Positions 1 through 64,000 of a DNA stretch of 64,000 nucleotides are shown here, one piece after another (the first letter of the stretch is position 1; each line of letters opens with the position of its first letter). This DNA is from Burkholderia pyrrocinia (GTDB lineage Bacteria > Pseudomonadota > Gammaproteobacteria > Burkholderiales > Burkholderiaceae): assembly GCF_018417535.1 (NCBI RefSeq), contig NZ_CP070977.1, forward strand, positions 2,418,001-2,482,000. Direction: 5' to 3'. Position numbers and translations under genes: made by a program. The notes below the pieces were generated by a model. That model had not been told where the DNA came from and did no database searches. It worked only from the letters and a program-made list of their open reading frames with translations.

Positions 1-555
1 CGTCGTGATGTGCTCGAACACGACCTTCAGGCCCGGGAAATCGCGGCGCAGCGGCGTCATCACGCGGTCGATGAAGACCTTCTCGCGGTCGAACAGGTCG
101 ATCGACGCATCGGTCACCTCGCCGTGCACGAGCAGCGGCATGCCGGTTTCCTGCATCGCCTCGAGCGTCTTCGCGCATTTCGCGAGATCGGTGACACCGT
201 GGTCGGAATTCGTCGTTGCGCCTGCCGGATACAGCTTCACGCCGTGCACGAAGCCGCTTTCGCGCGCGCGGCGGATCTCGTCGGGCGGCGTGTTGTCGGT
301 CAGGTACAGCGTCATCAGCGGTTCGAACGCCATCCCGGCCGGCAGCGCGGCGAGGATACGCTCGCGATAGCCCTGCGCCTGTGCGGTGGTCGTGACCGGC
401 GGCTTCAGGTTCGGCATGACGATCGCGCGGCCGAACTGGCGCGCGGTGTGCGGCAGCACGGCGGCCAGCATGTCGCCGTCTCGCAGGTGCAGGTGCCAGT
501 CGTCGGGACGGGCGAGCGAAAGCGTCGCCGGGGAGGAAGCGTTCGAGGCAGTCAT
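1..555 (-). CDS. pyrC: Dihydroorotase PyrC, 5' part (3' end outside window)
   Basis: This is the N-terminal 185 residues of a dihydroorotase, which interconverts N-carbamoyl-aspartate and dihydroorotate in pyrimidine synthesis in the cytoplasm. The metal-binding motif DWHLHLRDG is at residues 19-27. GVKLYPAG carries the lysine (about K107) that is carbamylated in this family, and LLVHGEVTD follows with a further metal ligand. The frame is open to base 1, so about half the usual ~345 residues lie outside. The start is the ATG at 555; no strong Shine-Dalgarno is visible. It is transcribed away from the amidotransferase gene. Confidence 0.93.
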
Positions 556-769
556 AGGAGGCGTCGTGAGGAACGGGCCGGCCATCGGCGGGGCCGGAAC
601 GCGCGTGCGCGGTCCGACTGACGGCAAACCGCAACACGAGGCCTCCGGTCAGCGGAATCCGCTTTTTACCGCTCAGGGCTCGGTGATATGCTAGAAGCCG
701 CATTGTACCGGGGTTCGCCCGGTTCGTTACCCCGTCGTTACCCCGCTTCAGCCTGCCGCCCCAAGTAAA

Positions 770-1681
770 ATGTGCCAACTCCTAGGAATGAACTGCGCCG
801 CGCCGACGGACGTCACATTCTCCTTCACAGGTTTCGCGGCCCGGGGCGGGCTCACCGATCACCATGCCGACGGCTGGGGCATCGCCTTCTTCGAAGACAA
901 GGCCTGCCGCCTGTTCATCGATCACCAGGCATCGGCCACCTCGCCGATCGCCGAGATGGTGAAGCGCTACCCGATCAAGTCCAAGAACACGATCGCGCAC
1001 ATCCGCAAGGCGACGCAAGGCCACATCCTGCTCGAGAACAGCCATCCGTTCATGCGCGAGCTGTGGGGCCGGCACTGGATCTTCGCGCATAACGGCGACC
1101 TGCAGGACTATGCGCCGAACATGGACGGCAGCGTCTACCACCCGGTCGGCACGACCGACAGCGAACAGGCGTTCTGCGTGCTGATGCAGGGGCTGCGCGA
1201 GGCATTTCCCGGTGCGCAGCCGCCGCTGCCCGAACTGTTCGAGCGCGTCGGCGAGCTGACGCGCGGCATCACCGATCACGGCGTGTTCAACTTCCTGATG
1301 TCGAACGGCCAGGCGCTCTTCGCGCACTGCTCGACGCGGCTGCACTATCTCGTGCGGCGCTGGCCGTTCTCGACCGCGCATCTCGTCGACGAGGACCTGT
1401 CGATCGACTTCGCGAAATACACGACGCCCGAGGATCGCGTCGCGGTGATCGCGACGCAGCCGCTCACCGACAACGAGGTCTGGACCGCGTTCGAGCCGGG
1501 CGAGCTGATCATGTTCCAGTGCGGCGACGTCGCCGCACGGATGCAGATCCCGGTGCCCGAGCGCGTGCTCGAGAAGCTGCGCAATCCGGCGCTCGACGCG
1601 TCGGCCTCGGCGCCGCGCGCTGCTCGCGAAGCGCTCGCCACCGCCGCCGACGTCGATTCCGACGACGCGATCGACTTCTGA
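770..1681 (+). CDS. Class II glutamine amidotransferase, YafJ type
   Basis: The 303-residue protein begins MCQLLGMN, so removal of Met exposes the N-terminal cysteine that is the nucleophile of class II (Ntn) amidotransferases. The HADGWGIAFFED and AHNGDLQDY segments are typical of the YafJ/GATase_4 family. These proteins have no separate synthase domain, and their in vivo substrate is poorly known. The 303 residues exceed E. coli YafJ by roughly 50, mainly as an acidic/Ala-rich C-terminal tail ending near DSDDAIDF. The start is fixed by the need for Cys at position 2. It is a single gene, divergent from pyrC. Confidence 0.85.
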   Translation: MCQLLGMNCAAPTDVTFSFTGFAARGGLTDHHADGWGIAFFEDKACRLFIDHQASATSPIAEMVKRYPIKSKNTIAHIRKATQGHILLENSHPFMRELWGRHWIFAHNGDLQDYAPNMDGSVYHPVGTTDSEQAFCVLMQGLREAFPGAQPPLPELFERVGELTRGITDHGVFNFLMSNGQALFAHCSTRLHYLVRRWPFSTAHLVDEDLSIDFAKYTTPEDRVAVIATQPLTDNEVWTAFEPGELIMFQCGDVAARMQIPVPERVLEKLRNPALDASASAPRAAREALATAADVDSDDAIDF

Positions 1682-2326
1682 GCGCGGCGCGCCGGCGCAC
1701 TTCCCGCTTTCCATTTCCCGCACGGCAAGGCCGTCGCCCGCAGCGTTCGATCGTCGCGGGCGATTTCGTGCGCACGCGATGCGACGATTTTCATTGCCGG
1801 AGTAAATCGCTTGCCGCTGCCGCATGCCGATTCCGTTTCATCCGGGCCACATTCCGGCATTTCGAATCGACATCACACAACATTCGCTTGATTTTATTAA
1901 TTTCCAAGCGAAAATAATTCAAATCCGAAACAAATAAACCAGACAATCCGGAGCATATATAATCCGGAAACCGCATTATAACGCACCACCCCGATGCAAA
2001 CCGTGCGCCACCCCACCGATCCGGCAATCACGGACTCACGCCGATAAAATCGCCAAAACCCTTACCCACTATAGCTTTCAGTTCGATTCATCACACAATC
2101 AAAAAATACCGAACAAAATCGGCATTATCGCCACATTCGTTATTTTTTTGATAATCGGCCACCCCTCCGATCATTAGACTCCATTCATCCTCGGTGTAAC
2201 GAATCACGATTGGCACAGAAACGGCCACAGCCGCCGCACGTCCATTCAGGCCATTGCTCCACCGCGGATTGCGATTTCACTGCAGCGCGGTGAATACCAC
2301 TTCAAATAAAGAGAGAGGGGCTTGTC
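1682..2326. other. Long AT-rich intergenic region before the autotransporter
   Basis: There is no convincing gene in these 645 bases. From about 1860 to 2165 the composition becomes strikingly AT-rich against a genome of about two-thirds GC, with A and T runs including seven T at 2143-2149. It holds an inverted pair CGCTTG/CAAGCG (1885-1910) and a TATAAT hexamer at 1958-1963 without a good -35. AT-rich DNA in front of a surface-protein gene is what H-NS-like silencers bind in proteobacteria; that role here is inference. Confidence 0.6.
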
Positions 2327-5300
2327 GTGAATCACTCATTTCGATCGATATGGAGCGAAACCGCCGGCTGCTGGATCGCGGTTGCGGAAACGACACGGGC
2401 GCGCGGCAAGCGTTCGGGCAGCGCATCCGGCGCAAGCCGCGGTGCCGCACACATGACAGCTCGCCGGTCGCCGCTTCGCGTCGTGGCGCTCGGCGCCGCG
2501 CTGGCCGCGCTGTCGGCAGGCTCCGCGTATGCATCGACCTGCGGCAGCGGCGCGGCCGTCGCGAGCGGCGGCACCTGCGCGCTCGGCAGTTTCAGCCCGA
2601 CCGTCAACGACAACCTGGCCGGCGCAACCATCGTGTCGGGCGGCGACACGGTCGGCGTGACGGGTGCATGGACCGGCGCGACCGGCGACATGGGCTATAC
2701 GCTGACGCCGCTCGGCAACACGTCCATCATTTCCGGCAACCCGAATCAGCCGCTGCTGTCGCTCGGGGGCAAGACGCAGAGTGTCGGTACCCCCGACTCG
2801 ATCACGGGCGGCCACACGTCGGTCGCCACCTACGACTCGTCCGCGTTCGTTGCGTCGAACGCGGGCTCGACCAACGTGCCTGTCTACCATGACGTGAACG
2901 GCAACCAGTACGTGAACACGCGGATCGGCACGGTCGAGAACTCGGGCGGCGCCCTCGATGTGTCGATCGGCAATTCGTCGAACGCGCCCACGGCGGCCGG
3001 CAACGCCATCACGATCGCGCCGAAGCAGACCGACCTGACCTTCGCGGACGGCACCGGCTCGGCGAAAAGCGTCGTCAACTGGAATTCGCGCAACGAGATC
3101 TGGCTCGGCACCGACGACTATCTCGCGAGCGGCGGCCCGGTCGGCCATGTCCTGCTCGACGTGCCGGCCTATGCGGGCACCTTCACCGCGTTCGACGGCA
3201 GCACATGGACCGTCACCGACGCCGCGTCGCTCGCCGCGTACAACAACTTTCTCGTGCGTTCGGTCCAGAACGGTGCGCTCGGCTCGCAGGCGGCCTACGA
3301 CCATGCGTTCGGCCAGGCCGTCACGCTCTCCAAGCAATCCTTCGAGTATGCGAACAACGTGTCGCCGGGCGACAAGAATGCGCTGCCGATGGACTATCTG
3401 TCGGTGATGCACGGCACGGGCGCAAACGCGACGCTGCACATCGGCAAGGAAGGCCAGATCGACTTCCGCGGCGCCTATTCGATCGACTCGAGCTCGGCGG
3501 TCCTCGCGGAAAACGGCGCGCACTTCGTCAACGACGGACGCCTGTCGGGTGACTTCACGCTCGTGCGCCTGCTGACCGGCTCGAGCGGCGTCAACAATGG
3601 CGTGATCTCGTCCGGCTACGCCGCCGGCGACAACTTCAATACGGGCGGCGCCGCGCTCCCCTATAACTTCAGCCTCAACGCCTACACCGAGGGCAACGGC
3701 GTATACGCGAACGGCGCCGGCACGACGTTCGTCAACAATGGCGTGATGAACGTCGGCGCGTGGACCTTCAACAGCACGCGCCCGGACCTGCAGAACTACG
3801 CGGTGGCCGTGACGAACGGTGCGAGCGCATCGAACGCCGGCACGATCAACGTCGGCGTCAACGCAACGACGCTCGACAGCCAGGTGATCGGCGGCCTCGT
3901 CGCCGGCGGCCGCTTCACGAACGAAGCCGGCGGCACGATCTACCTCGGCCGCGCGGCCCAGTACGATGCCGCATCGCCGGAGGCCGCGAACGACGTCGCG
4001 CTGTCCGCGCATGCGTACGGCATCCTGCTCGGCGCGTCCGGCACCGCGAGCAACCTCGGCACGATCGTGATCGGCTCGCAGACGCAGAACGGCGCCGCGC
4101 TGGCGAGCATCGGCTCGTCGTCCGGCACGCTGACCAACGCGGGATCGATCGTCGTCAACGGCGCGGCGCCCGGCACGCCGCTCGCGAACGTCGGCATGCT
4201 CGCGGCCGATAGCGCCGCGACCGTGACCAACACCGGCACGATCACGCTGAATGGCGTGAACGGCATCGGCATCATGGTCGTCGGGACCGGCACGAACGCG
4301 ACGGCCGCGACGTCGACCGGCACGATCAACGTGGCCGGCGGCCTCGATCCCGCATCGGGCACGCGCAACTACGGCGTCTGGGCCGAAGGACCGCTCGCGA
4401 AAGCCACGCTCGACGGCGCGCTCAACCTGACGGGCACCGGCGCGATCGGCGTACACGCGCGCTCGGGCGCGACGATCGACGTCGGCGCCAACGCGGTGCC
4501 GGCCTTCATGTCCGGCACGAACCAGATCGGCTTCTACGCATACGGCGCGGGCTCGAAGATCAACGTCGCCGCGCAGCGCCTCAACGTCGACACCGACGAC
4601 TCGACGCTGTTCCGTGTCGCGGGCGGAGCGGCCTACACGGGCGCGTCGGCGGCCGGCGCGCTGACGACCGACGTCAACGGCCAGCGTGCGCACGGCGTGC
4701 TCGCGACCGACGCCGGCACCACGCTGTCGACCGGCAACGCGATCTACAACGTGAACGGCGCGAACGGCATCGCGATCGCGGTCGAAGGCGGCGCGAAGGG
4801 CGCGATCGACGCGGGCGCGACGATCAACCTGAACGCGGCCGGCGCGATCGCGGGCGTCGTCGACGGCCAGGCGCACGACCTCACCGGCGCGAATGCCGGC
4901 GCGCCGGTCGCGACGACGCTGACCAACGACGCCGCGGTCACGTCGTCGACGGCCGGCGTGACGGGCTTCGTCGCGCAAAACCTCGGCACGCTCGAGAATC
5001 GCGACACGGTACTGCTGACGGGCGCCGGCTCGACGGGCGTCGTGGCCGGCATCCTCGGCACGGTGAACAACGCGTCGACGATCCGCGTCTCCGACGGCAC
5101 CGGCGCGCTCGTGCAGGGTGCGTCGGCGACGCTCACCAACACGGGCTCGATCGAAGCCGACGACGGCGTCGCGGGCGTGCGCCTGACGGGCGACGGCGCA
5201 TCGGTCGCGCTGTCGGGCGCGGGCACCGTCGTCGCGAACGGCACCGCCGACGGCGTGCTGATCGACTCGACCGTATCGGGCGGCGGGCTCGCGGCCGGCG

Positions 5301-7591
5301 CGACGTCGATCGCGGTCGGCGGCTCCGGCAACGGGATCCGCAACCTCGGCACGAACACGGCGATCGCGTTGTCCGGCACCCAGGTCGCGACCACCGGCAA
5401 CGGCGCCGACGGCCTCGCGTCGACCGGCGCGGGCGCGCACATCGCGACCGACGCGGCAACGGTCGTCCGCACCGCCGGCGCCAACGCGCGCGGCCTGTTC
5501 GTTTCGGGCGCGGATTCGACGCTCGCGGCCAACGGCACGACCGTCGCGACGACGGGCGCCGGCGCGCATGCGATCGTCATGGACGGCGGCGCGACGGCGC
5601 TGCTGTCGGGCGCGAAAGTCACCGCGTCGGGGGCCGCGGCCGACGGCGTCGTCGCGCGCAACGGCGGGCGCATCGGCGATACCGGATCGTCGATCGCCAG
5701 CGTCGCCGGCAACGGCGCGACCGCGGACAGCGGCGGCGTGCTCGCGTTGACCGGCACGGCGCTCAAGGGCGCGACGGCCGGCGTGCTGACATCCGATACG
5801 CTCGCGAACGGCGCGACGAACTCGGTGCTCGTCGACGGCGGCAGCGTGACGTCGGCCGCCGGGCCGGCATTCGCCGCGCGCGGCGGCACGGCCGACATCG
5901 CGGTGCGCAACGGCACGGTCGTGACGGCCGGCAACGGTACGCTGCTCAATCTCACGAACGGCAGCAACGCGACCTTCAACGCATCGGCGGTGAACCTCGC
6001 GGGCGACATCGTCTCCGACGCATCGAGCACCGGCAACGTGTTCCTCGCGAACGGCACGACGCTGACCGGCAGGATCGACCCGGTCGCGCTGACGATCGAC
6101 GGCACGAGCACGTGGCGCATGACGGGCAGCTCGGTGCTGAGCAGCCTGACCAACGCGGGCCTGGTCGCGTTCGCCGCGCCGGCCGGCTCGCCGACGCTCA
6201 CCGGCAGCTACAAGACGCTGACGACCGGCAGCTACGTCGGCAACGGCGGCACGATCGCGCTCAACACGTATCTCGGCGCCGATGCATCGCCGACCGACCG
6301 GCTGATCGTGAACGGCGGCGCCGCGAGCGGCACGACCGGCCTGAAGATCGCCAACACGGCCGGCACCGGCGCGCAGACGACCGGCGACGGGATTCCCGTG
6401 GTCGTCACGGCCAACGGCGGCACGACCACCGCGTCGGCGTTCCATCTCGCGGGCCCGGTACAGGCCGGCGCGTACGAATACCGGCTCTATCGCGGCGGGC
6501 AAGGCGACGCGAACGGCTGGTACCTGCGTTCGCAACTCGATCCGACGGACCCCGGCGACCCGATCCACCCGTCCGGCGGCGGCGGCGGCGACGGCAACGG
6601 GAACGGCAGCGGCGGCACGCTCGCGTACCGTCCGGGTGTCTCGGGTTATGCGCTGACGCCGCTCCTGAACGCCGACTACGGCTTCTCGACGCTCGGCAAG
6701 CTGCACGAGCGCGTCGGCGACATCTACAACCTCGCGAAGCAGCAGCCCGGCAACCGCGACGGCGTGTGGGGGCGCATCGGCGGCCAGAGCCTCGATGCGA
6801 ACGCGGGCCGCTTCGCGGCCGACGAGCGCACCTTCTTCGCGCAGTTCGGCAAGGACTGGACGCTCGACCAGGCGCCCGGCGGCAGCAGCACGCATGCGGG
6901 CGTGACGGCCAGCATCGGCGTGTCGAACGCGAGCTTCAGCGACATGGCGCGCGCCGACTCGCAGAACCTGTCGACGTCGACGGGCTCGGTCGAGATGCAC
7001 GCGCAGAGCGTCGGCGGCTACTGGACGCGCTACCTGTCCGACGGCACGTACTTCGACAGCGTCGGGCAGGTCACGCACTACGGCAACCGCTATCGCGACA
7101 GCTACGGCAACGAGGCATCGCAGAACGGCTTCGGCATCGCGCTGTCGCAGGAGGTCGGCAAACCGTTCGGCATCGGCGGCACGCCGATCGCGATCGAGCC
7201 GCAGGCGCAACTGATGTATCAGTACCTGAAGCTCAACGGATTCAACGACAACGTGTCGGCCGTGTCGGGCACGACGACGAACGCGTTGCGCGGCCGCGTC
7301 GGCGTGCGCATCTTCCGGCCGAACCTCGAGGCGAACTCGGGCGGCGGCGCCGCGACGCCGTACTTCACGGCCGACGTGCTGCACGACTTCCTGTCGCCGG
7401 GCCAGACCGTCGTCGGCGGCACGCCGTTCGCGACGCATCTCGGCCGCACGTGGTACGAGCTCGGCGTCGGCGTGACCGCGGGCTTCGGCAAGTCGGGCGA
7501 GCTGTACGCGAACGCGAAGATCGCGCGCAACATCGGCGGTGCGTACCGGCGCGGCATCGTCGGGCAGGTCGGCTACCGGTACAGCTGGTAA
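2327..7591 (+). CDS. Large autotransporter with ESPR-type signal peptide
   Basis: This is a 1754-residue type V secreted surface protein. It starts with an extended signal peptide (MNHSFRSIW, then an aromatic/basic stretch to about residue 25), followed by a hydrophobic core and a likely AYA cut near residue 69. The passenger, about 70-1400, is Gly/Ala/Thr/Asn-rich and repeats short TNTGTI- and GVLA-like units, as expected for a beta-helix. A Pro/Asp then Gly-rich linker lies near 1403-1428. The last ~320 residues form the barrel, starting GVSGYALTPLLNADYG and ending with the terminal aromatic of RYSW. The start is a GTG preceded by GAGAGGGG. The function of the passenger (adhesion, aggregation or other) cannot be read from the sequence, and no protease triad was recognised. 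Confidence 0.9.
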   Translation: MNHSFRSIWSETAGCWIAVAETTRARGKRSGSASGASRGAAHMTARRSPLRVVALGAALAALSAGSAYASTCGSGAAVASGGTCALGSFSPTVNDNLAGATIVSGGDTVGVTGAWTGATGDMGYTLTPLGNTSIISGNPNQPLLSLGGKTQSVGTPDSITGGHTSVATYDSSAFVASNAGSTNVPVYHDVNGNQYVNTRIGTVENSGGALDVSIGNSSNAPTAAGNAITIAPKQTDLTFADGTGSAKSVVNWNSRNEIWLGTDDYLASGGPVGHVLLDVPAYAGTFTAFDGSTWTVTDAASLAAYNNFLVRSVQNGALGSQAAYDHAFGQAVTLSKQSFEYANNVSPGDKNALPMDYLSVMHGTGANATLHIGKEGQIDFRGAYSIDSSSAVLAENGAHFVNDGRLSGDFTLVRLLTGSSGVNNGVISSGYAAGDNFNTGGAALPYNFSLNAYTEGNGVYANGAGTTFVNNGVMNVGAWTFNSTRPDLQNYAVAVTNGASASNAGTINVGVNATTLDSQVIGGLVAGGRFTNEAGGTIYLGRAAQYDAASPEAANDVALSAHAYGILLGASGTASNLGTIVIGSQTQNGAALASIGSSSGTLTNAGSIVVNGAAPGTPLANVGMLAADSAATVTNTGTITLNGVNGIGIMVVGTGTNATAATSTGTINVAGGLDPASGTRNYGVWAEGPLAKATLDGALNLTGTGAIGVHARSGATIDVGANAVPAFMSGTNQIGFYAYGAGSKINVAAQRLNVDTDDSTLFRVAGGAAYTGASAAGALTTDVNGQRAHGVLATDAGTTLSTGNAIYNVNGANGIAIAVEGGAKGAIDAGATINLNAAGAIAGVVDGQAHDLTGANAGAPVATTLTNDAAVTSSTAGVTGFVAQNLGTLENRDTVLLTGAGSTGVVAGILGTVNNASTIRVSDGTGALVQGASATLTNTGSIEADDGVAGVRLTGDGASVALSGAGTVVANGTADGVLIDSTVSGGGLAAGATSIAVGGSGNGIRNLGTNTAIALSGTQVATTGNGADGLASTGAGAHIATDAATVVRTAGANARGLFVSGADSTLAANGTTVATTGAGAHAIVMDGGATALLSGAKVTASGAAADGVVARNGGRIGDTGSSIASVAGNGATADSGGVLALTGTALKGATAGVLTSDTLANGATNSVLVDGGSVTSAAGPAFAARGGTADIAVRNGTVVTAGNGTLLNLTNGSNATFNASAVNLAGDIVSDASSTGNVFLANGTTLTGRIDPVALTIDGTSTWRMTGSSVLSSLTNAGLVAFAAPAGSPTLTGSYKTLTTGSYVGNGGTIALNTYLGADASPTDRLIVNGGAASGTTGLKIANTAGTGAQTTGDGIPVVVTANGGTTTASAFHLAGPVQAGAYEYRLYRGGQGDANGWYLRSQLDPTDPGDPIHPSGGGGGDGNGNGSGGTLAYRPGVSGYALTPLLNADYGFSTLGKLHERVGDIYNLAKQQPGNRDGVWGRIGGQSLDANAGRFAADERTFFAQFGKDWTLDQAPGGSSTHAGVTASIGVSNASFSDMARADSQNLSTSTGSVEMHAQSVGGYWTRYLSDGTYFDSVGQVTHYGNRYRDSYGNEASQNGFGIALSQEVGKPFGIGGTPIAIEPQAQLMYQYLKLNGFNDNVSAVSGTTTNALRGRVGVRIFRPNLEANSGGGAATPYFTADVLHDFLSPGQTVVGGTPFATHLGRTWYELGVGVTAGFGKSGELYANAKIARNIGGAYRRGIVGQVGYRYSW

Positions 7592-7599
7592 CGGCGGAC

Positions 7600-7634
7600 A
7601 AAAAAAAACCGCCCGGCGCGCGGCCGGGCGGTTT
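7600..7634 (-). terminator. Intrinsic terminator of the glt operon (bidirectional)
   Basis: AAACCGCCCGGC pairs with GCCGGGCGGTTT in a GC-rich hairpin. On the minus strand nine T residues follow, giving a strong terminator after gltL. On the plus strand only three T follow, but the same hairpin probably also ends the autotransporter transcript. Confidence 0.88.
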
Positions 7635-7671
7635 CGCATTGACGGGCGAAGCGCACGCAGTGCGCGAACGC

Positions 7672-8397
7672 TCAGTGCAGGATCTTCGCGAGGAAGTCCT
7701 TCGCGCGATCCGACTTCGGGTTCGCGAAGAACTCTTCCTTGCGGTCGTCCTCGACGATCGCGCCCTTGTCCATGAAGATCACGCGATGCGCGACCTTCTT
7801 CGCGAAGCCCATCTCGTGCGTGACGACCATCATCGTCATCCCTTCCTGCGCGAGTTCGACCATCACGTCGAGCACTTCGTTGATCATCTCGGGATCGAGC
7901 GCGGACGTCGGTTCGTCGAACAGCATCGCGATCGGGTCCATCGACAGCGCGCGCGCGATCGCGACACGCTGCTGCTGGCCGCCCGACAGCTGGCCTGGAA
8001 ACTTGTGCGCATGCGCCTTCAGGCCGACGCGATCGAGCAGCTTCATGCCCTTGTCGGCCGCTTCGTCCTTGCCGCGGCCGAGCACCTTGATCTGCGCGAG
8101 CGTCAGGTTCTCGGTGATCGACAGGTGCGGGAACAGCTCGAAATGCTGGAACACCATCCCGACCTTCGAGCGCAGCTTCGACAGGTTCGTCTTCTTGTCG
8201 CCGACCGACTGGCCGTTCACGAGGATCTCGCCCTGCTGGAACGGCTCGAGGCCGTTGACGGTCTTGATCAGCGTCGACTTGCCGGAGCCCGACGGGCCGC
8301 ACACGACGACCACTTCGCCTTTCTTGACCTCGGTCGTGCAGTCGGTGAGAACCTGAAACTGGCCGTACCACTTGGAAACGTTCTTGATGGAAATCAT
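7672..8397 (-). CDS. gltL: Glutamate/aspartate ABC importer, ATPase GltL
   Basis: This is the 241-residue ATP-binding subunit of the polar amino-acid importer family. Walker A is GPSGSGKST (about 34-42), the signature LSGGQQQR is near 138, and Walker B is [14 protein letters not shown]. Its length is the family norm. It couples ATP hydrolysis to uptake through the GltJ/GltK membrane pair at the inner face of the membrane. The ATG at 8397 overlaps the gltK stop as ATGA, indicating translational coupling. It is the last gene of gltIJKL and is followed directly by a strong terminator. Confidence 0.95.
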
Positions 8398-9071
8398 CGT
8401 GTGACCTTTTTCTGGAGACTCTTGACGAGAACAGACGCCAACGAGCAAATCACGAAATAGCATGCGCCGGCGAACAGGACCATCTCGACGGTCGTGCCGT
8501 CGCGATCGCCGACGTTGGCGGCCGTGCGGAAGAAGTCCGCGAGACTGATCACGTACACGAGCGACGTATCCTGGAACAGGACGATCGCCTGCGTGAGCAG
8601 CAGCGGCACCATCGCGCGGAACGCCTGCGGCAGGATCACGAGGCGCATTGCGTGCGCGTAGTTCATGCCGAGTGCGAACGCGGCATTCACCTGCCCGCGC
8701 GGCACGGACTGGATGCCGGCGCGGATGATTTCGGAATAATACGCGGCCTCGAACAGCGAGAACGCGACCATCGCCGATGCGAGGCGGATGTCGATCGTCG
8801 GCGACAACCCGAGCACGCCCTGCAGCAACTGCGGCACGATCAGGAAGAACCACAGCAGCACCATCACGAGCGGGATCGAGCGGAACACCGTCACGTAGGC
8901 CTGTGCGAACCACGCGAGCGGCTTGACGCCCGACATCCGCATCAGCGCCAGCAGCGTGCCCCAGACGATCCCGATGACGATCGCGATCAGCGTGATCTGC
9001 AGCGTGACGATCGCACCTGTCCACAGCGTCGGCAGCGCGCCGGGAATACTACTCCAGTCGAACTGATGCAT
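8394..9071 (-). CDS. gltK: Glutamate/aspartate ABC importer, permease GltK
   Basis: This is a 225-residue HisM-type inner-membrane permease with several hydrophobic segments, beginning with one near residues 17-40. The cytoplasmic loop around [20 protein letters not shown] matches the EAA motif that contacts the ATPase. It pairs with GltJ to form the channel. I use the ATG at 9071, which shares its A with the gltJ stop; a GTG at 9074 overlaps equally well. Both neighbours overlap it, so the three cytoplasmic-side genes are translationally coupled. Confidence 0.94.
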
Positions 9072-9811
9072 CACTTGCCTCCGATATAGCCGGGCAGCCG
9101 CGTACGGCCTTCGATCCAGCGCATGAGCGCCATCACGACGAGGTTGATCAGCACATACGCGAGCGTGACCGCGATGAACGACTCATAGGTCTGCGCGGTG
9201 TAGTCGACGAGCTGGCGCGCCTGCGCGGACAGGTCGAGCAGGCCGATCGTCGACGCGACGGCGGAGTTCTTGAAGATGTTCAGGAATTCCGACGTGAGCG
9301 GCGGCACGATGATCCGGTATGCCACGGGCAGCAGCACGTAGCGGTACGTCTGCCATTGCGTGAAGCCCATCGCGAGGCCGGCGGCGCGCTGGCCCTTCGG
9401 CAGCGCGTTGATCCCCGAGCGCACCTGTTCGCACACGCGCGCACCCGTGAACAGGCCGAGACAGACGATCGACGCGGTAAAGAACTGCGTGCCGGGCGGC
9501 AACTGCTTGATCCAGGTGCCGATCGATGCGGGCAGCAGTTCGGGTATCACGAGATACCAGACGAAGAACTGCACGATCAGCGGAATGTTCCGGAAGACCG
9601 ACACGTACACGGTGGCGAGCGCGGACAGCCATTTGTTCGGCACCGTGCGGAGCACGCCGAACAGCGAACCGACGATCAGCGCGATGACCCAGGCGGCGAG
9701 CGACACTTCGAGCGTCACCCGGAAGCCGGACATCAGCCATCCGAAATAAGTCGTCGGCTCGCCGGTCGACACGGGGCTCAGGAAGATGCCCCAGTTCCAG
9801 TGGTAAGACAT
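9071..9811 (-). CDS. gltJ: Glutamate/aspartate ABC importer, permease GltJ
   Basis: This is a 246-residue HisM-type permease of the same family as GltK, with an EAA-like loop [20 protein letters not shown]. It has a longer N-terminal periplasmic lead ([10 protein letters not shown]) before the first helix, as is usual for GltJ. The ATG at 9811 has GGAG seven bases upstream. Just ahead of that ribosome site lies a hairpin with a T tract, which probably reduces read-through from gltI into gltJKL. Confidence 0.94.
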
Positions 9812-9825
9812 GGCAAGACTCCAGC

Positions 9826-9861
9826 AAAAAGAGACGGAAGAAGCGTGGCCTCTTCCGTCTC
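9826..9861 (-). terminator. Hairpin plus T-tract between gltI and gltJ (attenuating terminator)
   Basis: On the minus strand an 11-bp perfect inverted repeat, GAGACGGAAGA / TCTTCCGTCTC with a 9-nt loop, is followed immediately by TTTTT. It sits 33 bases after the gltI stop and 15 bases before the gltJ start. The form is that of an intrinsic terminator inside an operon. Partial read-through would give more binding protein than permease or ATPase, a stoichiometry common in ABC importers. Confidence 0.75.
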
Positions 9862-9894
9862 ATTAGCGTCATTTCTGCATCAACGGCCGTGTGG

Positions 9895-10788
9895 TCAGTC
9901 GAGCGCCTTGTCGTTCGGGTTCGCGTACAGCTTCTTCATCGAATCGGACAGCGGGAAGTTCAGGTTCAGCCCCTTCGGCGGGATCGGATTCTCGAACCAC
10001 TTCGCGTAGATCTTCGCGGCTTCGCCCGACTTCTCGACTTGCGAGATCGCGTCGTCGACGACCTTCTTGAAGTCCGTATCGCCCTTGCGCATCATGCAGC
10101 CGTACGCTTCTTCCGATTGCGGCGTGCCGACGATCACCCACTCGCCCGGCTGCTTCGCCTTCGCGCGCTCGCCCGCGAGCAGCGCGTCATCCATCATGAA
10201 CGCGACCGCGCGGCCCGATTCCAGCGTGTTGAACGAATCGCCGTGATCCTTCGCGCTGATGATGTTCATGCCGAGTTGCTTGTCGTTGTTCATCTTGCGC
10301 AGCAGGCGCTCGGACGTCGTGCCGGCGGTGGTCACGACCGTCTTGCCCTTCAGGTCCGCGAAATCCTTGACGCCCGAATCCTTCTTCGTCATCAGGCGCG
10401 TGCCGATCACGAAGATCGTGTCGGAGAACGCGGCTTGCTGCTGACGCTCGGTGTTGTTGGTCGTCGAGCCGCACTCGATGTCGACCGTGCCGTTCTGCAC
10501 CAGCGGAATGCGGTTCTGCGACGTGACCGGGATGTTCTTCACCTGCAGGTTCGGCAGGTTCAGCTTCTTCTTCACCGCGTCGACCACCTTCAGCTGGAAT
10601 TCGCGCGAATAGCCGACCACCTGCTGGCTCTGGTCGTAGTAGGAGAACGGAATCGACGATTCGCGGTGGCCCAGCGCGATCACGCCCGTGTCCTTGATCT
10701 TCTTCAGCGTGCCCGTCTCCTGAGCATGCGCGCCGCTTGCGAACGCGCAGAGCGCCGCGACCATCAGGACTGCCTTGTGGTATTTCAT
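9895..10788 (-). CDS. gltI: Glutamate/aspartate periplasmic binding protein GltI
   Basis: This is a 297-residue periplasmic solute-binding protein (SBP family 3) with a signal peptide MKYHKAVLMVAALCAFASGAHA, cut after AHA. The mature protein carries the typical segments IALGHRESSIPFSYYD, VDIECGSTTNN and VTTAGTTSERLL, which resemble the glutamate/aspartate receptor. I choose the ATG at 10788 because AAGGAG lies nine bases upstream; an ATG at 10797 would touch that site. It is the first gene of gltIJKL, with gdhA immediately upstream on the same strand, linking uptake and deamination of glutamate. Confidence 0.94.
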   Translation of the reverse strand: MKYHKAVLMVAALCAFASGAHAQETGTLKKIKDTGVIALGHRESSIPFSYYDQSQQVVGYSREFQLKVVDAVKKKLNLPNLQVKNIPVTSQNRIPLVQNGTVDIECGSTTNNTERQQQAAFSDTIFVIGTRLMTKKDSGVKDFADLKGKTVVTTAGTTSERLLRKMNNDKQLGMNIISAKDHGDSFNTLESGRAVAFMMDDALLAGERAKAKQPGEWVIVGTPQSEEAYGCMMRKGDTDFKKVVDDAISQVEKSGEAAKIYAKWFENPIPPKGLNLNFPLSDSMKKLYANPNDKALD

Positions 10789-10930
10789 TTTGGTCATCTC
10801 CTTGGCTAAAACCCGCGCCAGTGTATCAAAGTAATATTTTTGAAAGTACTGGTTGTTTACCGAACTACGAATCGCCCTGTGCGAAGCCTTCCTCCCGGCT
10901 CCGGGCACCCTTTCCGCGCCCCAATGCGCG

Positions 10931-10962
10931 CGCGGGCGGCACCGGATTCGGCACCGCCCGCG
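10931..10962 (-). terminator. GC hairpin after gdhA, no T-tract
   Basis: CGCGGGCGG pairs with CCGCCCGCG around a 14-nt loop in the gdhA-gltI gap. No T run follows on the minus strand, so it may be a weak or Rho-assisted terminator or only a stabilising stem. Confidence 0.4.
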
Positions 10963-11017
10963 AGGGTTCATGTACGCAACCGGATGGATTGCGTCATGGC
11001 TTGATCATAGTCAACGA

Positions 11018-15141
<4,124 letters not shown>

Positions 15142-15164
15142 GCGCCGCCGTCGCCGGACGAACC

Positions 15165-15198
15165 AAAGCCCGATGCGAGCAATCGCATCGGGCTTTTT
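15165..15198. terminator. Bidirectional terminator between purB and the oxidoreductase
   Basis: A perfect 14-bp stem AAAGCCCGATGCGA / TCGCATCGGGCTTT with a GCAA tetraloop is followed by further T on the plus strand and flanked by A on the other side. It serves the converging purB and amine-oxidase genes. Confidence 0.92.
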
Positions 15199-15211
15199 CC
15201 TTTTCAGACGC

Positions 15212-16633
15212 TCAGAACGAAATCATCCGGCCCGGGTTGAGCGCACTCATCACGCTCATCGCGGCCTTCGCGGCCGGGATCGCGATCGGCGACAACTGCC
15301 GGCCCAGCGGAATCTCGCGATGATCGATGCCGGTCAGCATCGAGAAATCGTCGTTGCGCCCGACGAAATCGTCGCAGATCGCCTTGCCGATCCGCACCGT
15401 CTGCGCGACGCCGTGGCCGCTCCAGCCCTGCACCATGTACATCGGCACGCGGCCGTCGGTCTTGCGGCTGTCGGTGGCGCCGTTCAGCGTGAAGTCGCTG
15501 ACGCCGCTCCAGCAGTAGTCGAGCGCGAAGCTGCCGTCGACCTGCGGAAACACCGTGTTCAGCCGCGTCAGCAGATACGCGTTGACGTCGGGCTGCGCCC
15601 AGCAGGTGCCGGTGCCCTGCCCGCCGAACAGCAGGCGGTTGCCGCGCACCGGCCGGTAGTAGTCGATCTGGAACTGCGTGTCGTACACGGGCATGCCGGC
15701 CGGCATCAGCGTCGCAACGTCGACGTCGAGCGGCGCCGTCACGCTCACGTACGTGAAGAACGGCACCGTTGTCGCGGCACCGTCGTCGAGCAGCCGGAAC
15801 GTCGTGTTGTGTAGCGCGAGCACGACGCCCTTGCGCGCGGTAATCGTGCCGCCCGGCGTCGTCGCGACGACGCCCGCAGGCGTCTCGTCGAGCTCGAGCA
15901 CCTCGGTGCCCTCGAACAGCGCGCCGCCGTTCAGCCGGAAGCCGTGCACGAGGCCGCGCACGAGCGCGAGCGGATGGATCTGGCCGCCGAGCGCGTCGAT
16001 CGCCGCGCCGTGGTACAGCCCCGAGCGCACGTATTCGTCGTGCAGTTGATGGCGGCCGACGAGCGTCACGCCCGCGTCGCCGAGATGACGGCGCGCATCC
16101 GCGCCGTCGAGCAGCGCGCTCATGTGGCCGGGGTGGACGGCCGCCGTGACGTGGCCGCGCTTGCGGTCGAGATCGAGCGCGTAACGCGCGCCGATCGCAT
16201 CGATCAGGTCCATCGATTCGCCCGACGCGAAGCGCCACAGCCGCTTCGCATCGTCGTGCGACAGGTGGTCGATCATGTCGGCCGCTTCCCAGCGCGCGAG
16301 GCCGGGCGTCAACTGCCCGCCGTTGCGGCCCGATGCCGCCGAGCCAACGTGATGCTTGTCGACGAGGATCGTGTCGACGCCCGCTTCCGCGAGATGCAGC
16401 GCGGCCGACGCGCCGAGCAGGCCCGCGCCGATCACGAGCACGTCGCACACGGCGTCGTGCGCGAGCGGCGCGCCGTTCGCGTGACGCGACAGCGACGCCT
16501 CGTACCAGTTGGCCGGGCGCTCGCCGTTATAACGGGCCGGGTCGCACCAGTTCCAGTTGTCTTTTTCGATGTTCAGTTGCGTTTGCTCGAAACGCGATTC
16601 GCCCTGGATCAGGGGTTGGTGATTGGAAGTCAT
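15212..16633 (-). CDS. FAD-dependent amine oxidase, PuuB-like
   Basis: This is a 473-residue DAO-family flavoprotein. VCDVLVIGAGLLGASAAL (about 62-79) is the FAD-binding Rossmann loop, GSAASGRNGGQLTPG is the second flavin contact, and MVQGWSGHGV is the C-terminal signature seen in gamma-glutamylputrescine oxidases and related amine oxidases. By family it would oxidise an amine to an aldehyde with release of H2O2. No other puu gene is adjacent, so putrescine as the substrate is only a possibility. The start is the ATG at 16633. It is divergent from a TetR regulator with a palindrome between them. Confidence 0.82.
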   Translation of the reverse strand: MTSNHQPLIQGESRFEQTQLNIEKDNWNWCDPARYNGERPANWYEASLSRHANGAPLAHDAVCDVLVIGAGLLGASAALHLAEAGVDTILVDKHHVGSAASGRNGGQLTPGLARWEAADMIDHLSHDDAKRLWRFASGESMDLIDAIGARYALDLDRKRGHVTAAVHPGHMSALLDGADARRHLGDAGVTLVGRHQLHDEYVRSGLYHGAAIDALGGQIHPLALVRGLVHGFRLNGGALFEGTEVLELDETPAGVVATTPGGTITARKGVVLALHNTTFRLLDDGAATTVPFFTYVSVTAPLDVDVATLMPAGMPVYDTQFQIDYYRPVRGNRLLFGGQGTGTCWAQPDVNAYLLTRLNTVFPQVDGSFALDYCWSGVSDFTLNGATDSRKTDGRVPMYMVQGWSGHGVAQTVRIGKAICDDFVGRNDDFSMLTGIDHREIPLGRQLSPIAIPAAKAAMSVMSALNPGRMISF

Positions 16634-16820
16634 GATTGCACTTGCATGGTCTTGGGCCGCCTGTCGAAGAGCCTTCTGGCTTTGCGTGTGGGGCAGCCGG
16701 TTCCACATGGGTGTCAACGAGAAAAGAGGCGCGATGGCCCGTGTTGACGGCGGACACGCTCGTGCCGCCTGGATCCCGGACTGTGCGAAAGCACGTATTG
16801 AAAGGTGCCGGGACACCCAA

Positions 16821-16856
16821 TTTCTACATCGCAGAGATAATTCTACAGTGTAGAAT
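16821..16856. promoter_or_regulatory. 17-bp palindromic operator between oxidase and TetR genes
   Basis: ATTCTACAGTGTAGAAT (16840-16856) is a perfect 8-bp inverted repeat around one base. A further half-site TTTCTACA lies at 16821-16828, about two helical turns away. The TAGAAT arm could serve as a -10 element for the regulator gene, so binding would block it. Size and location fit a TetR dimer site controlling both divergent genes. Confidence 0.7.
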
Positions 16857-16908
16857 ACGCTTTCGTCAAGTTTACGGCCGGACCCGCTCCGGCCGCCAGC
16901 CCGCATCG

Positions 16909-17556
16909 ATGAAAGACAAACCCGCCCAGGGCCCGCGCGGCCTCGACAAGGACGCGATCGTCGCGGCCGCGCTCGTGCTGCTCGAAGACGTCGGCGAAGC
17001 CGCATTCAGCGTACGCAAGCTCGCGCAGTCGGTCGGCTGCGACCCGATGAGCGTGCTGTACCACTTCAAGTCGAAGGACGGCCTGAGCCGCGCGATCGCG
17101 AACGCGCTGTCGCGCTCGCTCGTGCCGGTCGACGACGCGCTGCCGTGGCGCGAGCGGCTGCGCGATCTCGCACGCCAGTACCGCGCGCTCGCGCTGCGCC
17201 ACCCTGCCGCGTTCGCGCTCCTGCAGCGCCACATGAGCACGGGCCCCGCCGATCTCGCGCACATCGAGGCCGTGCATCGCGCGCTGGTCGACGCCGGCAT
17301 CCCGCGCGCGGCGCTGCCGTCGGTGTGCGTCGGCTGGTATGCGAGCGTGATCGGGCTCGCCGCCGCCGAGGCCGGCGGCCTCACGCGGCCCGCGAACGAC
17401 GTGGAGCTGGAGGAAATGAACGCGTTGTCGGACACCGAGCACCCGCTCGTCAGGTCGGCCGCCCCGCTCTATGCGCAGCTCGATCCGGAGATCGTGCACG
17501 ACACGATGCTCGACGTGCTGCTCGACGGCATCGCGAAGCGCGCGCACGCGGCCTGA
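16909..17556 (+). CDS. TetR/AcrR-family repressor
   Basis: The 215-residue protein has an N-terminal TetR helix-turn-helix (about 14-60: AIVAAALVLLEDVGEAAFSV, then VGCDPMSVLYHFKSK) and a helical C-terminal ligand domain resembling TetR_C. The ATG at 16909 is chosen because it starts just before the DNA-binding domain; an open frame upstream runs through the operator and is not credible as protein. It is divergent from the PuuB-like oxidase, which it most likely represses. The ligand is unknown. Confidence 0.88.
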   Translation: MKDKPAQGPRGLDKDAIVAAALVLLEDVGEAAFSVRKLAQSVGCDPMSVLYHFKSKDGLSRAIANALSRSLVPVDDALPWRERLRDLARQYRALALRHPAAFALLQRHMSTGPADLAHIEAVHRALVDAGIPRAALPSVCVGWYASVIGLAAAEAGGLTRPANDVELEEMNALSDTEHPLVRSAAPLYAQLDPEIVHDTMLDVLLDGIAKRAHAA

Positions 17557-17576
17557 CCGGCTTGCGCGCCGCCAAC

Positions 17577-17606
17577 GACAAAGGCGCCCCGAAGGGCGCC
17601 TTTGTC
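17577..17606. terminator. Bidirectional terminator between tetR and gntK
   Basis: GACAAAGGCGCCC and GGGCGCCTTTGTC form a 13-bp stem with a CGAA loop between two converging genes. Confidence 0.88.
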
Positions 17607-17629
17607 ATGACGATTGCCGCGAACCGCGC

Positions 17630-18133
17630 TCAGTGCTGCTGCGCGATGCCGATCTTCACCATCACCTGATCGACGATCTGTTCGGGCGTCAACTCGATGC
17701 TGACCACGATCGCTTCGTCCGGGCCCGGCTCCTCGAGCGTATCGAGCTGGCTCTTCAGCAGCGACGGATCGAAGAAATGGCCGGTGCGGGTCTTCAGGCG
17801 CTCGTGCAACACCTCGAACGAACCCTGCAGATACACGAACCGCACGTCGGTGTCGGCGCCGCGCAGCACGTCGCGGTACGACCGCTTCAGCGACGAGCAG
17901 GTGAACACGGCCGTCTCGCCCGCGCGCTGCTTTTCCTCGATGGCCTCGCGGATCGCGCGCAGCCACGGCCAGCGGTCGTCGTCGGTCAGCGGAATGCCGT
18001 GGTGCATCTTTTCCTTGTTCGCCGCGCTGTGAAACGCGTCGCCGTCGGTATAGCTGCACGACAGGCGTTCCGCCAGCATTTCGCCGATTCGCGACTTGCC
18101 CGCGCCCGACACGCCCATTGCGATCAGAATCAT
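17630..18133 (-). CDS. gntK: Gluconokinase
   Basis: This is a 167-residue P-loop kinase with GVSGAGKS at residues 7-14, followed by YTDGDAFHSAANKEKM and the PLTDDDRWPWL segment typical of thermoresistant gluconokinases. It phosphorylates D-gluconate to 6-phosphogluconate, the substrate of Edd encoded 2 kb away. Its length is normal for GntK (about 165-175). It starts 13 bases after the gntT stop and is clearly co-transcribed with it. Confidence 0.95.
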   Translation of the reverse strand: MILIAMGVSGAGKSRIGEMLAERLSCSYTDGDAFHSAANKEKMHHGIPLTDDDRWPWLRAIREAIEEKQRAGETAVFTCSSLKRSYRDVLRGADTDVRFVYLQGSFEVLHERLKTRTGHFFDPSLLKSQLDTLEEPGPDEAIVVSIELTPEQIVDQVMVKIGIAQQH

Positions 18134-18146
18134 TGACTACCCCTTG

Positions 18147-19508
18147 TTACAAAACCATGCTCAGCAGCAGCGTGAAGCTCAGGCCGAGCACCGAGATGAT
18201 CGTTTCGAGCAGCGTCCACGTCTTGAACGTCTGGCCGACCGTCATCCCGAAATATTCCTTGATCAGCCAGAAGCCGCCGTCGTTCACGTGCGAGAAGATC
18301 AGCGAGCCCGAGCCCGTCGCGAGCACCAGCAGTTCCGGACGCACCGCCGCCCCGGACGCCGCCGCGATCGGCGCGACGATGCCGCAGGCCGTCGTCATCG
18401 CGACCGTTGCCGAGCCCGTCGCGAGACGGATCAGCGCGGCGACGAACCAGCCGAGCAGCAGCGGCGACAGGTGCGCCTGCGTGGCGGTTGCGACGATCTG
18501 CTGCGAGATCCCGCTGTCACGCAGGATACCGCCAAAGCCGCCGCCCGCGCCGACGATCAGCGTAATCCCTGCGATCGGTGCCAGGCACTCGCCGCAGAAC
18601 TTCTGGATCTGGTCGCGGTTGAAGCCCTGCAGCTTGCCGAACGTGAAGAAGCTCACGAGCACGGCGATCAGCAGCGCGACGTCCGAGTTGCCGGCAAAGC
18701 GCAGCAGGTTGTTCGGTAGCGTCTTCGGCGCGAAGACCAGGTCGGCCCAGCTGCCGACCAGCATCAGGATCACCGGCAGCAGGATCGTGAACAGCGTGAT
18801 GCCGAAGCCCGGCAGCTCGCGCTTCTTGCCTTCGGTGTGCGTGTCGACGAATTGCGCGGCGAGCGGGTTGTTCTCCGGCAGCTTCACGAACTTCGAGATC
18901 GTCAGCGCGAACAGCGGGCCCGCGACGATCGCGGTCGGCACGCCGACGATCAGGCCGAATGCGATCGTCTTGCCGATATCGGCGCCGTACTGCTGGACCG
19001 CGAGCAGCGCGGCCGGGTGCGGCGGGATCAGCCCGTGCACGACCGACAGGCCGGCCACCATCGGCAGGCCGACGACGAGCAGCGACTTGCCGGTACGCTT
19101 CGCGACGTTGAACGCGATCGGGATCAGCAGCACGAAGCCGACTTCGAAGAACACCGGCAGGCCGACGATGATCGCGACGAACATCATCGCCCAGTGGATG
19201 TTCTTCTCACCGAACCAGTCGATCAGCGTGGTCGCGATCCGTTCGGCGCCGCCCGATTCGGCCATCATCTTGCCGAGCATCGTGCCGAGGCCGACGACGA
19301 CCGCGATGTGGCCGAGCGTATTGCCGTTGCCCGTCTCGAACGACTTGACGATCTTGTCCATCGGCATCCCGACCACCAGGCCGAGGCCGAGCGACACGAT
19401 GATGAGCACCAGGAACGGATAGATCTTGAACCGCGCGATCATCACGATCAACGCCACGATCGCGATCACGGTGTAGATGAGCAGCATGCTGCCTTGGACA
19501 GCCCCCAT
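18147..19508 (-). CDS. gntT: Gluconate:H+ symporter, GntP family
   Basis: This is a 453-residue inner-membrane transporter with a dozen or more hydrophobic stretches. The family-typical segments GLPVFFEVGFVLLIP and HGLIPPHPAAL are present, and ATGSATVAMTTACG lies near residue 365. By family it imports gluconate or a related sugar acid with protons. The start is the ATG at 19508 with a strong AAGGAGG site upstream. It leads the gntT-gntK operon. A 10-bp palindrome lies 135 bases upstream. Confidence 0.93.
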   Translation of the reverse strand: MGAVQGSMLLIYTVIAIVALIVMIARFKIYPFLVLIIVSLGLGLVVGMPMDKIVKSFETGNGNTLGHIAVVVGLGTMLGKMMAESGGAERIATTLIDWFGEKNIHWAMMFVAIIVGLPVFFEVGFVLLIPIAFNVAKRTGKSLLVVGLPMVAGLSVVHGLIPPHPAALLAVQQYGADIGKTIAFGLIVGVPTAIVAGPLFALTISKFVKLPENNPLAAQFVDTHTEGKKRELPGFGITLFTILLPVILMLVGSWADLVFAPKTLPNNLLRFAGNSDVALLIAVLVSFFTFGKLQGFNRDQIQKFCGECLAPIAGITLIVGAGGGFGGILRDSGISQQIVATATQAHLSPLLLGWFVAALIRLATGSATVAMTTACGIVAPIAAASGAAVRPELLVLATGSGSLIFSHVNDGGFWLIKEYFGMTVGQTFKTWTLLETIISVLGLSFTLLLSMVL

Positions 19509-19640
19509 TTGGACTCCTCCTTGGGATTATTCGAACCGGGCGGATCGTTGCGAGTATGCCCGGCTATGCAGGTCTCCGAAACAGCGGGAAGCCCCCCGCC
19601 GTCAGGACGCTGAATTTTACTTATCTTTACGGCTCGCGGA

Positions 19641-19656
19641 TAGAACCGGTTCCATT
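19641..19656. promoter_or_regulatory. Palindrome upstream of gntT (LacI/GntR-like operator)
   Basis: GAACCGGTTC (19643-19652) is a perfect palindrome, extending to 15 of 16 matches from 19640 to 19655. Gluconate repressors of the LacI family bind ACCGGT-centred palindromes, so a gluconate-responsive operator is plausible. The matching repressor gene is not in this window. Confidence 0.5.
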
Positions 19657-19659
19657 AGC

Positions 19660-19705
19660 AAAAACCCTCGGTGAAACAAGCATTAAGCGCTTGTTTCCCG
19701 AGGGT
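19660..19705 (-). terminator. Terminator of the edd-eda operon
   Basis: A 17-bp stem (ACCCTCGG, one bulged T, GAAACAAGC opposite GCTTGTTTCCCGAGGGT) with a 7-nt loop lies 24 bases after the eda stop. The next bases on the minus strand are TTTTT. Confidence 0.9.
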
Positions 19706-19728
19706 CGGACTGCCATTTAGTGCAAGTC

Positions 19729-20355
19729 TTAGCGGGGCAACTGGCTCGCGGCTTGCGCAAGGCGCGTGACTTCGGCCCAGTCCTGCGCGGCGAGCGCGGC
19801 TTTCGGCGTGAGCCACGAGCCGCCGACGCAGACGACGTTCGGCAGCTTCAGGAAATTCGGCGCGGTGTCGACCGTGATGCCGCCGGTCGGGCAGAACTTC
19901 AGCGCCGGGAACGGGCCGTGGAACGCCTGCAGCATCGGCACGCCGCCCGCCTGCTGCGCGGGGAAGAACTTCACGATCTCGTAGCCGAATTCGAGCGCCT
20001 GGATGATGTCGCTCGGCGTCATCACGCCCGGCAGCAGCGGCAGGCCCGCGTCGAGCGACGCGAGGTGCAGGTCCTTCGTCAGGCCCGGCGACACGCCGAA
20101 CGTCGCGCCCGCGCGCTTCGCCTGCGCGCAATGCTCGGGCTTCGTGATCGTGCCGACGCCGACGACGATGTCGTCCGCGAGCTGGCTTGCGCGCTGGATC
20201 GCCTCCAGGCCGGCTGGCGTGCGCAGCGTGATCTCGAGCACTTTCACGCCGCCCGCGTGCAACGCGCGCGACACGTGTTCGCCCTGCTCGACCGAGTCGA
20301 ATGCGAGCACCGGAATGACCGGGCCCAGCTTCACGATTTCAGCAATCGTCTTCAT
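19729..20355 (-). CDS. eda: KDPG aldolase (Entner-Doudoroff)
   Basis: This is a 208-residue 2-dehydro-3-deoxy-phosphogluconate aldolase that splits KDPG to pyruvate and glyceraldehyde 3-phosphate. The conserved segments VLEITLRTPAGLEAI, GVSPGLTKDL and VKFFPAQQAGG (the Schiff-base lysine region) are all present, and the length is standard. I choose the ATG at 20355 with AAGGAG eight bases upstream; a TTG precedes it in frame. It lies 19 bases after edd and is followed by a strong terminator. Confidence 0.96.
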   Translation of the reverse strand: MKTIAEIVKLGPVIPVLAFDSVEQGEHVSRALHAGGVKVLEITLRTPAGLEAIQRASQLADDIVVGVGTITKPEHCAQAKRAGATFGVSPGLTKDLHLASLDAGLPLLPGVMTPSDIIQALEFGYEIVKFFPAQQAGGVPMLQAFHGPFPALKFCPTGGITVDTAPNFLKLPNVVCVGGSWLTPKAALAAQDWAEVTRLAQAASQLPR

Positions 20356-20374
20356 CAAATTCGCTCCTTGAAAT

Positions 20375-22231
20375 TCATGCGTCGACGCGGACGGCCGTTT
20401 CGCCGACCAGCGTCCCGAAAACCGATGCGCCCTGCTCGGCCGGCGCGGCGGCCGCGCGGAACACGCCGAACAGTTCGCGCCCGAAACCGACCTCGTTCTC
20501 CGCCTGGTACAGCGGCTGCGCGACCGGGCGGGCGTGCCACTCGGCGTCGTCGACGTCGATGTCGAGCACGCCGGCTTCCGCGTCGATCACGAGCGTGTCG
20601 CCCGTCTTCACCTTGCCGAGCGGGCCGGCCAGCAGCGCTTCCGGCGACACGTGGATCACGGCCGGCACCTTGCCCGACGCGCCCGACATGCGGCCGTCGG
20701 TGACGAGCGCGACGTGGAAGCCCTGATCCTGCAGCACGCCGAGCAGCGGCGTCAAACGGTGCAGCTCGGGCATCCCGTTCGCGCGCGCGCCCTGGAAGCG
20801 CACGACCGCGACGAAATCGCGCTTCAGCTCGCCGCGATCGAACGCTTCCTGCACGGCTTCCTGCGAATCGAACACGATCGCGGGCGCCGTCACCTTGCGG
20901 TGTTCGGGCGCGACCGCCGAAATCTTGATCACGCCGCGGCCGAGCCGGCCCTGCATCAGGCGCAGGCCGCCGTCCGGCTGGAACGGGTCGCGGATGCCGC
21001 GCAGCACCTTCGTGTCGTGGCTCTCGGCCGCGCCGTCGACCCACGTCAGCTTGCCGTCGATCAGCTTCGGCTCCTTCGTGTAGTGCGACAACCCCTTGCC
21101 GGCAACCGTCGTCACGTCCTCGTGCAGCAGCCCGCCTTCGAGCAGGTTGCGCACCAGGAACGCGACGCCGCCCGCCGCGTGGAAGTGGTTCACGTCGGCC
21201 TTGCCGTTCGGGTAAATCTTCGCGAGCAGCGGCACGACGGCCGACAGCTCGTCGAAATCGTTCCAGTCGATCAGGATGCCGGCCGCGCGCGCGATCGCGA
21301 CGAGGTGCAGCGTATGGTTGGTCGAGCCGCCCGTCGCGAGCAGCGCGACGATCCCGTTGACGATCGCCTTCTCGTCGATCACATGGCCGATCGGCGTGTA
21401 GCAGCCGCGCTCGACGGTCAGGTCGAGCACGCGGCGCGCGGCCTCGGCCGTCAGCGCGGTGCGCAGCGGCGTGTGCGGATGGACGAACGCCGAACCCGGC
21501 AGGTGTAGCCCCATCAGCTCCATCAGCATCTGGTTGCTGTTCGCGGTGCCGTAGAACGTGCAGGTGCCGTGGCCGTGATACGCGGCCGATTCGGCTTCGA
21601 GCAGCGCGTCGCGGCCGACCTGGCCGGTCGCGAACTGCTGGCGGATCTTCGCCTTGTCGTCGTTCGACAGGCCGCTCGTCATCGGGCCGGCCGGCACGAA
21701 GATCGTCGGCAGGTGGCCGAACTGCAGCGCGCCGATCAGGAGGCCCGGCACGATCTTGTCGCAGATGCCGAGGCAGAGCGCCGCGTCGAACATGTTGTGC
21801 GTGAGCGCGATCGCCGTGCCCATCGCGATCGCCTCGCGCGAGAACAGCGACAGTTCCATCCCCGGGTTGCCCTGCGTGACGCCGTCGCACATCGCCGGCA
21901 CGCCGCCCGCGAACTGCGCGACACCGCCGTTCTCGCGCGCGGCGACCTTGATGATGTCGGGGAAATCCTTGTACGGCGCATGCGCGGACAGCATCTCGTT
22001 GTACGAGGACACGATGCCGATGTTCGGCTCGCGGATCGTCTTGATCGCGAACTTGTCGTTGCCTTCGAGGCCCGCGAAACCGTGTGCCAGGTTCGCGCAC
22101 GACAGCGCGCCGCGCGCCGGGAACTTGCCCTGCGCGCCGTCGATGCGCTGCAGATAGGCGGAACGGGTCGATTGGCTGCGGGCGATCACGCGTTCGGTGA
22201 CCTTCGCCAGAGTGGGGTGCAGCGACGTCAT
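20375..22231 (-). CDS. edd: Phosphogluconate dehydratase
   Basis: This is a 618-residue IlvD/Edd-family dehydratase that converts 6-phosphogluconate to [13 protein letters not shown] and [10 protein letters not shown] hold cysteines expected to bind the iron-sulfur cluster, and [15 protein letters not shown] is a family signature. The length is close to E. coli Edd (603). The ATG at 22231 has AGGAGC upstream. It heads the edd-eda operon and is divergent from a HexR-type regulator with palindromes in the gap, which suggests control by the pathway intermediate KDPG. Confidence 0.97.
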
Positions 22232-22314
22232 GCTGGGCGCTCCTGTATGCCGGCCGACACCGGCGGTTGGAATCGTAGGGACGGTCGAGTGCGTCGACAG
22301 AACGAAGTCAGTCT

Positions 22315-22329
22315 AGTAGAAAAACTACA
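22315..22329. promoter_or_regulatory. HexR-like operator 1 (edd side)
   Basis: AGTAGAAAAACTACA, read on the minus strand as TGTAG-N5-CTACT, has arms matching at 4 of 5 positions around an A/T centre. It lies about 85 bases upstream of edd. A second, perfect copy of the TGTAG-N5-CTACA pattern is at 22458. Confidence 0.6.
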
Positions 22330-22457
22330 AGCATGCAATGCAGATCGATTCTCGCGAAACCCTTATTCCCGCCACCAGCATGGCTTTACCTAGTGAAAAC
22401 CCTAATCATCGTCGCCGCAACCGCGCCGGGAGTGCCGCAATAACGCTAGTATTTTTA

Positions 22458-22472
22458 TGTAGATTTTCTACA
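22458..22472. promoter_or_regulatory. HexR-like operator 2 (regulator side)
   Basis: TGTAGATTTTCTACA is a perfect TGTAG/CTACA inverted repeat with a 5-nt A/T spacer, 53 bases before the regulator ATG. It resembles the TGTA-rich palindromes reported for HexR of proteobacteria. Its position suggests autoregulation. Confidence 0.65.
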
Positions 22473-22524
22473 ATTCGATTGCGATACACTCGCTCATCCG
22501 AACCCGATTTTCACGTGCCGTCCC

Positions 22525-23373
22525 ATGCTGCCTCGCATTGAAGCGATCCGCGCCGAGTTGCGCCCGTCCGAGCGCAAGCTCGCCGACTACATCCTCGCCG
22601 CGCCGCGCGAGGTGCTCGACCTTGCGATGACCGAGCTGTCGACGCGCGCGGGCGTCAGCCAGCCGACGATCGCGCGCTTCTGCCAGGCGCTCGGCTGCAG
22701 CGGCTTTCGCGAATTCAAGATCCGGCTCGCGCAGAGCGTCGCGCCGGGCGTGTCGTCGGTGTATCGCGACGTCGAGCCCGACGAACCGGCGCCCGGCATC
22801 ATCGGCAAGGTGTTCGACCGCACGATCGGCGCGCTGATCGAAGTACGCAACAGCCTGTCCGCGGGCAGCGTCGCCGACGCGATCTCGCTGCTGTCGAACG
22901 CGTCGCGGATCGAGTTCTACGGCGCCGGCGGCTCGGGTATCGCCGCGCAGGACATCCAGCACAAGTTCTTCCGGCTCGGCGTGCCGAGCGTCGCGTATTC
23001 GGATCCGCACACGTTCTCGATGTCGTCGGCGCTGCTCGGGCCGCACGACGTCGTCGTCGCGATCTCGAACACCGGCCGCACGCGCGACATCGTCGACGCC
23101 GCGCGCTCCGCGCTCGCGTGCGGCGCGAAAGTCGTCGCGATCACGCAGAGCCATTCGCCGCTCGCGAAGCTCGCGACGGTGAGCCTCGCATCGAACGTCG
23201 CCGAGGAAACGGACGTGTTCTCGCCGATGACGTCGCGGATGTCGCATCTCGCGATCGGCGACATCCTCGCGGTCGGCGTCGCGCTGTCGCGCGGTCCCGC
23301 GCTGATGGAGCGGGTCGGCCGCGCGAAGGAAGCGATCACGCGCCGGCGGATCGACGACGGCGCGAAGGATTGA
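22525..23373 (+). CDS. hexR: HexR-type RpiR-family regulator
   Basis: This is a 282-residue regulator with an RpiR helix-turn-helix at about 1-75 (LRPSERKLADYIL, then ELSTRAGVSQPTIARFCQALG) and a SIS sugar-phosphate domain at about 120-260 (FYGAGGSGIAAQD, AISNTGRTRDIVD). HexR proteins repress edd/eda, and often zwf and gap, and release DNA on binding KDPG. Being divergent from edd with two shared palindromes supports that role. The symbol rests on context; other RpiR proteins share the fold. Confidence 0.85.
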   Translation: MLPRIEAIRAELRPSERKLADYILAAPREVLDLAMTELSTRAGVSQPTIARFCQALGCSGFREFKIRLAQSVAPGVSSVYRDVEPDEPAPGIIGKVFDRTIGALIEVRNSLSAGSVADAISLLSNASRIEFYGAGGSGIAAQDIQHKFFRLGVPSVAYSDPHTFSMSSALLGPHDVVVAISNTGRTRDIVDAARSALACGAKVVAITQSHSPLAKLATVSLASNVAEETDVFSPMTSRMSHLAIGDILAVGVALSRGPALMERVGRAKEAITRRRIDDGAKD

Positions 23374-23405
23374 AAAGCGCCGTGCAGAACCTCGCGTAAA
23401 CGACA

Positions 23406-23429
23406 AACGGCGCCCCACAGGGCGCCGTT
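23406..23429. terminator. Hairpin between hexR and hemJ genes
   Basis: AACGGCGCCC and GGGCGCCGTT form a 10-bp stem with a CACA loop between converging genes. There is no T run, only a short A stretch on one side. Confidence 0.7.
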
Positions 23430-23469
23430 GCGCATGGATCGACGCCGGCAGGCTCGCCGGCCGCACCGC

Positions 23470-23892
23470 TCAAAACGGCTTGATCACGACCAGCGCGACC
23501 GCCGCGAGCATGCCGAGCACCGGCAACTCGTTGAACACGCGATACCACTTGTCGGTGCGGCGATTCTCGCCGCGCTCGAACACCCGCAGCAGGTGCCCGC
23601 AGTACGCATGGTAGATGACGAGCAGCAGCACGACCGTCACCTTCGCATGGATCCAGCCCTGCCCCTGCCCAATGCCGATCGCGAGCCAGAGCCACAGCCC
23701 GCAGGCCAGCGCCGGCACCGCGATCATCGTCATGAAGCGGAACAGCTTGCGCGCCATCAGCAACAGGCGCCGCACGGCGGCCGGATCGGTTTCCATGGCC
23801 AGGTTCACGTAGATGCGCGGCAGGTAGAACAGCCCCGCGAACCACGCGGCGATCAGAACGATATGGAACGTCTTGACCCAGAGCATTGCCAT
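23470..23892 (-). CDS. hemJ: HemJ/CopD-type membrane protein (probable protoporphyrinogen oxidase)
   Basis: This is a 140-residue membrane protein with about four helices. MLWVKTFHIVLIAAWFAGLF near the start carries the conserved His, and GWIHAKVTVVLLLVIYH holds the conserved Lys/His. The ending FNELPVL, then VVIKPF, matches the HemJ family (UPF0093), which oxidises protoporphyrinogen IX in haem synthesis. Databases often label such proteins CopD-like. The start is the ATG at 23892; 23886 is also possible. It lies 17 bases after proA and may be co-transcribed. Confidence 0.78.
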   Translation of the reverse strand: MAMLWVKTFHIVLIAAWFAGLFYLPRIYVNLAMETDPAAVRRLLLMARKLFRFMTMIAVPALACGLWLWLAIGIGQGQGWIHAKVTVVLLLVIYHAYCGHLLRVFERGENRRTDKWYRVFNELPVLGMLAAVALVVIKPF

Positions 23893-23909
23893 CGGTTGTG
23901 CGCCTCGCT

Positions 23910-25181
23910 TTACTGGCGGCCTTCGCCGTGCCCGAGCACGACGTACTTCAGCGACGTCAGCCCTTCCAGGCCGACGGGGCCGCGTGCGTGCAGCTTGTCG
24001 TTCGAGATGCCGATTTCCGCGCCGAGGCCGAATTCGAAGCCGTCCGCGAAGCGCGTCGACGCGTTGACCATCACGCTCGCCGAATCGACCTCGCGCAGGA
24101 AACGCATCGCGCGGTCGTGATCCTCGGTGACGATCGCATCCGTGTGATGCGAGCCGTAATGGTTGATGTGCTCGATCGCGGCGTCGAGGCCGTCGACGAC
24201 CTTGATCGCGAGCACCGGCGCGAGATATTCGGTGTGCCAGTCTTCCTCGGTCGCATCGACGAGCGGACCGACGCCCGCCTCGGCGAGCACCGCGCGCGCG
24301 GCCGCATCGACGCGCAGCTCGACCTGCTTGTCGCGATACAGCTTGCCGAGCGGCGGCAGCAGCTTCGCCGCGATGCCGCTCGCGACGAGCAGCGTCTCCA
24401 TCGTGTTGCAGGTGCCGTAGCGGTGCGTCTTCGCGTTGTCGCAGACGGTGAGCGCCTTGCCGAGATCGGCGCGATCGTCGACGTACACATGGCAGATGCC
24501 GTCGAGGTGCTTGATCATCGGCACGCGCGCCTCGTTGATCAGGCGCTCGATCAGGCTCTTGCCGCCGCGCGGCACGATCACGTCGACGTATTCGGTCATC
24601 GTGATCAGCTTGCCGACCGCCGCGCGATCGGCGGTTTCGACGACCTGCACCGCGTCCTGCGGCAGGCCGGCCGCCGCAAGCCCTTCGCCGATCAGCTTCG
24701 CGAGCGCCGTGTTCGATTCGAGCGCTTCGGAGCCGCCGCGGAGGATCGTCGCGTTGCCCGACTTCAGGCACAGCGCGGCCGCGTCGATCGTCACGTTCGG
24801 GCGCGACTCGTAGATGATGCCGATCACGCCGAGCGGCACGCGCATCTGGCCGACCTGGATCCCGCTCGGGCGGTACTTGAGGTTGCCGATCTCGCCGATC
24901 GGATCGGCCAGCGACGCAACCTGGCGCAGGCCTTCGACCATGGTCTTCAGCGCGTTGTCGGAGAGCGTCAGGCGGTCGACGAACGCAGCATCGAGCCCTT
25001 TTTCACGGGCGCGGGCGACGTCGCGCGCGTTCGCGTCCTTCAGTGCCTGCGCGTCGCGTTCGATCGCACGGGCCACGGCGTCGAGCGCCGCGTTCTTCGC
25101 GGCCGTGCTGGCGCGCGCCATCGCGCGGGAAGCCTGCCGGGCGCGGCGGCCCAGGTCGGTCATGTACTGATCGATATCCAT
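23910..25181 (-). CDS. proA: Gamma-glutamyl phosphate reductase
   Basis: This is a 423-residue aldehyde-dehydrogenase-fold enzyme that reduces gamma-glutamyl phosphate to the semialdehyde with NADPH in proline synthesis. [14 protein letters not shown] contains the catalytic cysteine, [12 protein letters not shown] is the phosphate-binding segment, and GTEYLAP-like and [16 protein letters not shown] segments complete the family pattern. Its length is normal. The ATG at 25181 is the start; upstream sequence is not protein-like. It follows holA after about 165 bases. Confidence 0.96.
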
Positions 25182-25345
25182 CGTGTGACTCGAGAAGCGA
25201 GCCGCGCTGGGCGGCATGAATTCGTGGGGAGCGTGGGGCTGCCATCCGCGGGACGGCCATCCGGGCGCGGCGGCCGACAGGCCGCCCCGACTATCGAAAC
25301 ATTGTAAGCGGGTTGCGCGGCGTGCGCTGAAGGCCCGAACGGGAC

Positions 25346-26440
25346 TTAGCGTCGCACGCGACCCGCGGTCGGCGGTCGCTCGCCGCGCGCGCCCGCGACA
25401 GTCATCGCGAGCTGGAACAGCCCGTCCCACGGATCGGGCGGCGGTTCGTCCTGCGTGCGGCGGCCCGGCGCGACGGCCGTGAGCCCCTTGACCTGCCGGT
25501 CGAGCTTCGCGGCAAACGCGAGCGCCTTCTCGAGCACGGGTTCCGACACGCGGTTCAGCGCGGGACCGATCAGCCGCTCGCGCGGGCCCCACACGCGGTT
25601 CTCGCGCAGCAGCGTCGCCAGCGGCTTGCCGGCGGTCGCGCCGCGCTTGATCCGCAGCAGCGTGCGCAACTCCTCGACGACAGCCCACATCACGAGCACG
25701 ATCGCCTCGCCCTCGCCCTTCAGCCCGTCGATCATCCGCGCGAGCCGCGCGGCGTCGCCGGCGAGCATCGCTTCGTTCAGCTTGAACACGTCGTAGCGGG
25801 CGACGTTCAGCACCGCATCGTGCACCTGCTCGAACGACAGCGCGCCCTGCGGATACAGCAACCCGAGTTTCTGGATTTCCTGGTGCGCGGCGAGCAGGTT
25901 GCCTTCGACGCGCTCCGCGATGAACTGCAGCGCGCGCCGCCCGTCGTCGCCGGCCGCGACGCGCTGGCCCTGCATCGACAGACGCTGGCCGATCCAGTTC
26001 GGCAGTTGCGCGCGGTCGACCGGATCGATCTTCAGCGCGACGCCGCCGTTCTGCAGCGCGGTAAACCACGCGGATTTCTGCGTGGCCGCGTCGAGACGCG
26101 GCAGCGTGACGAGCATCAGCGCATCGGGATTGGGCGTGGCCGCGAGCGTCTTCAGCGCGTCGGCGCCTTCCTTGCCGGGCTTGCCCGACGGAATGCGCAA
26201 CTCGATCAACTGGCGCTCGCCGAACAGCGACATCGCCTGGGTCGCGCCGAGCAGCACGCTCCAGTCGAAGCCGCGCTCGACCGTATGCACCGAACGTTCG
26301 GTGAAGCCGGCCGCGCGCGCGGCCGCGCGAATGCGGTCGCACGCTTCCTGCGCGAGCAGCGGCTCGTCGCCGTAGACGGTATAGAGCCCGGCCAACCCCT
26401 TCGCGAGGTGCGGCTCCAGCGCATCAAGTCGCAATTGCAT
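25346..26440 (-). CDS. holA: DNA polymerase III subunit delta
   Basis: This is a 364-residue HolA, the clamp-loader subunit that opens the beta clamp. The family opening [27 protein letters not shown] is present (compare E. coli LYLLLGNDPLL), followed by an AAA+-like fold and the C-terminal collar helices. [11 protein letters not shown] and [16 protein letters not shown] are typical beta-proteobacterial segments. The length is slightly above E. coli (343). The gap to lptE upstream is 18 bases, matching the conserved leuS-lptE-holA order. Confidence 0.93.
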
Positions 26441-26458
26441 CGGTGCGTGCGCCGTCGA

Positions 26459-27010
26459 TCAGAGCGGCGGCGGCGGCAGCGGCGCGCGCGGCGCGACGCC
26501 CGGCACCACGTCCTCCGGCGCCGGCGCCAGCGAGTGGACGATCGCGAGACGCCTCATCAACTGGTCGACCGCATCGTTCTGCATGTCGCCGTACAGGATG
26601 TCGGCTTCCTGCGCCTTCGCGTTCGTGTACTGGTCGCTGTACGTCATCGCGCGGTTCAGCGCGATCGCGCTCGGCGGGATCAGCACGGTGCCGTCCTTGC
26701 TCGTCAGCGTGTAGTTCAGCGTATAGAACAGCGCGTATTCCTGCGCCGAACCGTACTTGTTGAGCGTCAGCGTGTTCTGCCCGCGCGACTCCCACATGCG
26801 CAGCACGGCGTCGGCGTCGTCCGCCGACTTGACGATCTTCGTGTCGCTGCCGGCCTCGACGAGGCGCGTCAGCCGCGCCTCGACGGGTGCCGGCGCGCCG
26901 GCCACCAGCAGGTGCTTGAACGCATAGTCCTGCTGGCCGCGCAACTGGAAGCCGCATGCCGACAGCGCCACCGCGCTGCCGACGAGCATCAAAAACGATC
27001 TGCGGATCAC
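26459..27010 (-). CDS. lptE: LPS-assembly lipoprotein LptE
   Basis: This is a 183-residue outer-membrane lipoprotein, the plug partner of LptD in LPS export. The signal peptide ends in the lipobox LSAC with Cys at residue 19, followed by GFQLRG, the classical LptE/RlpB start. The chosen start is a GTG at 27010 because AAGGAG sits five bases upstream; the next ATG would shorten the basic n-region. The C-terminus is Pro-rich (ending LPPPPL). It lies between leuS and holA as in most proteobacteria. Confidence 0.92.
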   Translation of the reverse strand: MIRRSFLMLVGSAVALSACGFQLRGQQDYAFKHLLVAGAPAPVEARLTRLVEAGSDTKIVKSADDADAVLRMWESRGQNTLTLNKYGSAQEYALFYTLNYTLTSKDGTVLIPPSAIALNRAMTYSDQYTNAKAQEADILYGDMQNDAVDQLMRRLAIVHSLAPAPEDVVPGVAPRAPLPPPPL

Positions 27011-27048
27011 CTTCGCTCCTTCTGGGTACGTCCGACGGCCGGCGGCCG

Positions 27049-29840
<2,792 letters not shown>

Positions 29841-29936
29841 AAAAACGTTGATTATACCGCCCGCGCCGGCCCATTCGGCCGGTCTCGCGGCGTACGGCCG
29901 ATCCCGCGGCGGGCACGGACCGGCCGGAAGATCCGC

Positions 29937-30398
29937 TCAGCGGTTCGCCGGCACGGCAGACGGCGCGACGGAACCGCCCGCCTGCGGCGGCACGTCGGTC
30001 ACGAAGCCGATCCGCGTGAGGCCCGCGGCCTGCGCGGCGCCCATCACCTGCGCGATCACGTCGTAGCGGGTCGCGCGCGACGCACGCAGCCGCAGCTCGG
30101 GCGGCGCGCTGCCCGCGGCGGCGGCCCGGAACCGCGCGGGCAGCGCGTCGAGCGCAACCGGCGCGTCGTCCCAATACAGCGTGCCAGCGTCGTCGATCGA
30201 CAGCGTGACGGATTGCGGCGTGTCGCGCGCGACGCTGGCCGCGACCTTCGGCAGGTCGAGCCGGATCGCGTGCGTCATCAGCGGCGCGGTAATGATGAAG
30301 ATGACGAGCAGCACGAGCATCACGTCGATCAGCGGCGTCATGTTGATTTCCGCCATCGGCGCGGAGGTCTTGTGGTGCTCGAGTCCGCCGAATGCCAT
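29937..30398 (-). CDS. ExbD/TolR-family proton-channel protein
   Basis: The 153-residue protein has one N-terminal transmembrane helix, and EINMTPLIDVMLVLLVIFII contains the conserved Asp of the proton pathway. The remainder is a periplasmic domain. It works with the ExbB/TolQ-type partner encoded just upstream to energise a TonB- or Tol-like system. The ATG at 30398 fits GGAGG at seven bases; the ATG at 30404 would be too close. No tonB, tolA or receptor gene is adjacent, so the specific system is undecided. Confidence 0.9.
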   Translation of the reverse strand: MAFGGLEHHKTSAPMAEINMTPLIDVMLVLLVIFIITAPLMTHAIRLDLPKVAASVARDTPQSVTLSIDDAGTLYWDDAPVALDALPARFRAAAAGSAPPELRLRASRATRYDVIAQVMGAAQAAGLTRIGFVTDVPPQAGGSVAPSAVPANR

Positions 30399-30422
30399 GG
30401 TCATTCCTCCTTGGCTTGCGCG

Positions 30423-31091
30423 TCAGTCGCCCTGCGCGCACACGAATACGTGCAGGTCGCGTGCGAAGCCGTCGAGCTCCTCGGCGAGTTGCCGCACGAG
30501 CCGCCCGAGGATGTTGTAGGCCAGCACGGCCGGAATCGCGACGACGAGCCCGAACGCGGTCATGATCAGCGCCTCACCGACCGGCCCCGCGACGTTCTCG
30601 ATCTGCGCCTGCCCGCTCGCGGCGATGCTGCCGAGCGCGTGGTAGATGCCCCACACGGTGCCGAGCAGCCCGACGAACGGCGCGGTGCTGCCGATCGACG
30701 CGAGCAGCACCTGGCCGAATTCGAGACGCCGCTGCGAGCGCAGCATCGCATGGCGCAACGCGCGCAGCACGCGTTCGTTGCGCTCGACGCGCGCGGCCAG
30801 CGCGGCCGGATCGTGGTCGTCGGCCGCGTCGCGCGCGGCTTCGGCGAGCGGCACGAACACGCGCTCACGGTCGGCGCCGGCGAGCGCGGCAATGCCCGCA
30901 TCGAGCGACGGCGCGCGCCAGAACGCGACGAGCGCGCGCGGCCCCTGCCGCTTCGCGCGGACCAGCAGCCAGGCTTTCATGAAGAGGAAGCACCAGCTGG
31001 CGACGGACATCGCCAGCAGCACATAGGCGACCGCATGCGTGATCGCATCGCCGCTTTCGAGGTAGTGGACAACGCCGGTGGGAATCGCCAT
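30423..31091 (-). CDS. MotA/TolQ/ExbB-family proton channel
   Basis: This is a 222-residue three-helix inner-membrane protein. Helix 1 is near 16-42 (AVAYVLLAMSVASWCFLFMK). Helices 2 and 3 are in the C-terminal half, with ASIGSTAPFVGLLGTVWGIY and GEALIMTAFGLVVAIPAVL, the signature of the family. It forms the pentameric channel around ExbD/TolR. It starts 18 bases after dapB and ends 24 bases before exbD, so it is part of one leftward operon. Confidence 0.92.
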   Translation of the reverse strand: MAIPTGVVHYLESGDAITHAVAYVLLAMSVASWCFLFMKAWLLVRAKRQGPRALVAFWRAPSLDAGIAALAGADRERVFVPLAEAARDAADDHDPAALAARVERNERVLRALRHAMLRSQRRLEFGQVLLASIGSTAPFVGLLGTVWGIYHALGSIAASGQAQIENVAGPVGEALIMTAFGLVVAIPAVLAYNILGRLVRQLAEELDGFARDLHVFVCAQGD

Positions 31092-31109
31092 CGGAGTTTC
31101 CCCGTTGTG

Positions 31110-31907
31110 TCAGCGCAGGCCGAGCACGTCCTGCATGTCGAACAGGCCGGCGCCGCGCGCCGACAGGAAACGGACCGCGCGCAGCGCGCCCTGCGCGTAC
31201 GACACGCGGCTCGACGACTTGTGCGTGATCTCGATGCGCTCGCCGATCCCGGCGAACAGCACGGTGTGATCGCCGACGATGTCGCCGCCGCGCACCGCGG
31301 CAAAGCCGATCGACGACGGATCGCGCTCGCCCGTCACGCCATGACGGCCGTACACCGCGCAATCGTCGAGCGAGCGCCCGAGCGCGCCGGCGACGGCTTC
31401 GCCCATCATCAGCGCGGTGCCCGACGGCGCGTCGACCTTGTGGCGGTGATGCGCCTCGATGATCTCGATGTCGTAGCCGTGCGAGAAATGCTTTGCCGCG
31501 AATTCGAGCAGCTTCAGCGTGACGTTCACGCCGACGCTCATGTTCGCCGCGAACACGATGCCGATCTTGCCCGCAGCGGCCTGCAGTTCGGCCTTCTGCT
31601 CGGCGGTGAAGCCGGTCGTGCCGATCACGAGCTTCACGTCATGGCGCAGCGCGGCCTCGATGTGCGCGATCGTGCCTTCCGGACGCGTGAAATCGATCAG
31701 GTAGTCGGCCTGCGCGAACACGGCGTCGAGGTCGTCGGTCAGCTTGACCCCGGTTTCCTTGCCGAGGAACGCGCCGGCGTCCTGGCCGAGGAACGGCGAA
31801 TCGGCGCGGTCGAGCGCGCCGACGAGCTGTGTGTCGGGATCGTTGAGAACGGCTTCGATCAGCATCCGGCCCATTCGGCCCGATGCGCCGGCAATCGCAA
31901 TCTTCAT
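31110..31907 (-). CDS. dapB: 4-hydroxy-tetrahydrodipicolinate reductase
   Basis: This is a 265-residue enzyme of lysine and meso-diaminopimelate synthesis. The dinucleotide loop [10 protein letters not shown] is at 7-16. [19 protein letters not shown] is the DapB signature, with the catalytic His pair and Lys. Its length is standard (E. coli 273). The start [10 protein letters not shown] is unambiguous. It lies between bamE and the proton-channel genes on the same strand. Confidence 0.96.
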
Positions 31908-31972
31908 GGCTTTCTACACGACAGGTCTAAAGGCGGGCGGCGCAAGCCGCCCCGTTTCCGCACGCCGGCCGC

Positions 31973-32791
31973 TTACTGCGACTGGGCCGGCGCGGTGATC
32001 GGCTGGTTCTGCAGCGTGTCCGAGCCTTGCGGGCCGACCGGCGGCGACGCCTCGTTCGACACGTTCGGCTGCGGCGGACGATGGAACTGGAACTGCGGCT
32101 GGATCGCCGGCACCGCGCCCGGCGGCTGGCCGCCCGGCACCGGCGCGCCGCCGGAAGCCTGGCTGGACGGCGCGAAGCGACGTGCGTTCGAGCCCTGCCC
32201 CGACACCTGGTTGGTCGCGCGGTTTGCCGCGCGCGCCGCCTGTGCGTTCGCATCCTGGTCGACCACCGCGCCGGACGCCGGCGCGGCGGCCGGGCTGGCG
32301 ACAGCCTCCGCCGCAGGCGCGCTCGCCGCTTGCGCAGCGCGCGCGGCAGCGGCCTCGGAAGCGGCCTTCGCCGCCGCGGCCGCCTTCGCCTTCTTGCCGC
32401 CGCGGTCGCCGTCGATGTCGGCCAGCAGGTCGAGCTCGGACGGCAGGTTGTCGGCGCCGGTCCAGCCCGCAAGGCGATCGCCCGAGAACGTCACGACGAG
32501 ATCGCGCTGCTGGACGATCGCCGTCGAGCCGCGCTTGAAGTAGAAGAGGTAATCCCAGCGGTCGGCGTGGAACATGTCCGCCAGCAGCGGCGTGCCGAGC
32601 AGCGCGCGCACCTGCTCGCGCGTCATGCCGACCTGCAGTTGTGCGGCTTTCTCCTGCGACACGAAGTTGCCCTGCACGACGGTGATCCGATAGGGCGTGA
32701 TGCTCTGCGCGATACGCTGCGTCACGCTGTCGTACGACGAACAACCAGCCAGCGCCGCAATGGCGGCGGCAGCGATGATGGCACTCCGCAT
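31973..32791 (-). CDS. bamE: BamE/SmpA lipoprotein with long C-terminal extension
   Basis: This is a 272-residue lipoprotein with signal peptide MRSAIIAAAAIAALAGCSS (lipobox ALAGC, Cys at 17). The BamE domain follows to about residue 130: YRITVVQGNFVSQEKAAQLQ, MTREQVRALLGTPLL and DYLFYF. BamE supports the Bam complex that inserts outer-membrane proteins. Residues after about 135 form a 130-residue low-complexity tail rich in Ala, Pro, Gln and Asn that E. coli BamE (113 residues) lacks. The ATG at 32791 has GAGGAG four bases upstream. It is divergent from fur, an arrangement seen in many proteobacteria. Confidence 0.92.
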   Translation of the reverse strand: MRSAIIAAAAIAALAGCSSYDSVTQRIAQSITPYRITVVQGNFVSQEKAAQLQVGMTREQVRALLGTPLLADMFHADRWDYLFYFKRGSTAIVQQRDLVVTFSGDRLAGWTGADNLPSELDLLADIDGDRGGKKAKAAAAAKAASEAAAARAAQAASAPAAEAVASPAAAPASGAVVDQDANAQAARAANRATNQVSGQGSNARRFAPSSQASGGAPVPGGQPPGAVPAIQPQFQFHRPPQPNVSNEASPPVGPQGSDTLQNQPITAPAQSQ

Positions 32792-32933
32792 GCGACTCCT
32801 CTGAAAGTGCGAAAGCGATTCTGGGATCATTTCCTTCACCATGCTGGCCCGCGTCGCAGGCCGCGCGTGTATCTGGAACGGCGAAAAGCCGGTAACATTG
32901 AAGCCCTGCATTGTACTCTAGGGATGCCTAGCC

Positions 32934-33362
32934 ATGACCAATCCGACGGATCTCAAGAATATCGGGCTAAAGGCCACCCTACCGCGCCTCAAGATTCTCG
33001 AGATCTTCCAGCAAAGCCCCGTACGCCACCTGACGGCCGAAGACGTCTACCGCAACCTGCTCAACGAGCAGCTCGACATCGGGCTGGCCACCGTCTACCG
33101 CGTGCTTACCCAGTTCGAGCAGGCCGGCCTGCTCACACGGAGCAACTTCGAATCCGGCAAGGCCGTGTTCGAACTGAACGAAGGCTCGCACCACGATCAC
33201 CTCGTGTGCCTCGATTGCGGCCGCGTCGAGGAATTCTTCGACGCCGAGATCGAAGGCCGCCAGCAGGCGATCGCGAAGGAGCGCGGCTTCCGGCTCCAGG
33301 AGCACTCGCTCGCGATGTACGGTTCCTGCACGACCGAGAACTGCCCGCACCGCAAGCACTGA
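32934..33362 (+). CDS. fur: Ferric uptake regulator Fur
   Basis: This is a 142-residue metal-dependent repressor. The winged helix spans about 1-80, with [20 protein letters not shown] and [26 protein letters not shown] contains the His/Cys metal-binding cluster, and [11 protein letters not shown] is a C-terminal Cys pair. The length is close to that of E. coli Fur (148). With ferrous iron it represses iron uptake genes. It is divergent from bamE and followed by its own terminator. Confidence 0.97.
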
Positions 33363-33384
33363 ATCGCGCCACCCGCGCACGAAG

Positions 33385-33426
33385 CACGGCCCGGCCGGCA
33401 TTTCGCCGCCCGGGCCGTGTTCTTTT
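33385..33426 (+). terminator. Terminator of fur
   Basis: CACGGCCCGG and CCGGGCCGTG form a 10-bp stem, followed by TTCTTTT. Confidence 0.85.
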
Positions 33427-33534
33427 CGGGATCGCGCCGCGCGTCGCGCGCGGACCGGTTCGGAACGCTTACGAACGCCCTTCGGCGATTTCACGCAGCC
33501 CGCGACCGGAACCCGACCCCGGCTGCGCGCCGCA

Positions 33535-34059
33535 TCAGGTCGTGCTCGCGCAGGCCGGCTCGAATTCGAGCGCCCACGCGCGGTCGAGCGGGATCTCGTC
33601 GCAGTTCGGCTGCGGGCCGCCGCGATCGACGATCACGAAATCGCTGACCGCGTCGAGCGCGAGCAGCGGATGGTGCCAGACGCCCTTCGCATAGTTCACG
33701 CCCTGCCAGCCAACGGCCAGGAACGCGCGCATCGCGTCGGGCCGGAATTCGCCGGCCGGCGCGACGACGATCGCGTAGCGCGACACGGCAGCAAGCGGGA
33801 TGAACGCCTGGCTGCCGTGCGGATGGCGCTCCATCAGCGTGACCGCGACCGGCAGCGCGCGCGGCTGCGCGCGAAACACGCTGACGAGCGGCCGGCCGCC
33901 GTCCGCGCAAACGTCGATCGTCGCGAGATCGTGGAAGCGCTCGGTCGTGCCGCCGTTGATCGGGAAATGCCGTGCGCCTTCGAGCGCGATCACGTCGCCG
34001 AACGGCGCGAACGCTTCGCGGGTCAGACGCTCGACGCGCAGGATATGGGGTCCGCTCAT
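33535..34059 (-). CDS. allA: Ureidoglycolate lyase
   Basis: This is a 174-residue AllA-family protein that splits ureidoglycolate to glyoxylate and urea, the last step of allantoate use by the allantoicase route. [17 protein letters not shown] and [13 protein letters not shown] segments, and [10 protein letters not shown] near the end, contain the conserved histidines of the family. The ATG at 34059 has GGAGGG upstream. It follows allantoicase by 14 bases and completes a three-gene unit with the carrier gene upstream. Confidence 0.92.
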
Positions 34060-34073
34060 GCCGTTGCCCTCCT

Positions 34074-35081
34074 TCAAGCCGGCTCGCCCCACAGACGCAG
34101 GCGCGACACGCCGCCGTCCGGGAAGATGTTGAAACGCACGTGCGTGACGGGGCCGAGCGCCGCGAGCTGGTCGAACGCATGCACATGGTCCATCGACAGC
34201 TTCTGCTCGCCGAGCAGTTCAGCCCAGAACATCGCCTGCGTGACCAGCGAATCGTCGGTGCCGCCCGCGACCCGCGCGGCCTGCAGCGAGCAGCGGTCGG
34301 GGAAGTTGCCCTTGAAGAACGCCGTATCGACCTCGACGCGCCGGATGATGCCCGGCCGCGCGAGCGCGACGATCGCCCAGTCGTTGCCGGGCTCGCGGCG
34401 GCGCCGCGTTTCCCAGCCGTCGCCCATGTTCGCGCCGCGCCCCGGCATCAGCATCTGCGATGCCGGACCGAAGTGCTGGTTGTTCGCGGCCACCAGATAA
34501 CCGCCGTTCTCGATCGCCGCGAGATCGACGAGTTCGCCGGCCGGCACGTGGCGCCAGTCGCGCTGCGGCTGGCCGTACACGCGCAGCCGCGCGAGCCCGC
34601 CGTCCGGATACAGGTTCACGCGCAGGTGCGTGACCGGCTGCGCGTCGTCGACGCTCACGTAGTGATGCGAATTGCCCTGCAGCGTCGTCGCGGGGACGAT
34701 CGTGCGCCACTCGGCGTCGTCGGGCGGCGTGTCGCCTTCGGCGTTGCACGCCTCGATCGACGCGGCCGGCGGGAAATTGCCGGTGAAGTGGCTCGTGTCG
34801 AGATCGACGCCGAAAATCACGCCCGGCCGCGCGAGGCGGACCACGCAGAAGTCGTGGCCGGTCGTGCGCTTGCGGCGCGTTTCCCAGCCGTCCATCCATT
34901 TGCCGTGGTCGTCGTACTTGCCGGGAATGAACACGGCCGGCTCGGGATTCAGCATGCGCTCCTTCGGCGCGAAGAATTCGTCACTCGCAAACAATGCCTG
35001 CGCACCGAGGCGCGGGTCGGCGAGGTTCATGTAACGCCGCGTAAACGCCGGCGCATTCGGATCGAGGATGGGGGCTGCCAT
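34074..35081 (-). CDS. alc: Allantoicase
   Basis: This is a 335-residue allantoicase, hydrolysing allantoate to ureidoglycolate and urea. It consists of two homologous jelly-roll repeats (about 25-175 and 195-335), visible as duplicated segments [13 protein letters not shown] / [10 protein letters not shown] and [19 protein letters not shown] / [19 protein letters not shown]. The ATG at 35081 has GGAG five bases upstream. It lies between a DctA-type carrier and allA. Confidence 0.95.
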
Positions 35082-35099
35082 GTCGTCTCCACAGTTTTG

Positions 35100-35127
35100 A
35101 AAAGCGCCGGCGCATCGAGGCGCCGGC
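35100..35127 (-). terminator. Possible terminator after the DctA-type gene
   Basis: GCCGGCGC and GCGCCGGC form an 8-bp stem with a 6-nt loop; on the minus strand a short TTTT follows. It may only attenuate read-through into alc. Confidence 0.45.
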
Positions 35128-35189
35128 CGCATGTCTTTCGATCGCGCGGGACTACCGGGACAGAGACTGCCCCGCGCGGCAGGTCGCGC

Positions 35190-36512
35190 TCAGAGCGCGT
35201 GGGCCTGGTCGCCGGCGACCGGCGCCGTGCTGCCTTCCTCTTCGGCCGGCACGTAGCGCAGCTCGCGGTTCAGCACGCGCGTCGCGCGGGCGCGGTCGAT
35301 GTCGTTCTCCCATACTGCGACGACGACCGTTGCAACGCAGTTGCCGATCAGGTTGGTCAGCGCGCGGGCGATGCCGACGAACCAGTCGACCGGCAGGATC
35401 AGCACGAGGCCGAGCACCGGAATCGCCGGGATTGCCGACAGCGTCGCCGCGAGGATCACGATCGCCGAACCCGGGATGCCGTGCGCGCCCTTCGACGTGA
35501 CCAGCGACACGAGCAGCACGACGATCAGGTCATGCGTCGACAGCGGCGTGTTGGTGGCCTGCGCGATGAACAGCACGGCGAGCGTCAGGTAGATCGAGAA
35601 GCCGTCGAGGTTGAACGAATAGCCGGTCGGGATCACGAGGCCGACCGTCGAATCCTTGACGCCCATGTATTCGAGCTTGCGCATCACCTGCGGCAGCACC
35701 GCATCCGACGACGCCGTGCCGAGCACGATCGACAGTTCCTCGCGCAGGTAGCGGATCAGCTTGAACACCGAGAAGCCCGCGAGCCGCATCACGATGCCGA
35801 GCACGACCGTCACGAACACGAAGCAGCTCAGGTAGAACACCGCGACCAGGTAGCCGAGCTGCTTGAGCGACGAGACGCCGTACTTGCCGGTCGTGAACGC
35901 GATCGCGCCGAGCACGCCGAGCGGCGCGAGCTTGATGATGAAGCCGATGATCCGGAAGAACACGTGCGACAGTTCCTCGATCAGCGAGTTCACGCGCTGC
36001 GCCTTGTCGCCGAGCAGCGACAGCGCGGAGCCGAACAGCACCGCGAACACGAGGATCTGCAGGATGTCGCCCTTCGCGAACGCGTCGATCGCGGTCTCGG
36101 GGATGATCTTCATCAGGTAGCCGGCCGTGTCCTTCAGGCTTTCGGCGTTCTTCGCATACGACGCGAGCGACGACGCGTCGAGCGAGCGCAGGTCGATGTT
36201 CATCCCGACGCCCGGGCGCGTGAGCCACGCGAGCACGAGGCCGATGCCGAGCGCGAGCGTTGTCATGATCTCGAAGTAGATGACGGCCTTCAGGCCGACC
36301 CGGCCGACCTTCTTCAGGTCGCCCGCGTTCGCCATCCCGCTGACCACGACGCAGAACACGATCGGGCCGATGACCATCTTGATGAGCTTCAGGAAGCCGT
36401 CGCCGAGCGGTCGCAACGACTCGGCGAAATGCGGGAAGAACGCGCCGAGCGCGACCCCCAGGATCAATGCGACGACTACTCGGCCAAACAGCGAATTAAG
36501 GAATTTCGACAC
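35190..36512 (-). CDS. Dicarboxylate/amino acid:cation symporter, DctA type
   Basis: This is a 440-residue DAACS-family carrier with about eight helices and re-entrant loops. LREELSIVLGTASSDAVLP is the serine-rich HP1 loop and GYSFNLDGFSIYLT is the NMDGT-type motif, both close to DctA. By family it takes up C4-dicarboxylates with cations. Its place upstream of alc and allA suggests a ureide or glyoxylate-pathway substrate instead. A GTG at 36512 is chosen, with GGGAG six bases upstream; a TTG 18 bases earlier lacks support. Confidence 0.88.
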   Translation of the reverse strand: MSKFLNSLFGRVVVALILGVALGAFFPHFAESLRPLGDGFLKLIKMVIGPIVFCVVVSGMANAGDLKKVGRVGLKAVIYFEIMTTLALGIGLVLAWLTRPGVGMNIDLRSLDASSLASYAKNAESLKDTAGYLMKIIPETAIDAFAKGDILQILVFAVLFGSALSLLGDKAQRVNSLIEELSHVFFRIIGFIIKLAPLGVLGAIAFTTGKYGVSSLKQLGYLVAVFYLSCFVFVTVVLGIVMRLAGFSVFKLIRYLREELSIVLGTASSDAVLPQVMRKLEYMGVKDSTVGLVIPTGYSFNLDGFSIYLTLAVLFIAQATNTPLSTHDLIVVLLVSLVTSKGAHGIPGSAIVILAATLSAIPAIPVLGLVLILPVDWFVGIARALTNLIGNCVATVVVAVWENDIDRARATRVLNRELRYVPAEEEGSTAPVAGDQAHAL

Positions 36513-36553
36513 GGCGCTCTCCCGATCCAACGGTTGCAGTTTCGTCTGTTCAT

Positions 36554-36568
36554 ACTGGTAAGACCAGT
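36554..36568. promoter_or_regulatory. FadR/GntR operator 1 (carrier side)
   Basis: ACTGGTAAGACCAGT is a perfect 6-bp inverted repeat around three bases. It contains TGGT-N3-ACCA, the classic pattern of FadR-subfamily GntR regulators. It lies 42-56 bases upstream of the carrier start. Confidence 0.75.
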
Positions 36569-36727
36569 GATGTTATGGTGGATAGTAGGAAGCCGATATA
36601 GTGGCGTCAAGGACGGACTAAATAGGGATTTCCCACCCCTCCACCGCCGTCCGGCGGCCCCGAAAGCGGGCCTGATCGTGGCTTTCCCGTAGTGCGCTCA
36701 TGCACCGCGCATGGGCGGATTACAATA

Positions 36728-36740
36728 CCGGTCAGACCGG
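36728..36740. promoter_or_regulatory. FadR/GntR operator 2 (regulator side)
   Basis: CCGGTCAGACCGG is a perfect 5-bp inverted repeat with a 3-base centre, the same GGT-N3-ACC core as operator 1. It begins two bases after a TACAAT hexamer (36721-36726) and ends 14 bases before the regulator ATG, so it would cover the transcription start and give autorepression. Confidence 0.7.
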
Positions 36741-36754
36741 CCATCGTTCACATC

Positions 36755-37447
36755 ATGAAAAATGTTCCGCATACCGTGACCGACGCCGCCATCGCGACGA
36801 TCCGCGACCGGATCGAGGCAGGCGTGTATCCGGTCGGCAGCCTGCTGCCGGCCCAGCGCCAGCTCTCCGAGGAGCTGGAGATCAGCCGTGCGTCGCTGCG
36901 CGAGGCGCTGTCGACGCTCGAGGCGCTCGGGATGCTGCGCATCCGCGCGGGCAAGGGCGTGTACGTCGAAAGCGCGCAGGCAACGGCCGCGCACGCGTGG
37001 CGGTTCGCCGAGCAGTCGTCGCCGCCCGACACGTACCAGATGCGCTATGCGCTCGAAGGGTTCGCCGCGCGGATGGCCGCGCACGTCGTCAGCGACGACG
37101 ACATCGCGTGGTTCGAGGACAACCTCGCCGACCTGCACGTCGCGCTGACCGACAGCGCGCTCGACGAGGCGTCGCAGCTCGACTTCGACTTCCACATGCG
37201 GATCATTCATCTCGCCGGCAACGCGGCGATCGAATCGGTCCTGCGCAGCAGCGCCGACATCATGAAGGAAAGCCAGCGCATGCCGTTCTACCGGCGCGAA
37301 CTGCTGCTGTCGACGTGGCACGAGCACCGCGCGATCGTCGATGCGCTGATCGCGCGCGATGCCGCCGCCGCGGGCACCGCGATCGAAACGCACATCGCGA
37401 ACGCCGCGCAGCGCGCGGGCATCTTCTTCCCGACACCGGGCGCGTAA
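36755..37447 (+). CDS. FadR-subfamily GntR regulator
   Basis: The 230-residue protein has a GntR winged helix at about 8-72 (TIRDRIEAGVYPVGSLLPAQ, then ELEISRASLREALSTLEALG) and an FCD all-helical ligand domain from about 85. D/H residues typical of metal-containing FCD domains are present (FDFHMRIIHLAGN). The start is the ATG at 36755, after operator 2. It is divergent from the carrier-alc-allA unit and most likely represses it. The effector is unknown, possibly a ureide, glyoxylate or a dicarboxylate. Confidence 0.88.
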   Translation: MKNVPHTVTDAAIATIRDRIEAGVYPVGSLLPAQRQLSEELEISRASLREALSTLEALGMLRIRAGKGVYVESAQATAAHAWRFAEQSSPPDTYQMRYALEGFAARMAAHVVSDDDIAWFEDNLADLHVALTDSALDEASQLDFDFHMRIIHLAGNAAIESVLRSSADIMKESQRMPFYRRELLLSTWHEHRAIVDALIARDAAAAGTAIETHIANAAQRAGIFFPTPGA

Positions 37448-37477
37448 CGCGCCCGGGCCACCGTCCGGTCGTACCGG

Positions 37478-38368
37478 TCAACCTCCCGACGGATCGCGAT
37501 ACGCGAGCGCGCGCTCGATGAACGCGCGCGCCGCGACGCTGCGGTACGCACCCTTGCGCGTCAGCAGCGCGGCCGTGCGCGTCGGCAGCGGCGGATCGAT
37601 CTCCAGCGCGCACAGGTCGCCGCTCTCGCGCGCGACCGCGTCGGGCAGCACCGTCGCGAGCCGTCCGCACCGCACGAGTTCCAGCACCGCGCTGATCGTA
37701 TTCGTCTCGATCGCGATCTTCGGCTGCGCGCCATGCTCGATGAAATACCGGTCGATGCTCTCGCGCGTCGCGAACGCGCGGCTGAGCAGCACCAGCGGCT
37801 CGCCGCCGAGCTCGGCCGGCGTCAGCGCGCGGCGACGCCGCGCGAGACGGTGCGTGCGGCCCGTCACGAGCGCAAGCGGTTCGTCCCACAGCGGCAGCGC
37901 GTCGATGTCCGGCGCGCGCGACGGCACGAACGCGAAGCCCGCGTCGAGCCGGTCGTCGGCGAGCAGCGCCTCGATGCGCTCCTGCGGCATCGCATCGATC
38001 GTCAGCGCGACGTTCGGAGATTCGGCATGAAACGCGTCGATCAGCGAGCCGCTCAGGTAGGCCGCGAAGGTCGGCATCATCGCGAGCCGCAGCGAACCGC
38101 TGCCGAGATCGGCGACGTCGTGCAGCGCGCGCTGCCCCGTATCGAGCTCATGCAGCGCGGCGCGCGCGTGGCGCGCATAGACCTCGCCGAATTCGGTGAG
38201 CTGCACCGCGCGGCCCGAGCGGTCGAACAACTGCACGCCGAGCGTTTCCTCGAGCTGGCGGACCTGCTGCGACAGCGTCGGTTGCGACACGTGCAGCGCG
38301 TCGGCCGCGCGCGTGAAACTGCGCTGCTCGGCGACGGCCAGGAAATAGCGGATGTGGCGGAGAAGCAT
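37478..38368 (-). CDS. LysR-family regulator
   Basis: This is a 296-residue regulator of the CynR/CysB-like LysR group: helix-turn-helix at 1-60 (MLLRHIRYFLAVAEQRSF, then LHVSQPTLSQQVRQLEE) and a two-lobed effector domain beyond. I use the ATG at 38368; a TTG at 38377 is in frame. It is divergent from an MFS transporter with a clear LysR box between them, so it probably activates that gene. The effector is unknown. Confidence 0.88.
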   Translation of the reverse strand: MLLRHIRYFLAVAEQRSFTRAADALHVSQPTLSQQVRQLEETLGVQLFDRSGRAVQLTEFGEVYARHARAALHELDTGQRALHDVADLGSGSLRLAMMPTFAAYLSGSLIDAFHAESPNVALTIDAMPQERIEALLADDRLDAGFAFVPSRAPDIDALPLWDEPLALVTGRTHRLARRRRALTPAELGGEPLVLLSRAFATRESIDRYFIEHGAQPKIAIETNTISAVLELVRCGRLATVLPDAVARESGDLCALEIDPPLPTRTAALLTRKGAYRSVAARAFIERALAYRDPSGG

Positions 38369-38681
38369 CGCGGCCAATGTATTGGTTTAGCCAATGGATA
38401 CCATAATGATCCAGTCTTGGACGCTATGGGTCGATTTCCGCATCATACGCACATCCGCTCCGGTGCATCGCACCTGTCGCCGCACCGGAACGGCACGCCC
38501 GGGCCCACCCTGCCGCCGCCCGCCGCGCGACGATCCGCCGCCCGCCCGACCCGGGCGCCGGCCGCGATCCGCCCGGCGCGCATCGGTTCATCGCCGATCC
38601 GTTGACGCCGGCCCCGATTTCCGTCACCCCGCGCAGCCGAAGGCCCCGTGCCGCCGGCCGGCGCCGCTGTTTTTCGCGACC
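38369..38681. other. Intergenic region between LysR and MFS genes, with a LysR box
   Basis: ATTGGTTTAGCCAAT (38381-38395) is a perfect ATTGG-N5-CCAAT palindrome containing the T-N11-A core of LysR sites. A CATAAT hexamer follows at 38402-38407 for rightward transcription. The remaining 270 bases up to the MFS start are very GC-rich. They read as an open frame, but the peptide is Arg/Pro-rich and not protein-like, so this is probably a long untranslated leader. Confidence 0.65.
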
Positions 38682-39881
38682 ATGGAACCGCATCACGACA
38701 CCCATCCTCCCCTGACCCGCGGCATGACGCTGCTGTTCGCCTGCGCGTGCGGCATCGTCATCGGCAACATCTATTACGCGCAGCCGCTGCTCGCCGCGAT
38801 CGCGCACGGCTTCGGGCGCGCGCCGACCGAGCTCGGCTATCTCGTCACGCTGACGCAGCTCGGCTATGCGGCGAGCCTGCTCTTGATCGTCCCGCTCGGC
38901 GACGCGGTCAACCGCCATACGCTGATCGTGCGGCTGCTGATGCTCAACGTCGTCGCGCTGGTCGCGGTCACGTTCAGCACGAACTTCACGATGTTCGTCG
39001 TCGCGAACGTCGCGGTCGGCTTCGTCACGTGCTCGACGCAGTTGCTCGTGCCGTTCGCGGCGTCGCTTGCCGACGCGCGCTCGCGCGGCCGCGCGGTCGG
39101 CACCGTGATGAGCGGCCTGTTGCTCGGCATCCTGCTTGCGCGCGTCGCGGCCGGCGCGATCGCCGACGGGTTCGGCTGGCGCGCGGTGTACGGCATCGCC
39201 GCGGCGATGGTGCTCGCGCTGACCGGCGTGCTCGCCGTGAAGCTGCCGAAGGATCGCCGCGACACGCGCATCGACTACGCGACGCTGATGAAGTCGCTCG
39301 TCGCGCTGGTGCGCGCGCAACCGCTGATCGCGCTGCGCTCCACCTACGGCGCGCTCGTGTTCGCGTGCTTCAGCCTGCTGTGGACGGGCCTCACGTTCCT
39401 GCTGAGCCAGCCGCCGTACAGCTATTCCGAAGGGCGGATCGGCCTGTTCGGGATCGTCGGCGCGGTGGGCGCGCTGGCGGCGACGTCAGCCGGCCGGCTG
39501 GTCGATCGCGGGCACGGCAACGCGGCGACAGGGCTGTTCGCGGCGGCCGTGCTGGCGTCGTTCGCGCTGATCGCGACCGGCGCGCACTCGCTCGCGGCGC
39601 TGATCGCGGGCATCCTGCTGCTCGACGTCGGCGTGCAGGGCATGCACATCTCGAACCAGAGCGTGATCTACGCGCTGGCCGGCAACGCACGCAGCCGCGT
39701 GACGACCATCTACCTGACGAGCTACTTCATCGGCGGCGCGTTCGGGTCGTTCGCGGCGAGCGTCGCGTACGGCATCGACGGCTGGCGCGGCGTGTGCGTT
39801 GCGGGCGCGGCGCTCTCGGGCGTGCTGATCGCGCTGTGGCTCGCATCGCAACGCGTCGGCACGCGGCAGGTCACGCAGTAA
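38682..39881 (+). CDS. MFS transporter, DHA1-type
   Basis: This is a 399-residue major facilitator with about twelve helices. The opening FACACGIVIGNIYYAQPLL and the loop 2-3 segment LGDAVNRHTLIV (G-D-x-x-x-R/H type) are typical of drug or metabolite efflux proteins of this family. The substrate cannot be told from the sequence. The ATG at 38682 starts a short polar lead before helix 1. It is divergent from a LysR regulator, the likely activator, and has a terminator just after it. Confidence 0.88.
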   Translation: MEPHHDTHPPLTRGMTLLFACACGIVIGNIYYAQPLLAAIAHGFGRAPTELGYLVTLTQLGYAASLLLIVPLGDAVNRHTLIVRLLMLNVVALVAVTFSTNFTMFVVANVAVGFVTCSTQLLVPFAASLADARSRGRAVGTVMSGLLLGILLARVAAGAIADGFGWRAVYGIAAAMVLALTGVLAVKLPKDRRDTRIDYATLMKSLVALVRAQPLIALRSTYGALVFACFSLLWTGLTFLLSQPPYSYSEGRIGLFGIVGAVGALAATSAGRLVDRGHGNAATGLFAAAVLASFALIATGAHSLAALIAGILLLDVGVQGMHISNQSVIYALAGNARSRVTTIYLTSYFIGGAFGSFAASVAYGIDGWRGVCVAGAALSGVLIALWLASQRVGTRQVTQ

Positions 39882-39905
39882 TCCGTTTTTGCACCACGAC
39901 GTAAC

Positions 39906-39940
39906 AAGGCACGCCGCGCGAACCGCGGGCGTGCCTTTTT
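39906..39940 (+). terminator. Terminator of the MFS gene
   Basis: AAGGCACGCC and GGCGTGCCTT form a 10-bp outer stem with a GC-rich inner part, followed by TTT. Confidence 0.88.
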
Positions 39941-39978
39941 CAATGACGCGGGTGCCGGCGCACGCCGGCGGCGGACGA

Positions 39979-41037
39979 TCAGGCGGACTCGTCCGCGAAA
40001 TCGATCAGCACCTTCATCGCGCGCTGCCGATCGCCGGCCAGCTCGAACGCGAGGTTCGCGTCGCGCATCGGGAACACACGCGTGACGGCCGGCCGCAGGT
40101 CGACGCGCCCCGCGTTGATCAGTTGCACCGCGAGCGCGAATTCCGCGTGGAAGCGGAACGATCCGCAGATCGACAACTCCTTCGCGACCACGACGTTCTG
40201 CGGCAAGCTGACATCGCCGCCGAGCCCGAGCTGCACGACGACCCCACGCGGGCGCATCACGTCCAGCCCGTCGCGCAGCGCGCGCGCATTGCCCGAACAC
40301 TCGATCATCACGTCGAACGTGCCCTTGTCGGCGCCGTAGCGCGCGACCCAGTCGGCATCGGCCGCCGCATTGATCGTGTGGTCGGCGCCGAGCGCGCGGG
40401 CCACGTCGAGCGGTGCTTCGACGACGTCGGTCGCGACGATCTCCGCCGCACCGTGCACGCGCGCCGCCGCCACCGCCAGCACGCCGATCGGCCCGCAGCC
40501 CGACACGAGCACGCGCTTGCCGATCAGCGGGCCCGCGCGCGACACCGCATGCAGCCCGACCGAGAACGGCTCGGCGAGCGCCGCGAGCGACAGCGGCACG
40601 TGATCGGCGACCTTCACGCACTGCGTCGCGTCGCACACGAGCGCGTTGCGAAACGCGCCCTGCACGTGCGGCATCCGCATCGCGCTGCCGTAGAAGCGCA
40701 TGTCGAGACACTGGTTCGGCAAGCCTTCGAGGCAGTAGCGGCACGTACCGCACGGCCGGCTCGGATTGACCGCGACGCGGTCGCCGATCTTCACCGACGT
40801 CACGTCCGGCGCAACCGCCGCGACAGTGCCGGCAACCTCGTGGCCGAGCACCATCGGCTGCTGCAGCCGGATCGCGCCGAAGCCGCCGTGCCGGAAGTAA
40901 TGCAGGTCGGATCCGCAGATGCCGCCCATCGCGACATCGACGCGCACCTGGCCCGGGCCGATCTCGCCCGCGTCCTGCTCTTCGATCCGCAGGTCGTTCG
41001 GCCCGTGGATCACGACACACATGCAACGCATACGCAT
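39979..41037 (-). CDS. Zinc-dependent L-idonate 5-dehydrogenase-like enzyme
   Basis: This is a 352-residue medium-chain dehydrogenase. Catalytic zinc ligands are in GGICGSDLHY and LGHEVAG. Structural zinc cysteines are in CGTCRYCLEGLPNQC. VSGCGPIGVLAVAAA is the NAD(P)-binding loop. The MCVVIHGPNDLR opening and HYFRHGGFG segment match L-idonate 5-dehydrogenase (IdnD), which makes 5-ketogluconate. The ATG at 41037 has GAGGAGG five bases upstream. The nearby SDR gene (IdnO-like) would supply the next step. Confidence 0.85.
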   Translation of the reverse strand: MRMRCMCVVIHGPNDLRIEEQDAGEIGPGQVRVDVAMGGICGSDLHYFRHGGFGAIRLQQPMVLGHEVAGTVAAVAPDVTSVKIGDRVAVNPSRPCGTCRYCLEGLPNQCLDMRFYGSAMRMPHVQGAFRNALVCDATQCVKVADHVPLSLAALAEPFSVGLHAVSRAGPLIGKRVLVSGCGPIGVLAVAAARVHGAAEIVATDVVEAPLDVARALGADHTINAAADADWVARYGADKGTFDVMIECSGNARALRDGLDVMRPRGVVVQLGLGGDVSLPQNVVVAKELSICGSFRFHAEFALAVQLINAGRVDLRPAVTRVFPMRDANLAFELAGDRQRAMKVLIDFADESA

Positions 41038-41047
41038 GACAGCCTCC

Positions 41048-42004
41048 TCAGACGACCGGCGTGAGCAGCGGCTCGCCGGCGAAGTGCGCGGCGAGGTTGT
41101 CGCGCACGAGCCAGCCCATCGCCTGGCGCGTCTCGATCGTCCCGCTCGCATGGTGCGGCTGCAGCAGCACGTTCGGCAACGCGAGGAAACGCGGGTCGAT
41201 GCGCGGTTCGTTCCAGAATACGTCGAGCGCGGCACCGGCGATCGCGCCGCGCTCGAGCGCGTCGAGCAGCGCGGGTTCGTCGACGGTCGTGCCGCGCGAC
41301 ACGTTCACGAGATAGCCGTGCGGGCCGAGCGCGTCGAGCGCGCGCGCATCGACGAGCCCTCGCGTCGACGACCCGCCCGCGAGCGTGACGATCAGCAGGT
41401 CGCACCAGCCGGCCAGCTCGGCCAGGTCGCCGAAGAAGCGGTGCGGGCTGTCCGCGCGCGGCGCGACGTCGAAGTAGCCGAGTTCGACGTCGAAGCCGGA
41501 CAGCCGGCGCGCGAGTGTCGAACCGATCCGGCCGAAGCCGACCACGCCGACGCGCTTGCCGTAGAGCCGCGTGACGAGCGGCATGTCGCCGTCGTGCCAT
41601 GCGCCGGAACGCACATACGCGTCGCCGGCGCCGATCCGGCGCATCATCGCGAGCGCGAGCCCGACGCCAAGATCGGCGACATCGCCGGTCAGCACGTCGG
41701 GCGTGTTCGTCACGCGGATGCCGCGCTCGCGCGCCGCGGCGAGATCGATCGCATCGGTGCCGACGCCATAGCAGGAGATGATCTCGAGCTTCGGCAGCGC
41801 GGCGATCAGCGCCGCATCGGCGCCGAGATCGCCGCGCGTCGCGATCGCGCGCACGCCGGCGCCCTGTTCGGCGAGGAACGCCGCGCGGTCGGCGGCCTCC
41901 CACAGCCGGTGTACGTCGTAGCCGGCCGACAGCCAGGCGTCGTCCCACGGCTGGTAAGGGCCCGTCATCAGCAGTTCGGGCCGCTGGGTCGATTCGTGCG
42001 CCAT
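41048..42004 (-). CDS. D-isomer-specific 2-hydroxyacid dehydrogenase
   Basis: This is a 318-residue member of the D-2-hydroxyacid dehydrogenase family. The NAD(P) loop is VGVVGFGRIG, the catalytic Arg is in NVSRGTTVDE, and the Glu/His region ends at PHHASGT. By family and context it resembles 2-ketogluconate or glyoxylate/hydroxypyruvate reductases; the exact substrate is not decided. It is ten bases from the idonate dehydrogenase gene and 69 from the transporter gene, and is part of one leftward operon. Confidence 0.87.
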   Translation of the reverse strand: MAHESTQRPELLMTGPYQPWDDAWLSAGYDVHRLWEAADRAAFLAEQGAGVRAIATRGDLGADAALIAALPKLEIISCYGVGTDAIDLAAARERGIRVTNTPDVLTGDVADLGVGLALAMMRRIGAGDAYVRSGAWHDGDMPLVTRLYGKRVGVVGFGRIGSTLARRLSGFDVELGYFDVAPRADSPHRFFGDLAELAGWCDLLIVTLAGGSSTRGLVDARALDALGPHGYLVNVSRGTTVDEPALLDALERGAIAGAALDVFWNEPRIDPRFLALPNVLLQPHHASGTIETRQAMGWLVRDNLAAHFAGEPLLTPVV

Positions 42005-42073
42005 TTGCGCTTGCTCCTGTCGAAGTGAGTTGAATGCGAAAGCGTGCCGGGCCGCATCAGCCGCCCGGCCCGT

Positions 42074-43522
42074 TCATGCGTGCCGCGCGAGCGGATCGGT
42101 GTCCGGTGCCGGCAACGCCTGTGCCGCGTCGAGCGGGTCGTCGAGATCGCGGTTCAGCGTTTCGGGCATCCGCGACGTCGTGAACAACGTGATCATCGTC
42201 AGCAACGCCAGATATGCGGCAATCGGCACCCATGCACGCACGCCGGCCGCATGGTCGCCGCCGTGCAGCGCGATCACGGTCGCGATGATCGTTGCGCCGA
42301 CGAGCGGCGCGATCCCGCCCGCGAGCACGGCCGACACTTCACGCGAGAACGACACGCCCATGTAGCGATGGCGCGCGCCGAACAGCTCGGGCAGCAGCGC
42401 GGCCTGCGCGCCGAGCATCCCCCAGTTCGCGAAGCCCTGCGCGACCGAGATCGCGATGACGCTCGCGACCACGTTCCCCTGGCTGAAGATCCACCACACC
42501 GGGAACGCGAGCGCGAGTTGCAACCACGCGAACGCGCGATACACGCGCACGCGGCCGAAGCGGTCGCTGAGCCGGCCCGCCAGCGGCACCGTGCATGCGC
42601 CGACGGTCGCCGCGCACACCAGCGCGAGCGCGCCGATCGGCCCCTTCATCCCGATCACGCCCGCGAGATAGCTGACGGCGAGCGCCTGGTAGATCGACGA
42701 GCCGCCGTTCTCGGCCATCCGCAAGCCGATGCCGATCAGCAGCGAGCGCTTCGAATGCTGCACGGCGCTCTTCAGCGGATTCGCCGACACCTGCGCGCGC
42801 TTCTCGAGCCGCACGAAGGTCGGCGACTCGTGCAGCCGCACGCGCATGTAGAGCCCGACCGCGACGATCACCGCACTGAACAGGAACGGCACGCGCCAGC
42901 CCCAGCCGTCCGTGACGCGATCGAGGTTCGCGAGCAGCAGGAAATAGACGGCGGCCGCGAGCACCGTGCCGAGCTGGATGCCGAGAAACGGCAGCGACGC
43001 ATAGAAGCCGCGCTTGGCCGGCGGCGCGTATTCGGTCATCAGCACCGCGGCACCGGCCTGCTCCGCGCCGGCGCCGAGGCCCTGCAGGATGCGCAACAGC
43101 ACGAGCAGCGCGGGGGCCCAGTAGCCGGCCGTCGCGAAGGTCGGCAGCACGCCGATCAGCGTGCTCGCGACGCCCATCAGCAGCACCGTCGCGGTCAGCA
43201 CGAACTTGCGGCCGATCCGGTCGCCGAGCACGCCGAACACGACGCCGCCGAGCGGGCGCACGGCGAAGCCGACGAAGTAGGTGCCGAAGCTCGCGATCAG
43301 CCGCATCTCCGCGGTTTGCCCGGGAAAGAACAGCGGCCCGAACACCAGCGCCGACGCGAGCGTGTACAACGCGAAATCGTAGTATTCGAGCGCGCTGCCG
43401 AGCGAGCAGGTCCACGCCGCGCGGTTGAGCTGCTTCGTGTCGACACCGCGGCGCTCGACGGTCTCGCCCGGCATGCCGGACATTGCATCGTGCCGCGCGG
43501 GCGGCGGAGAAGTGCGATCCAT
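42074..43522 (-). CDS. MFS transporter, metabolite:H+ symporter type
   Basis: The 482-residue protein has about twelve helices and the features of the MHS family (ShiA/ProP-like). These are LGSALEYYDFALYT at helix 1, FAVRPLGGVVFGVLGDRIGRK at the loop 2-3 signature, and RILQGLGAGAEQAGAAVL in helix 4. It probably imports the sugar acid or organic acid used by the cluster. The ATG at 43522 has GGAG six bases upstream. Confidence 0.88.
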   Translation of the reverse strand: MDRTSPPPARHDAMSGMPGETVERRGVDTKQLNRAAWTCSLGSALEYYDFALYTLASALVFGPLFFPGQTAEMRLIASFGTYFVGFAVRPLGGVVFGVLGDRIGRKFVLTATVLLMGVASTLIGVLPTFATAGYWAPALLVLLRILQGLGAGAEQAGAAVLMTEYAPPAKRGFYASLPFLGIQLGTVLAAAVYFLLLANLDRVTDGWGWRVPFLFSAVIVAVGLYMRVRLHESPTFVRLEKRAQVSANPLKSAVQHSKRSLLIGIGLRMAENGGSSIYQALAVSYLAGVIGMKGPIGALALVCAATVGACTVPLAGRLSDRFGRVRVYRAFAWLQLALAFPVWWIFSQGNVVASVIAISVAQGFANWGMLGAQAALLPELFGARHRYMGVSFSREVSAVLAGGIAPLVGATIIATVIALHGGDHAAGVRAWVPIAAYLALLTMITLFTTSRMPETLNRDLDDPLDAAQALPAPDTDPLARHA

Positions 43523-43676
43523 CGTTGTCTCCTGTCTCCTGCTTCCGTTCCGGAACCGGGCTGCGCGACGCGCGCCGGGACATCGGCCCGCTCGTGCGGC
43601 GGGCTCTTCTGGGAATTCGGATGCCGGCCGCAGCCGGCGCAACGGCACTCCGCGCACGGCGCGGGCGCGCCGCCGC

Positions 43677-44450
43677 TCAGACGGCGCTGGTCAGCCCGCC
43701 GTCGACGAACAGCGTCTGGCCGTTCACGAAATCGGACGCGGCCGACGCGAGGAAGATCGCTGCGCCGCACAGCTCGTCGACGTGCCCCCAGCGGCCGGCC
43801 GGCGTGCGCTTGCACAGCCAGTCCGAGAACGCCGCGTCGTCGACCAGCGCACGATTGAGTTCGGTCTCGAAATAACCGGGCGCGAGGCCGTTGGCCTGGA
43901 TGCCGTAGCGTGCCCAGTCGGCACACATCCCTTTCGTCAGCATCCGCACCGCGCCCTTCGTCGCCGCGTACGGCGCGATCGTCGGCCGCGCGAGCTCGCT
44001 CTGCACCGAGCAGATGTTGATGATCTTCCCGTGGCCGCGCGCGATCATGTGACGCGCGACGGCCTGCGCAACGTTGAACACGCCGTCGAGATTCACGCGC
44101 ATCAGCGCATGCCAGTCGTCGGGGTCGAATGCATCGAGCGGCGCGCGGCGCTGGATGCCCGCGTTGTTCACGAGGATGTCGATCGCGCCGACGCGCGCCT
44201 CGAAATCGTCGATCGCCGCGCGCACCTGCGCGTGCTCGGTGACGTCGAACACCGCATGGTCGGCCGCGAAGCCTTCGTCGCGGAAACGGCGCGCGAGCGT
44301 CGCGGCCTTCTCTTCATTGCGATCGTTGATGACGATCGCCGCACCGGCCTCCGCGAGCCCGCGGGCGAGCGTCAGCCCGATCCCGCGTCCGGAACCCGTG
44401 ATCAGTGCGCGGCGGCCGTCAAGGCGGAACCTGTCAAGCGCGTTGGTCAT
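43677..44450 (-). CDS. SDR oxidoreductase, gluconate 5-dehydrogenase-like
   Basis: This is a 257-residue short-chain dehydrogenase with TGSGRGIGL (cofactor loop), NNAGIQ, a catalytic Ser region (ICSVQSELARPT) and YAATK. The sequence style, including FRLDGRRALITGSGRGIGLTLA and AGIQRRAP, matches gluconate 5-dehydrogenases (IdnO/Gno), which reduce 5-ketogluconate to gluconate. The ATG at 44450 has GGAGG five bases upstream. It is first in the leftward cluster and divergent from a LysR gene. Confidence 0.87.
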   Translation of the reverse strand: MTNALDRFRLDGRRALITGSGRGIGLTLARGLAEAGAAIVINDRNEEKAATLARRFRDEGFAADHAVFDVTEHAQVRAAIDDFEARVGAIDILVNNAGIQRRAPLDAFDPDDWHALMRVNLDGVFNVAQAVARHMIARGHGKIINICSVQSELARPTIAPYAATKGAVRMLTKGMCADWARYGIQANGLAPGYFETELNRALVDDAAFSDWLCKRTPAGRWGHVDELCGAAIFLASAASDFVNGQTLFVDGGLTSAV

Positions 44451-44557
44451 GCATGCCTCCTCGTGCCAGTGGAGCCGGCTGCCCGTCGCGACCGGTCTCT
44501 CGTTGACGGTATCTTCGGCTTCCGGCCGGGCACCGCGCCAATGGTCTTTTTTGATCC

Positions 44558-44580
44558 GGTTATCATGAAATCTGATTACC
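44558..44580. promoter_or_regulatory. LysR-type operator of the idonate/gluconate-like cluster
   Basis: GGTTATCA and TGATTACC form an inverted repeat (7 of 8 matching) with a 7-base spacer. It encloses ATCA-N7-TGAT, a T-N11-A LysR box. It sits between the divergent SDR and LysR genes, 21 bases before the regulator ATG. Confidence 0.6.
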
Positions 44581-44600
44581 CCCTCTCCTGCCCACCGCCC

Positions 44601-45485
44601 ATGGAACTCAAGCAATTGCGCGCCTTCGTCACGCTCGCGGAAGAGCTGCATTTCGGGCGCGCGGCGCAGCGCCTGTTCATCGTGCAGCCCGCGCTGAGCA
44701 TGCAGATCAAGGCGCTCGAGCAAGAGCTCGGCGCGCGCCTGTTCGAGCGCGACCGGCACAAGGTCGAACTGAGCGATACGGGGCGAGTGTTCCTGCCGGA
44801 AGCGCGCGCGACGCTGCAGCAGGCCGCGCGCGCGGAACAGATGGCGCGGCTGTCGGGCCGCGGCGAGATCGGCACGTTGCGGATCGCGTTCGTGTCGTCG
44901 GTGCTGCCCACGTTGCTGCCGGCCGTGCTGCGCACGATGCGCGAGCGCTATCCGCTGATCGCGCTCGAACTGAAGGACATGCCGACGCCCGACCAGATCG
45001 CCGCGCTGCGCGACCGGCGGATCGATTTCGGGATGATCCGGCTGCCGGCCACGTATGCGGGCATCGACACGCGCGTGGTACTCGAGGAAGGCTTCGTCGT
45101 CGCGCTGCCGCTCGACCATCCGCTTGCCGCGCACGACACGATCCCGCCGGCCGCGCTGCGCGGCCAGCCCGCGTTCGTGCTGGCGCGCCGCTACGCGCCC
45201 GGCTTTCACGACGACATGCTGCTCGCGCTGAGCCGCGCGGGCACGACACTCGAAATCGCGCAGGAGTTCGGGGAATTCACGACGATGCTCGCGCTCGTCG
45301 CGGCGGGGATGGGCATCGGGCTGATCCCGGCGGAGGCCGCGAGCGCGCTGCCGCCGAACGTGCTCGCACGGCCGCTCGACCTGGCCGGCCACCGGAGCGG
45401 CATCGGCCTCGCGTGGACCGACCTCGACAGCCCGCTGAAGCGCGCGTTCGTCGCCGCGCTCGAACAGGTGACGGCGGCGCGGTAA
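44601..45485 (+). CDS. LysR-family regulator of the sugar-acid cluster
   Basis: This is a 294-residue LysR protein: helix-turn-helix at 1-60 (MELKQLRAFVTLAEELHFG, then LFIVQPALSMQIKALEQEL), of the AlsR/CbnR/BenM-like group, and an effector domain with FVSSVLPTLLPAVLR and a GIGLIP segment near the C-terminus. It is divergent from the five-kilobase catabolic operon and probably activates it in response to a substrate or intermediate. Confidence 0.9.
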   Translation: MELKQLRAFVTLAEELHFGRAAQRLFIVQPALSMQIKALEQELGARLFERDRHKVELSDTGRVFLPEARATLQQAARAEQMARLSGRGEIGTLRIAFVSSVLPTLLPAVLRTMRERYPLIALELKDMPTPDQIAALRDRRIDFGMIRLPATYAGIDTRVVLEEGFVVALPLDHPLAAHDTIPPAALRGQPAFVLARRYAPGFHDDMLLALSRAGTTLEIAQEFGEFTTMLALVAAGMGIGLIPAEAASALPPNVLARPLDLAGHRSGIGLAWTDLDSPLKRAFVAALEQVTAAR

Positions 45486-45502
45486 CGACGCATTCCGGGC
45501 AA

Positions 45503-45535
45503 TAAAAAAGCCCGGCCGAAAAACCGGGCCGGGCT
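45503..45535 (-). terminator. Terminator of the tkt-gap operon
   Basis: AGCCCGGCC and GGCCGGGCT form a 9-bp stem with a 9-nt loop; on the minus strand TTTTTT follows. It may also help stop the LysR transcript. Confidence 0.88.
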
Positions 45536-45581
45536 CGTTCGCCGCGCGTGCCGCGTTGCCGCGGCCGCGCAACGTGCGGGA

Positions 45582-46592
45582 TTACTTCGCGTTCGCGAAT
45601 GCGACAGCCGTATCCAGCATGCGGTTCGAGAAACCCCACTCGTTGTCGTACCAGCTCGACACCTTGACGAGGCGGCCCGACACCTTGGTCAGCGTCGCGT
45701 CGAACGTCGACGAAGCCGGGTTGTGGTTGAAGTCGATCGACACCAGCGGTGCATCGTTGTAGCCGAGGATGCCCTTCAGCGCGCCTTCCGATGCTTCCTT
45801 CATGATCGCGTTGACTTCCTCGACCGTCGTGTCGCGCTTGGCGATGAACGACAGGTCGACGATCGACACGTTGATGGTCGGGACGCGGATCGCGTAGCCG
45901 TCGAGCTTGCCGTTCAGTTCCGGCAGCACGAGGCCGACGGCCGAAGCAGCGCCCGTCTTCGTCGGGATCTGGCTGTGCGTGGCCGAACGCGCGCGGCGCA
46001 GGTCTTCGTGATAGACGTCCGTCAGAACCTGGTCGTTCGTGTACGCGTGGATCGTCGTCATCAGGCCCGTTTCGAGGCCGATCTTGTCGTTCAGCGGCTT
46101 GACGAGCGGCGCGAGGCAGTTCGTCGTGCACGATGCGTTCGAGATCACGGTGTGCTCGGCCTTCAGCACGTCGTGGTTCACGCCGTAGACGATCGTCGCG
46201 TCGACGTCCTTGCCGCCCGGCGCCGAGATGATCACCTTCTTCGCGCCGCCCTTCAGGTGCGCGCTCGCCTTTTCCTTGGTCGTGAAGAAGCCCGTGCACT
46301 CCATCACGACGTCGACGCCGAGTTCGCCCCACGGCAGTTCTGCCGGGTTGCGGTTCGCCAGCACGCGGATCTTGTCGCCGTTCACGACGAGGTAGTCGCC
46401 GTCGACCGACACTTCGCCCGGGAACTTGCCGTGCGCGGTGTCGTACTGGGTCAGGTGCGCGTTGGTCTTCGCATCGCCCAGGTCGTTGATCGCGACGATC
46501 TCGAGATCGTGCTTCTTGCCGTTTTCATAAAACGCGCGCAGCGTGTTGCGGCCGATACGGCCGTAGCCGTTGATTGCGACGCGAATCGTCAT
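45582..46592 (-). CDS. gap: Glyceraldehyde-3-phosphate dehydrogenase
   Basis: This is a 336-residue NAD-dependent glycolytic enzyme. [10 protein letters not shown] is the cofactor loop, [13 protein letters not shown] contains the catalytic cysteine (about residue 155), and [13 protein letters not shown] lies near the end. The length is standard. It oxidises glyceraldehyde 3-phosphate, the product of both transketolase reactions and the Entner-Doudoroff split. AGGAG precedes the ATG. It follows tkt by 87 bases and ends at a strong terminator. Confidence 0.97.
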
Positions 46593-46679
46593 GGTCTATC
46601 TCCTGATGGCTGAAAAAATTCGTTTCGTGCAGCTTCACGGTGCGACGCGCGCGACGGGTGGCGCGCGTCGCGAATGCTT

Positions 46680-48707
46680 TTAGGCCAGCACGGCCTTCGC
46701 GGTCTCGACGACGTGCTCGACGGTGAAGCCGAAGTACTTGAACAGCACGCCGGCCGGCGCCGACTCACCGAACGTGTCGATCCCGACGACGCCGCCTTCG
46801 AGGCCGACGTACTTGTGCCAGAAGCTCGTCACGCCCGCTTCGATCGCGACGCGGCGCACGCCGTGCGGCAGCACGCGTTCGCGGTATTCGGCGTCCTGGC
46901 GGTCGAACACGTTGGTCGACGGCATCGACACGACGCGCGCCGCGATGCCCTGCTGCGCGAGCGGCTCGACGGCCTTCATCGCGAGCTCGACTTCCGAACC
47001 CGTCGCGATCAGGATGATCTTGCGCGCGACGATTTCTTCGTCCCAGTCCTTCAGCACGTAGCCGCCCTTCTCGACGTTGGCGATCTGCGCGTCGGTACGC
47101 GGGTTGAACGCAAGGTTCTGGCGGCTGAAGATCAGGCTCGACGGACGATCCGCAGCAACCGCGTGCGTCCAGGCAACGGCCGTCTCGACCGTGTCGGCCG
47201 GACGCCACACGTCATGGTTCGGGATCAGGCGCAGGCTCGACACGTGCTCGATCGACTGGTGCGTCGGGCCATCTTCGCCGAGGCCGATCGAATCGTGCGT
47301 GAACACGAAGATCGACGGCACCTTCATCAGCGCGGCCACGCGCAGCGCGTTGCGGCTGTAGTCGGAGAACGTCAGGAACGTGCCGCCGAACGGCTTGTGG
47401 CCGCCGTGCAGCGCGAGGCCGTTGATCGCGGCGCTCATGCCGAATTCGCGCACGCCGTAGTTGATGTGGTTGCCCAGCACGACGCCCGCGCCTTCCGGAT
47501 TCGCGCGGACAGCCTTCGACGCCTTCCAGTTGGTCAGGTTCGAGCCGGTCAGGTCGGCCGAGCCGCCGAGCAGCTCGGGCAGCGCGGCGGCCAGCCCTTC
47601 GATCGCCTGTTGCGACGCCTTGCGGGTCGCGACCGTCTCGGCGCGCTCGTTCGCGCCGGCGATGATCGCCGCAGCCTTCCGGGCCCAGTCGGCCGGCAGC
47701 TTGTTGGCCATCCGGCGCTCGAATTCGGCGGCTTCTGCCGGGAACTTGGCGCGATATTGCGCGAACGTCGCGTCCCAGTCGGACTCGGCGCGCTTGCCGG
47801 CTTCCTTCGCGTCCCAGGCCGCATAGACTTCCTGCGGAATCACGAACGGCTCCCATTTCCAGCCGAGCGCTTCGCGCGTCTTCGCGATTTCTTCCGCGCC
47901 GAGCGCCGCGCCGTGCACGTCGTGGCCGCCGGCCTTGGTGGCCGCGCCCTTGCCGATCACCGTCTTGCAGCAGATCAGCGTCGGCTTGTCCGACAGCTTC
48001 GCCTTCGCGATCGCCGCGTCGACCGCGTCGACGTCATGGCCGTTCACGTTCGGGATCACGTTCCAGCCGTACGCTTCGAAGCGCTTCGGCGTGTCGTCGT
48101 GGAACCAGTTCACGACGTCGCCGTCGATCGAGATGCCGTTGTCGTCGTACAGCGCGATCAGCTTGTTCAGCTTCAGCGTGCCCGCGAGCGAGCAGGCTTC
48201 GTGCGAGATGCCTTCCATCAGGCAGCCGTCGCCGAGGAACACGTACGTGTGGTGATCGACGATCTTCGCGCCGTCACGGTTGAACTCGTCGGCCATCAGC
48301 GCTTCGCCGAGCGCCATGCCGACCGCGTTCGCGAGACCCTGGCCGAGCGGGCCGGTGGTCGTCTCGACGCCCGGCGTGATCCCGTATTCCGGGTGGCCCG
48401 GTGTCTTCGAGTGCAGCTGGCGGAAGTTCTTCAGCTCTTCGATCGGCAGGTCGTAGCCGGTCAGGTGCAGCAGCGAGTACAGCAGCATCGAGCCATGGCC
48501 GTTCGACAGCACGAAGCGGTCGCGGTCTGCCCAGTGCGGGTTCGTCGGGTTGTGCTTCAGATGGCGCGACCAGAGCGCGACGCCGATTTCGGCCATGCCC
48601 ATCGGCATGCCGGGGTGGCCGGAGTTCGCTTGCTGGACGGCGTCCATCGCGAGCGCACGGATCGCGTTGGCCATCAGGGTGGTAGAGGCGGGAGACGAAG
48701 TCGTCAT
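46680..48707 (-). CDS. tkt: Transketolase
   Basis: This is a 675-residue thiamine diphosphate enzyme of the pentose phosphate pathway. [13 protein letters not shown] is the ThDP/Mg motif, [14 protein letters not shown] is the pyrimidine-domain signature, and an active-site His is in the N-terminal [10 protein letters not shown] segment. The length matches E. coli TktA (663). The ATG at 48707 is chosen; the open frame continues upstream without homology. It is divergent from speE, with a TAAAAT element and a palindrome in the gap. Confidence 0.97.
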
Positions 48708-48861
48708 GTCGAGTCCGGAGAACGAGTCGAGGAAACGGGGGCACGGCGGCATCCGGAAGCTCGAGCGTCAATCGTTCCCGGCGCGCGGTGCGGCGCCTGA
48801 CGGACGCGAAGCGGACGGAGCCTACGGACGGGGCTGCAAAGCTCGTCATTTTAACAGATGG

Positions 48862-48882
48862 GCCGACATTTCCCTTGTCGGC
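48862..48882. promoter_or_regulatory. Palindrome in the tkt/speE divergent promoter
   Basis: GCCGACA and TGTCGGC form a perfect 7-bp inverted repeat with a 7-base spacer. On the minus strand a TAAAAT (48848-48853) could be the tkt -10, which puts this repeat over its -35 region. On the plus strand a TATAAT at 48926-48931 probably serves speE. Confidence 0.55.
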
Positions 48883-48968
48883 GCGCGGTGTTCCGGCACG
48901 GTTTTCCGTCAAACCGTGCGCCTCCTATAATTCAGACGTCAGAACCGACTGCCCTTAGCGGCCCGCCC

Positions 48969-49826
48969 GTGAGCACCACGCTACTCTTTCACCCCACGCC
49001 CGATGCCACCTACGGCTTCCCGAATGCTCGGCGGCTCGCGCGCGTCGCGTCCCCGCACCAGCAGATCGAAGTCTGGGAAACCCCGCAGCTCGGCCGCCTG
49101 TTTACACTGGACGGCCGGCCGATGACGTCGGTCGGCGACGAGTACGTCTATCACGAGTGCATGACGCACCCGGCCGCGCTCGCGCATCCGTCGCCGAAGA
49201 AGGCGCTCGTGCTCGGCGGCGGCGACGGCGGCGCGGCCCGCCAGCTGCTCAAGTACGCGTGCATCGAACGGATCGTGATCGCGGAGCTCGACGACGAGGT
49301 GGTCGGCATGGCGCGCCGTTATCTCGACGATGTGCACCAGGGCGCGCTCGACGACCCCCGCGTCGAGGTCGTGATCGGCGACGCCGCGCATTTCGTCGAC
49401 TCGACCGTCGAGCATTTCGATCTCGTCGTGTTCGACCTCACGCCGCCCGATTCGCCGGCGGCCGGCCTCTATACGCGCGCGTTCTACGCGCGGCTCAAGC
49501 GGATCCTCACGCCGTGCGGCGCGATCTCGATGCATCTCGGCTCGCCGGTGTTCCACGCGGCGCGCATCGCCGCGCTGCTCGACGACCTGCGCGCGAGCTT
49601 CGCGGTCGTCGATCCGTTGTCCGCGCACGTGCCGCTGTACGGCTCGCAGTGGCTGATGGTGATCGCGAGCGACACGCTCGATGCGGCCGCGCTGTTCGCG
49701 CACGACGTCGACGAACGGCTCGCCGCGCGCCGCGTCCAGGGCTTGCGCTACTACGACGCGCGGCTGCATGCGTCCCTCTTTGCCCTGCCGCACGCGCTGC
49801 GCGATACACTGGGCGTTCGCCGCTGA
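48969..49826 (+). CDS. speE: Spermidine synthase-like aminopropyltransferase
   Basis: This is a 285-residue methyltransferase-fold protein of the SpeE family. YHECMTHPAAL (61-71), LGGGDGGAARQLLKY (82-96), an acidic ELDDE (107-111) for the ribose contact, GDAAHF (138-143) and the active-site strand VFDLTPPDSPAAGLYT (154-169). The classical D-x-x-D-P catalytic pair appears here as DLTPPD, so the first Asp is kept but the second is displaced. It therefore could be a variant polyamine synthase. The start is a GTG at 48969; the next in-frame ATG is too far inside. Confidence 0.82.
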   Translation: MSTTLLFHPTPDATYGFPNARRLARVASPHQQIEVWETPQLGRLFTLDGRPMTSVGDEYVYHECMTHPAALAHPSPKKALVLGGGDGGAARQLLKYACIERIVIAELDDEVVGMARRYLDDVHQGALDDPRVEVVIGDAAHFVDSTVEHFDLVVFDLTPPDSPAAGLYTRAFYARLKRILTPCGAISMHLGSPVFHAARIAALLDDLRASFAVVDPLSAHVPLYGSQWLMVIASDTLDAAALFAHDVDERLAARRVQGLRYYDARLHASLFALPHALRDTLGVRR

Positions 49827-49950
49827 GCGTCAGGGCGGCCGCATCGCTGCGTTTTTCCTTCGAGGCTTTGCATGGTTCGCCGTGCGAAGAAGCGCAGGAT
49901 CGGAACGCGCCGGACACCATACCGCCACGCTGAACGAACGCCGAAGCACC

Positions 49951-49975
49951 GGATCCGATGCAAGGCATCGGGTCC
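49951..49975 (+). terminator. Hairpin after speE, no T-tract
   Basis: GGATCCGATGC and GCATCGGGTCC pair over 11 bases with one G-T wobble and an AAG loop. No T run follows; it may be a Rho-assisted stop or part of the repeat region. Confidence 0.4.
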
Positions 49976-50088
49976 GGGTCAGTGCTGAAGCACCCACTCG
50001 GTCCGACATAGGCACCGCAGCGCCAATACTGCTCGACCGCAAAGCTTGGGGTCCGACATAAGCGCTGAAGCACCAACACTGTTCGACA
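49971..50088. repeat. Degenerate ~39-base direct repeats before the VOC gene
   Basis: Two clear copies, 50000-50038 and 50050-50088, begin with identical GGTCCGACATA and continue with the same framework (GC..GAAGC.CCAA.ACTG.TCGAC), differing at about eight positions. A shorter, more diverged copy lies at 49971-49999, and a fragment CCGAAGCACCGGATCC lies near 49941-49956. The last copy ends just before the ribosome site of the downstream gene. No gene is seen between 49827 and 50098. Confidence 0.7.
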
Positions 50089-50098
50089 GGAGATTTTC

Positions 50099-50515
50099 AT
50101 GACCGATCCACGTCCAGCCGACGTGCCTTGGTTGACGCCGTATCTGGCCGTGCGCAATGCGCGCGCGGCCATCGATTTCTTCAAGGCCGCATTCGGCTTC
50201 GAGCTGCGCGACGTGCACGACGAAGACGGCGCAATCATGCACGTCGAGATGGCCTACCGCGGCCAGTTGATCGTGATGTTCGCGCCCGAAGGCGCGTTCG
50301 GCTCGACCGCGCTCACACCGAAGCGCGCGAACGCCACCGCGCCGCAATCGTTCTATCTGTATGTCGACGACGTCGACGCCATCTGGCAGCGCGCGCTCGA
50401 CGCGGGCGCGAAATCGCTGAGCGCGCCGCAGGACCAGTTCTGGGGCGACCGGTTCGCGCAGATCGAGGATCTCGACGGCTACCGATGGGCGCTCGCACGC
50501 CACCTCGACGCATGA
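50099..50515 (+). CDS. VOC (glyoxalase/bleomycin-resistance fold) protein
   Basis: This is a 138-residue vicinal-oxygen-chelate protein of the PhnB/YdeE-like group. It has the opening LTPYLAVRNARAAIDFFKAAFG, then ELRDVHDEDGAIMHVEM, and the closing WGDRFAQIEDLDGYRWALA. Two beta-alpha-beta-beta-beta modules are expected. The reaction or ligand is unknown. AGGAG lies six bases before the ATG at 50099. Its stop overlaps the next start as ATGA, so it is translationally coupled to rsmE. Confidence 0.88.
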   Translation: MTDPRPADVPWLTPYLAVRNARAAIDFFKAAFGFELRDVHDEDGAIMHVEMAYRGQLIVMFAPEGAFGSTALTPKRANATAPQSFYLYVDDVDAIWQRALDAGAKSLSAPQDQFWGDRFAQIEDLDGYRWALARHLDA

Positions 50516-51300
50516 GCGGAACCGCCCTACACATGAACGAAGCCACCACCACCGCGGCCGTGCCGCGCTTTTTCGTCGACGCGGCCCTGCGCGCCGACGC
50601 CACGCTCGCGCTGCCGGCCGACGTCGCGCGCCACGCGCAGGTGCTGCGCCTGCAGCCCGGCGACGTGCTCGCGCTGTTCGACGGCACGGGCGGCCAGTAC
50701 CGCGCACGGCTCGTCGAGATCGACAAGCGCAGCGCGCTCGCGCAGATCGACGCGTTCGAGCCGGCCGAGGCCGAGCCACCCTACCGCGTGACGCTCGCGC
50801 AAGGGATCGCCGGCGGCGACAAGATGGACTGGGTGATCGAAAAGGCCGTCGAGCTCGGCGTCGCGGCGGTCGTACCGCTGTCGACCGCACGCGGCGTCGT
50901 GAAACTGTCCGGCGAACGCGCGGACAAGCGCGTCGCGCACTGGCGCGGCGTCGTGCGCGCGTCGTGCGAACAGTGCGGGCGCAACCGTGTGCCCGACGTC
51001 GCGCCGGTACTCGGCTTCAACGCGTGGCTCGACGCGCTGCCGGCCGCGCCGGCCGACGGCGAACTGCGGCTGCTGCTGTCGCCGCGTGCGAGCATCCCGT
51101 TCGCGTCGCTGCCCGACGCGCCGCCCGCGGCACCCGTCATGCTGCTGATCGGGCCCGAAGGCGGGCTGTCGCCCGACGAGGAAAACGCGGCGCGCGCGCG
51201 CGGGTTCACCGCGCTGTCGCTCGGCCCGCGCGTGCTGCGCACCGAGACGGCCGGCGCGGCCGTGCTCGCGGCATTGGCTGCGCGCTGGGGCGGGTGGTGA
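50512..51300 (+). CDS. rsmE: 16S rRNA m3U1498 methyltransferase RsmE
   Basis: This is a 262-residue SPOUT-class methyltransferase. The N-terminal PUA-like domain opens PRFFVDAAL. The C-terminal trefoil-knot region has LAQGIAGGDKMDWVIEKAVELG, LLIGPEGGLSPDEE and LGPRVLRTETAGAA, the RsmE signatures. It methylates U1498 of 16S rRNA. I use the ATG at 50512 because it overlaps the previous stop; an ATG at 50533 is an alternative that removes seven non-conserved residues. Confidence 0.94.
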   Translation: MSGTALHMNEATTTAAVPRFFVDAALRADATLALPADVARHAQVLRLQPGDVLALFDGTGGQYRARLVEIDKRSALAQIDAFEPAEAEPPYRVTLAQGIAGGDKMDWVIEKAVELGVAAVVPLSTARGVVKLSGERADKRVAHWRGVVRASCEQCGRNRVPDVAPVLGFNAWLDALPAAPADGELRLLLSPRASIPFASLPDAPPAAPVMLLIGPEGGLSPDEENAARARGFTALSLGPRVLRTETAGAAVLAALAARWGGW

Positions 51301-51416
51301 TGCGCGACCGGGCAGGCGCCGCGGTATGACGTCGACGCGCGGCGATGCGCGTCAGCGCGCCGCGTTCAACGGCTCGATGTCGATAAGGGATTTTGTTGGG
51401 CCGGCCGCACACACGC

Positions 51417-51443
51417 AAAAAAGCCCGCTCGAAGCGGGCTTTT
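51417..51443. terminator. Bidirectional terminator between rsmE and the barstar gene
   Basis: AAAAGCCCGCT and AGCGGGCTTTT form an 11-bp stem with a CGA loop. A run of six A on one side and four T on the other serve both converging transcripts. Confidence 0.9.
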
Positions 51444-51482
51444 CGCCGGCGCGACCGCGAACAGCCGCGGGCCGGGTCGCGC

Positions 51483-52049
51483 TTACGCGAACGAGTAGAA
51501 CACGCGGAATGCGACCTTGCGCTCGGCCCAGAACTCGGCCGCCTCGCGGAACACGTCGAGCAGCGTCTCGCGCCCTTCCTTGTCGAATTTCTGCGCGATC
51601 GGCAGCCCTTCGAGGACGATCACGAAACCGGGCTGCGCGCCGGCCTTCGCGACGAGGTCGGTCAGGCAGTCGTACAGCGCGTCGTAGTTCTTCCCGAAGT
51701 GCTTCGGGAACAGGAACGACGTCGCGATCGTTTCCATCACTTCCTGTTTCGACTGCGCGGCGCCGCAATACGCGTACAGGAAGTGCTGGCCGAGCCGACC
51801 GGCTTCGTCGGCGAGATCCTGCACGCGGAACGCGCGGATCGACTGCACGAGATTGGGTCGCACGGTCGTGAAAATGCTCATAGGCTCCTCGTTCGATGAA
51901 AGCCCGGGCTCGGCTTCTTGTTGCGCCGACGCGCCGCCGGCCTGCGCCGCCGCGTTCAGTTGAATCACGCGCTGAAACAGATTGCCGTCGCCGGTCGCGA
52001 ACAGTTCCGCCGCCGCCGCCGTATCGTGCGCGTAGATGGAGTCGCTCAT
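51483..52049 (-). CDS. Barstar-family ribonuclease inhibitor with N-terminal extension
   Basis: The C-terminal part is a barstar: FLFPKHFGKNYDALYDCLTDL is the helix that plugs the barnase active site, preceded by a hydrophobic strand and followed by FVIVLEGL and an FYSFA ending. From the ATG at 52049 the protein has 188 residues, about 90 more than B. amyloliquefaciens barstar. The first ~80 are acidic/Ala-rich and look genuinely coding. An internal ATG at 51881 (132 residues) also has GAGGAG upstream. It lies 16 bases after the RNase gene and should protect the cytoplasm from it. Confidence 0.85.
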   Translation of the reverse strand: MSDSIYAHDTAAAAELFATGDGNLFQRVIQLNAAAQAGGASAQQEAEPGLSSNEEPMSIFTTVRPNLVQSIRAFRVQDLADEAGRLGQHFLYAYCGAAQSKQEVMETIATSFLFPKHFGKNYDALYDCLTDLVAKAGAQPGFVIVLEGLPIAQKFDKEGRETLLDVFREAAEFWAERKVAFRVFYSFA

Positions 52050-52065
52050 GCCATTCATCCCGAAG

Positions 52066-52497
52066 TCATTCAACAATACGTTTAAAACTGTTGTAGTGGT
52101 CGCCCGTGTAATAACAGTTGTCGATCCGGCGCAATGGCCCGCCACAGACGATCCGGCGCGCGCCGCGATTGCGGGCACGCGGCGTCGGCACCGTGTACTC
52201 ATGGTAGTAGCCGCGCTTCGCCTTCGGCAGGATCCGCTCGCGGTTGCCGAACACGACGCCGTCTTTCTCGTACGGATAGGGGCCGCCGGCGCCGATCAGG
52301 CCCAGCGTGGTCACGGCCTCGCGCGGAAGACCGGCGGTCGGGATCGTATCGAGCCCGCTCGCGGCCACGTCGGCCGAAACGGCCTCCCGTGCGTAAGCGG
52401 CGGAAACCAGACTGCCCGTCGGCGTGCCGACGATACCCATCGCGAACATCGCGAAGACGGACGCGAGCGCGCCGTTGCGGAGCCACTTGCGTGCCAT
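52066..52497 (-). CDS. Secreted barnase-type guanyl-specific ribonuclease
   Basis: The 143-residue precursor has a signal peptide (MARKWLRNGA, hydrophobic to about 30, AYA cut near 36). The mature part resembles the microbial N1/T1 RNase family. YYHEYTVPTP gives a general-base Glu (E100), RGARRIVCGG gives Arg (111 or 114), and YYTGDHYNSF gives the acid His (H134); these match the barnase Glu-Arg-His triad. C118 and C128 could form a disulfide. It is followed directly by its barstar partner. It could act in RNA scavenging or in competition; the sequence does not say which. Confidence 0.88.
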   Translation of the reverse strand: MARKWLRNGALASVFAMFAMGIVGTPTGSLVSAAYAREAVSADVAASGLDTIPTAGLPREAVTTLGLIGAGGPYPYEKDGVVFGNRERILPKAKRGYYHEYTVPTPRARNRGARRIVCGGPLRRIDNCYYTGDHYNSFKRIVE

Positions 52498-52674
52498 GAA
52501 CCAGGGTTCCCGCTGTTAAATCAAGTAGTTGACGACCAACAAAGGCGTTAGCGTAGCGTTATTGGCCGCGCGAATCAATGTCCGTTTGGGAATCGAAAGC
52601 CCGACGACGCGCGGATTTGCGTATTTTTTACCGAAATCACACTACATTTATCTTACATAGGATAAAATACGACC
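52498..52674. other. Intergenic, AT-rich promoter region upstream of the RNA candidate
   Basis: There is no gene here. An AT-rich stretch at about 52618-52670 holds a TAAAAT at 52663-52668, a good -10 for rightward transcription starting near 52675. The expected -35 region (52640-52645) is not a consensus match. The leftward RNase promoter must also lie here, but I could not point to it. Confidence 0.5.
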
Positions 52675-52809
52675 GGCATCTCTCGCATGGCAAGACCCTG
52701 CCTCCTTGCCACGCTCGCTACCCGGAGTGGAGAGATGCTGCTGTTGCTTTGAGGGAAGCGCGTTTGCGCCCTACCCGACGGCGTGCCCATTGCGGGCACG
52801 CCTCTTTTT
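52675..52809 (+). ncRNA. Candidate small structured RNA (~135 nt)
   Basis: A -10 element (TAAAAT, 52663-52668) is followed by a structured segment that ends in an intrinsic terminator. GCATCTCTC (52676-52684) pairs perfectly with GAGAGATGC (52730-52738). Nested inside, GGCAAG (52689-52694) pairs with CTTGCC (52705-52710), and GCGC-GTTT-GCGC forms a third small stem near 52760. A five-codon frame MLLLL begins at 52735, with its start codon inside the closing stem. I could not match it to 6S, SRP, tmRNA or a riboswitch class I know. The region also lacks any protein gene on either strand. Confidence 0.6.
52780..52809 (+). terminator. Intrinsic terminator of the small RNA candidate
   Basis: GGCGTGCCC and GGGCACGCC form a perfect 9-bp stem with an ATTGC loop, followed by TCTTTTT on the plus strand. 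No plus-strand protein gene precedes it, so it must end a short RNA. Confidence 0.88.
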
Positions 52810-52874
52810 GCTTTTGTTTACAATTTCGCCCGACGCGCCACGCCGGTTCGACCGGCCTGGCGCGTTCGTTTTTC

Positions 52875-55175
52875 TCAGCGCGCGGCGTTCACGTCGGCGA
52901 CCAGCAGCGCCGCCATGTTGACGATCCGGCGAACGGTCGCCGATTCGGTCAGCACGTGTACCGGCTGGGCCGCGCCCAGCAGGATCGGCCCGATCGCGAT
53001 GTTGTTGCCGGCGGCCGTCTTCAGCAGGTTGTACGAGATGTTCGCCGCGTCGATGTTCGGCAGGACCAGCAGGTTCGCGTCGCCTTCCAGCGTCGATTCC
53101 GGCAGGATTTCCTTGCGCAGCGCCGCGTCGAGCGCGACATCGCCGTGCATCTCGCCATCGACCTTCAACTCCGGCGCGCGCTCTTGCAGGATCGCGAGCG
53201 TATCGCGCATCTTCTGCGCCGAAGGCGCGTTGCTCGTGCCGAAATTCGAGTGCGACAACAGCGCGACCTTCGGCTCGATGCCGAAGCGACGCACTTCTTC
53301 CGCGGCCATGATCGTGATCTCGGCCAGTTGCTCCGGGGTCGGATCGACGTTCACGTGCGTGTCGACGAGGAAAATCTGGCGGCCCGGCAGCACGAGGCCG
53401 TTCATCGCCGCGTACACGCTGCAGCCGGGGCGCTTGCCGATCACCTGGTCGATGAAGTGCAGGTGGCGGTGCGTGGTGCTGATCGTGCCGCAGATCATCC
53501 CGTCCGCCTCGCCCCGCTTCACCAGCATCGCGCCGATCAGCGTCGTGCGGCGGCGCATCTCGACGCGCGCGAGCTGCTCGCTGATGCCCTTGCGCGCCAT
53601 CAGCTTGTGGTACGTCTGCCAGAAGTCGCGGTAGCGCTCGTCGTGCTCGGTGTTGACGACCGTGAAGTCGACGCCCGGATTCAGCCGCAGGCCGTAGCGC
53701 TGGATACGGTGCTCGATCACGCTCGGACGGCCAATCAGGATCGGCGTCGCGAGCTTTTCGTCGACGATGATCTGAACGGCGCGCAACACGCGCTCTTCTT
53801 CGCCTTCCGCGAATACAACGCGCTTCTTCTCCGCCGGCGCGCTGCGCGCGAGCTGGAAGATCGGCTTCATCGTCGTGCCGCTGTGATACACGAACTGCTG
53901 GAGATGGACGCGGTACGCCTCCATGTCCTCGATCGGGCGCGTCGCGACACCGCCGTCCATCGCGGCCTGCGCGACGGCCGGCGCGATCTTCACGATCAGG
54001 CGCGGATCGAACGGCTTCGGAATCAGGTATTCGGGCCCGAACGACAGGTCCTGGATGCCGTACGCGGTCGCGACGATGTCGCTCTGCTCGTGCTGCGCAA
54101 GCTCGGCGATCGCATTGACGGCGGCGATCTCCATTTCACGCGTGATCGTCGTCGCGCCGACGTCGAGCGCGCCGCGGAAGATGAACGGGAAGCACAGGAC
54201 GTTGTTGACCTGGTTCGGGTAGTCGGTGCGGCCCGTGGCCAGCACCGCGTCCGGGCGCACTTCGAGTGCGAGTTCCGGCAGGATTTCCGGCGTCGGATTC
54301 GCGAGCGCGAGGATCAGCGGGCGCTCGGCCATGCCCTTCACCATGTCCTGCTTCAGCACGCCCGCGGCCGACAGGCCGAGGAAGATGTCCGCGCCGTCGA
54401 TCACTTCGGCCAGCGTGCGCGCTTCGGTTTCGCGTGCGAAACGCTCCTTGTCCGGGTCCATCAGTTCGGTGCGGCCCTTGTAGACCACGCCGGCCAGGTC
54501 GGTCACCAGGATGTTCTCGATCGGCAGGCCGATGTCGACCAGCAGGTCGAGGCACGCGAGCGCGGCCGCGCCCGCGCCGGACGCGACGAGCTTCACCTTC
54601 TTGATGTCCTTGCCGACGACCTTCAGGCCGTTCGTGACAGCCGCGGCCACGACGATCGCGGTGCCGTGCTGGTCGTCGTGAAACACCGGGATCTTCATCC
54701 GCTTGCGCGCTTCGCGCTCGACGATGAAGCAGTCCGGCGCCTTGATGTCTTCCAGGTTGATCCCGCCGAAGGTCGGCTCCAGCGCGGCGATCACGTCGAC
54801 GAGCTTGTGCGGATCCGACTCGTTCAGCTCGATGTCGAACACGTCGATGCCGGCAAACTTCTTGAACAGTACGGCCTTGCCTTCCATCACCGGCTTCGAC
54901 GCGAGCGGGCCGATGTTGCCGAGACCGAGCACCGCCGTGCCGTTCGTGACGACGCCGACCAGGTTGCTGCGCGCGGTGAAGCGCGCCGCGTTGAGCGGGT
55001 TCTCGACGATCTCCTCGCACGCATACGCCACGCCCGGCGAATACGCGAGCGCGAGGTCGCGCTGGTTGATCATCTGCTTGGTCGGGGCGATCGCGATCTT
55101 CCCGGGGGTCGGGAATTCGTGATAATCGAGCGCGGCTTCGCGGAGCTTGGCTTTGGAAGAGGCTTGGGTGGACAT
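52875..55175 (-). CDS. maeB: NADP-dependent malic enzyme, MaeB type
   Basis: This is a 766-residue two-domain protein. The N-terminal malic-enzyme domain, about 1-430, has [12 protein letters not shown], the [15 protein letters not shown] segment, [13 protein letters not shown] with metal ligands, and the Rossmann loop [12 protein letters not shown]. The C-terminal half is a phosphotransacetylase-like domain (about 440-766, starting [22 protein letters not shown]), usually regulatory in MaeB. It decarboxylates malate to pyruvate with NADPH formation. The ATG at 55175 is the start. It is divergent from thiL. Confidence 0.96.
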
Positions 55176-55352
55176 GTGTCTCGTGACGTGCGGATTAGAA
55201 TAACTGTTCGACGGCATTGTAGCGCCAATCGAACGCCGCCAGACCGGCGATTCGGGTGCAACAGCCGCGACAAAAATGGGCCGAACGATGCAGGAACGCC
55301 GCCGTTCGCCTCGTACAATGCCGTTCCCTCAACCGTATCGGATCCGCCCGCC

Positions 55353-56351
55353 GTGCCAGCCGCCCTCTCCGAGTTTTCGCTGATCGATCGCTTCTTCGCG
55401 CGCCGCGCCGCACAGGGCGCACGCGCGTCGACACTCGGCATCGGCGACGATTGTGCGCTGATCGCGCCTCGATCCGGGAAATTGCTAGCCATTTCGACGG
55501 ACATGCTGGTCGAAGGCCGCCACTTCTTCCCCGACGTCGCGCCCGACGCACTCGGCCACAAGACGCTCGCGGTCAACCTGTCCGACCTCGCGGCGATGGG
55601 CGCCGAGCCGCGCGCGTTCACGCTCGCGTGCGCGCTGCCGCGCGCCGACGCGGCGTGGCTCGAGGCATTCAGCAACGGGCTGTTCGCACTCGCCGAGCGG
55701 TTCGGCTGCGAGCTGATCGGCGGCGACACGACGAGCGGGCCGCTGAACCTGTGCGTGACCGTATTCGGCGAAGTCGCGCCCGATGCGGCGCTGCGGCGCG
55801 ATGCCGCGCGCGACGGCGACGACGTCTGGGTATCCGGCACGCTCGGCGACGCGCGCGCCGGCCTCGGCGTTGCACGCGGCGAATGGGCGGCCGGAGTGAA
55901 CGAAGCGGCCGCATTCCGGCGCGCGCTCGAGCGCCCCGAGCCGCGCATCGCGCTCGGTCTTGCGCTCGCGGGCGTCGCGCACGCGGCGCTCGATATCTCG
56001 GACGGCCTCGCCGGCGACCTGCAGCACATCCTCGCGCGCTCGAACGTGCACGCCGAGATCGACGCCGACGCGGTGCCGCGCTCGGCCGCGCTCGCAACGC
56101 TGCCGCCCGACGTGCAGCGCCGCTGCACGCTGGCAGGCGGCGACGACTACGAACTGGGCTTCACCGCGCCTGCCGCGGCCCGCGCGGCGGTCGAAGCGGC
56201 CGGCGCAATGGCCGGCGTGCCGGTCACGCGAATCGGTACAATACGCGCGTTGTCCGCGCCGTCGGAGCGGCCCGCGATCGCGTGGCGCGACGCCGCCGGC
56301 GCGCCTCTGGCTCTCACGTTGCACGGCTTCGACCACTTCCATGCAGACTGA
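55353..56351 (+). CDS. thiL: Thiamine-monophosphate kinase
   Basis: This is a 332-residue ThiL, phosphorylating thiamine monophosphate to the diphosphate cofactor. LSEFSLIDRFF is the family opening. STLGIGDDCALI and STDMLVEGRHF hold the metal/ATP acidic residues, LIGGDTTSG and VSGTLGDARAGL follow, and GGDDYELGF is near the end. A GTG at 55353 is the only start that keeps the N-terminus. Its 3' end overlaps pgpA by 11 bases. Confidence 0.94.
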   Translation: MPAALSEFSLIDRFFARRAAQGARASTLGIGDDCALIAPRSGKLLAISTDMLVEGRHFFPDVAPDALGHKTLAVNLSDLAAMGAEPRAFTLACALPRADAAWLEAFSNGLFALAERFGCELIGGDTTSGPLNLCVTVFGEVAPDAALRRDAARDGDDVWVSGTLGDARAGLGVARGEWAAGVNEAAAFRRALERPEPRIALGLALAGVAHAALDISDGLAGDLQHILARSNVHAEIDADAVPRSAALATLPPDVQRRCTLAGGDDYELGFTAPAAARAAVEAAGAMAGVPVTRIGTIRALSAPSERPAIAWRDAAGAPLALTLHGFDHFHAD

Positions 56352-56892
56352 CCCGACGCCCGCGCACGCCGCGGCCGAGCCCGGCGCCGCACCGAACCCG
56401 AACACGCCGAAGCGCGCCAGCGCGCGCTTCATGCTGTCGCACCCGGCGCATATCGTGTCGCTCGGCTTCGGCAGCGGGCTTGCGCCGATCATGCCCGGCA
56501 CGTTCGGCTCGCTGTTCGGCTGGCTCACGTTCGTCGGGCTCAGCCGCTACCTGACGGTGCCCGAATGGTGGGTGCTGATCGCGGCCGGTTTCGTGGCGGG
56601 CACGTGGATCACCGGTTTCACCGCGAGGAAGATGGGCACGTCCGACCCGGGCGCCGTCGTCTGGGACGAGATCGTCGCGATCTGGCTCGTGATGCTGTTC
56701 GTCACGCCTGCGACGTTCGTCGGCCAGTTGTGGGCGTTCGTCGCGTTCCGCTTCTTCGACATGCTCAAGCCGCCGCCGATCCGCTATTTCGAGCGCCGCC
56801 TGAAAGGCGGGCTCGGCATCATGGTCGACGACCTGGTCGCCGCGTTCATGACGCTGCTCGTGATCGCCCTGTGGCGCTCCGTCGTCGGCTGA
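56341..56892 (+). CDS. pgpA: Phosphatidylglycerophosphatase A
   Basis: This is a 183-residue inner-membrane phosphatase of phosphatidylglycerol synthesis. GFGSGLAPIMPGTFGSLFGW, the acidic VVWDEIVAIWL and FRFFDMLKPPPIR are the PgpA signatures, with several helices between them. A ~25-residue Ala/Pro-rich lead precedes the domain. It overlaps thiL, indicating co-translation, and lies 31 bases before pncC. The same thiL-pgpA-pncC order is common in proteobacteria. Confidence 0.94.
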   Translation: MQTDPTPAHAAAEPGAAPNPNTPKRASARFMLSHPAHIVSLGFGSGLAPIMPGTFGSLFGWLTFVGLSRYLTVPEWWVLIAAGFVAGTWITGFTARKMGTSDPGAVVWDEIVAIWLVMLFVTPATFVGQLWAFVAFRFFDMLKPPPIRYFERRLKGGLGIMVDDLVAAFMTLLVIALWRSVVG

Positions 56893-56923
56893 CCGATTTC
56901 CCGACTCCCGTTTCCCGACGCGC

Positions 56924-57424
56924 ATGCCAACCGATTCCGTCGTCCATCAGCTTGCGATCCGCGCAGGCAACAAGCTGCGTGACGAGCACCTGACGCTCGC
57001 CACCGCCGAATCCTGCACCGGCGGCATGATCGCCGCGGCGATCACCGACATCTCCGGCAGCAGCCAGTGGTTCGAGCGCGGCTTCGTCACCTACTCGAAC
57101 CAGGCCAAGATCGAGATGATCGGCGTGCCGCCCGACCTGATCGACAAGCACGGCGCCGTCAGCGAGCCCGTCGCGCGCGCGATGGCCGAAGGCGCGCTGC
57201 GCAACAGCCGCGCGCAGGTCGCGCTGTCCGTCACGGGCATCGCAGGCCCGGCAGGCGGCAGCGAGAAGAAGCCGGTCGGCACCGTGTCGTTCGGCTGGAG
57301 CAACCGGCTCCATACCGACGTCGAAACGCTCGTGTTCAAGGGCGACCGCGAACAGATCCGCACACAGGCGGCCGTGCATGCGCTGCGCGGGTTGCTGAAG
57401 CTGCTCGACGAACGCGAGCGCTGA
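56924..57424 (+). CDS. pncC: Nicotinamide-nucleotide amidohydrolase PncC (CinA C-terminal type)
   Basis: This is a 166-residue stand-alone CinA C-terminal domain that deamidates NMN to nicotinate mononucleotide in the pyridine-nucleotide cycle. LATAESCTGGMIAAAI contains the catalytic Ser, FVTYSNQAKIEMIGV follows, and VTGIAGPAGGSEKKPVGTV is the C-terminal signature. The length equals E. coli PncC (165). It is the last gene of the thiL-pgpA-pncC unit. Confidence 0.95.
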   Translation: MPTDSVVHQLAIRAGNKLRDEHLTLATAESCTGGMIAAAITDISGSSQWFERGFVTYSNQAKIEMIGVPPDLIDKHGAVSEPVARAMAEGALRNSRAQVALSVTGIAGPAGGSEKKPVGTVSFGWSNRLHTDVETLVFKGDREQIRTQAAVHALRGLLKLLDERER

Positions 57425-57488
57425 CCGGGCAGGCGGGCGAAGCGGAACGGGAAAGCGGCACGGGCCCGGCGGCGCGAGCCTGCCGGAG

Positions 57489-57512
57489 TCGGCCGCCCGG
57501 ATGGGCGGCCGA
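57489..57512. terminator. Hairpin between pncC and pyrF
   Basis: TCGGCCGCCC and GGGCGGCCGA form a perfect 10-bp stem with a GGAT loop between converging genes. There is no T run, so it may be a weak terminator. Confidence 0.65.
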
Positions 57513-57518
57513 AGCGTT

Positions 57519-58346
57519 TCAGCGATGCGCGTTGATCGTGTCGCGGGTCTTTTGCGCGGCGAGCGCCGCGGCTTCGGCGAAATCCTCGCCGTTGCTCGCG
57601 TACAGGATCGCGCGCGACGAGTTGATCATCATGCCCGTGCCGTCGGCCGTGCGGCCCGCGTTGACGGTTGCCTGCACGTCGCCGCCCTGCGCGCCGATGC
57701 CGGGGATCAGCAGCGGCATGTCGCCGACGATCCCGCGCACGATCTCGATTTCCTTCGGGAACGTCGCGCCGACCACGAGGCCGAGCTGGCCGTTCTTCGC
57801 GTTCCACTTGTTCGCCGCGAGATCCGCGACGACCTGGTACAGCGGCCGGCCGTTCGTGTCGAGGAACTGCAGGTCCGAACCGCCCGGGTTCGACGTGCGG
57901 CACAGCACGATCACGCCCTTGCCTTCGTGCTCGAAGTACGGCTCGACCGAGTCGTAGCCCATGTACGGGTTCACCGTGACCGCGTCCGCGCGATAGCGCT
58001 CGAACGCTTCGCGCGCATACTGCTCGGCCGTGCTGCCGATGTCGCCGCGCTTCGCGTCGAGGACCACGGGCAGGCCCGGATGCTGGAGGTGGATGTGCGC
58101 GATCAGCCGCTCGAGCTGGTCTTCCGCGCGATGCGCGGCGAAGTAGGCGATCTGCGGCTTGAACGCGCTCGCGTACTGCGCGGTCGCGTCGACGATCTGC
58201 CGGCAGAATTCGAAGATCGCGTCGGGCTGGCCGTCGAACTGCACGGGAAAACGCGACGGCTCGGGATCGAGGCCGACGCACAGCAGCGAATTCGTGCGCT
58301 GCCACGCGGCGCGCAGCGATTCAATGAAAGTAAGCGGGGAAGACAT
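57519..58346 (-). CDS. pyrF: Orotidine 5'-phosphate decarboxylase (type 2)
   Basis: This is a 275-residue OMP decarboxylase, the last step of UMP synthesis. [14 protein letters not shown] holds the Lys-Asp-Asp catalytic set. LCVGLDPEP at the start and the [13 protein letters not shown] segment identify the longer type 2 subfamily. GIGAQGGDV is the phosphate-binding loop. The ATG at 58346 is used. Together with pyrC at the other end of the window it shows two scattered pyrimidine genes. Confidence 0.95.
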
Positions 58347-58385
58347 GGCGGGTACTCGCGGCAAACCGTTGGTAGACCGCGTATT

Positions 58386-59447
58386 TTACCCGCGTCGCCG
58401 GCGCGCCTCGCGTGTCGCGGCATTGCCGCGCGCATCGGCGCGCTCGACGGTGAACGCGAAACGCCGCGTGAGCCGCTCGCCCGGCGCGAGCAGCGTCATC
58501 CCGTGCGCGGTTGCGCCGCCCGGCAGGTTCACCGCATTGATCGGATGATCGACCGGCTCGAAGCAGAAGAAATCCTCGCCGGGCGGCGTATAGAGCACGT
58601 ACGCGTCGGCGTCGGCCGCGACGGTCAGCGACAGCCCGCGGCGCGGCCAGCTTACCGTCGCGTGGCCGCCCCAGCCGGTGAACGCATGATTGACGAGCGC
58701 GGCCGGCAGCGGATACGCGACGCCGAACTGCTAGGCGGGCGGCACGCTCACGTGCCGCACCGGCAGGAAATCGGCGCCCGACAGCCACAGACCGCCGGCC
58801 GCCGCGGCCAGCTCGGTCACCGCGTCGCGCACGAGGAACGGATGCACGCCGAGCCCGAACGGCAGCCGGGCGCGCCCCGCGTTCTCGATCGTCAGCGCGA
58901 TCGACAGCGTCGTGTCGTCGAGTTCGAACGACTGGATCGCGCGGAATGCATACGGCGCGCCGCCCGCGCGATCGAGCGACAACTGCAGCGTCGTGTCGGT
59001 CGCATCGTCCACCTGCCACGGCGCGAGCCAGCCGTCGCCGTGGATCGGCAGCGGCTCGTCGCGGCGATTGCGCGGCACCGCGACCTTGCGCCCGTCGCAC
59101 TCGAAGCGCCCGTCGCCGATCCGGTTCGAATAAGGCAGCAGCGGATAACACGCGAGTTCGTTCGGGTCCGTCGCCGTCTCCGGATGCTCGCAGCGGCGAA
59201 ACACCGGCACCAGCGCACCGTTGTCGCCGCGCCAGTCGAAGCGTGCGATGCCGCCGCCCAGGTGCGGCAGCACGTCGAGTCGCAGCGACGCATTCGACAG
59301 CGTGACGGCCGCCGCATGCGCGGCGCCGACGCCCTGCGCGAATGCGGCCGTCTGCGGGCCGGGGCTGACCGGCTGCGCGGCGGCGGCCAGGCGGGCGCGG
59401 CGCGACTGGCTGGTGGACGACGCTGCGCGCGAGGACGTGGCGGTCAT
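58386..59447 (-). pseudogene. Aldose 1-epimerase-like gene interrupted by an amber codon
   Basis: The frame reads as one mutarotase family protein of 353 codons except for TAG at 58731-58733 (codon 239). Before it are RLDVLPHLGGGIARFDWRG, YPLLPYSNRIGDGRFE (the NRI motif), LPIHGDGWLAPWQV and LGVHPFLV. After it, in the same frame, come QFGVAYPLPAALVNHAFTGW and FFCFEPVDHPINAVN, the usual C-terminal half including the catalytic Glu region. Single-base change (for example from GAG, CAG or TGG) explains it. AAGGAG precedes the ATG at 59447. It is last in the arabinose operon. A sequencing error is possible. Confidence 0.88.
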
Positions 59448-59497
59448 GGTGAGCTCCTTTCCTTCGTCGAAGAAACGATGCAGGTCGGTGCGAACGG

Positions 59498-60313
59498 TCA
59501 GGCCCAGCCGCCGTCGACGATCACGTCCTGCGCGGTGATCATCCGGCTGTCGTCGGCCGCGAGGAACAGCGCCATCCGCGCGAGGTCGGCAGGCAGCAGT
59601 TCGGCGTCGAGGCACTGGCCGGCCTTGATCGCCGCGCGGCCCGCGTCGTCGAGCCACAGCCGGCGCTGCTTGTCGGTCATCACCCAGCCTGGCACCAGCG
59701 AATTCACGCGGATGCCGAACGGGCCGAGGTCGCGCGCGAGGCCGCGCGTCAGGCCCTGCACGGCGGCCTTCGCCATCACGTAGACGGGATAACCGCCGTT
59801 CTTCAGCATCCAGCTGATCGAGCCGAGATTGACGATCGCGCCGCCGCCCTGCTGCTTCATGTCGTCGATCACCGCCTGCGCGGCGAAGAACTGGTGGCGC
59901 AGGTTCACCGCGATGCCCGCGTCGAACGACTCGGGCGTCACGTCGCCGATCGCGTGGCGCGTGTCGTTCGCCGCGTTGTTCACGAGCACCGCGATCGCGC
60001 CGATGCGCGCGCGGATCGCGTCGATCGCGTGGCGCAGTGCGTCGACGTCGGTCAGGTCGCACTGGATGAACAGCGGCGCATGACGCACGTGCGGCGCGCG
60101 CGCGAGGCTGCCCGCCAGCGCGGCGCCGGCGGCCGCATCGAGGTCGACGAACGCGACGCGCGCGCCCTGCTGCGCGAAGTGCTCGACGAACGACGCGCCG
60201 ATGCCGGTCGCGCCGCCCGTGATCAGCACCGCGCGATCCTCGAGGCTCGGGTACCGTGCATAGCGCGCAGGGCTCGCGGCACGCGGGTCGTGCGCGGAAG
60301 TGTCGATGGTCAT
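59498..60313 (-). CDS. SDR sugar dehydrogenase (probable L-arabinose/D-xylose 1-dehydrogenase)
   Basis: This is a 271-residue short-chain dehydrogenase with cofactor loop TGGATGIGA (33-41), NNAAND, the catalytic Ser in NLGSISWM, YPVYVMAK with the Tyr/Lys pair, and the C-terminal DVIVDGGWA. It resembles pentose 1-dehydrogenases that start the oxidative (phosphorylation-free) route. Its place directly after araFGH makes L-arabinose the likely substrate. The downstream mutarotase would supply the right anomer, but is broken. Confidence 0.85.
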   Translation of the reverse strand: MTIDTSAHDPRAASPARYARYPSLEDRAVLITGGATGIGASFVEHFAQQGARVAFVDLDAAAGAALAGSLARAPHVRHAPLFIQCDLTDVDALRHAIDAIRARIGAIAVLVNNAANDTRHAIGDVTPESFDAGIAVNLRHQFFAAQAVIDDMKQQGGGAIVNLGSISWMLKNGGYPVYVMAKAAVQGLTRGLARDLGPFGIRVNSLVPGWVMTDKQRRLWLDDAGRAAIKAGQCLDAELLPADLARMALFLAADDSRMITAQDVIVDGGWA

Positions 60314-60338
60314 GCGGGTTCGTCTCCGTGAAATCGGG

Positions 60339-61355
60339 TCAGTCGCGTACGCCGCGGTTCTTCAGCTGGTCGAGCAGCACGGCCGCGAGCAGGATCGCGC
60401 CGCGTACGAGGTACTGGTAGAACGCGTCGATGTTCAGCAGGTTCATCACGTTCTCGACGGTGCCCATGATCAGCACGCCGATCACGACGCCCGAGATCGT
60501 CGCGCGGCCGCCCATCAGCGACACGCCGCCGAGCACGCACGCGGAGATCACGTTCAGCTCGAAGCCCTGCGCGGCGTTCGGCTGGCCCGACGTGATGCGC
60601 GACGCGAGGATCACGCCCGCGAGTGCCGTCACCGCGCCCTGGATCAGGAAGATGTACACGCGCGTGCGTTCGACGTTGATCCCCGCGAGCCGCGACGCCT
60701 CGGGGTTGCCGCCGATCGCGAGCGTGTTGCGGCCGTACACGGTCTGGTTCAGCAGCACGCCGAACGCGATGAAGCACAGCAGCGTGACCCAGATCGGCAA
60801 CGACACGCCGAACAGCGACAGCCCGCCGAGCGCGATGAACGTGTCCGACGACACGCCGACCGCCTGCCCCTTCGACACGATGAAGCCGAGCCCGCGCACG
60901 ATCTCCATCGTCGCGAGCGTCGTGATCAGCGCGTTGATGCGCAGGTACGCGATCACCGCGCCGTTCACGAAGCCGATCGCGGCGCCGGCCGCGACCGCAG
61001 CAATGATCGCGACGAACGTGTTGTCGGTCGCGTTCAGCACCATCGCGCACAGCACGCCCGAGAACGCGACGGTCGAGCCGATCGACAGGTCGAAGTCGCG
61101 CGACGCGAGGCAGAACATCATCGTGCACGCGACCATGCCGATCTGCGAGATCGACAGCGCGAGGCCGAGCATGTTGTCGATCGAGAAGAAGTGATCGACC
61201 GTCAGCGACATCGTGATGAACATCACCGCGAAGATCGCGATGAGGCTGTATTCGGTCAGATGCTGCCACCACTTCTGGCGGTCGTTCTGCTGCGGAACCA
61301 GCGCATCGGCCGATGACTTCACGGCAGCGCTGGCGAGGTTTTCCCTGACTTGCAT
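60339..61355 (-). CDS. araH: L-arabinose ABC importer, permease AraH
   Basis: This is a 338-residue inner-membrane permease of the ribose/arabinose class (CUT2), with about ten hydrophobic segments. DFDLSIGSTVAFSGVL and GGNPEASRLAGINV match the conserved loops of AraH/RbsC. It forms the channel with AraG and the receptor AraF. GGAG lies eight bases before the ATG at 61355. The gap to araG upstream is 70 bases and to the dehydrogenase 25. Confidence 0.94.
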   Translation of the reverse strand: MQVRENLASAAVKSSADALVPQQNDRQKWWQHLTEYSLIAIFAVMFITMSLTVDHFFSIDNMLGLALSISQIGMVACTMMFCLASRDFDLSIGSTVAFSGVLCAMVLNATDNTFVAIIAAVAAGAAIGFVNGAVIAYLRINALITTLATMEIVRGLGFIVSKGQAVGVSSDTFIALGGLSLFGVSLPIWVTLLCFIAFGVLLNQTVYGRNTLAIGGNPEASRLAGINVERTRVYIFLIQGAVTALAGVILASRITSGQPNAAQGFELNVISACVLGGVSLMGGRATISGVVIGVLIMGTVENVMNLLNIDAFYQYLVRGAILLAAVLLDQLKNRGVRD

Positions 61356-61425
61356 GATGGTGTCTCCTGCTCCTGCATCGCGCGGCCCACGCCGCGCCTG
61401 GTCGATTCGAATGTCGTGCGCCGCG

Positions 61426-62937
61426 TCAGGCCGCCTGGGCGGCGCTCGTCTGCGGCAGCGCGAGGTTCAGCACCGCGTGCTCGTTCGCCTGTTCGCGCGG
61501 CAGCTCGCCCGCGATCCGGCCTTCGCGCATCACGACGATGCGATCGGACACGCCGAGCACTTCCGGCAGCTCCGACGACACCATCACGATCGCGCAGCCG
61601 CGCTCCGCGAGCCGGTAGATCACGTCGTAGATCTCGTGCTTCGCGCCGACGTCGATCCCGCGTGTCGGCTCGTCGAGGATCACGACCTTCAGGTCGGGCT
61701 CCGCGAGCCAGCGCGACAGGATCGCCTTCTGCTGGTTGCCGCCGGACAGGAAGCGGATCTTCTGCCGCCGGTTCGGCGTCTTGATCTTCAGCCGCTGGAT
61801 GAAGCGGTCGGCCGTTTCGCTTTCGGTCTTGCGGTCGATGAACAGCCCCGCGCGCAGCGAATGGCGGCGGCAACTGATGTTGATGTTCTCCGCGACCGAC
61901 GCGATCGCGATGATCCCTTCTTCCTTGCGGTCCTCGGGGCACAGCACGATGCCGTGACGGATCGCGTCGCCGGTGCGCTTCACGTCGATGGGCTTGCCGT
62001 CGAGCGTCAGCACGCCCGCGCGCCGGCGGTCCGCGCCGTACACGAGCCGCATCAGTTCGCTGCGGCCCGCGCCGACCAGCCCGAAGAAGCCGACGATCTC
62101 GCCCGCGCGCACCGAGAAGCTCGCGGGTTCGCGCAGCGCAGCGCCGTCGACGCCTTCGGCGGAGAACCGCACGTCGCCGAGCGCGCGCGGCGCGTAATGG
62201 TAGATATCCGAAATCTCGCGCCCGACCATCTCGGCGACCAGCCGTTCGCGCGGCACGTCGGTAAGCGACGCGTGCGACGCGACCTTGCGACCGTCGCGAA
62301 AGATCGTGCATGCGTCGCACAGCCGGTAGATCTCGTCCATCCGGTGCGAGATGTAGATCAGTGCACGGCCCTGCGCGCGCAGGTCGTCGACGAGCTTGAA
62401 CAGCACCTCGGTCTCGCGATGCGACAGCGAGCTCGTCGGTTCGTCGAGCGCGATCACGCGCGCGTTGCGCATCAGCGCCTTGCAGATCTCGACCATCTGC
62501 CGCTGCGCGATCGACAGCCGCCCGAGCTTCGCGTCGGGATCGAGATCGACGCCCATCGCCGCGAGCCGCTCGCGCACGTAGCGTTTCGCCTCGCGCTTTT
62601 TCACCCAGCCGAACGCGTTCGGCAGGCGGCCGAGCAGCAGGTTTTCCGCGACCGTCAGGTCGGGCACGTACTGCAGCTCCTGGTGAATCACCGCGATGCC
62701 GGCCGCGATCGACGCCGCCGCACTCGCGAACTGCACGGGCTGGCCGTCGACCAGCACGCTGCCCGCATCGGGCTGGTATTCGCCGCCGAGAATCTTCAGC
62801 AGCGTCGACTTGCCCGCGCCGTTCTCGCCCATCAGGCCATGCACCTCGCCCGCATGCACGTCGAACGAAATGCCGTCGAGTGCGCGCACGCCGGGAAATA
62901 CCTTGCCGATATTGTCAAAACGCAGTGCCGCTGACAC
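61426..62937 (-). CDS. araG: L-arabinose ABC importer, ATPase AraG
   Basis: The 503-residue protein has two fused ATPase domains, as is usual for CUT2 importers. Domain 1 has Walker [10 protein letters not shown] (about 38-46), signature [10 protein letters not shown] and Walker [13 protein letters not shown]. Domain 2 has a degenerate Walker [10 protein letters not shown], as in AraG/RbsA, with [11 protein letters not shown] and [13 protein letters not shown]. The GTG at 62937 follows GGGGAGAC and is taken as the start. It lies between araF and araH. Confidence 0.95.
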
Positions 62938-63004
62938 GTCGTCTCCCCACTTCCGGATCCATCGACCGCCGGCCGCCGCATCGCCGCGGCAGCCGGCGGG
63001 CCGT

Positions 63005-64000
63005 TTACTTCGACGCGAGCCCCATCTCCTCGCGCACCTTCGACACGTTGTCGCGCGTCGCGAGCATGCCCGTCGTCAGGGTCAGCGCCGGCGGTGCCTT
63101 GCCCTGCGTGATCCACGTGTACATCAGGTCCGAGGTTTCCTCGCCGTGGCGCTTCGGGCTGATGATCACGGTACCGTAGAAGCCCGTCGGCTGCGGCTTC
63201 TTGAACTCGCTCAACGCCGAGTCGGAACCGCCGATGCCGATGCCGATCATGTTGTCCGCCTTGAAGCCGCGTCCTTCCGCCGCGCGCACCGCGCCGAGCA
63301 CGGCCTCGTCGTTCAGGCCGTACGCGACCCAGTGCTTGAACTGCGGGTTCTTCGTGAGCGCGATGTTCGCCGCGTTGAACGCGTTCTCGGTGTCGGTCTT
63401 CGCCTGCGGCGCCGCGATCACGTTCGCCTTCGGAAAGCCCGCGGCCACCAGCGCGTCGGTCGCGCCGCTCGTGCGGTCGTGCGCGGTCGGCAACTGCTCG
63501 TAGGTGATGTCGATCGCGCCGACGTCCTTCATGTCCCAGCCGCGCTTCTTGATCTCGGCCGCGATGCCGTCGCCGACCTGCTTGCCGATGTTGTACGCGG
63601 AAATCCCCATGTGCGGCACCGCTTCGATCGGCTTGCCCGCGCCGTCGACGAGGCGGTCGTCGACCGTCATCATCTTCAGGTTGTGCGACTTCGCCTTCGC
63701 GACGATGCCCGGCCCGAGCTTCACGTCGGGCGTGCAGATGATGAAGCCCTGCGCCTTCTGCGCGGACAGGTTGTCGATCGCGCTCATCACCTTCTCGCCC
63801 GACGGTGCGCCGATCTTCACGAGCGTGAAGCCCTTCTGTTTCGCCGCCGTCTCGGCGAACTTCCACTCGTCCTGGAACCACGGCTCTTCCGGCTGCTTCA
63901 CCAGAAAGCCGATCTTGACCGGGTCGGCCGCGTGCGCAACCGGGCTCCCCATCACCACCGCGGCCGCGGCGGCCAGCGTTACGAACGTTCTGCGTTTCAT
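63005..64000 (-). CDS. araF: L-arabinose-binding protein AraF
   Basis: The 331-residue periplasmic receptor has signal peptide [20 protein letters not shown], cut after AHA near residue 24. The mature part opens [23 protein letters not shown], nearly the same as E. coli AraF, and contains [14 protein letters not shown] and [11 protein letters not shown] segments. The start coincides with the last base of the window, but the signal peptide is complete, so the gene is probably whole. It is first in araF-araG-araH-dehydrogenase-epimerase; the promoter lies outside. Confidence 0.94.

Follow-up and report, generated by a model that had tools for sequence, protein, structure and literature searches.

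A predicted small RNA family of Burkholderiaceae with an anti-Shine-Dalgarno loop, encoded in the intergenic segment that separates maeB from the gene of a barnase-type RNase

Introduction

In the Burkholderia pyrrocinia DNA analysed here (a stretch of 64,000 nucleotides, hereafter the window) the gene of a barnase-type RNase (52066..52497, minus strand; Pfam PF00545, 2.2e-24) and maeB, encoding an NADP-dependent malic enzyme (52875..55217, minus strand; NF009501, 1448 bits), enclose an intergenic segment, of which the former is the divergent and the latter the convergent neighbour. A preliminary description had placed an unassigned small RNA on the plus strand of this segment, and its position, with the RNase gene on one side and the 3' end of maeB on the other, was borne out. 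The question arises whether a genuine RNA is encoded here, whether it belongs to any known family and what its function could be. According to a 2024 review (PMC10987360), a function has been characterised for very few small RNAs (sRNAs) of the Burkholderia cepacia complex. By annotation alone, the counterpart address in B. cenocepacia J2315 is between BCAL3394, described as a 'putative exported ribonuclease' (PMC11054960), and BCAL3395, a malic enzyme at complement 3719319-3721676 (PMC3596321, PMC4603805); a second malic enzyme of that strain is BCAL0205 (PMC3862766).

Results and Discussion

The transcription unit

A -10 element, TAAAAT, is present on the plus strand at 52663..52668, as the preliminary description had stated, and it fits the consensus TAnAAT reported for B. 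cenocepacia (PMC4603805); placed from this box, the 5' end would be expected at about 52675-52676. The strong intrinsic terminator with its U tract (52780..52809, plus strand) could likewise be confirmed and was found by the terminator scan: its stem occupies 52780-52802 and the T run reaches 52809. As modelled, the sRNA covers 52673..52809 on the plus strand; it is single-copy in its own genome and is matched by the model R1 (built from homologues, see below) with 161.8 bits, the window sequence itself being among R1's own 52 rows. The sigma-70 scan gave no plus-strand site, hence there is no canonical -35 box, and the terminator scan alone was at chance level (2 found vs 1.9 expected). The case is carried by conservation and not by these scans.

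On the 3' side of the terminator, the AT-rich segment 52810-52830, without obvious role, is conserved at 0.91 among Burkholderia. Before the end of maeB a GC-rich inverted repeat followed by TTTTT (52831-52875, plus strand) was spotted by eye; it is absent from the terminator scan output, and the surrounding stretch is poorly conserved (0.74 identity).

Predicted fold and covariation

The predicted fold consists of a three-way junction and two 3' hairpins. The closing stem P1, a perfect nine-base-pair helix which was already recognized in the preliminary description, pairs GCATCTCTC (52676-52684) with GAGAGATGC (52730-52738) on the plus strand and can be extended by two pairs outward. The hairpins P2 (52688..52711) and P3 (52712..52729) are enclosed by it, the former containing the nested stem seen earlier (TGGCAAG 52688-52694 with CTTGCCA 52705-52711), and P4 (52753..52776) stands 5' of the terminator, all on the plus strand. 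With a fold energy of -64.3 kcal/mol the RNA was more stable than all of 200 dinucleotide shuffles (-48.0 +/- 3.9 kcal/mol; z -4.17, 0/200 as good). For six divergent members folded singly, z lay between -1.94 and -5.29.

Mean identity to the window was 0.90 for the RNA vs 0.89 for the RNase-side stretch 52498-52640; raw identity is therefore not distinctive for the RNA, and it is covariation that carries the argument. In the alignment A1, which comprises 52 Burkholderia sequences and was not fitted to the model, 97.7% of the cells pair and both-sided changes occur at 8 of the 39 pairs, compared with 2.3 in shuffles (0/500 shuffles reach 8). The alignment A3 comprises 49 of 92 loci including other genera; for it the Burkholderia rows were thinned to 27 of 52, and L113-L128, L130 and L131, all low-scoring, were omitted. 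Being aligned to the model, it favours the model structure; both-sided changes were found at 29 of its 39 pairs vs 16.9 in shuffles, and both-sided cells numbered 223 vs 55.8 in shuffles and at most 45 in slid versions.

The closing stem does covary among relatives, with both-sided changes at 3/11 pairs in A1 and 10/11 in A3; the corresponding values are 3/7 and 7/7 for P2, and 0/5 and 5/5 for P3. In P4, 93% of the cells are paired and 4 of 7 pairs change on both sides in A3, where its inner pairs have 9-15 gapped rows, and the terminator stem is paired in 100% of the A3 cells. Covariation supports P1, P2 and P3, and to a lesser extent P4 and the terminator. We consider it very probable that a genuine conserved RNA is encoded here; its predicted fold is supported by compensatory changes. 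For evidence from sequence alone the RNA is unusually well supported.

Distribution and synteny

By blastn the RNA was found in 52 of 101 genomes, all from one genus (Burkholderia), and R1 was built from these 52 sequences. R1 matched 105 of 398 genomes of the family: 44 in five other genera and 61 of Burkholderia, the latter being a count of the matching genomes listed, given apart from the genus total sampled. Out of the 61 Burkholderia genomes searched by blastn, 59 match, 52 by blastn and 7 more by R1, and two (G014, G051) gave no match by either. In the order sample R1 matched 3 of 399, all three within Burkholderiaceae. A pattern scan of named genomes returned 28 records, 26 of them Burkholderia and the remaining two Myxococcales and Pelagerythrobacter.

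Both neighbours are kept in 52/52 original Burkholderia loci. Forty further model-matched loci were taken, nine from Burkholderia and 31 from the other genera (a single locus per genome, covering 31 of the 44 genomes matched there). In 37 of these the RNA is again flanked by the RNase gene and maeB, the barstar gene lying farther out, which gives 89/92 overall. This order is not shared by L130, L131 and L096, the last being a second copy in G030. Since L131 and L130 are the sole R1 matches of the genera g50 and g64, respectively, and are not syntenic, the well-supported range is Burkholderia together with g53, g60 and g65; these two are probably false matches.

The mini-ORF

The preliminary description had attached importance to a five-codon frame (52735..52752, plus strand) sequestered by the closing stem. 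In the window sequence an ATG at 52735 indeed opens Met-Leu-Leu-Leu-Leu-stop. This frame is kept in 6 of 52 sequences; the same stretch has another short stop in 3/52, a later stop in 3/52 and no stop in 38/52, and in L036 and L039 the ATG is replaced by GTG. The frame is not conserved and is probably incidental. What stood of the earlier proposal, in view of the covariation and the lack of an Rfam family, was that an sRNA of no assigned family has a -10 element and a terminator of its own; the sequestered mini-ORF found no support. The same counts make it extremely improbable that this is a dual-function or leader-peptide RNA, in which the mini-ORF would be translated and gated by the stem, although an AUG with an upstream GGAG exists in the window sequence. 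Against a leader peptide it also speaks that the downstream maeB lies on the other strand, so that attenuation would have no object.

The UGCCUCC loop

The conserved feature is a loop which the preliminary description did not mention. The word UGCCUCC in P2 (52699-52705, plus strand), the last C of which closes the stem, is complementary to Shine-Dalgarno sequences; it is kept in 51 of 52 A1 loci and 47 of 49 A3 loci, and it is constant while the stem underneath varies. At least five of its letters are unpaired in 43/49 predicted folds and fewer than five in 6/49; L111, one of the six divergent members folded singly, has the word paired in its minimum-energy structure. The conserved unpaired seed complementary to ribosome sites that is expected of a trans-acting, Hfq-dependent sRNA is seen in the predicted folds of most of these 49 chosen loci. 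Outside A3, in the weaker-scoring g60 loci L113-L128, UGCCUCC was present in 2/16 and missing in 14/16. These g60 loci are syntenic and have kept the terminator half, and often the upstream palindrome described below, with the 5' half rewritten.

The upstream palindrome

A palindrome, TTTATC-N8-GATAAA (52647..52666, plus strand), overlaps the -10 box and is a putative operator; this is its sole exact copy in the genome. Of 89 loci, 83 have at least one copy with at most 2/12 mismatches in the 120 nt preceding the RNA, whereas 0.5 would be expected from mononucleotide shuffles. Matched half-site changes (TTTAGC/GCTAAA) occur in L092, L113, L117, L118 and L127, and in three loci the palindrome is doubled. 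The overlap with the -10 region holds for the 52 A1 loci; in others, among them L094, L095, L100 and L111 of Burkholderia, the palindrome stands about 20 nt farther upstream. Such a placement might be that of a regulator site, and a regulator bound there would set the transcription of the RNA. Among the promoter and terminator elements of a trans-acting sRNA gene, the terminator, the -10 element and the palindrome are conserved and the -35 box is absent. Owing to the fixed genomic address and the sole exact copy of the palindrome, regulator and targets are directly searchable.

Three one-mismatch palindrome sites elsewhere in the genome look unrelated to the RNA. Two of them, nearly identical to each other, are on contig C3 with about 700 bp between them (1501-1520 of L162 and of L163), the former with TetR-like and OsmC-like frames nearby (named by eye). 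The second copy in G030 (L096, 2958-3079, minus strand), which is not syntenic, is predicted to form hairpins much like those of the RNA, and its loop reads UGCCUC; the palindrome was absent from the upstream stretch inspected.

Relation to known RNA families

Rfam models gave no match at gathering score across the 64-kb window, in agreement with the earlier statements that the RNA is unassigned to a known family and is not 6S RNA, SRP RNA, tmRNA or a riboswitch. The 6S RNA of B. cenocepacia is ncS17 at BCAL2667/2668 (PMC4603805), and this identity is ruled out both by the Rfam model and by the locus. The near-misses below gathering (group II D1-D4, RefA9, ncS025 and P24; E 0.036-9.1) were taken as chance. 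From its sequence the RNA is a newly predicted sRNA family with an anti-Shine-Dalgarno loop and no Rfam family at cut-off, and it would be an additional family for Rfam.

One further near-match deserves consideration. The mmgR family (suhB, RF00519, alpha-r8), of which mmgR is an alphaproteobacterial sRNA limiting polyhydroxybutyrate granules, resembles the window RNA in being intergenic and in its C-rich segments and terminator, and the MmgR promoter is likewise reported to have a dyad (PMC8401924). The RF00519 model matched 52739-52817 with 31.8 bits (E 8.5e-5 for 451 bases searched), whereas a search of the own genome, in which 150 of 316 candidates were scored, listed a best match of 21.8 bits; this locus is missing from that list and was probably passed over by the first look of the search. 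L121 gave a weak match in the same place (25.4 bits, E 0.42). The score, however, falls short of the gathering value of 41, and the terminator probably contributes much of it. Furthermore, 11 of 12 homologue loci scanned had no RF00519 match at E<=1, and mmgR is 77 nt long with another core and upstream sequence: its core TTTCCTCCCTA was found in 30/30 mmgR loci and TTTCCTCCCT is absent from the window RNA, while the palindrome is upstream of 0/30 mmgR loci. Assignment to RF00519 by the core UUUCCUCCCUA was also rejected, the window RNA being without UUUCCUCCCU. Betaproteobacterial membership in this family is accordingly very improbable. In G629, from the same order, there is a weak RF00519 match of 35.3 bits.

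The double-hairpin or 'toxic' sRNAs of Betaproteobacteria (RF02278; ncS03, ncS05, ncS27 and ncS62, homologous to Bordetella S17) share with the window RNA the occurrence in Burkholderiales, the CU-rich loops predicted over ribosome sites and the own terminator (PMC5688073, PMC11722255). They differ in having 57-92 nt in B. cenocepacia, two hairpins and other loci; the Bordetella forms are S17L (about 190 nt) and S17S (about 70 nt). RF02278 gave no match at gathering, nor at E<=10 in 52500-52950. The ncS025/NcS25 RNA (RF02869), also a Burkholderia sRNA with a terminator, scored 14 bits against a cut-off of 46 (E 6.2) and was rejected. MtvR, a B. cenocepacia sRNA of nearly equal length (136 nt; PMC4046987), was rejected as well, since its published cloning and Northern oligonucleotides match the window stretch at best in 11/17, 10/20 and 13/22 letters. 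BrrF (ncS63) is a Burkholderia sRNA acting on central metabolism, but it arises by processing of the hemP mRNA, which is encoded elsewhere (PMC7377471).

This locus was not found in the published Burkholderia sRNA descriptions compared, the full supplementary transcript tables being outside their scope here. The 15 sRNAs in Table 1 of PMC5688073 are all positioned elsewhere, the fuller list being 41 transcripts, and the comparison leaves out the 38 B. thailandensis sRNAs given by locus tags in Table 2 of PMC4035088.

Candidate targets and proposed mechanism

Taken together, the locus probably encodes a free-standing, trans-acting regulatory sRNA of Burkholderiaceae that blocks ribosome binding at mRNAs, and it is likely, on sequence grounds, that the RNA acts via pairing of its loop with ribosome sites. 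The loop would pair with GGAGGCA at the Shine-Dalgarno sequence of the target and translation would be blocked; Hfq would bind the U tract, and the RNA is probably Hfq-dependent. For B. cenocepacia, sRNAs have been described whose CU-rich loops would, by prediction, mask ribosome sites (PMC5688073).

In the own genome GGAGGCAG-N(1-9)-ATG gave 29 rows vs 6 for the reversed control; one of the 29 is the opposite strand of the RNA gene and one place is counted as two rows. In G054 the pattern is no commoner than the control (10 vs 10). A single own-genome candidate recurs in G054, with a protein 93.8% identical over 501 residues. Pfam places ECH_1 and 3HCDH_N domains in this protein, and for 500 aa of it the top NCBIfam names were FadJ and FadB subunits, below the full-length cut-offs. 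This FadB/FadJ-type enoyl-CoA hydratase/3-hydroxyacyl-CoA dehydrogenase gene would be the best candidate target, and a separate enoyl-CoA hydratase gene the next; together they would point to acyl-CoA metabolism. The predicted duplex energies were -26.5 (fad-type) and -28.2 kcal/mol (enoyl-CoA hydratase) vs -19.0 to -21.1 at three sites taken for comparison. In the own genome the complement of the extended loop, GCANGGAGGCAGG, has three occurrences, one being the RNA gene and two directly before start codons, namely those of the fad-type gene and of a 55-aa frame.

Of 62 Burkholderia genomes, 52 contain the start-region string of the fad-type gene (at most two mismatches) and 10 lack it, the gene behind the string having been checked in two genomes only. 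GGAGGCAG is unchanged in each string match listed, and three matches carry GGAGGCAGA, one pair shorter. Since GGAGG is expected at many starts, the conservation of this site is no proof of pairing, and selection on ribosome sites alone could preserve part of the target-site pattern. It is a rather unlikely, speculative extension that an sRNA distributed over Burkholderia and neighbouring genera, with a dedicated palindromic operator, would use its anti-Shine-Dalgarno loop to restrain acyl-CoA metabolism (beta-oxidation) as a master brake and would be an independently arisen functional counterpart of alphaproteobacterial MmgR.

The very strong fold and the nearly invariant loop could also be read as those of a sponge or decoy, which would titrate a protein or a ribosome component without pairing with any mRNA; the CCUCC of the loop presumably resembles the 3' end of 16S rRNA. 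For such a loop, however, pairing with ribosome sites is the simplest role, and the two occurrences of the extended complement beyond the RNA gene both lie at start codons, therefore we regard the decoy as improbable.

The neighbouring genes

Beside trans-acting blockage of ribosome sites, a role on the neighbours had to be weighed, either on the mRNA of the divergent toxin-like RNase or on maeB by read-through. The gene order preserved in most loci and the near invariance of the RNase leader itself would be in line with this. Duplexes predicted between the RNA and the leader and start of the RNase mRNA, on the other hand, were no better than those with shuffled leaders in 21/21 chosen loci (z -1.61 to 1.07), a weak test since accessibility was ignored, long multi-branched duplexes were allowed and the start codons were estimated. 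As for maeB, the RNA stops at a strong terminator before this gene; the antisense read-through mentioned in the preliminary description must pass it first and found no support as a function. Regulation of a neighbour is thus hardly probable.

The RNase leader is an observation in its own right. Together with the first codons (52400-52600, minus strand) it is nearly invariant in DNA among 51 Burkholderia. No covarying structure was found in it. A leader anchor around CAGCGGGAA...ATG could be traced in 69 of the 89 loci, also outside Burkholderia, and the third codon positions of the RNase gene are 99.5% identical to the window in the first 20 codons, compared with 86-90% in mid-gene. This invariance suggests that the synthesis of the RNase may be under sequence-specific control.
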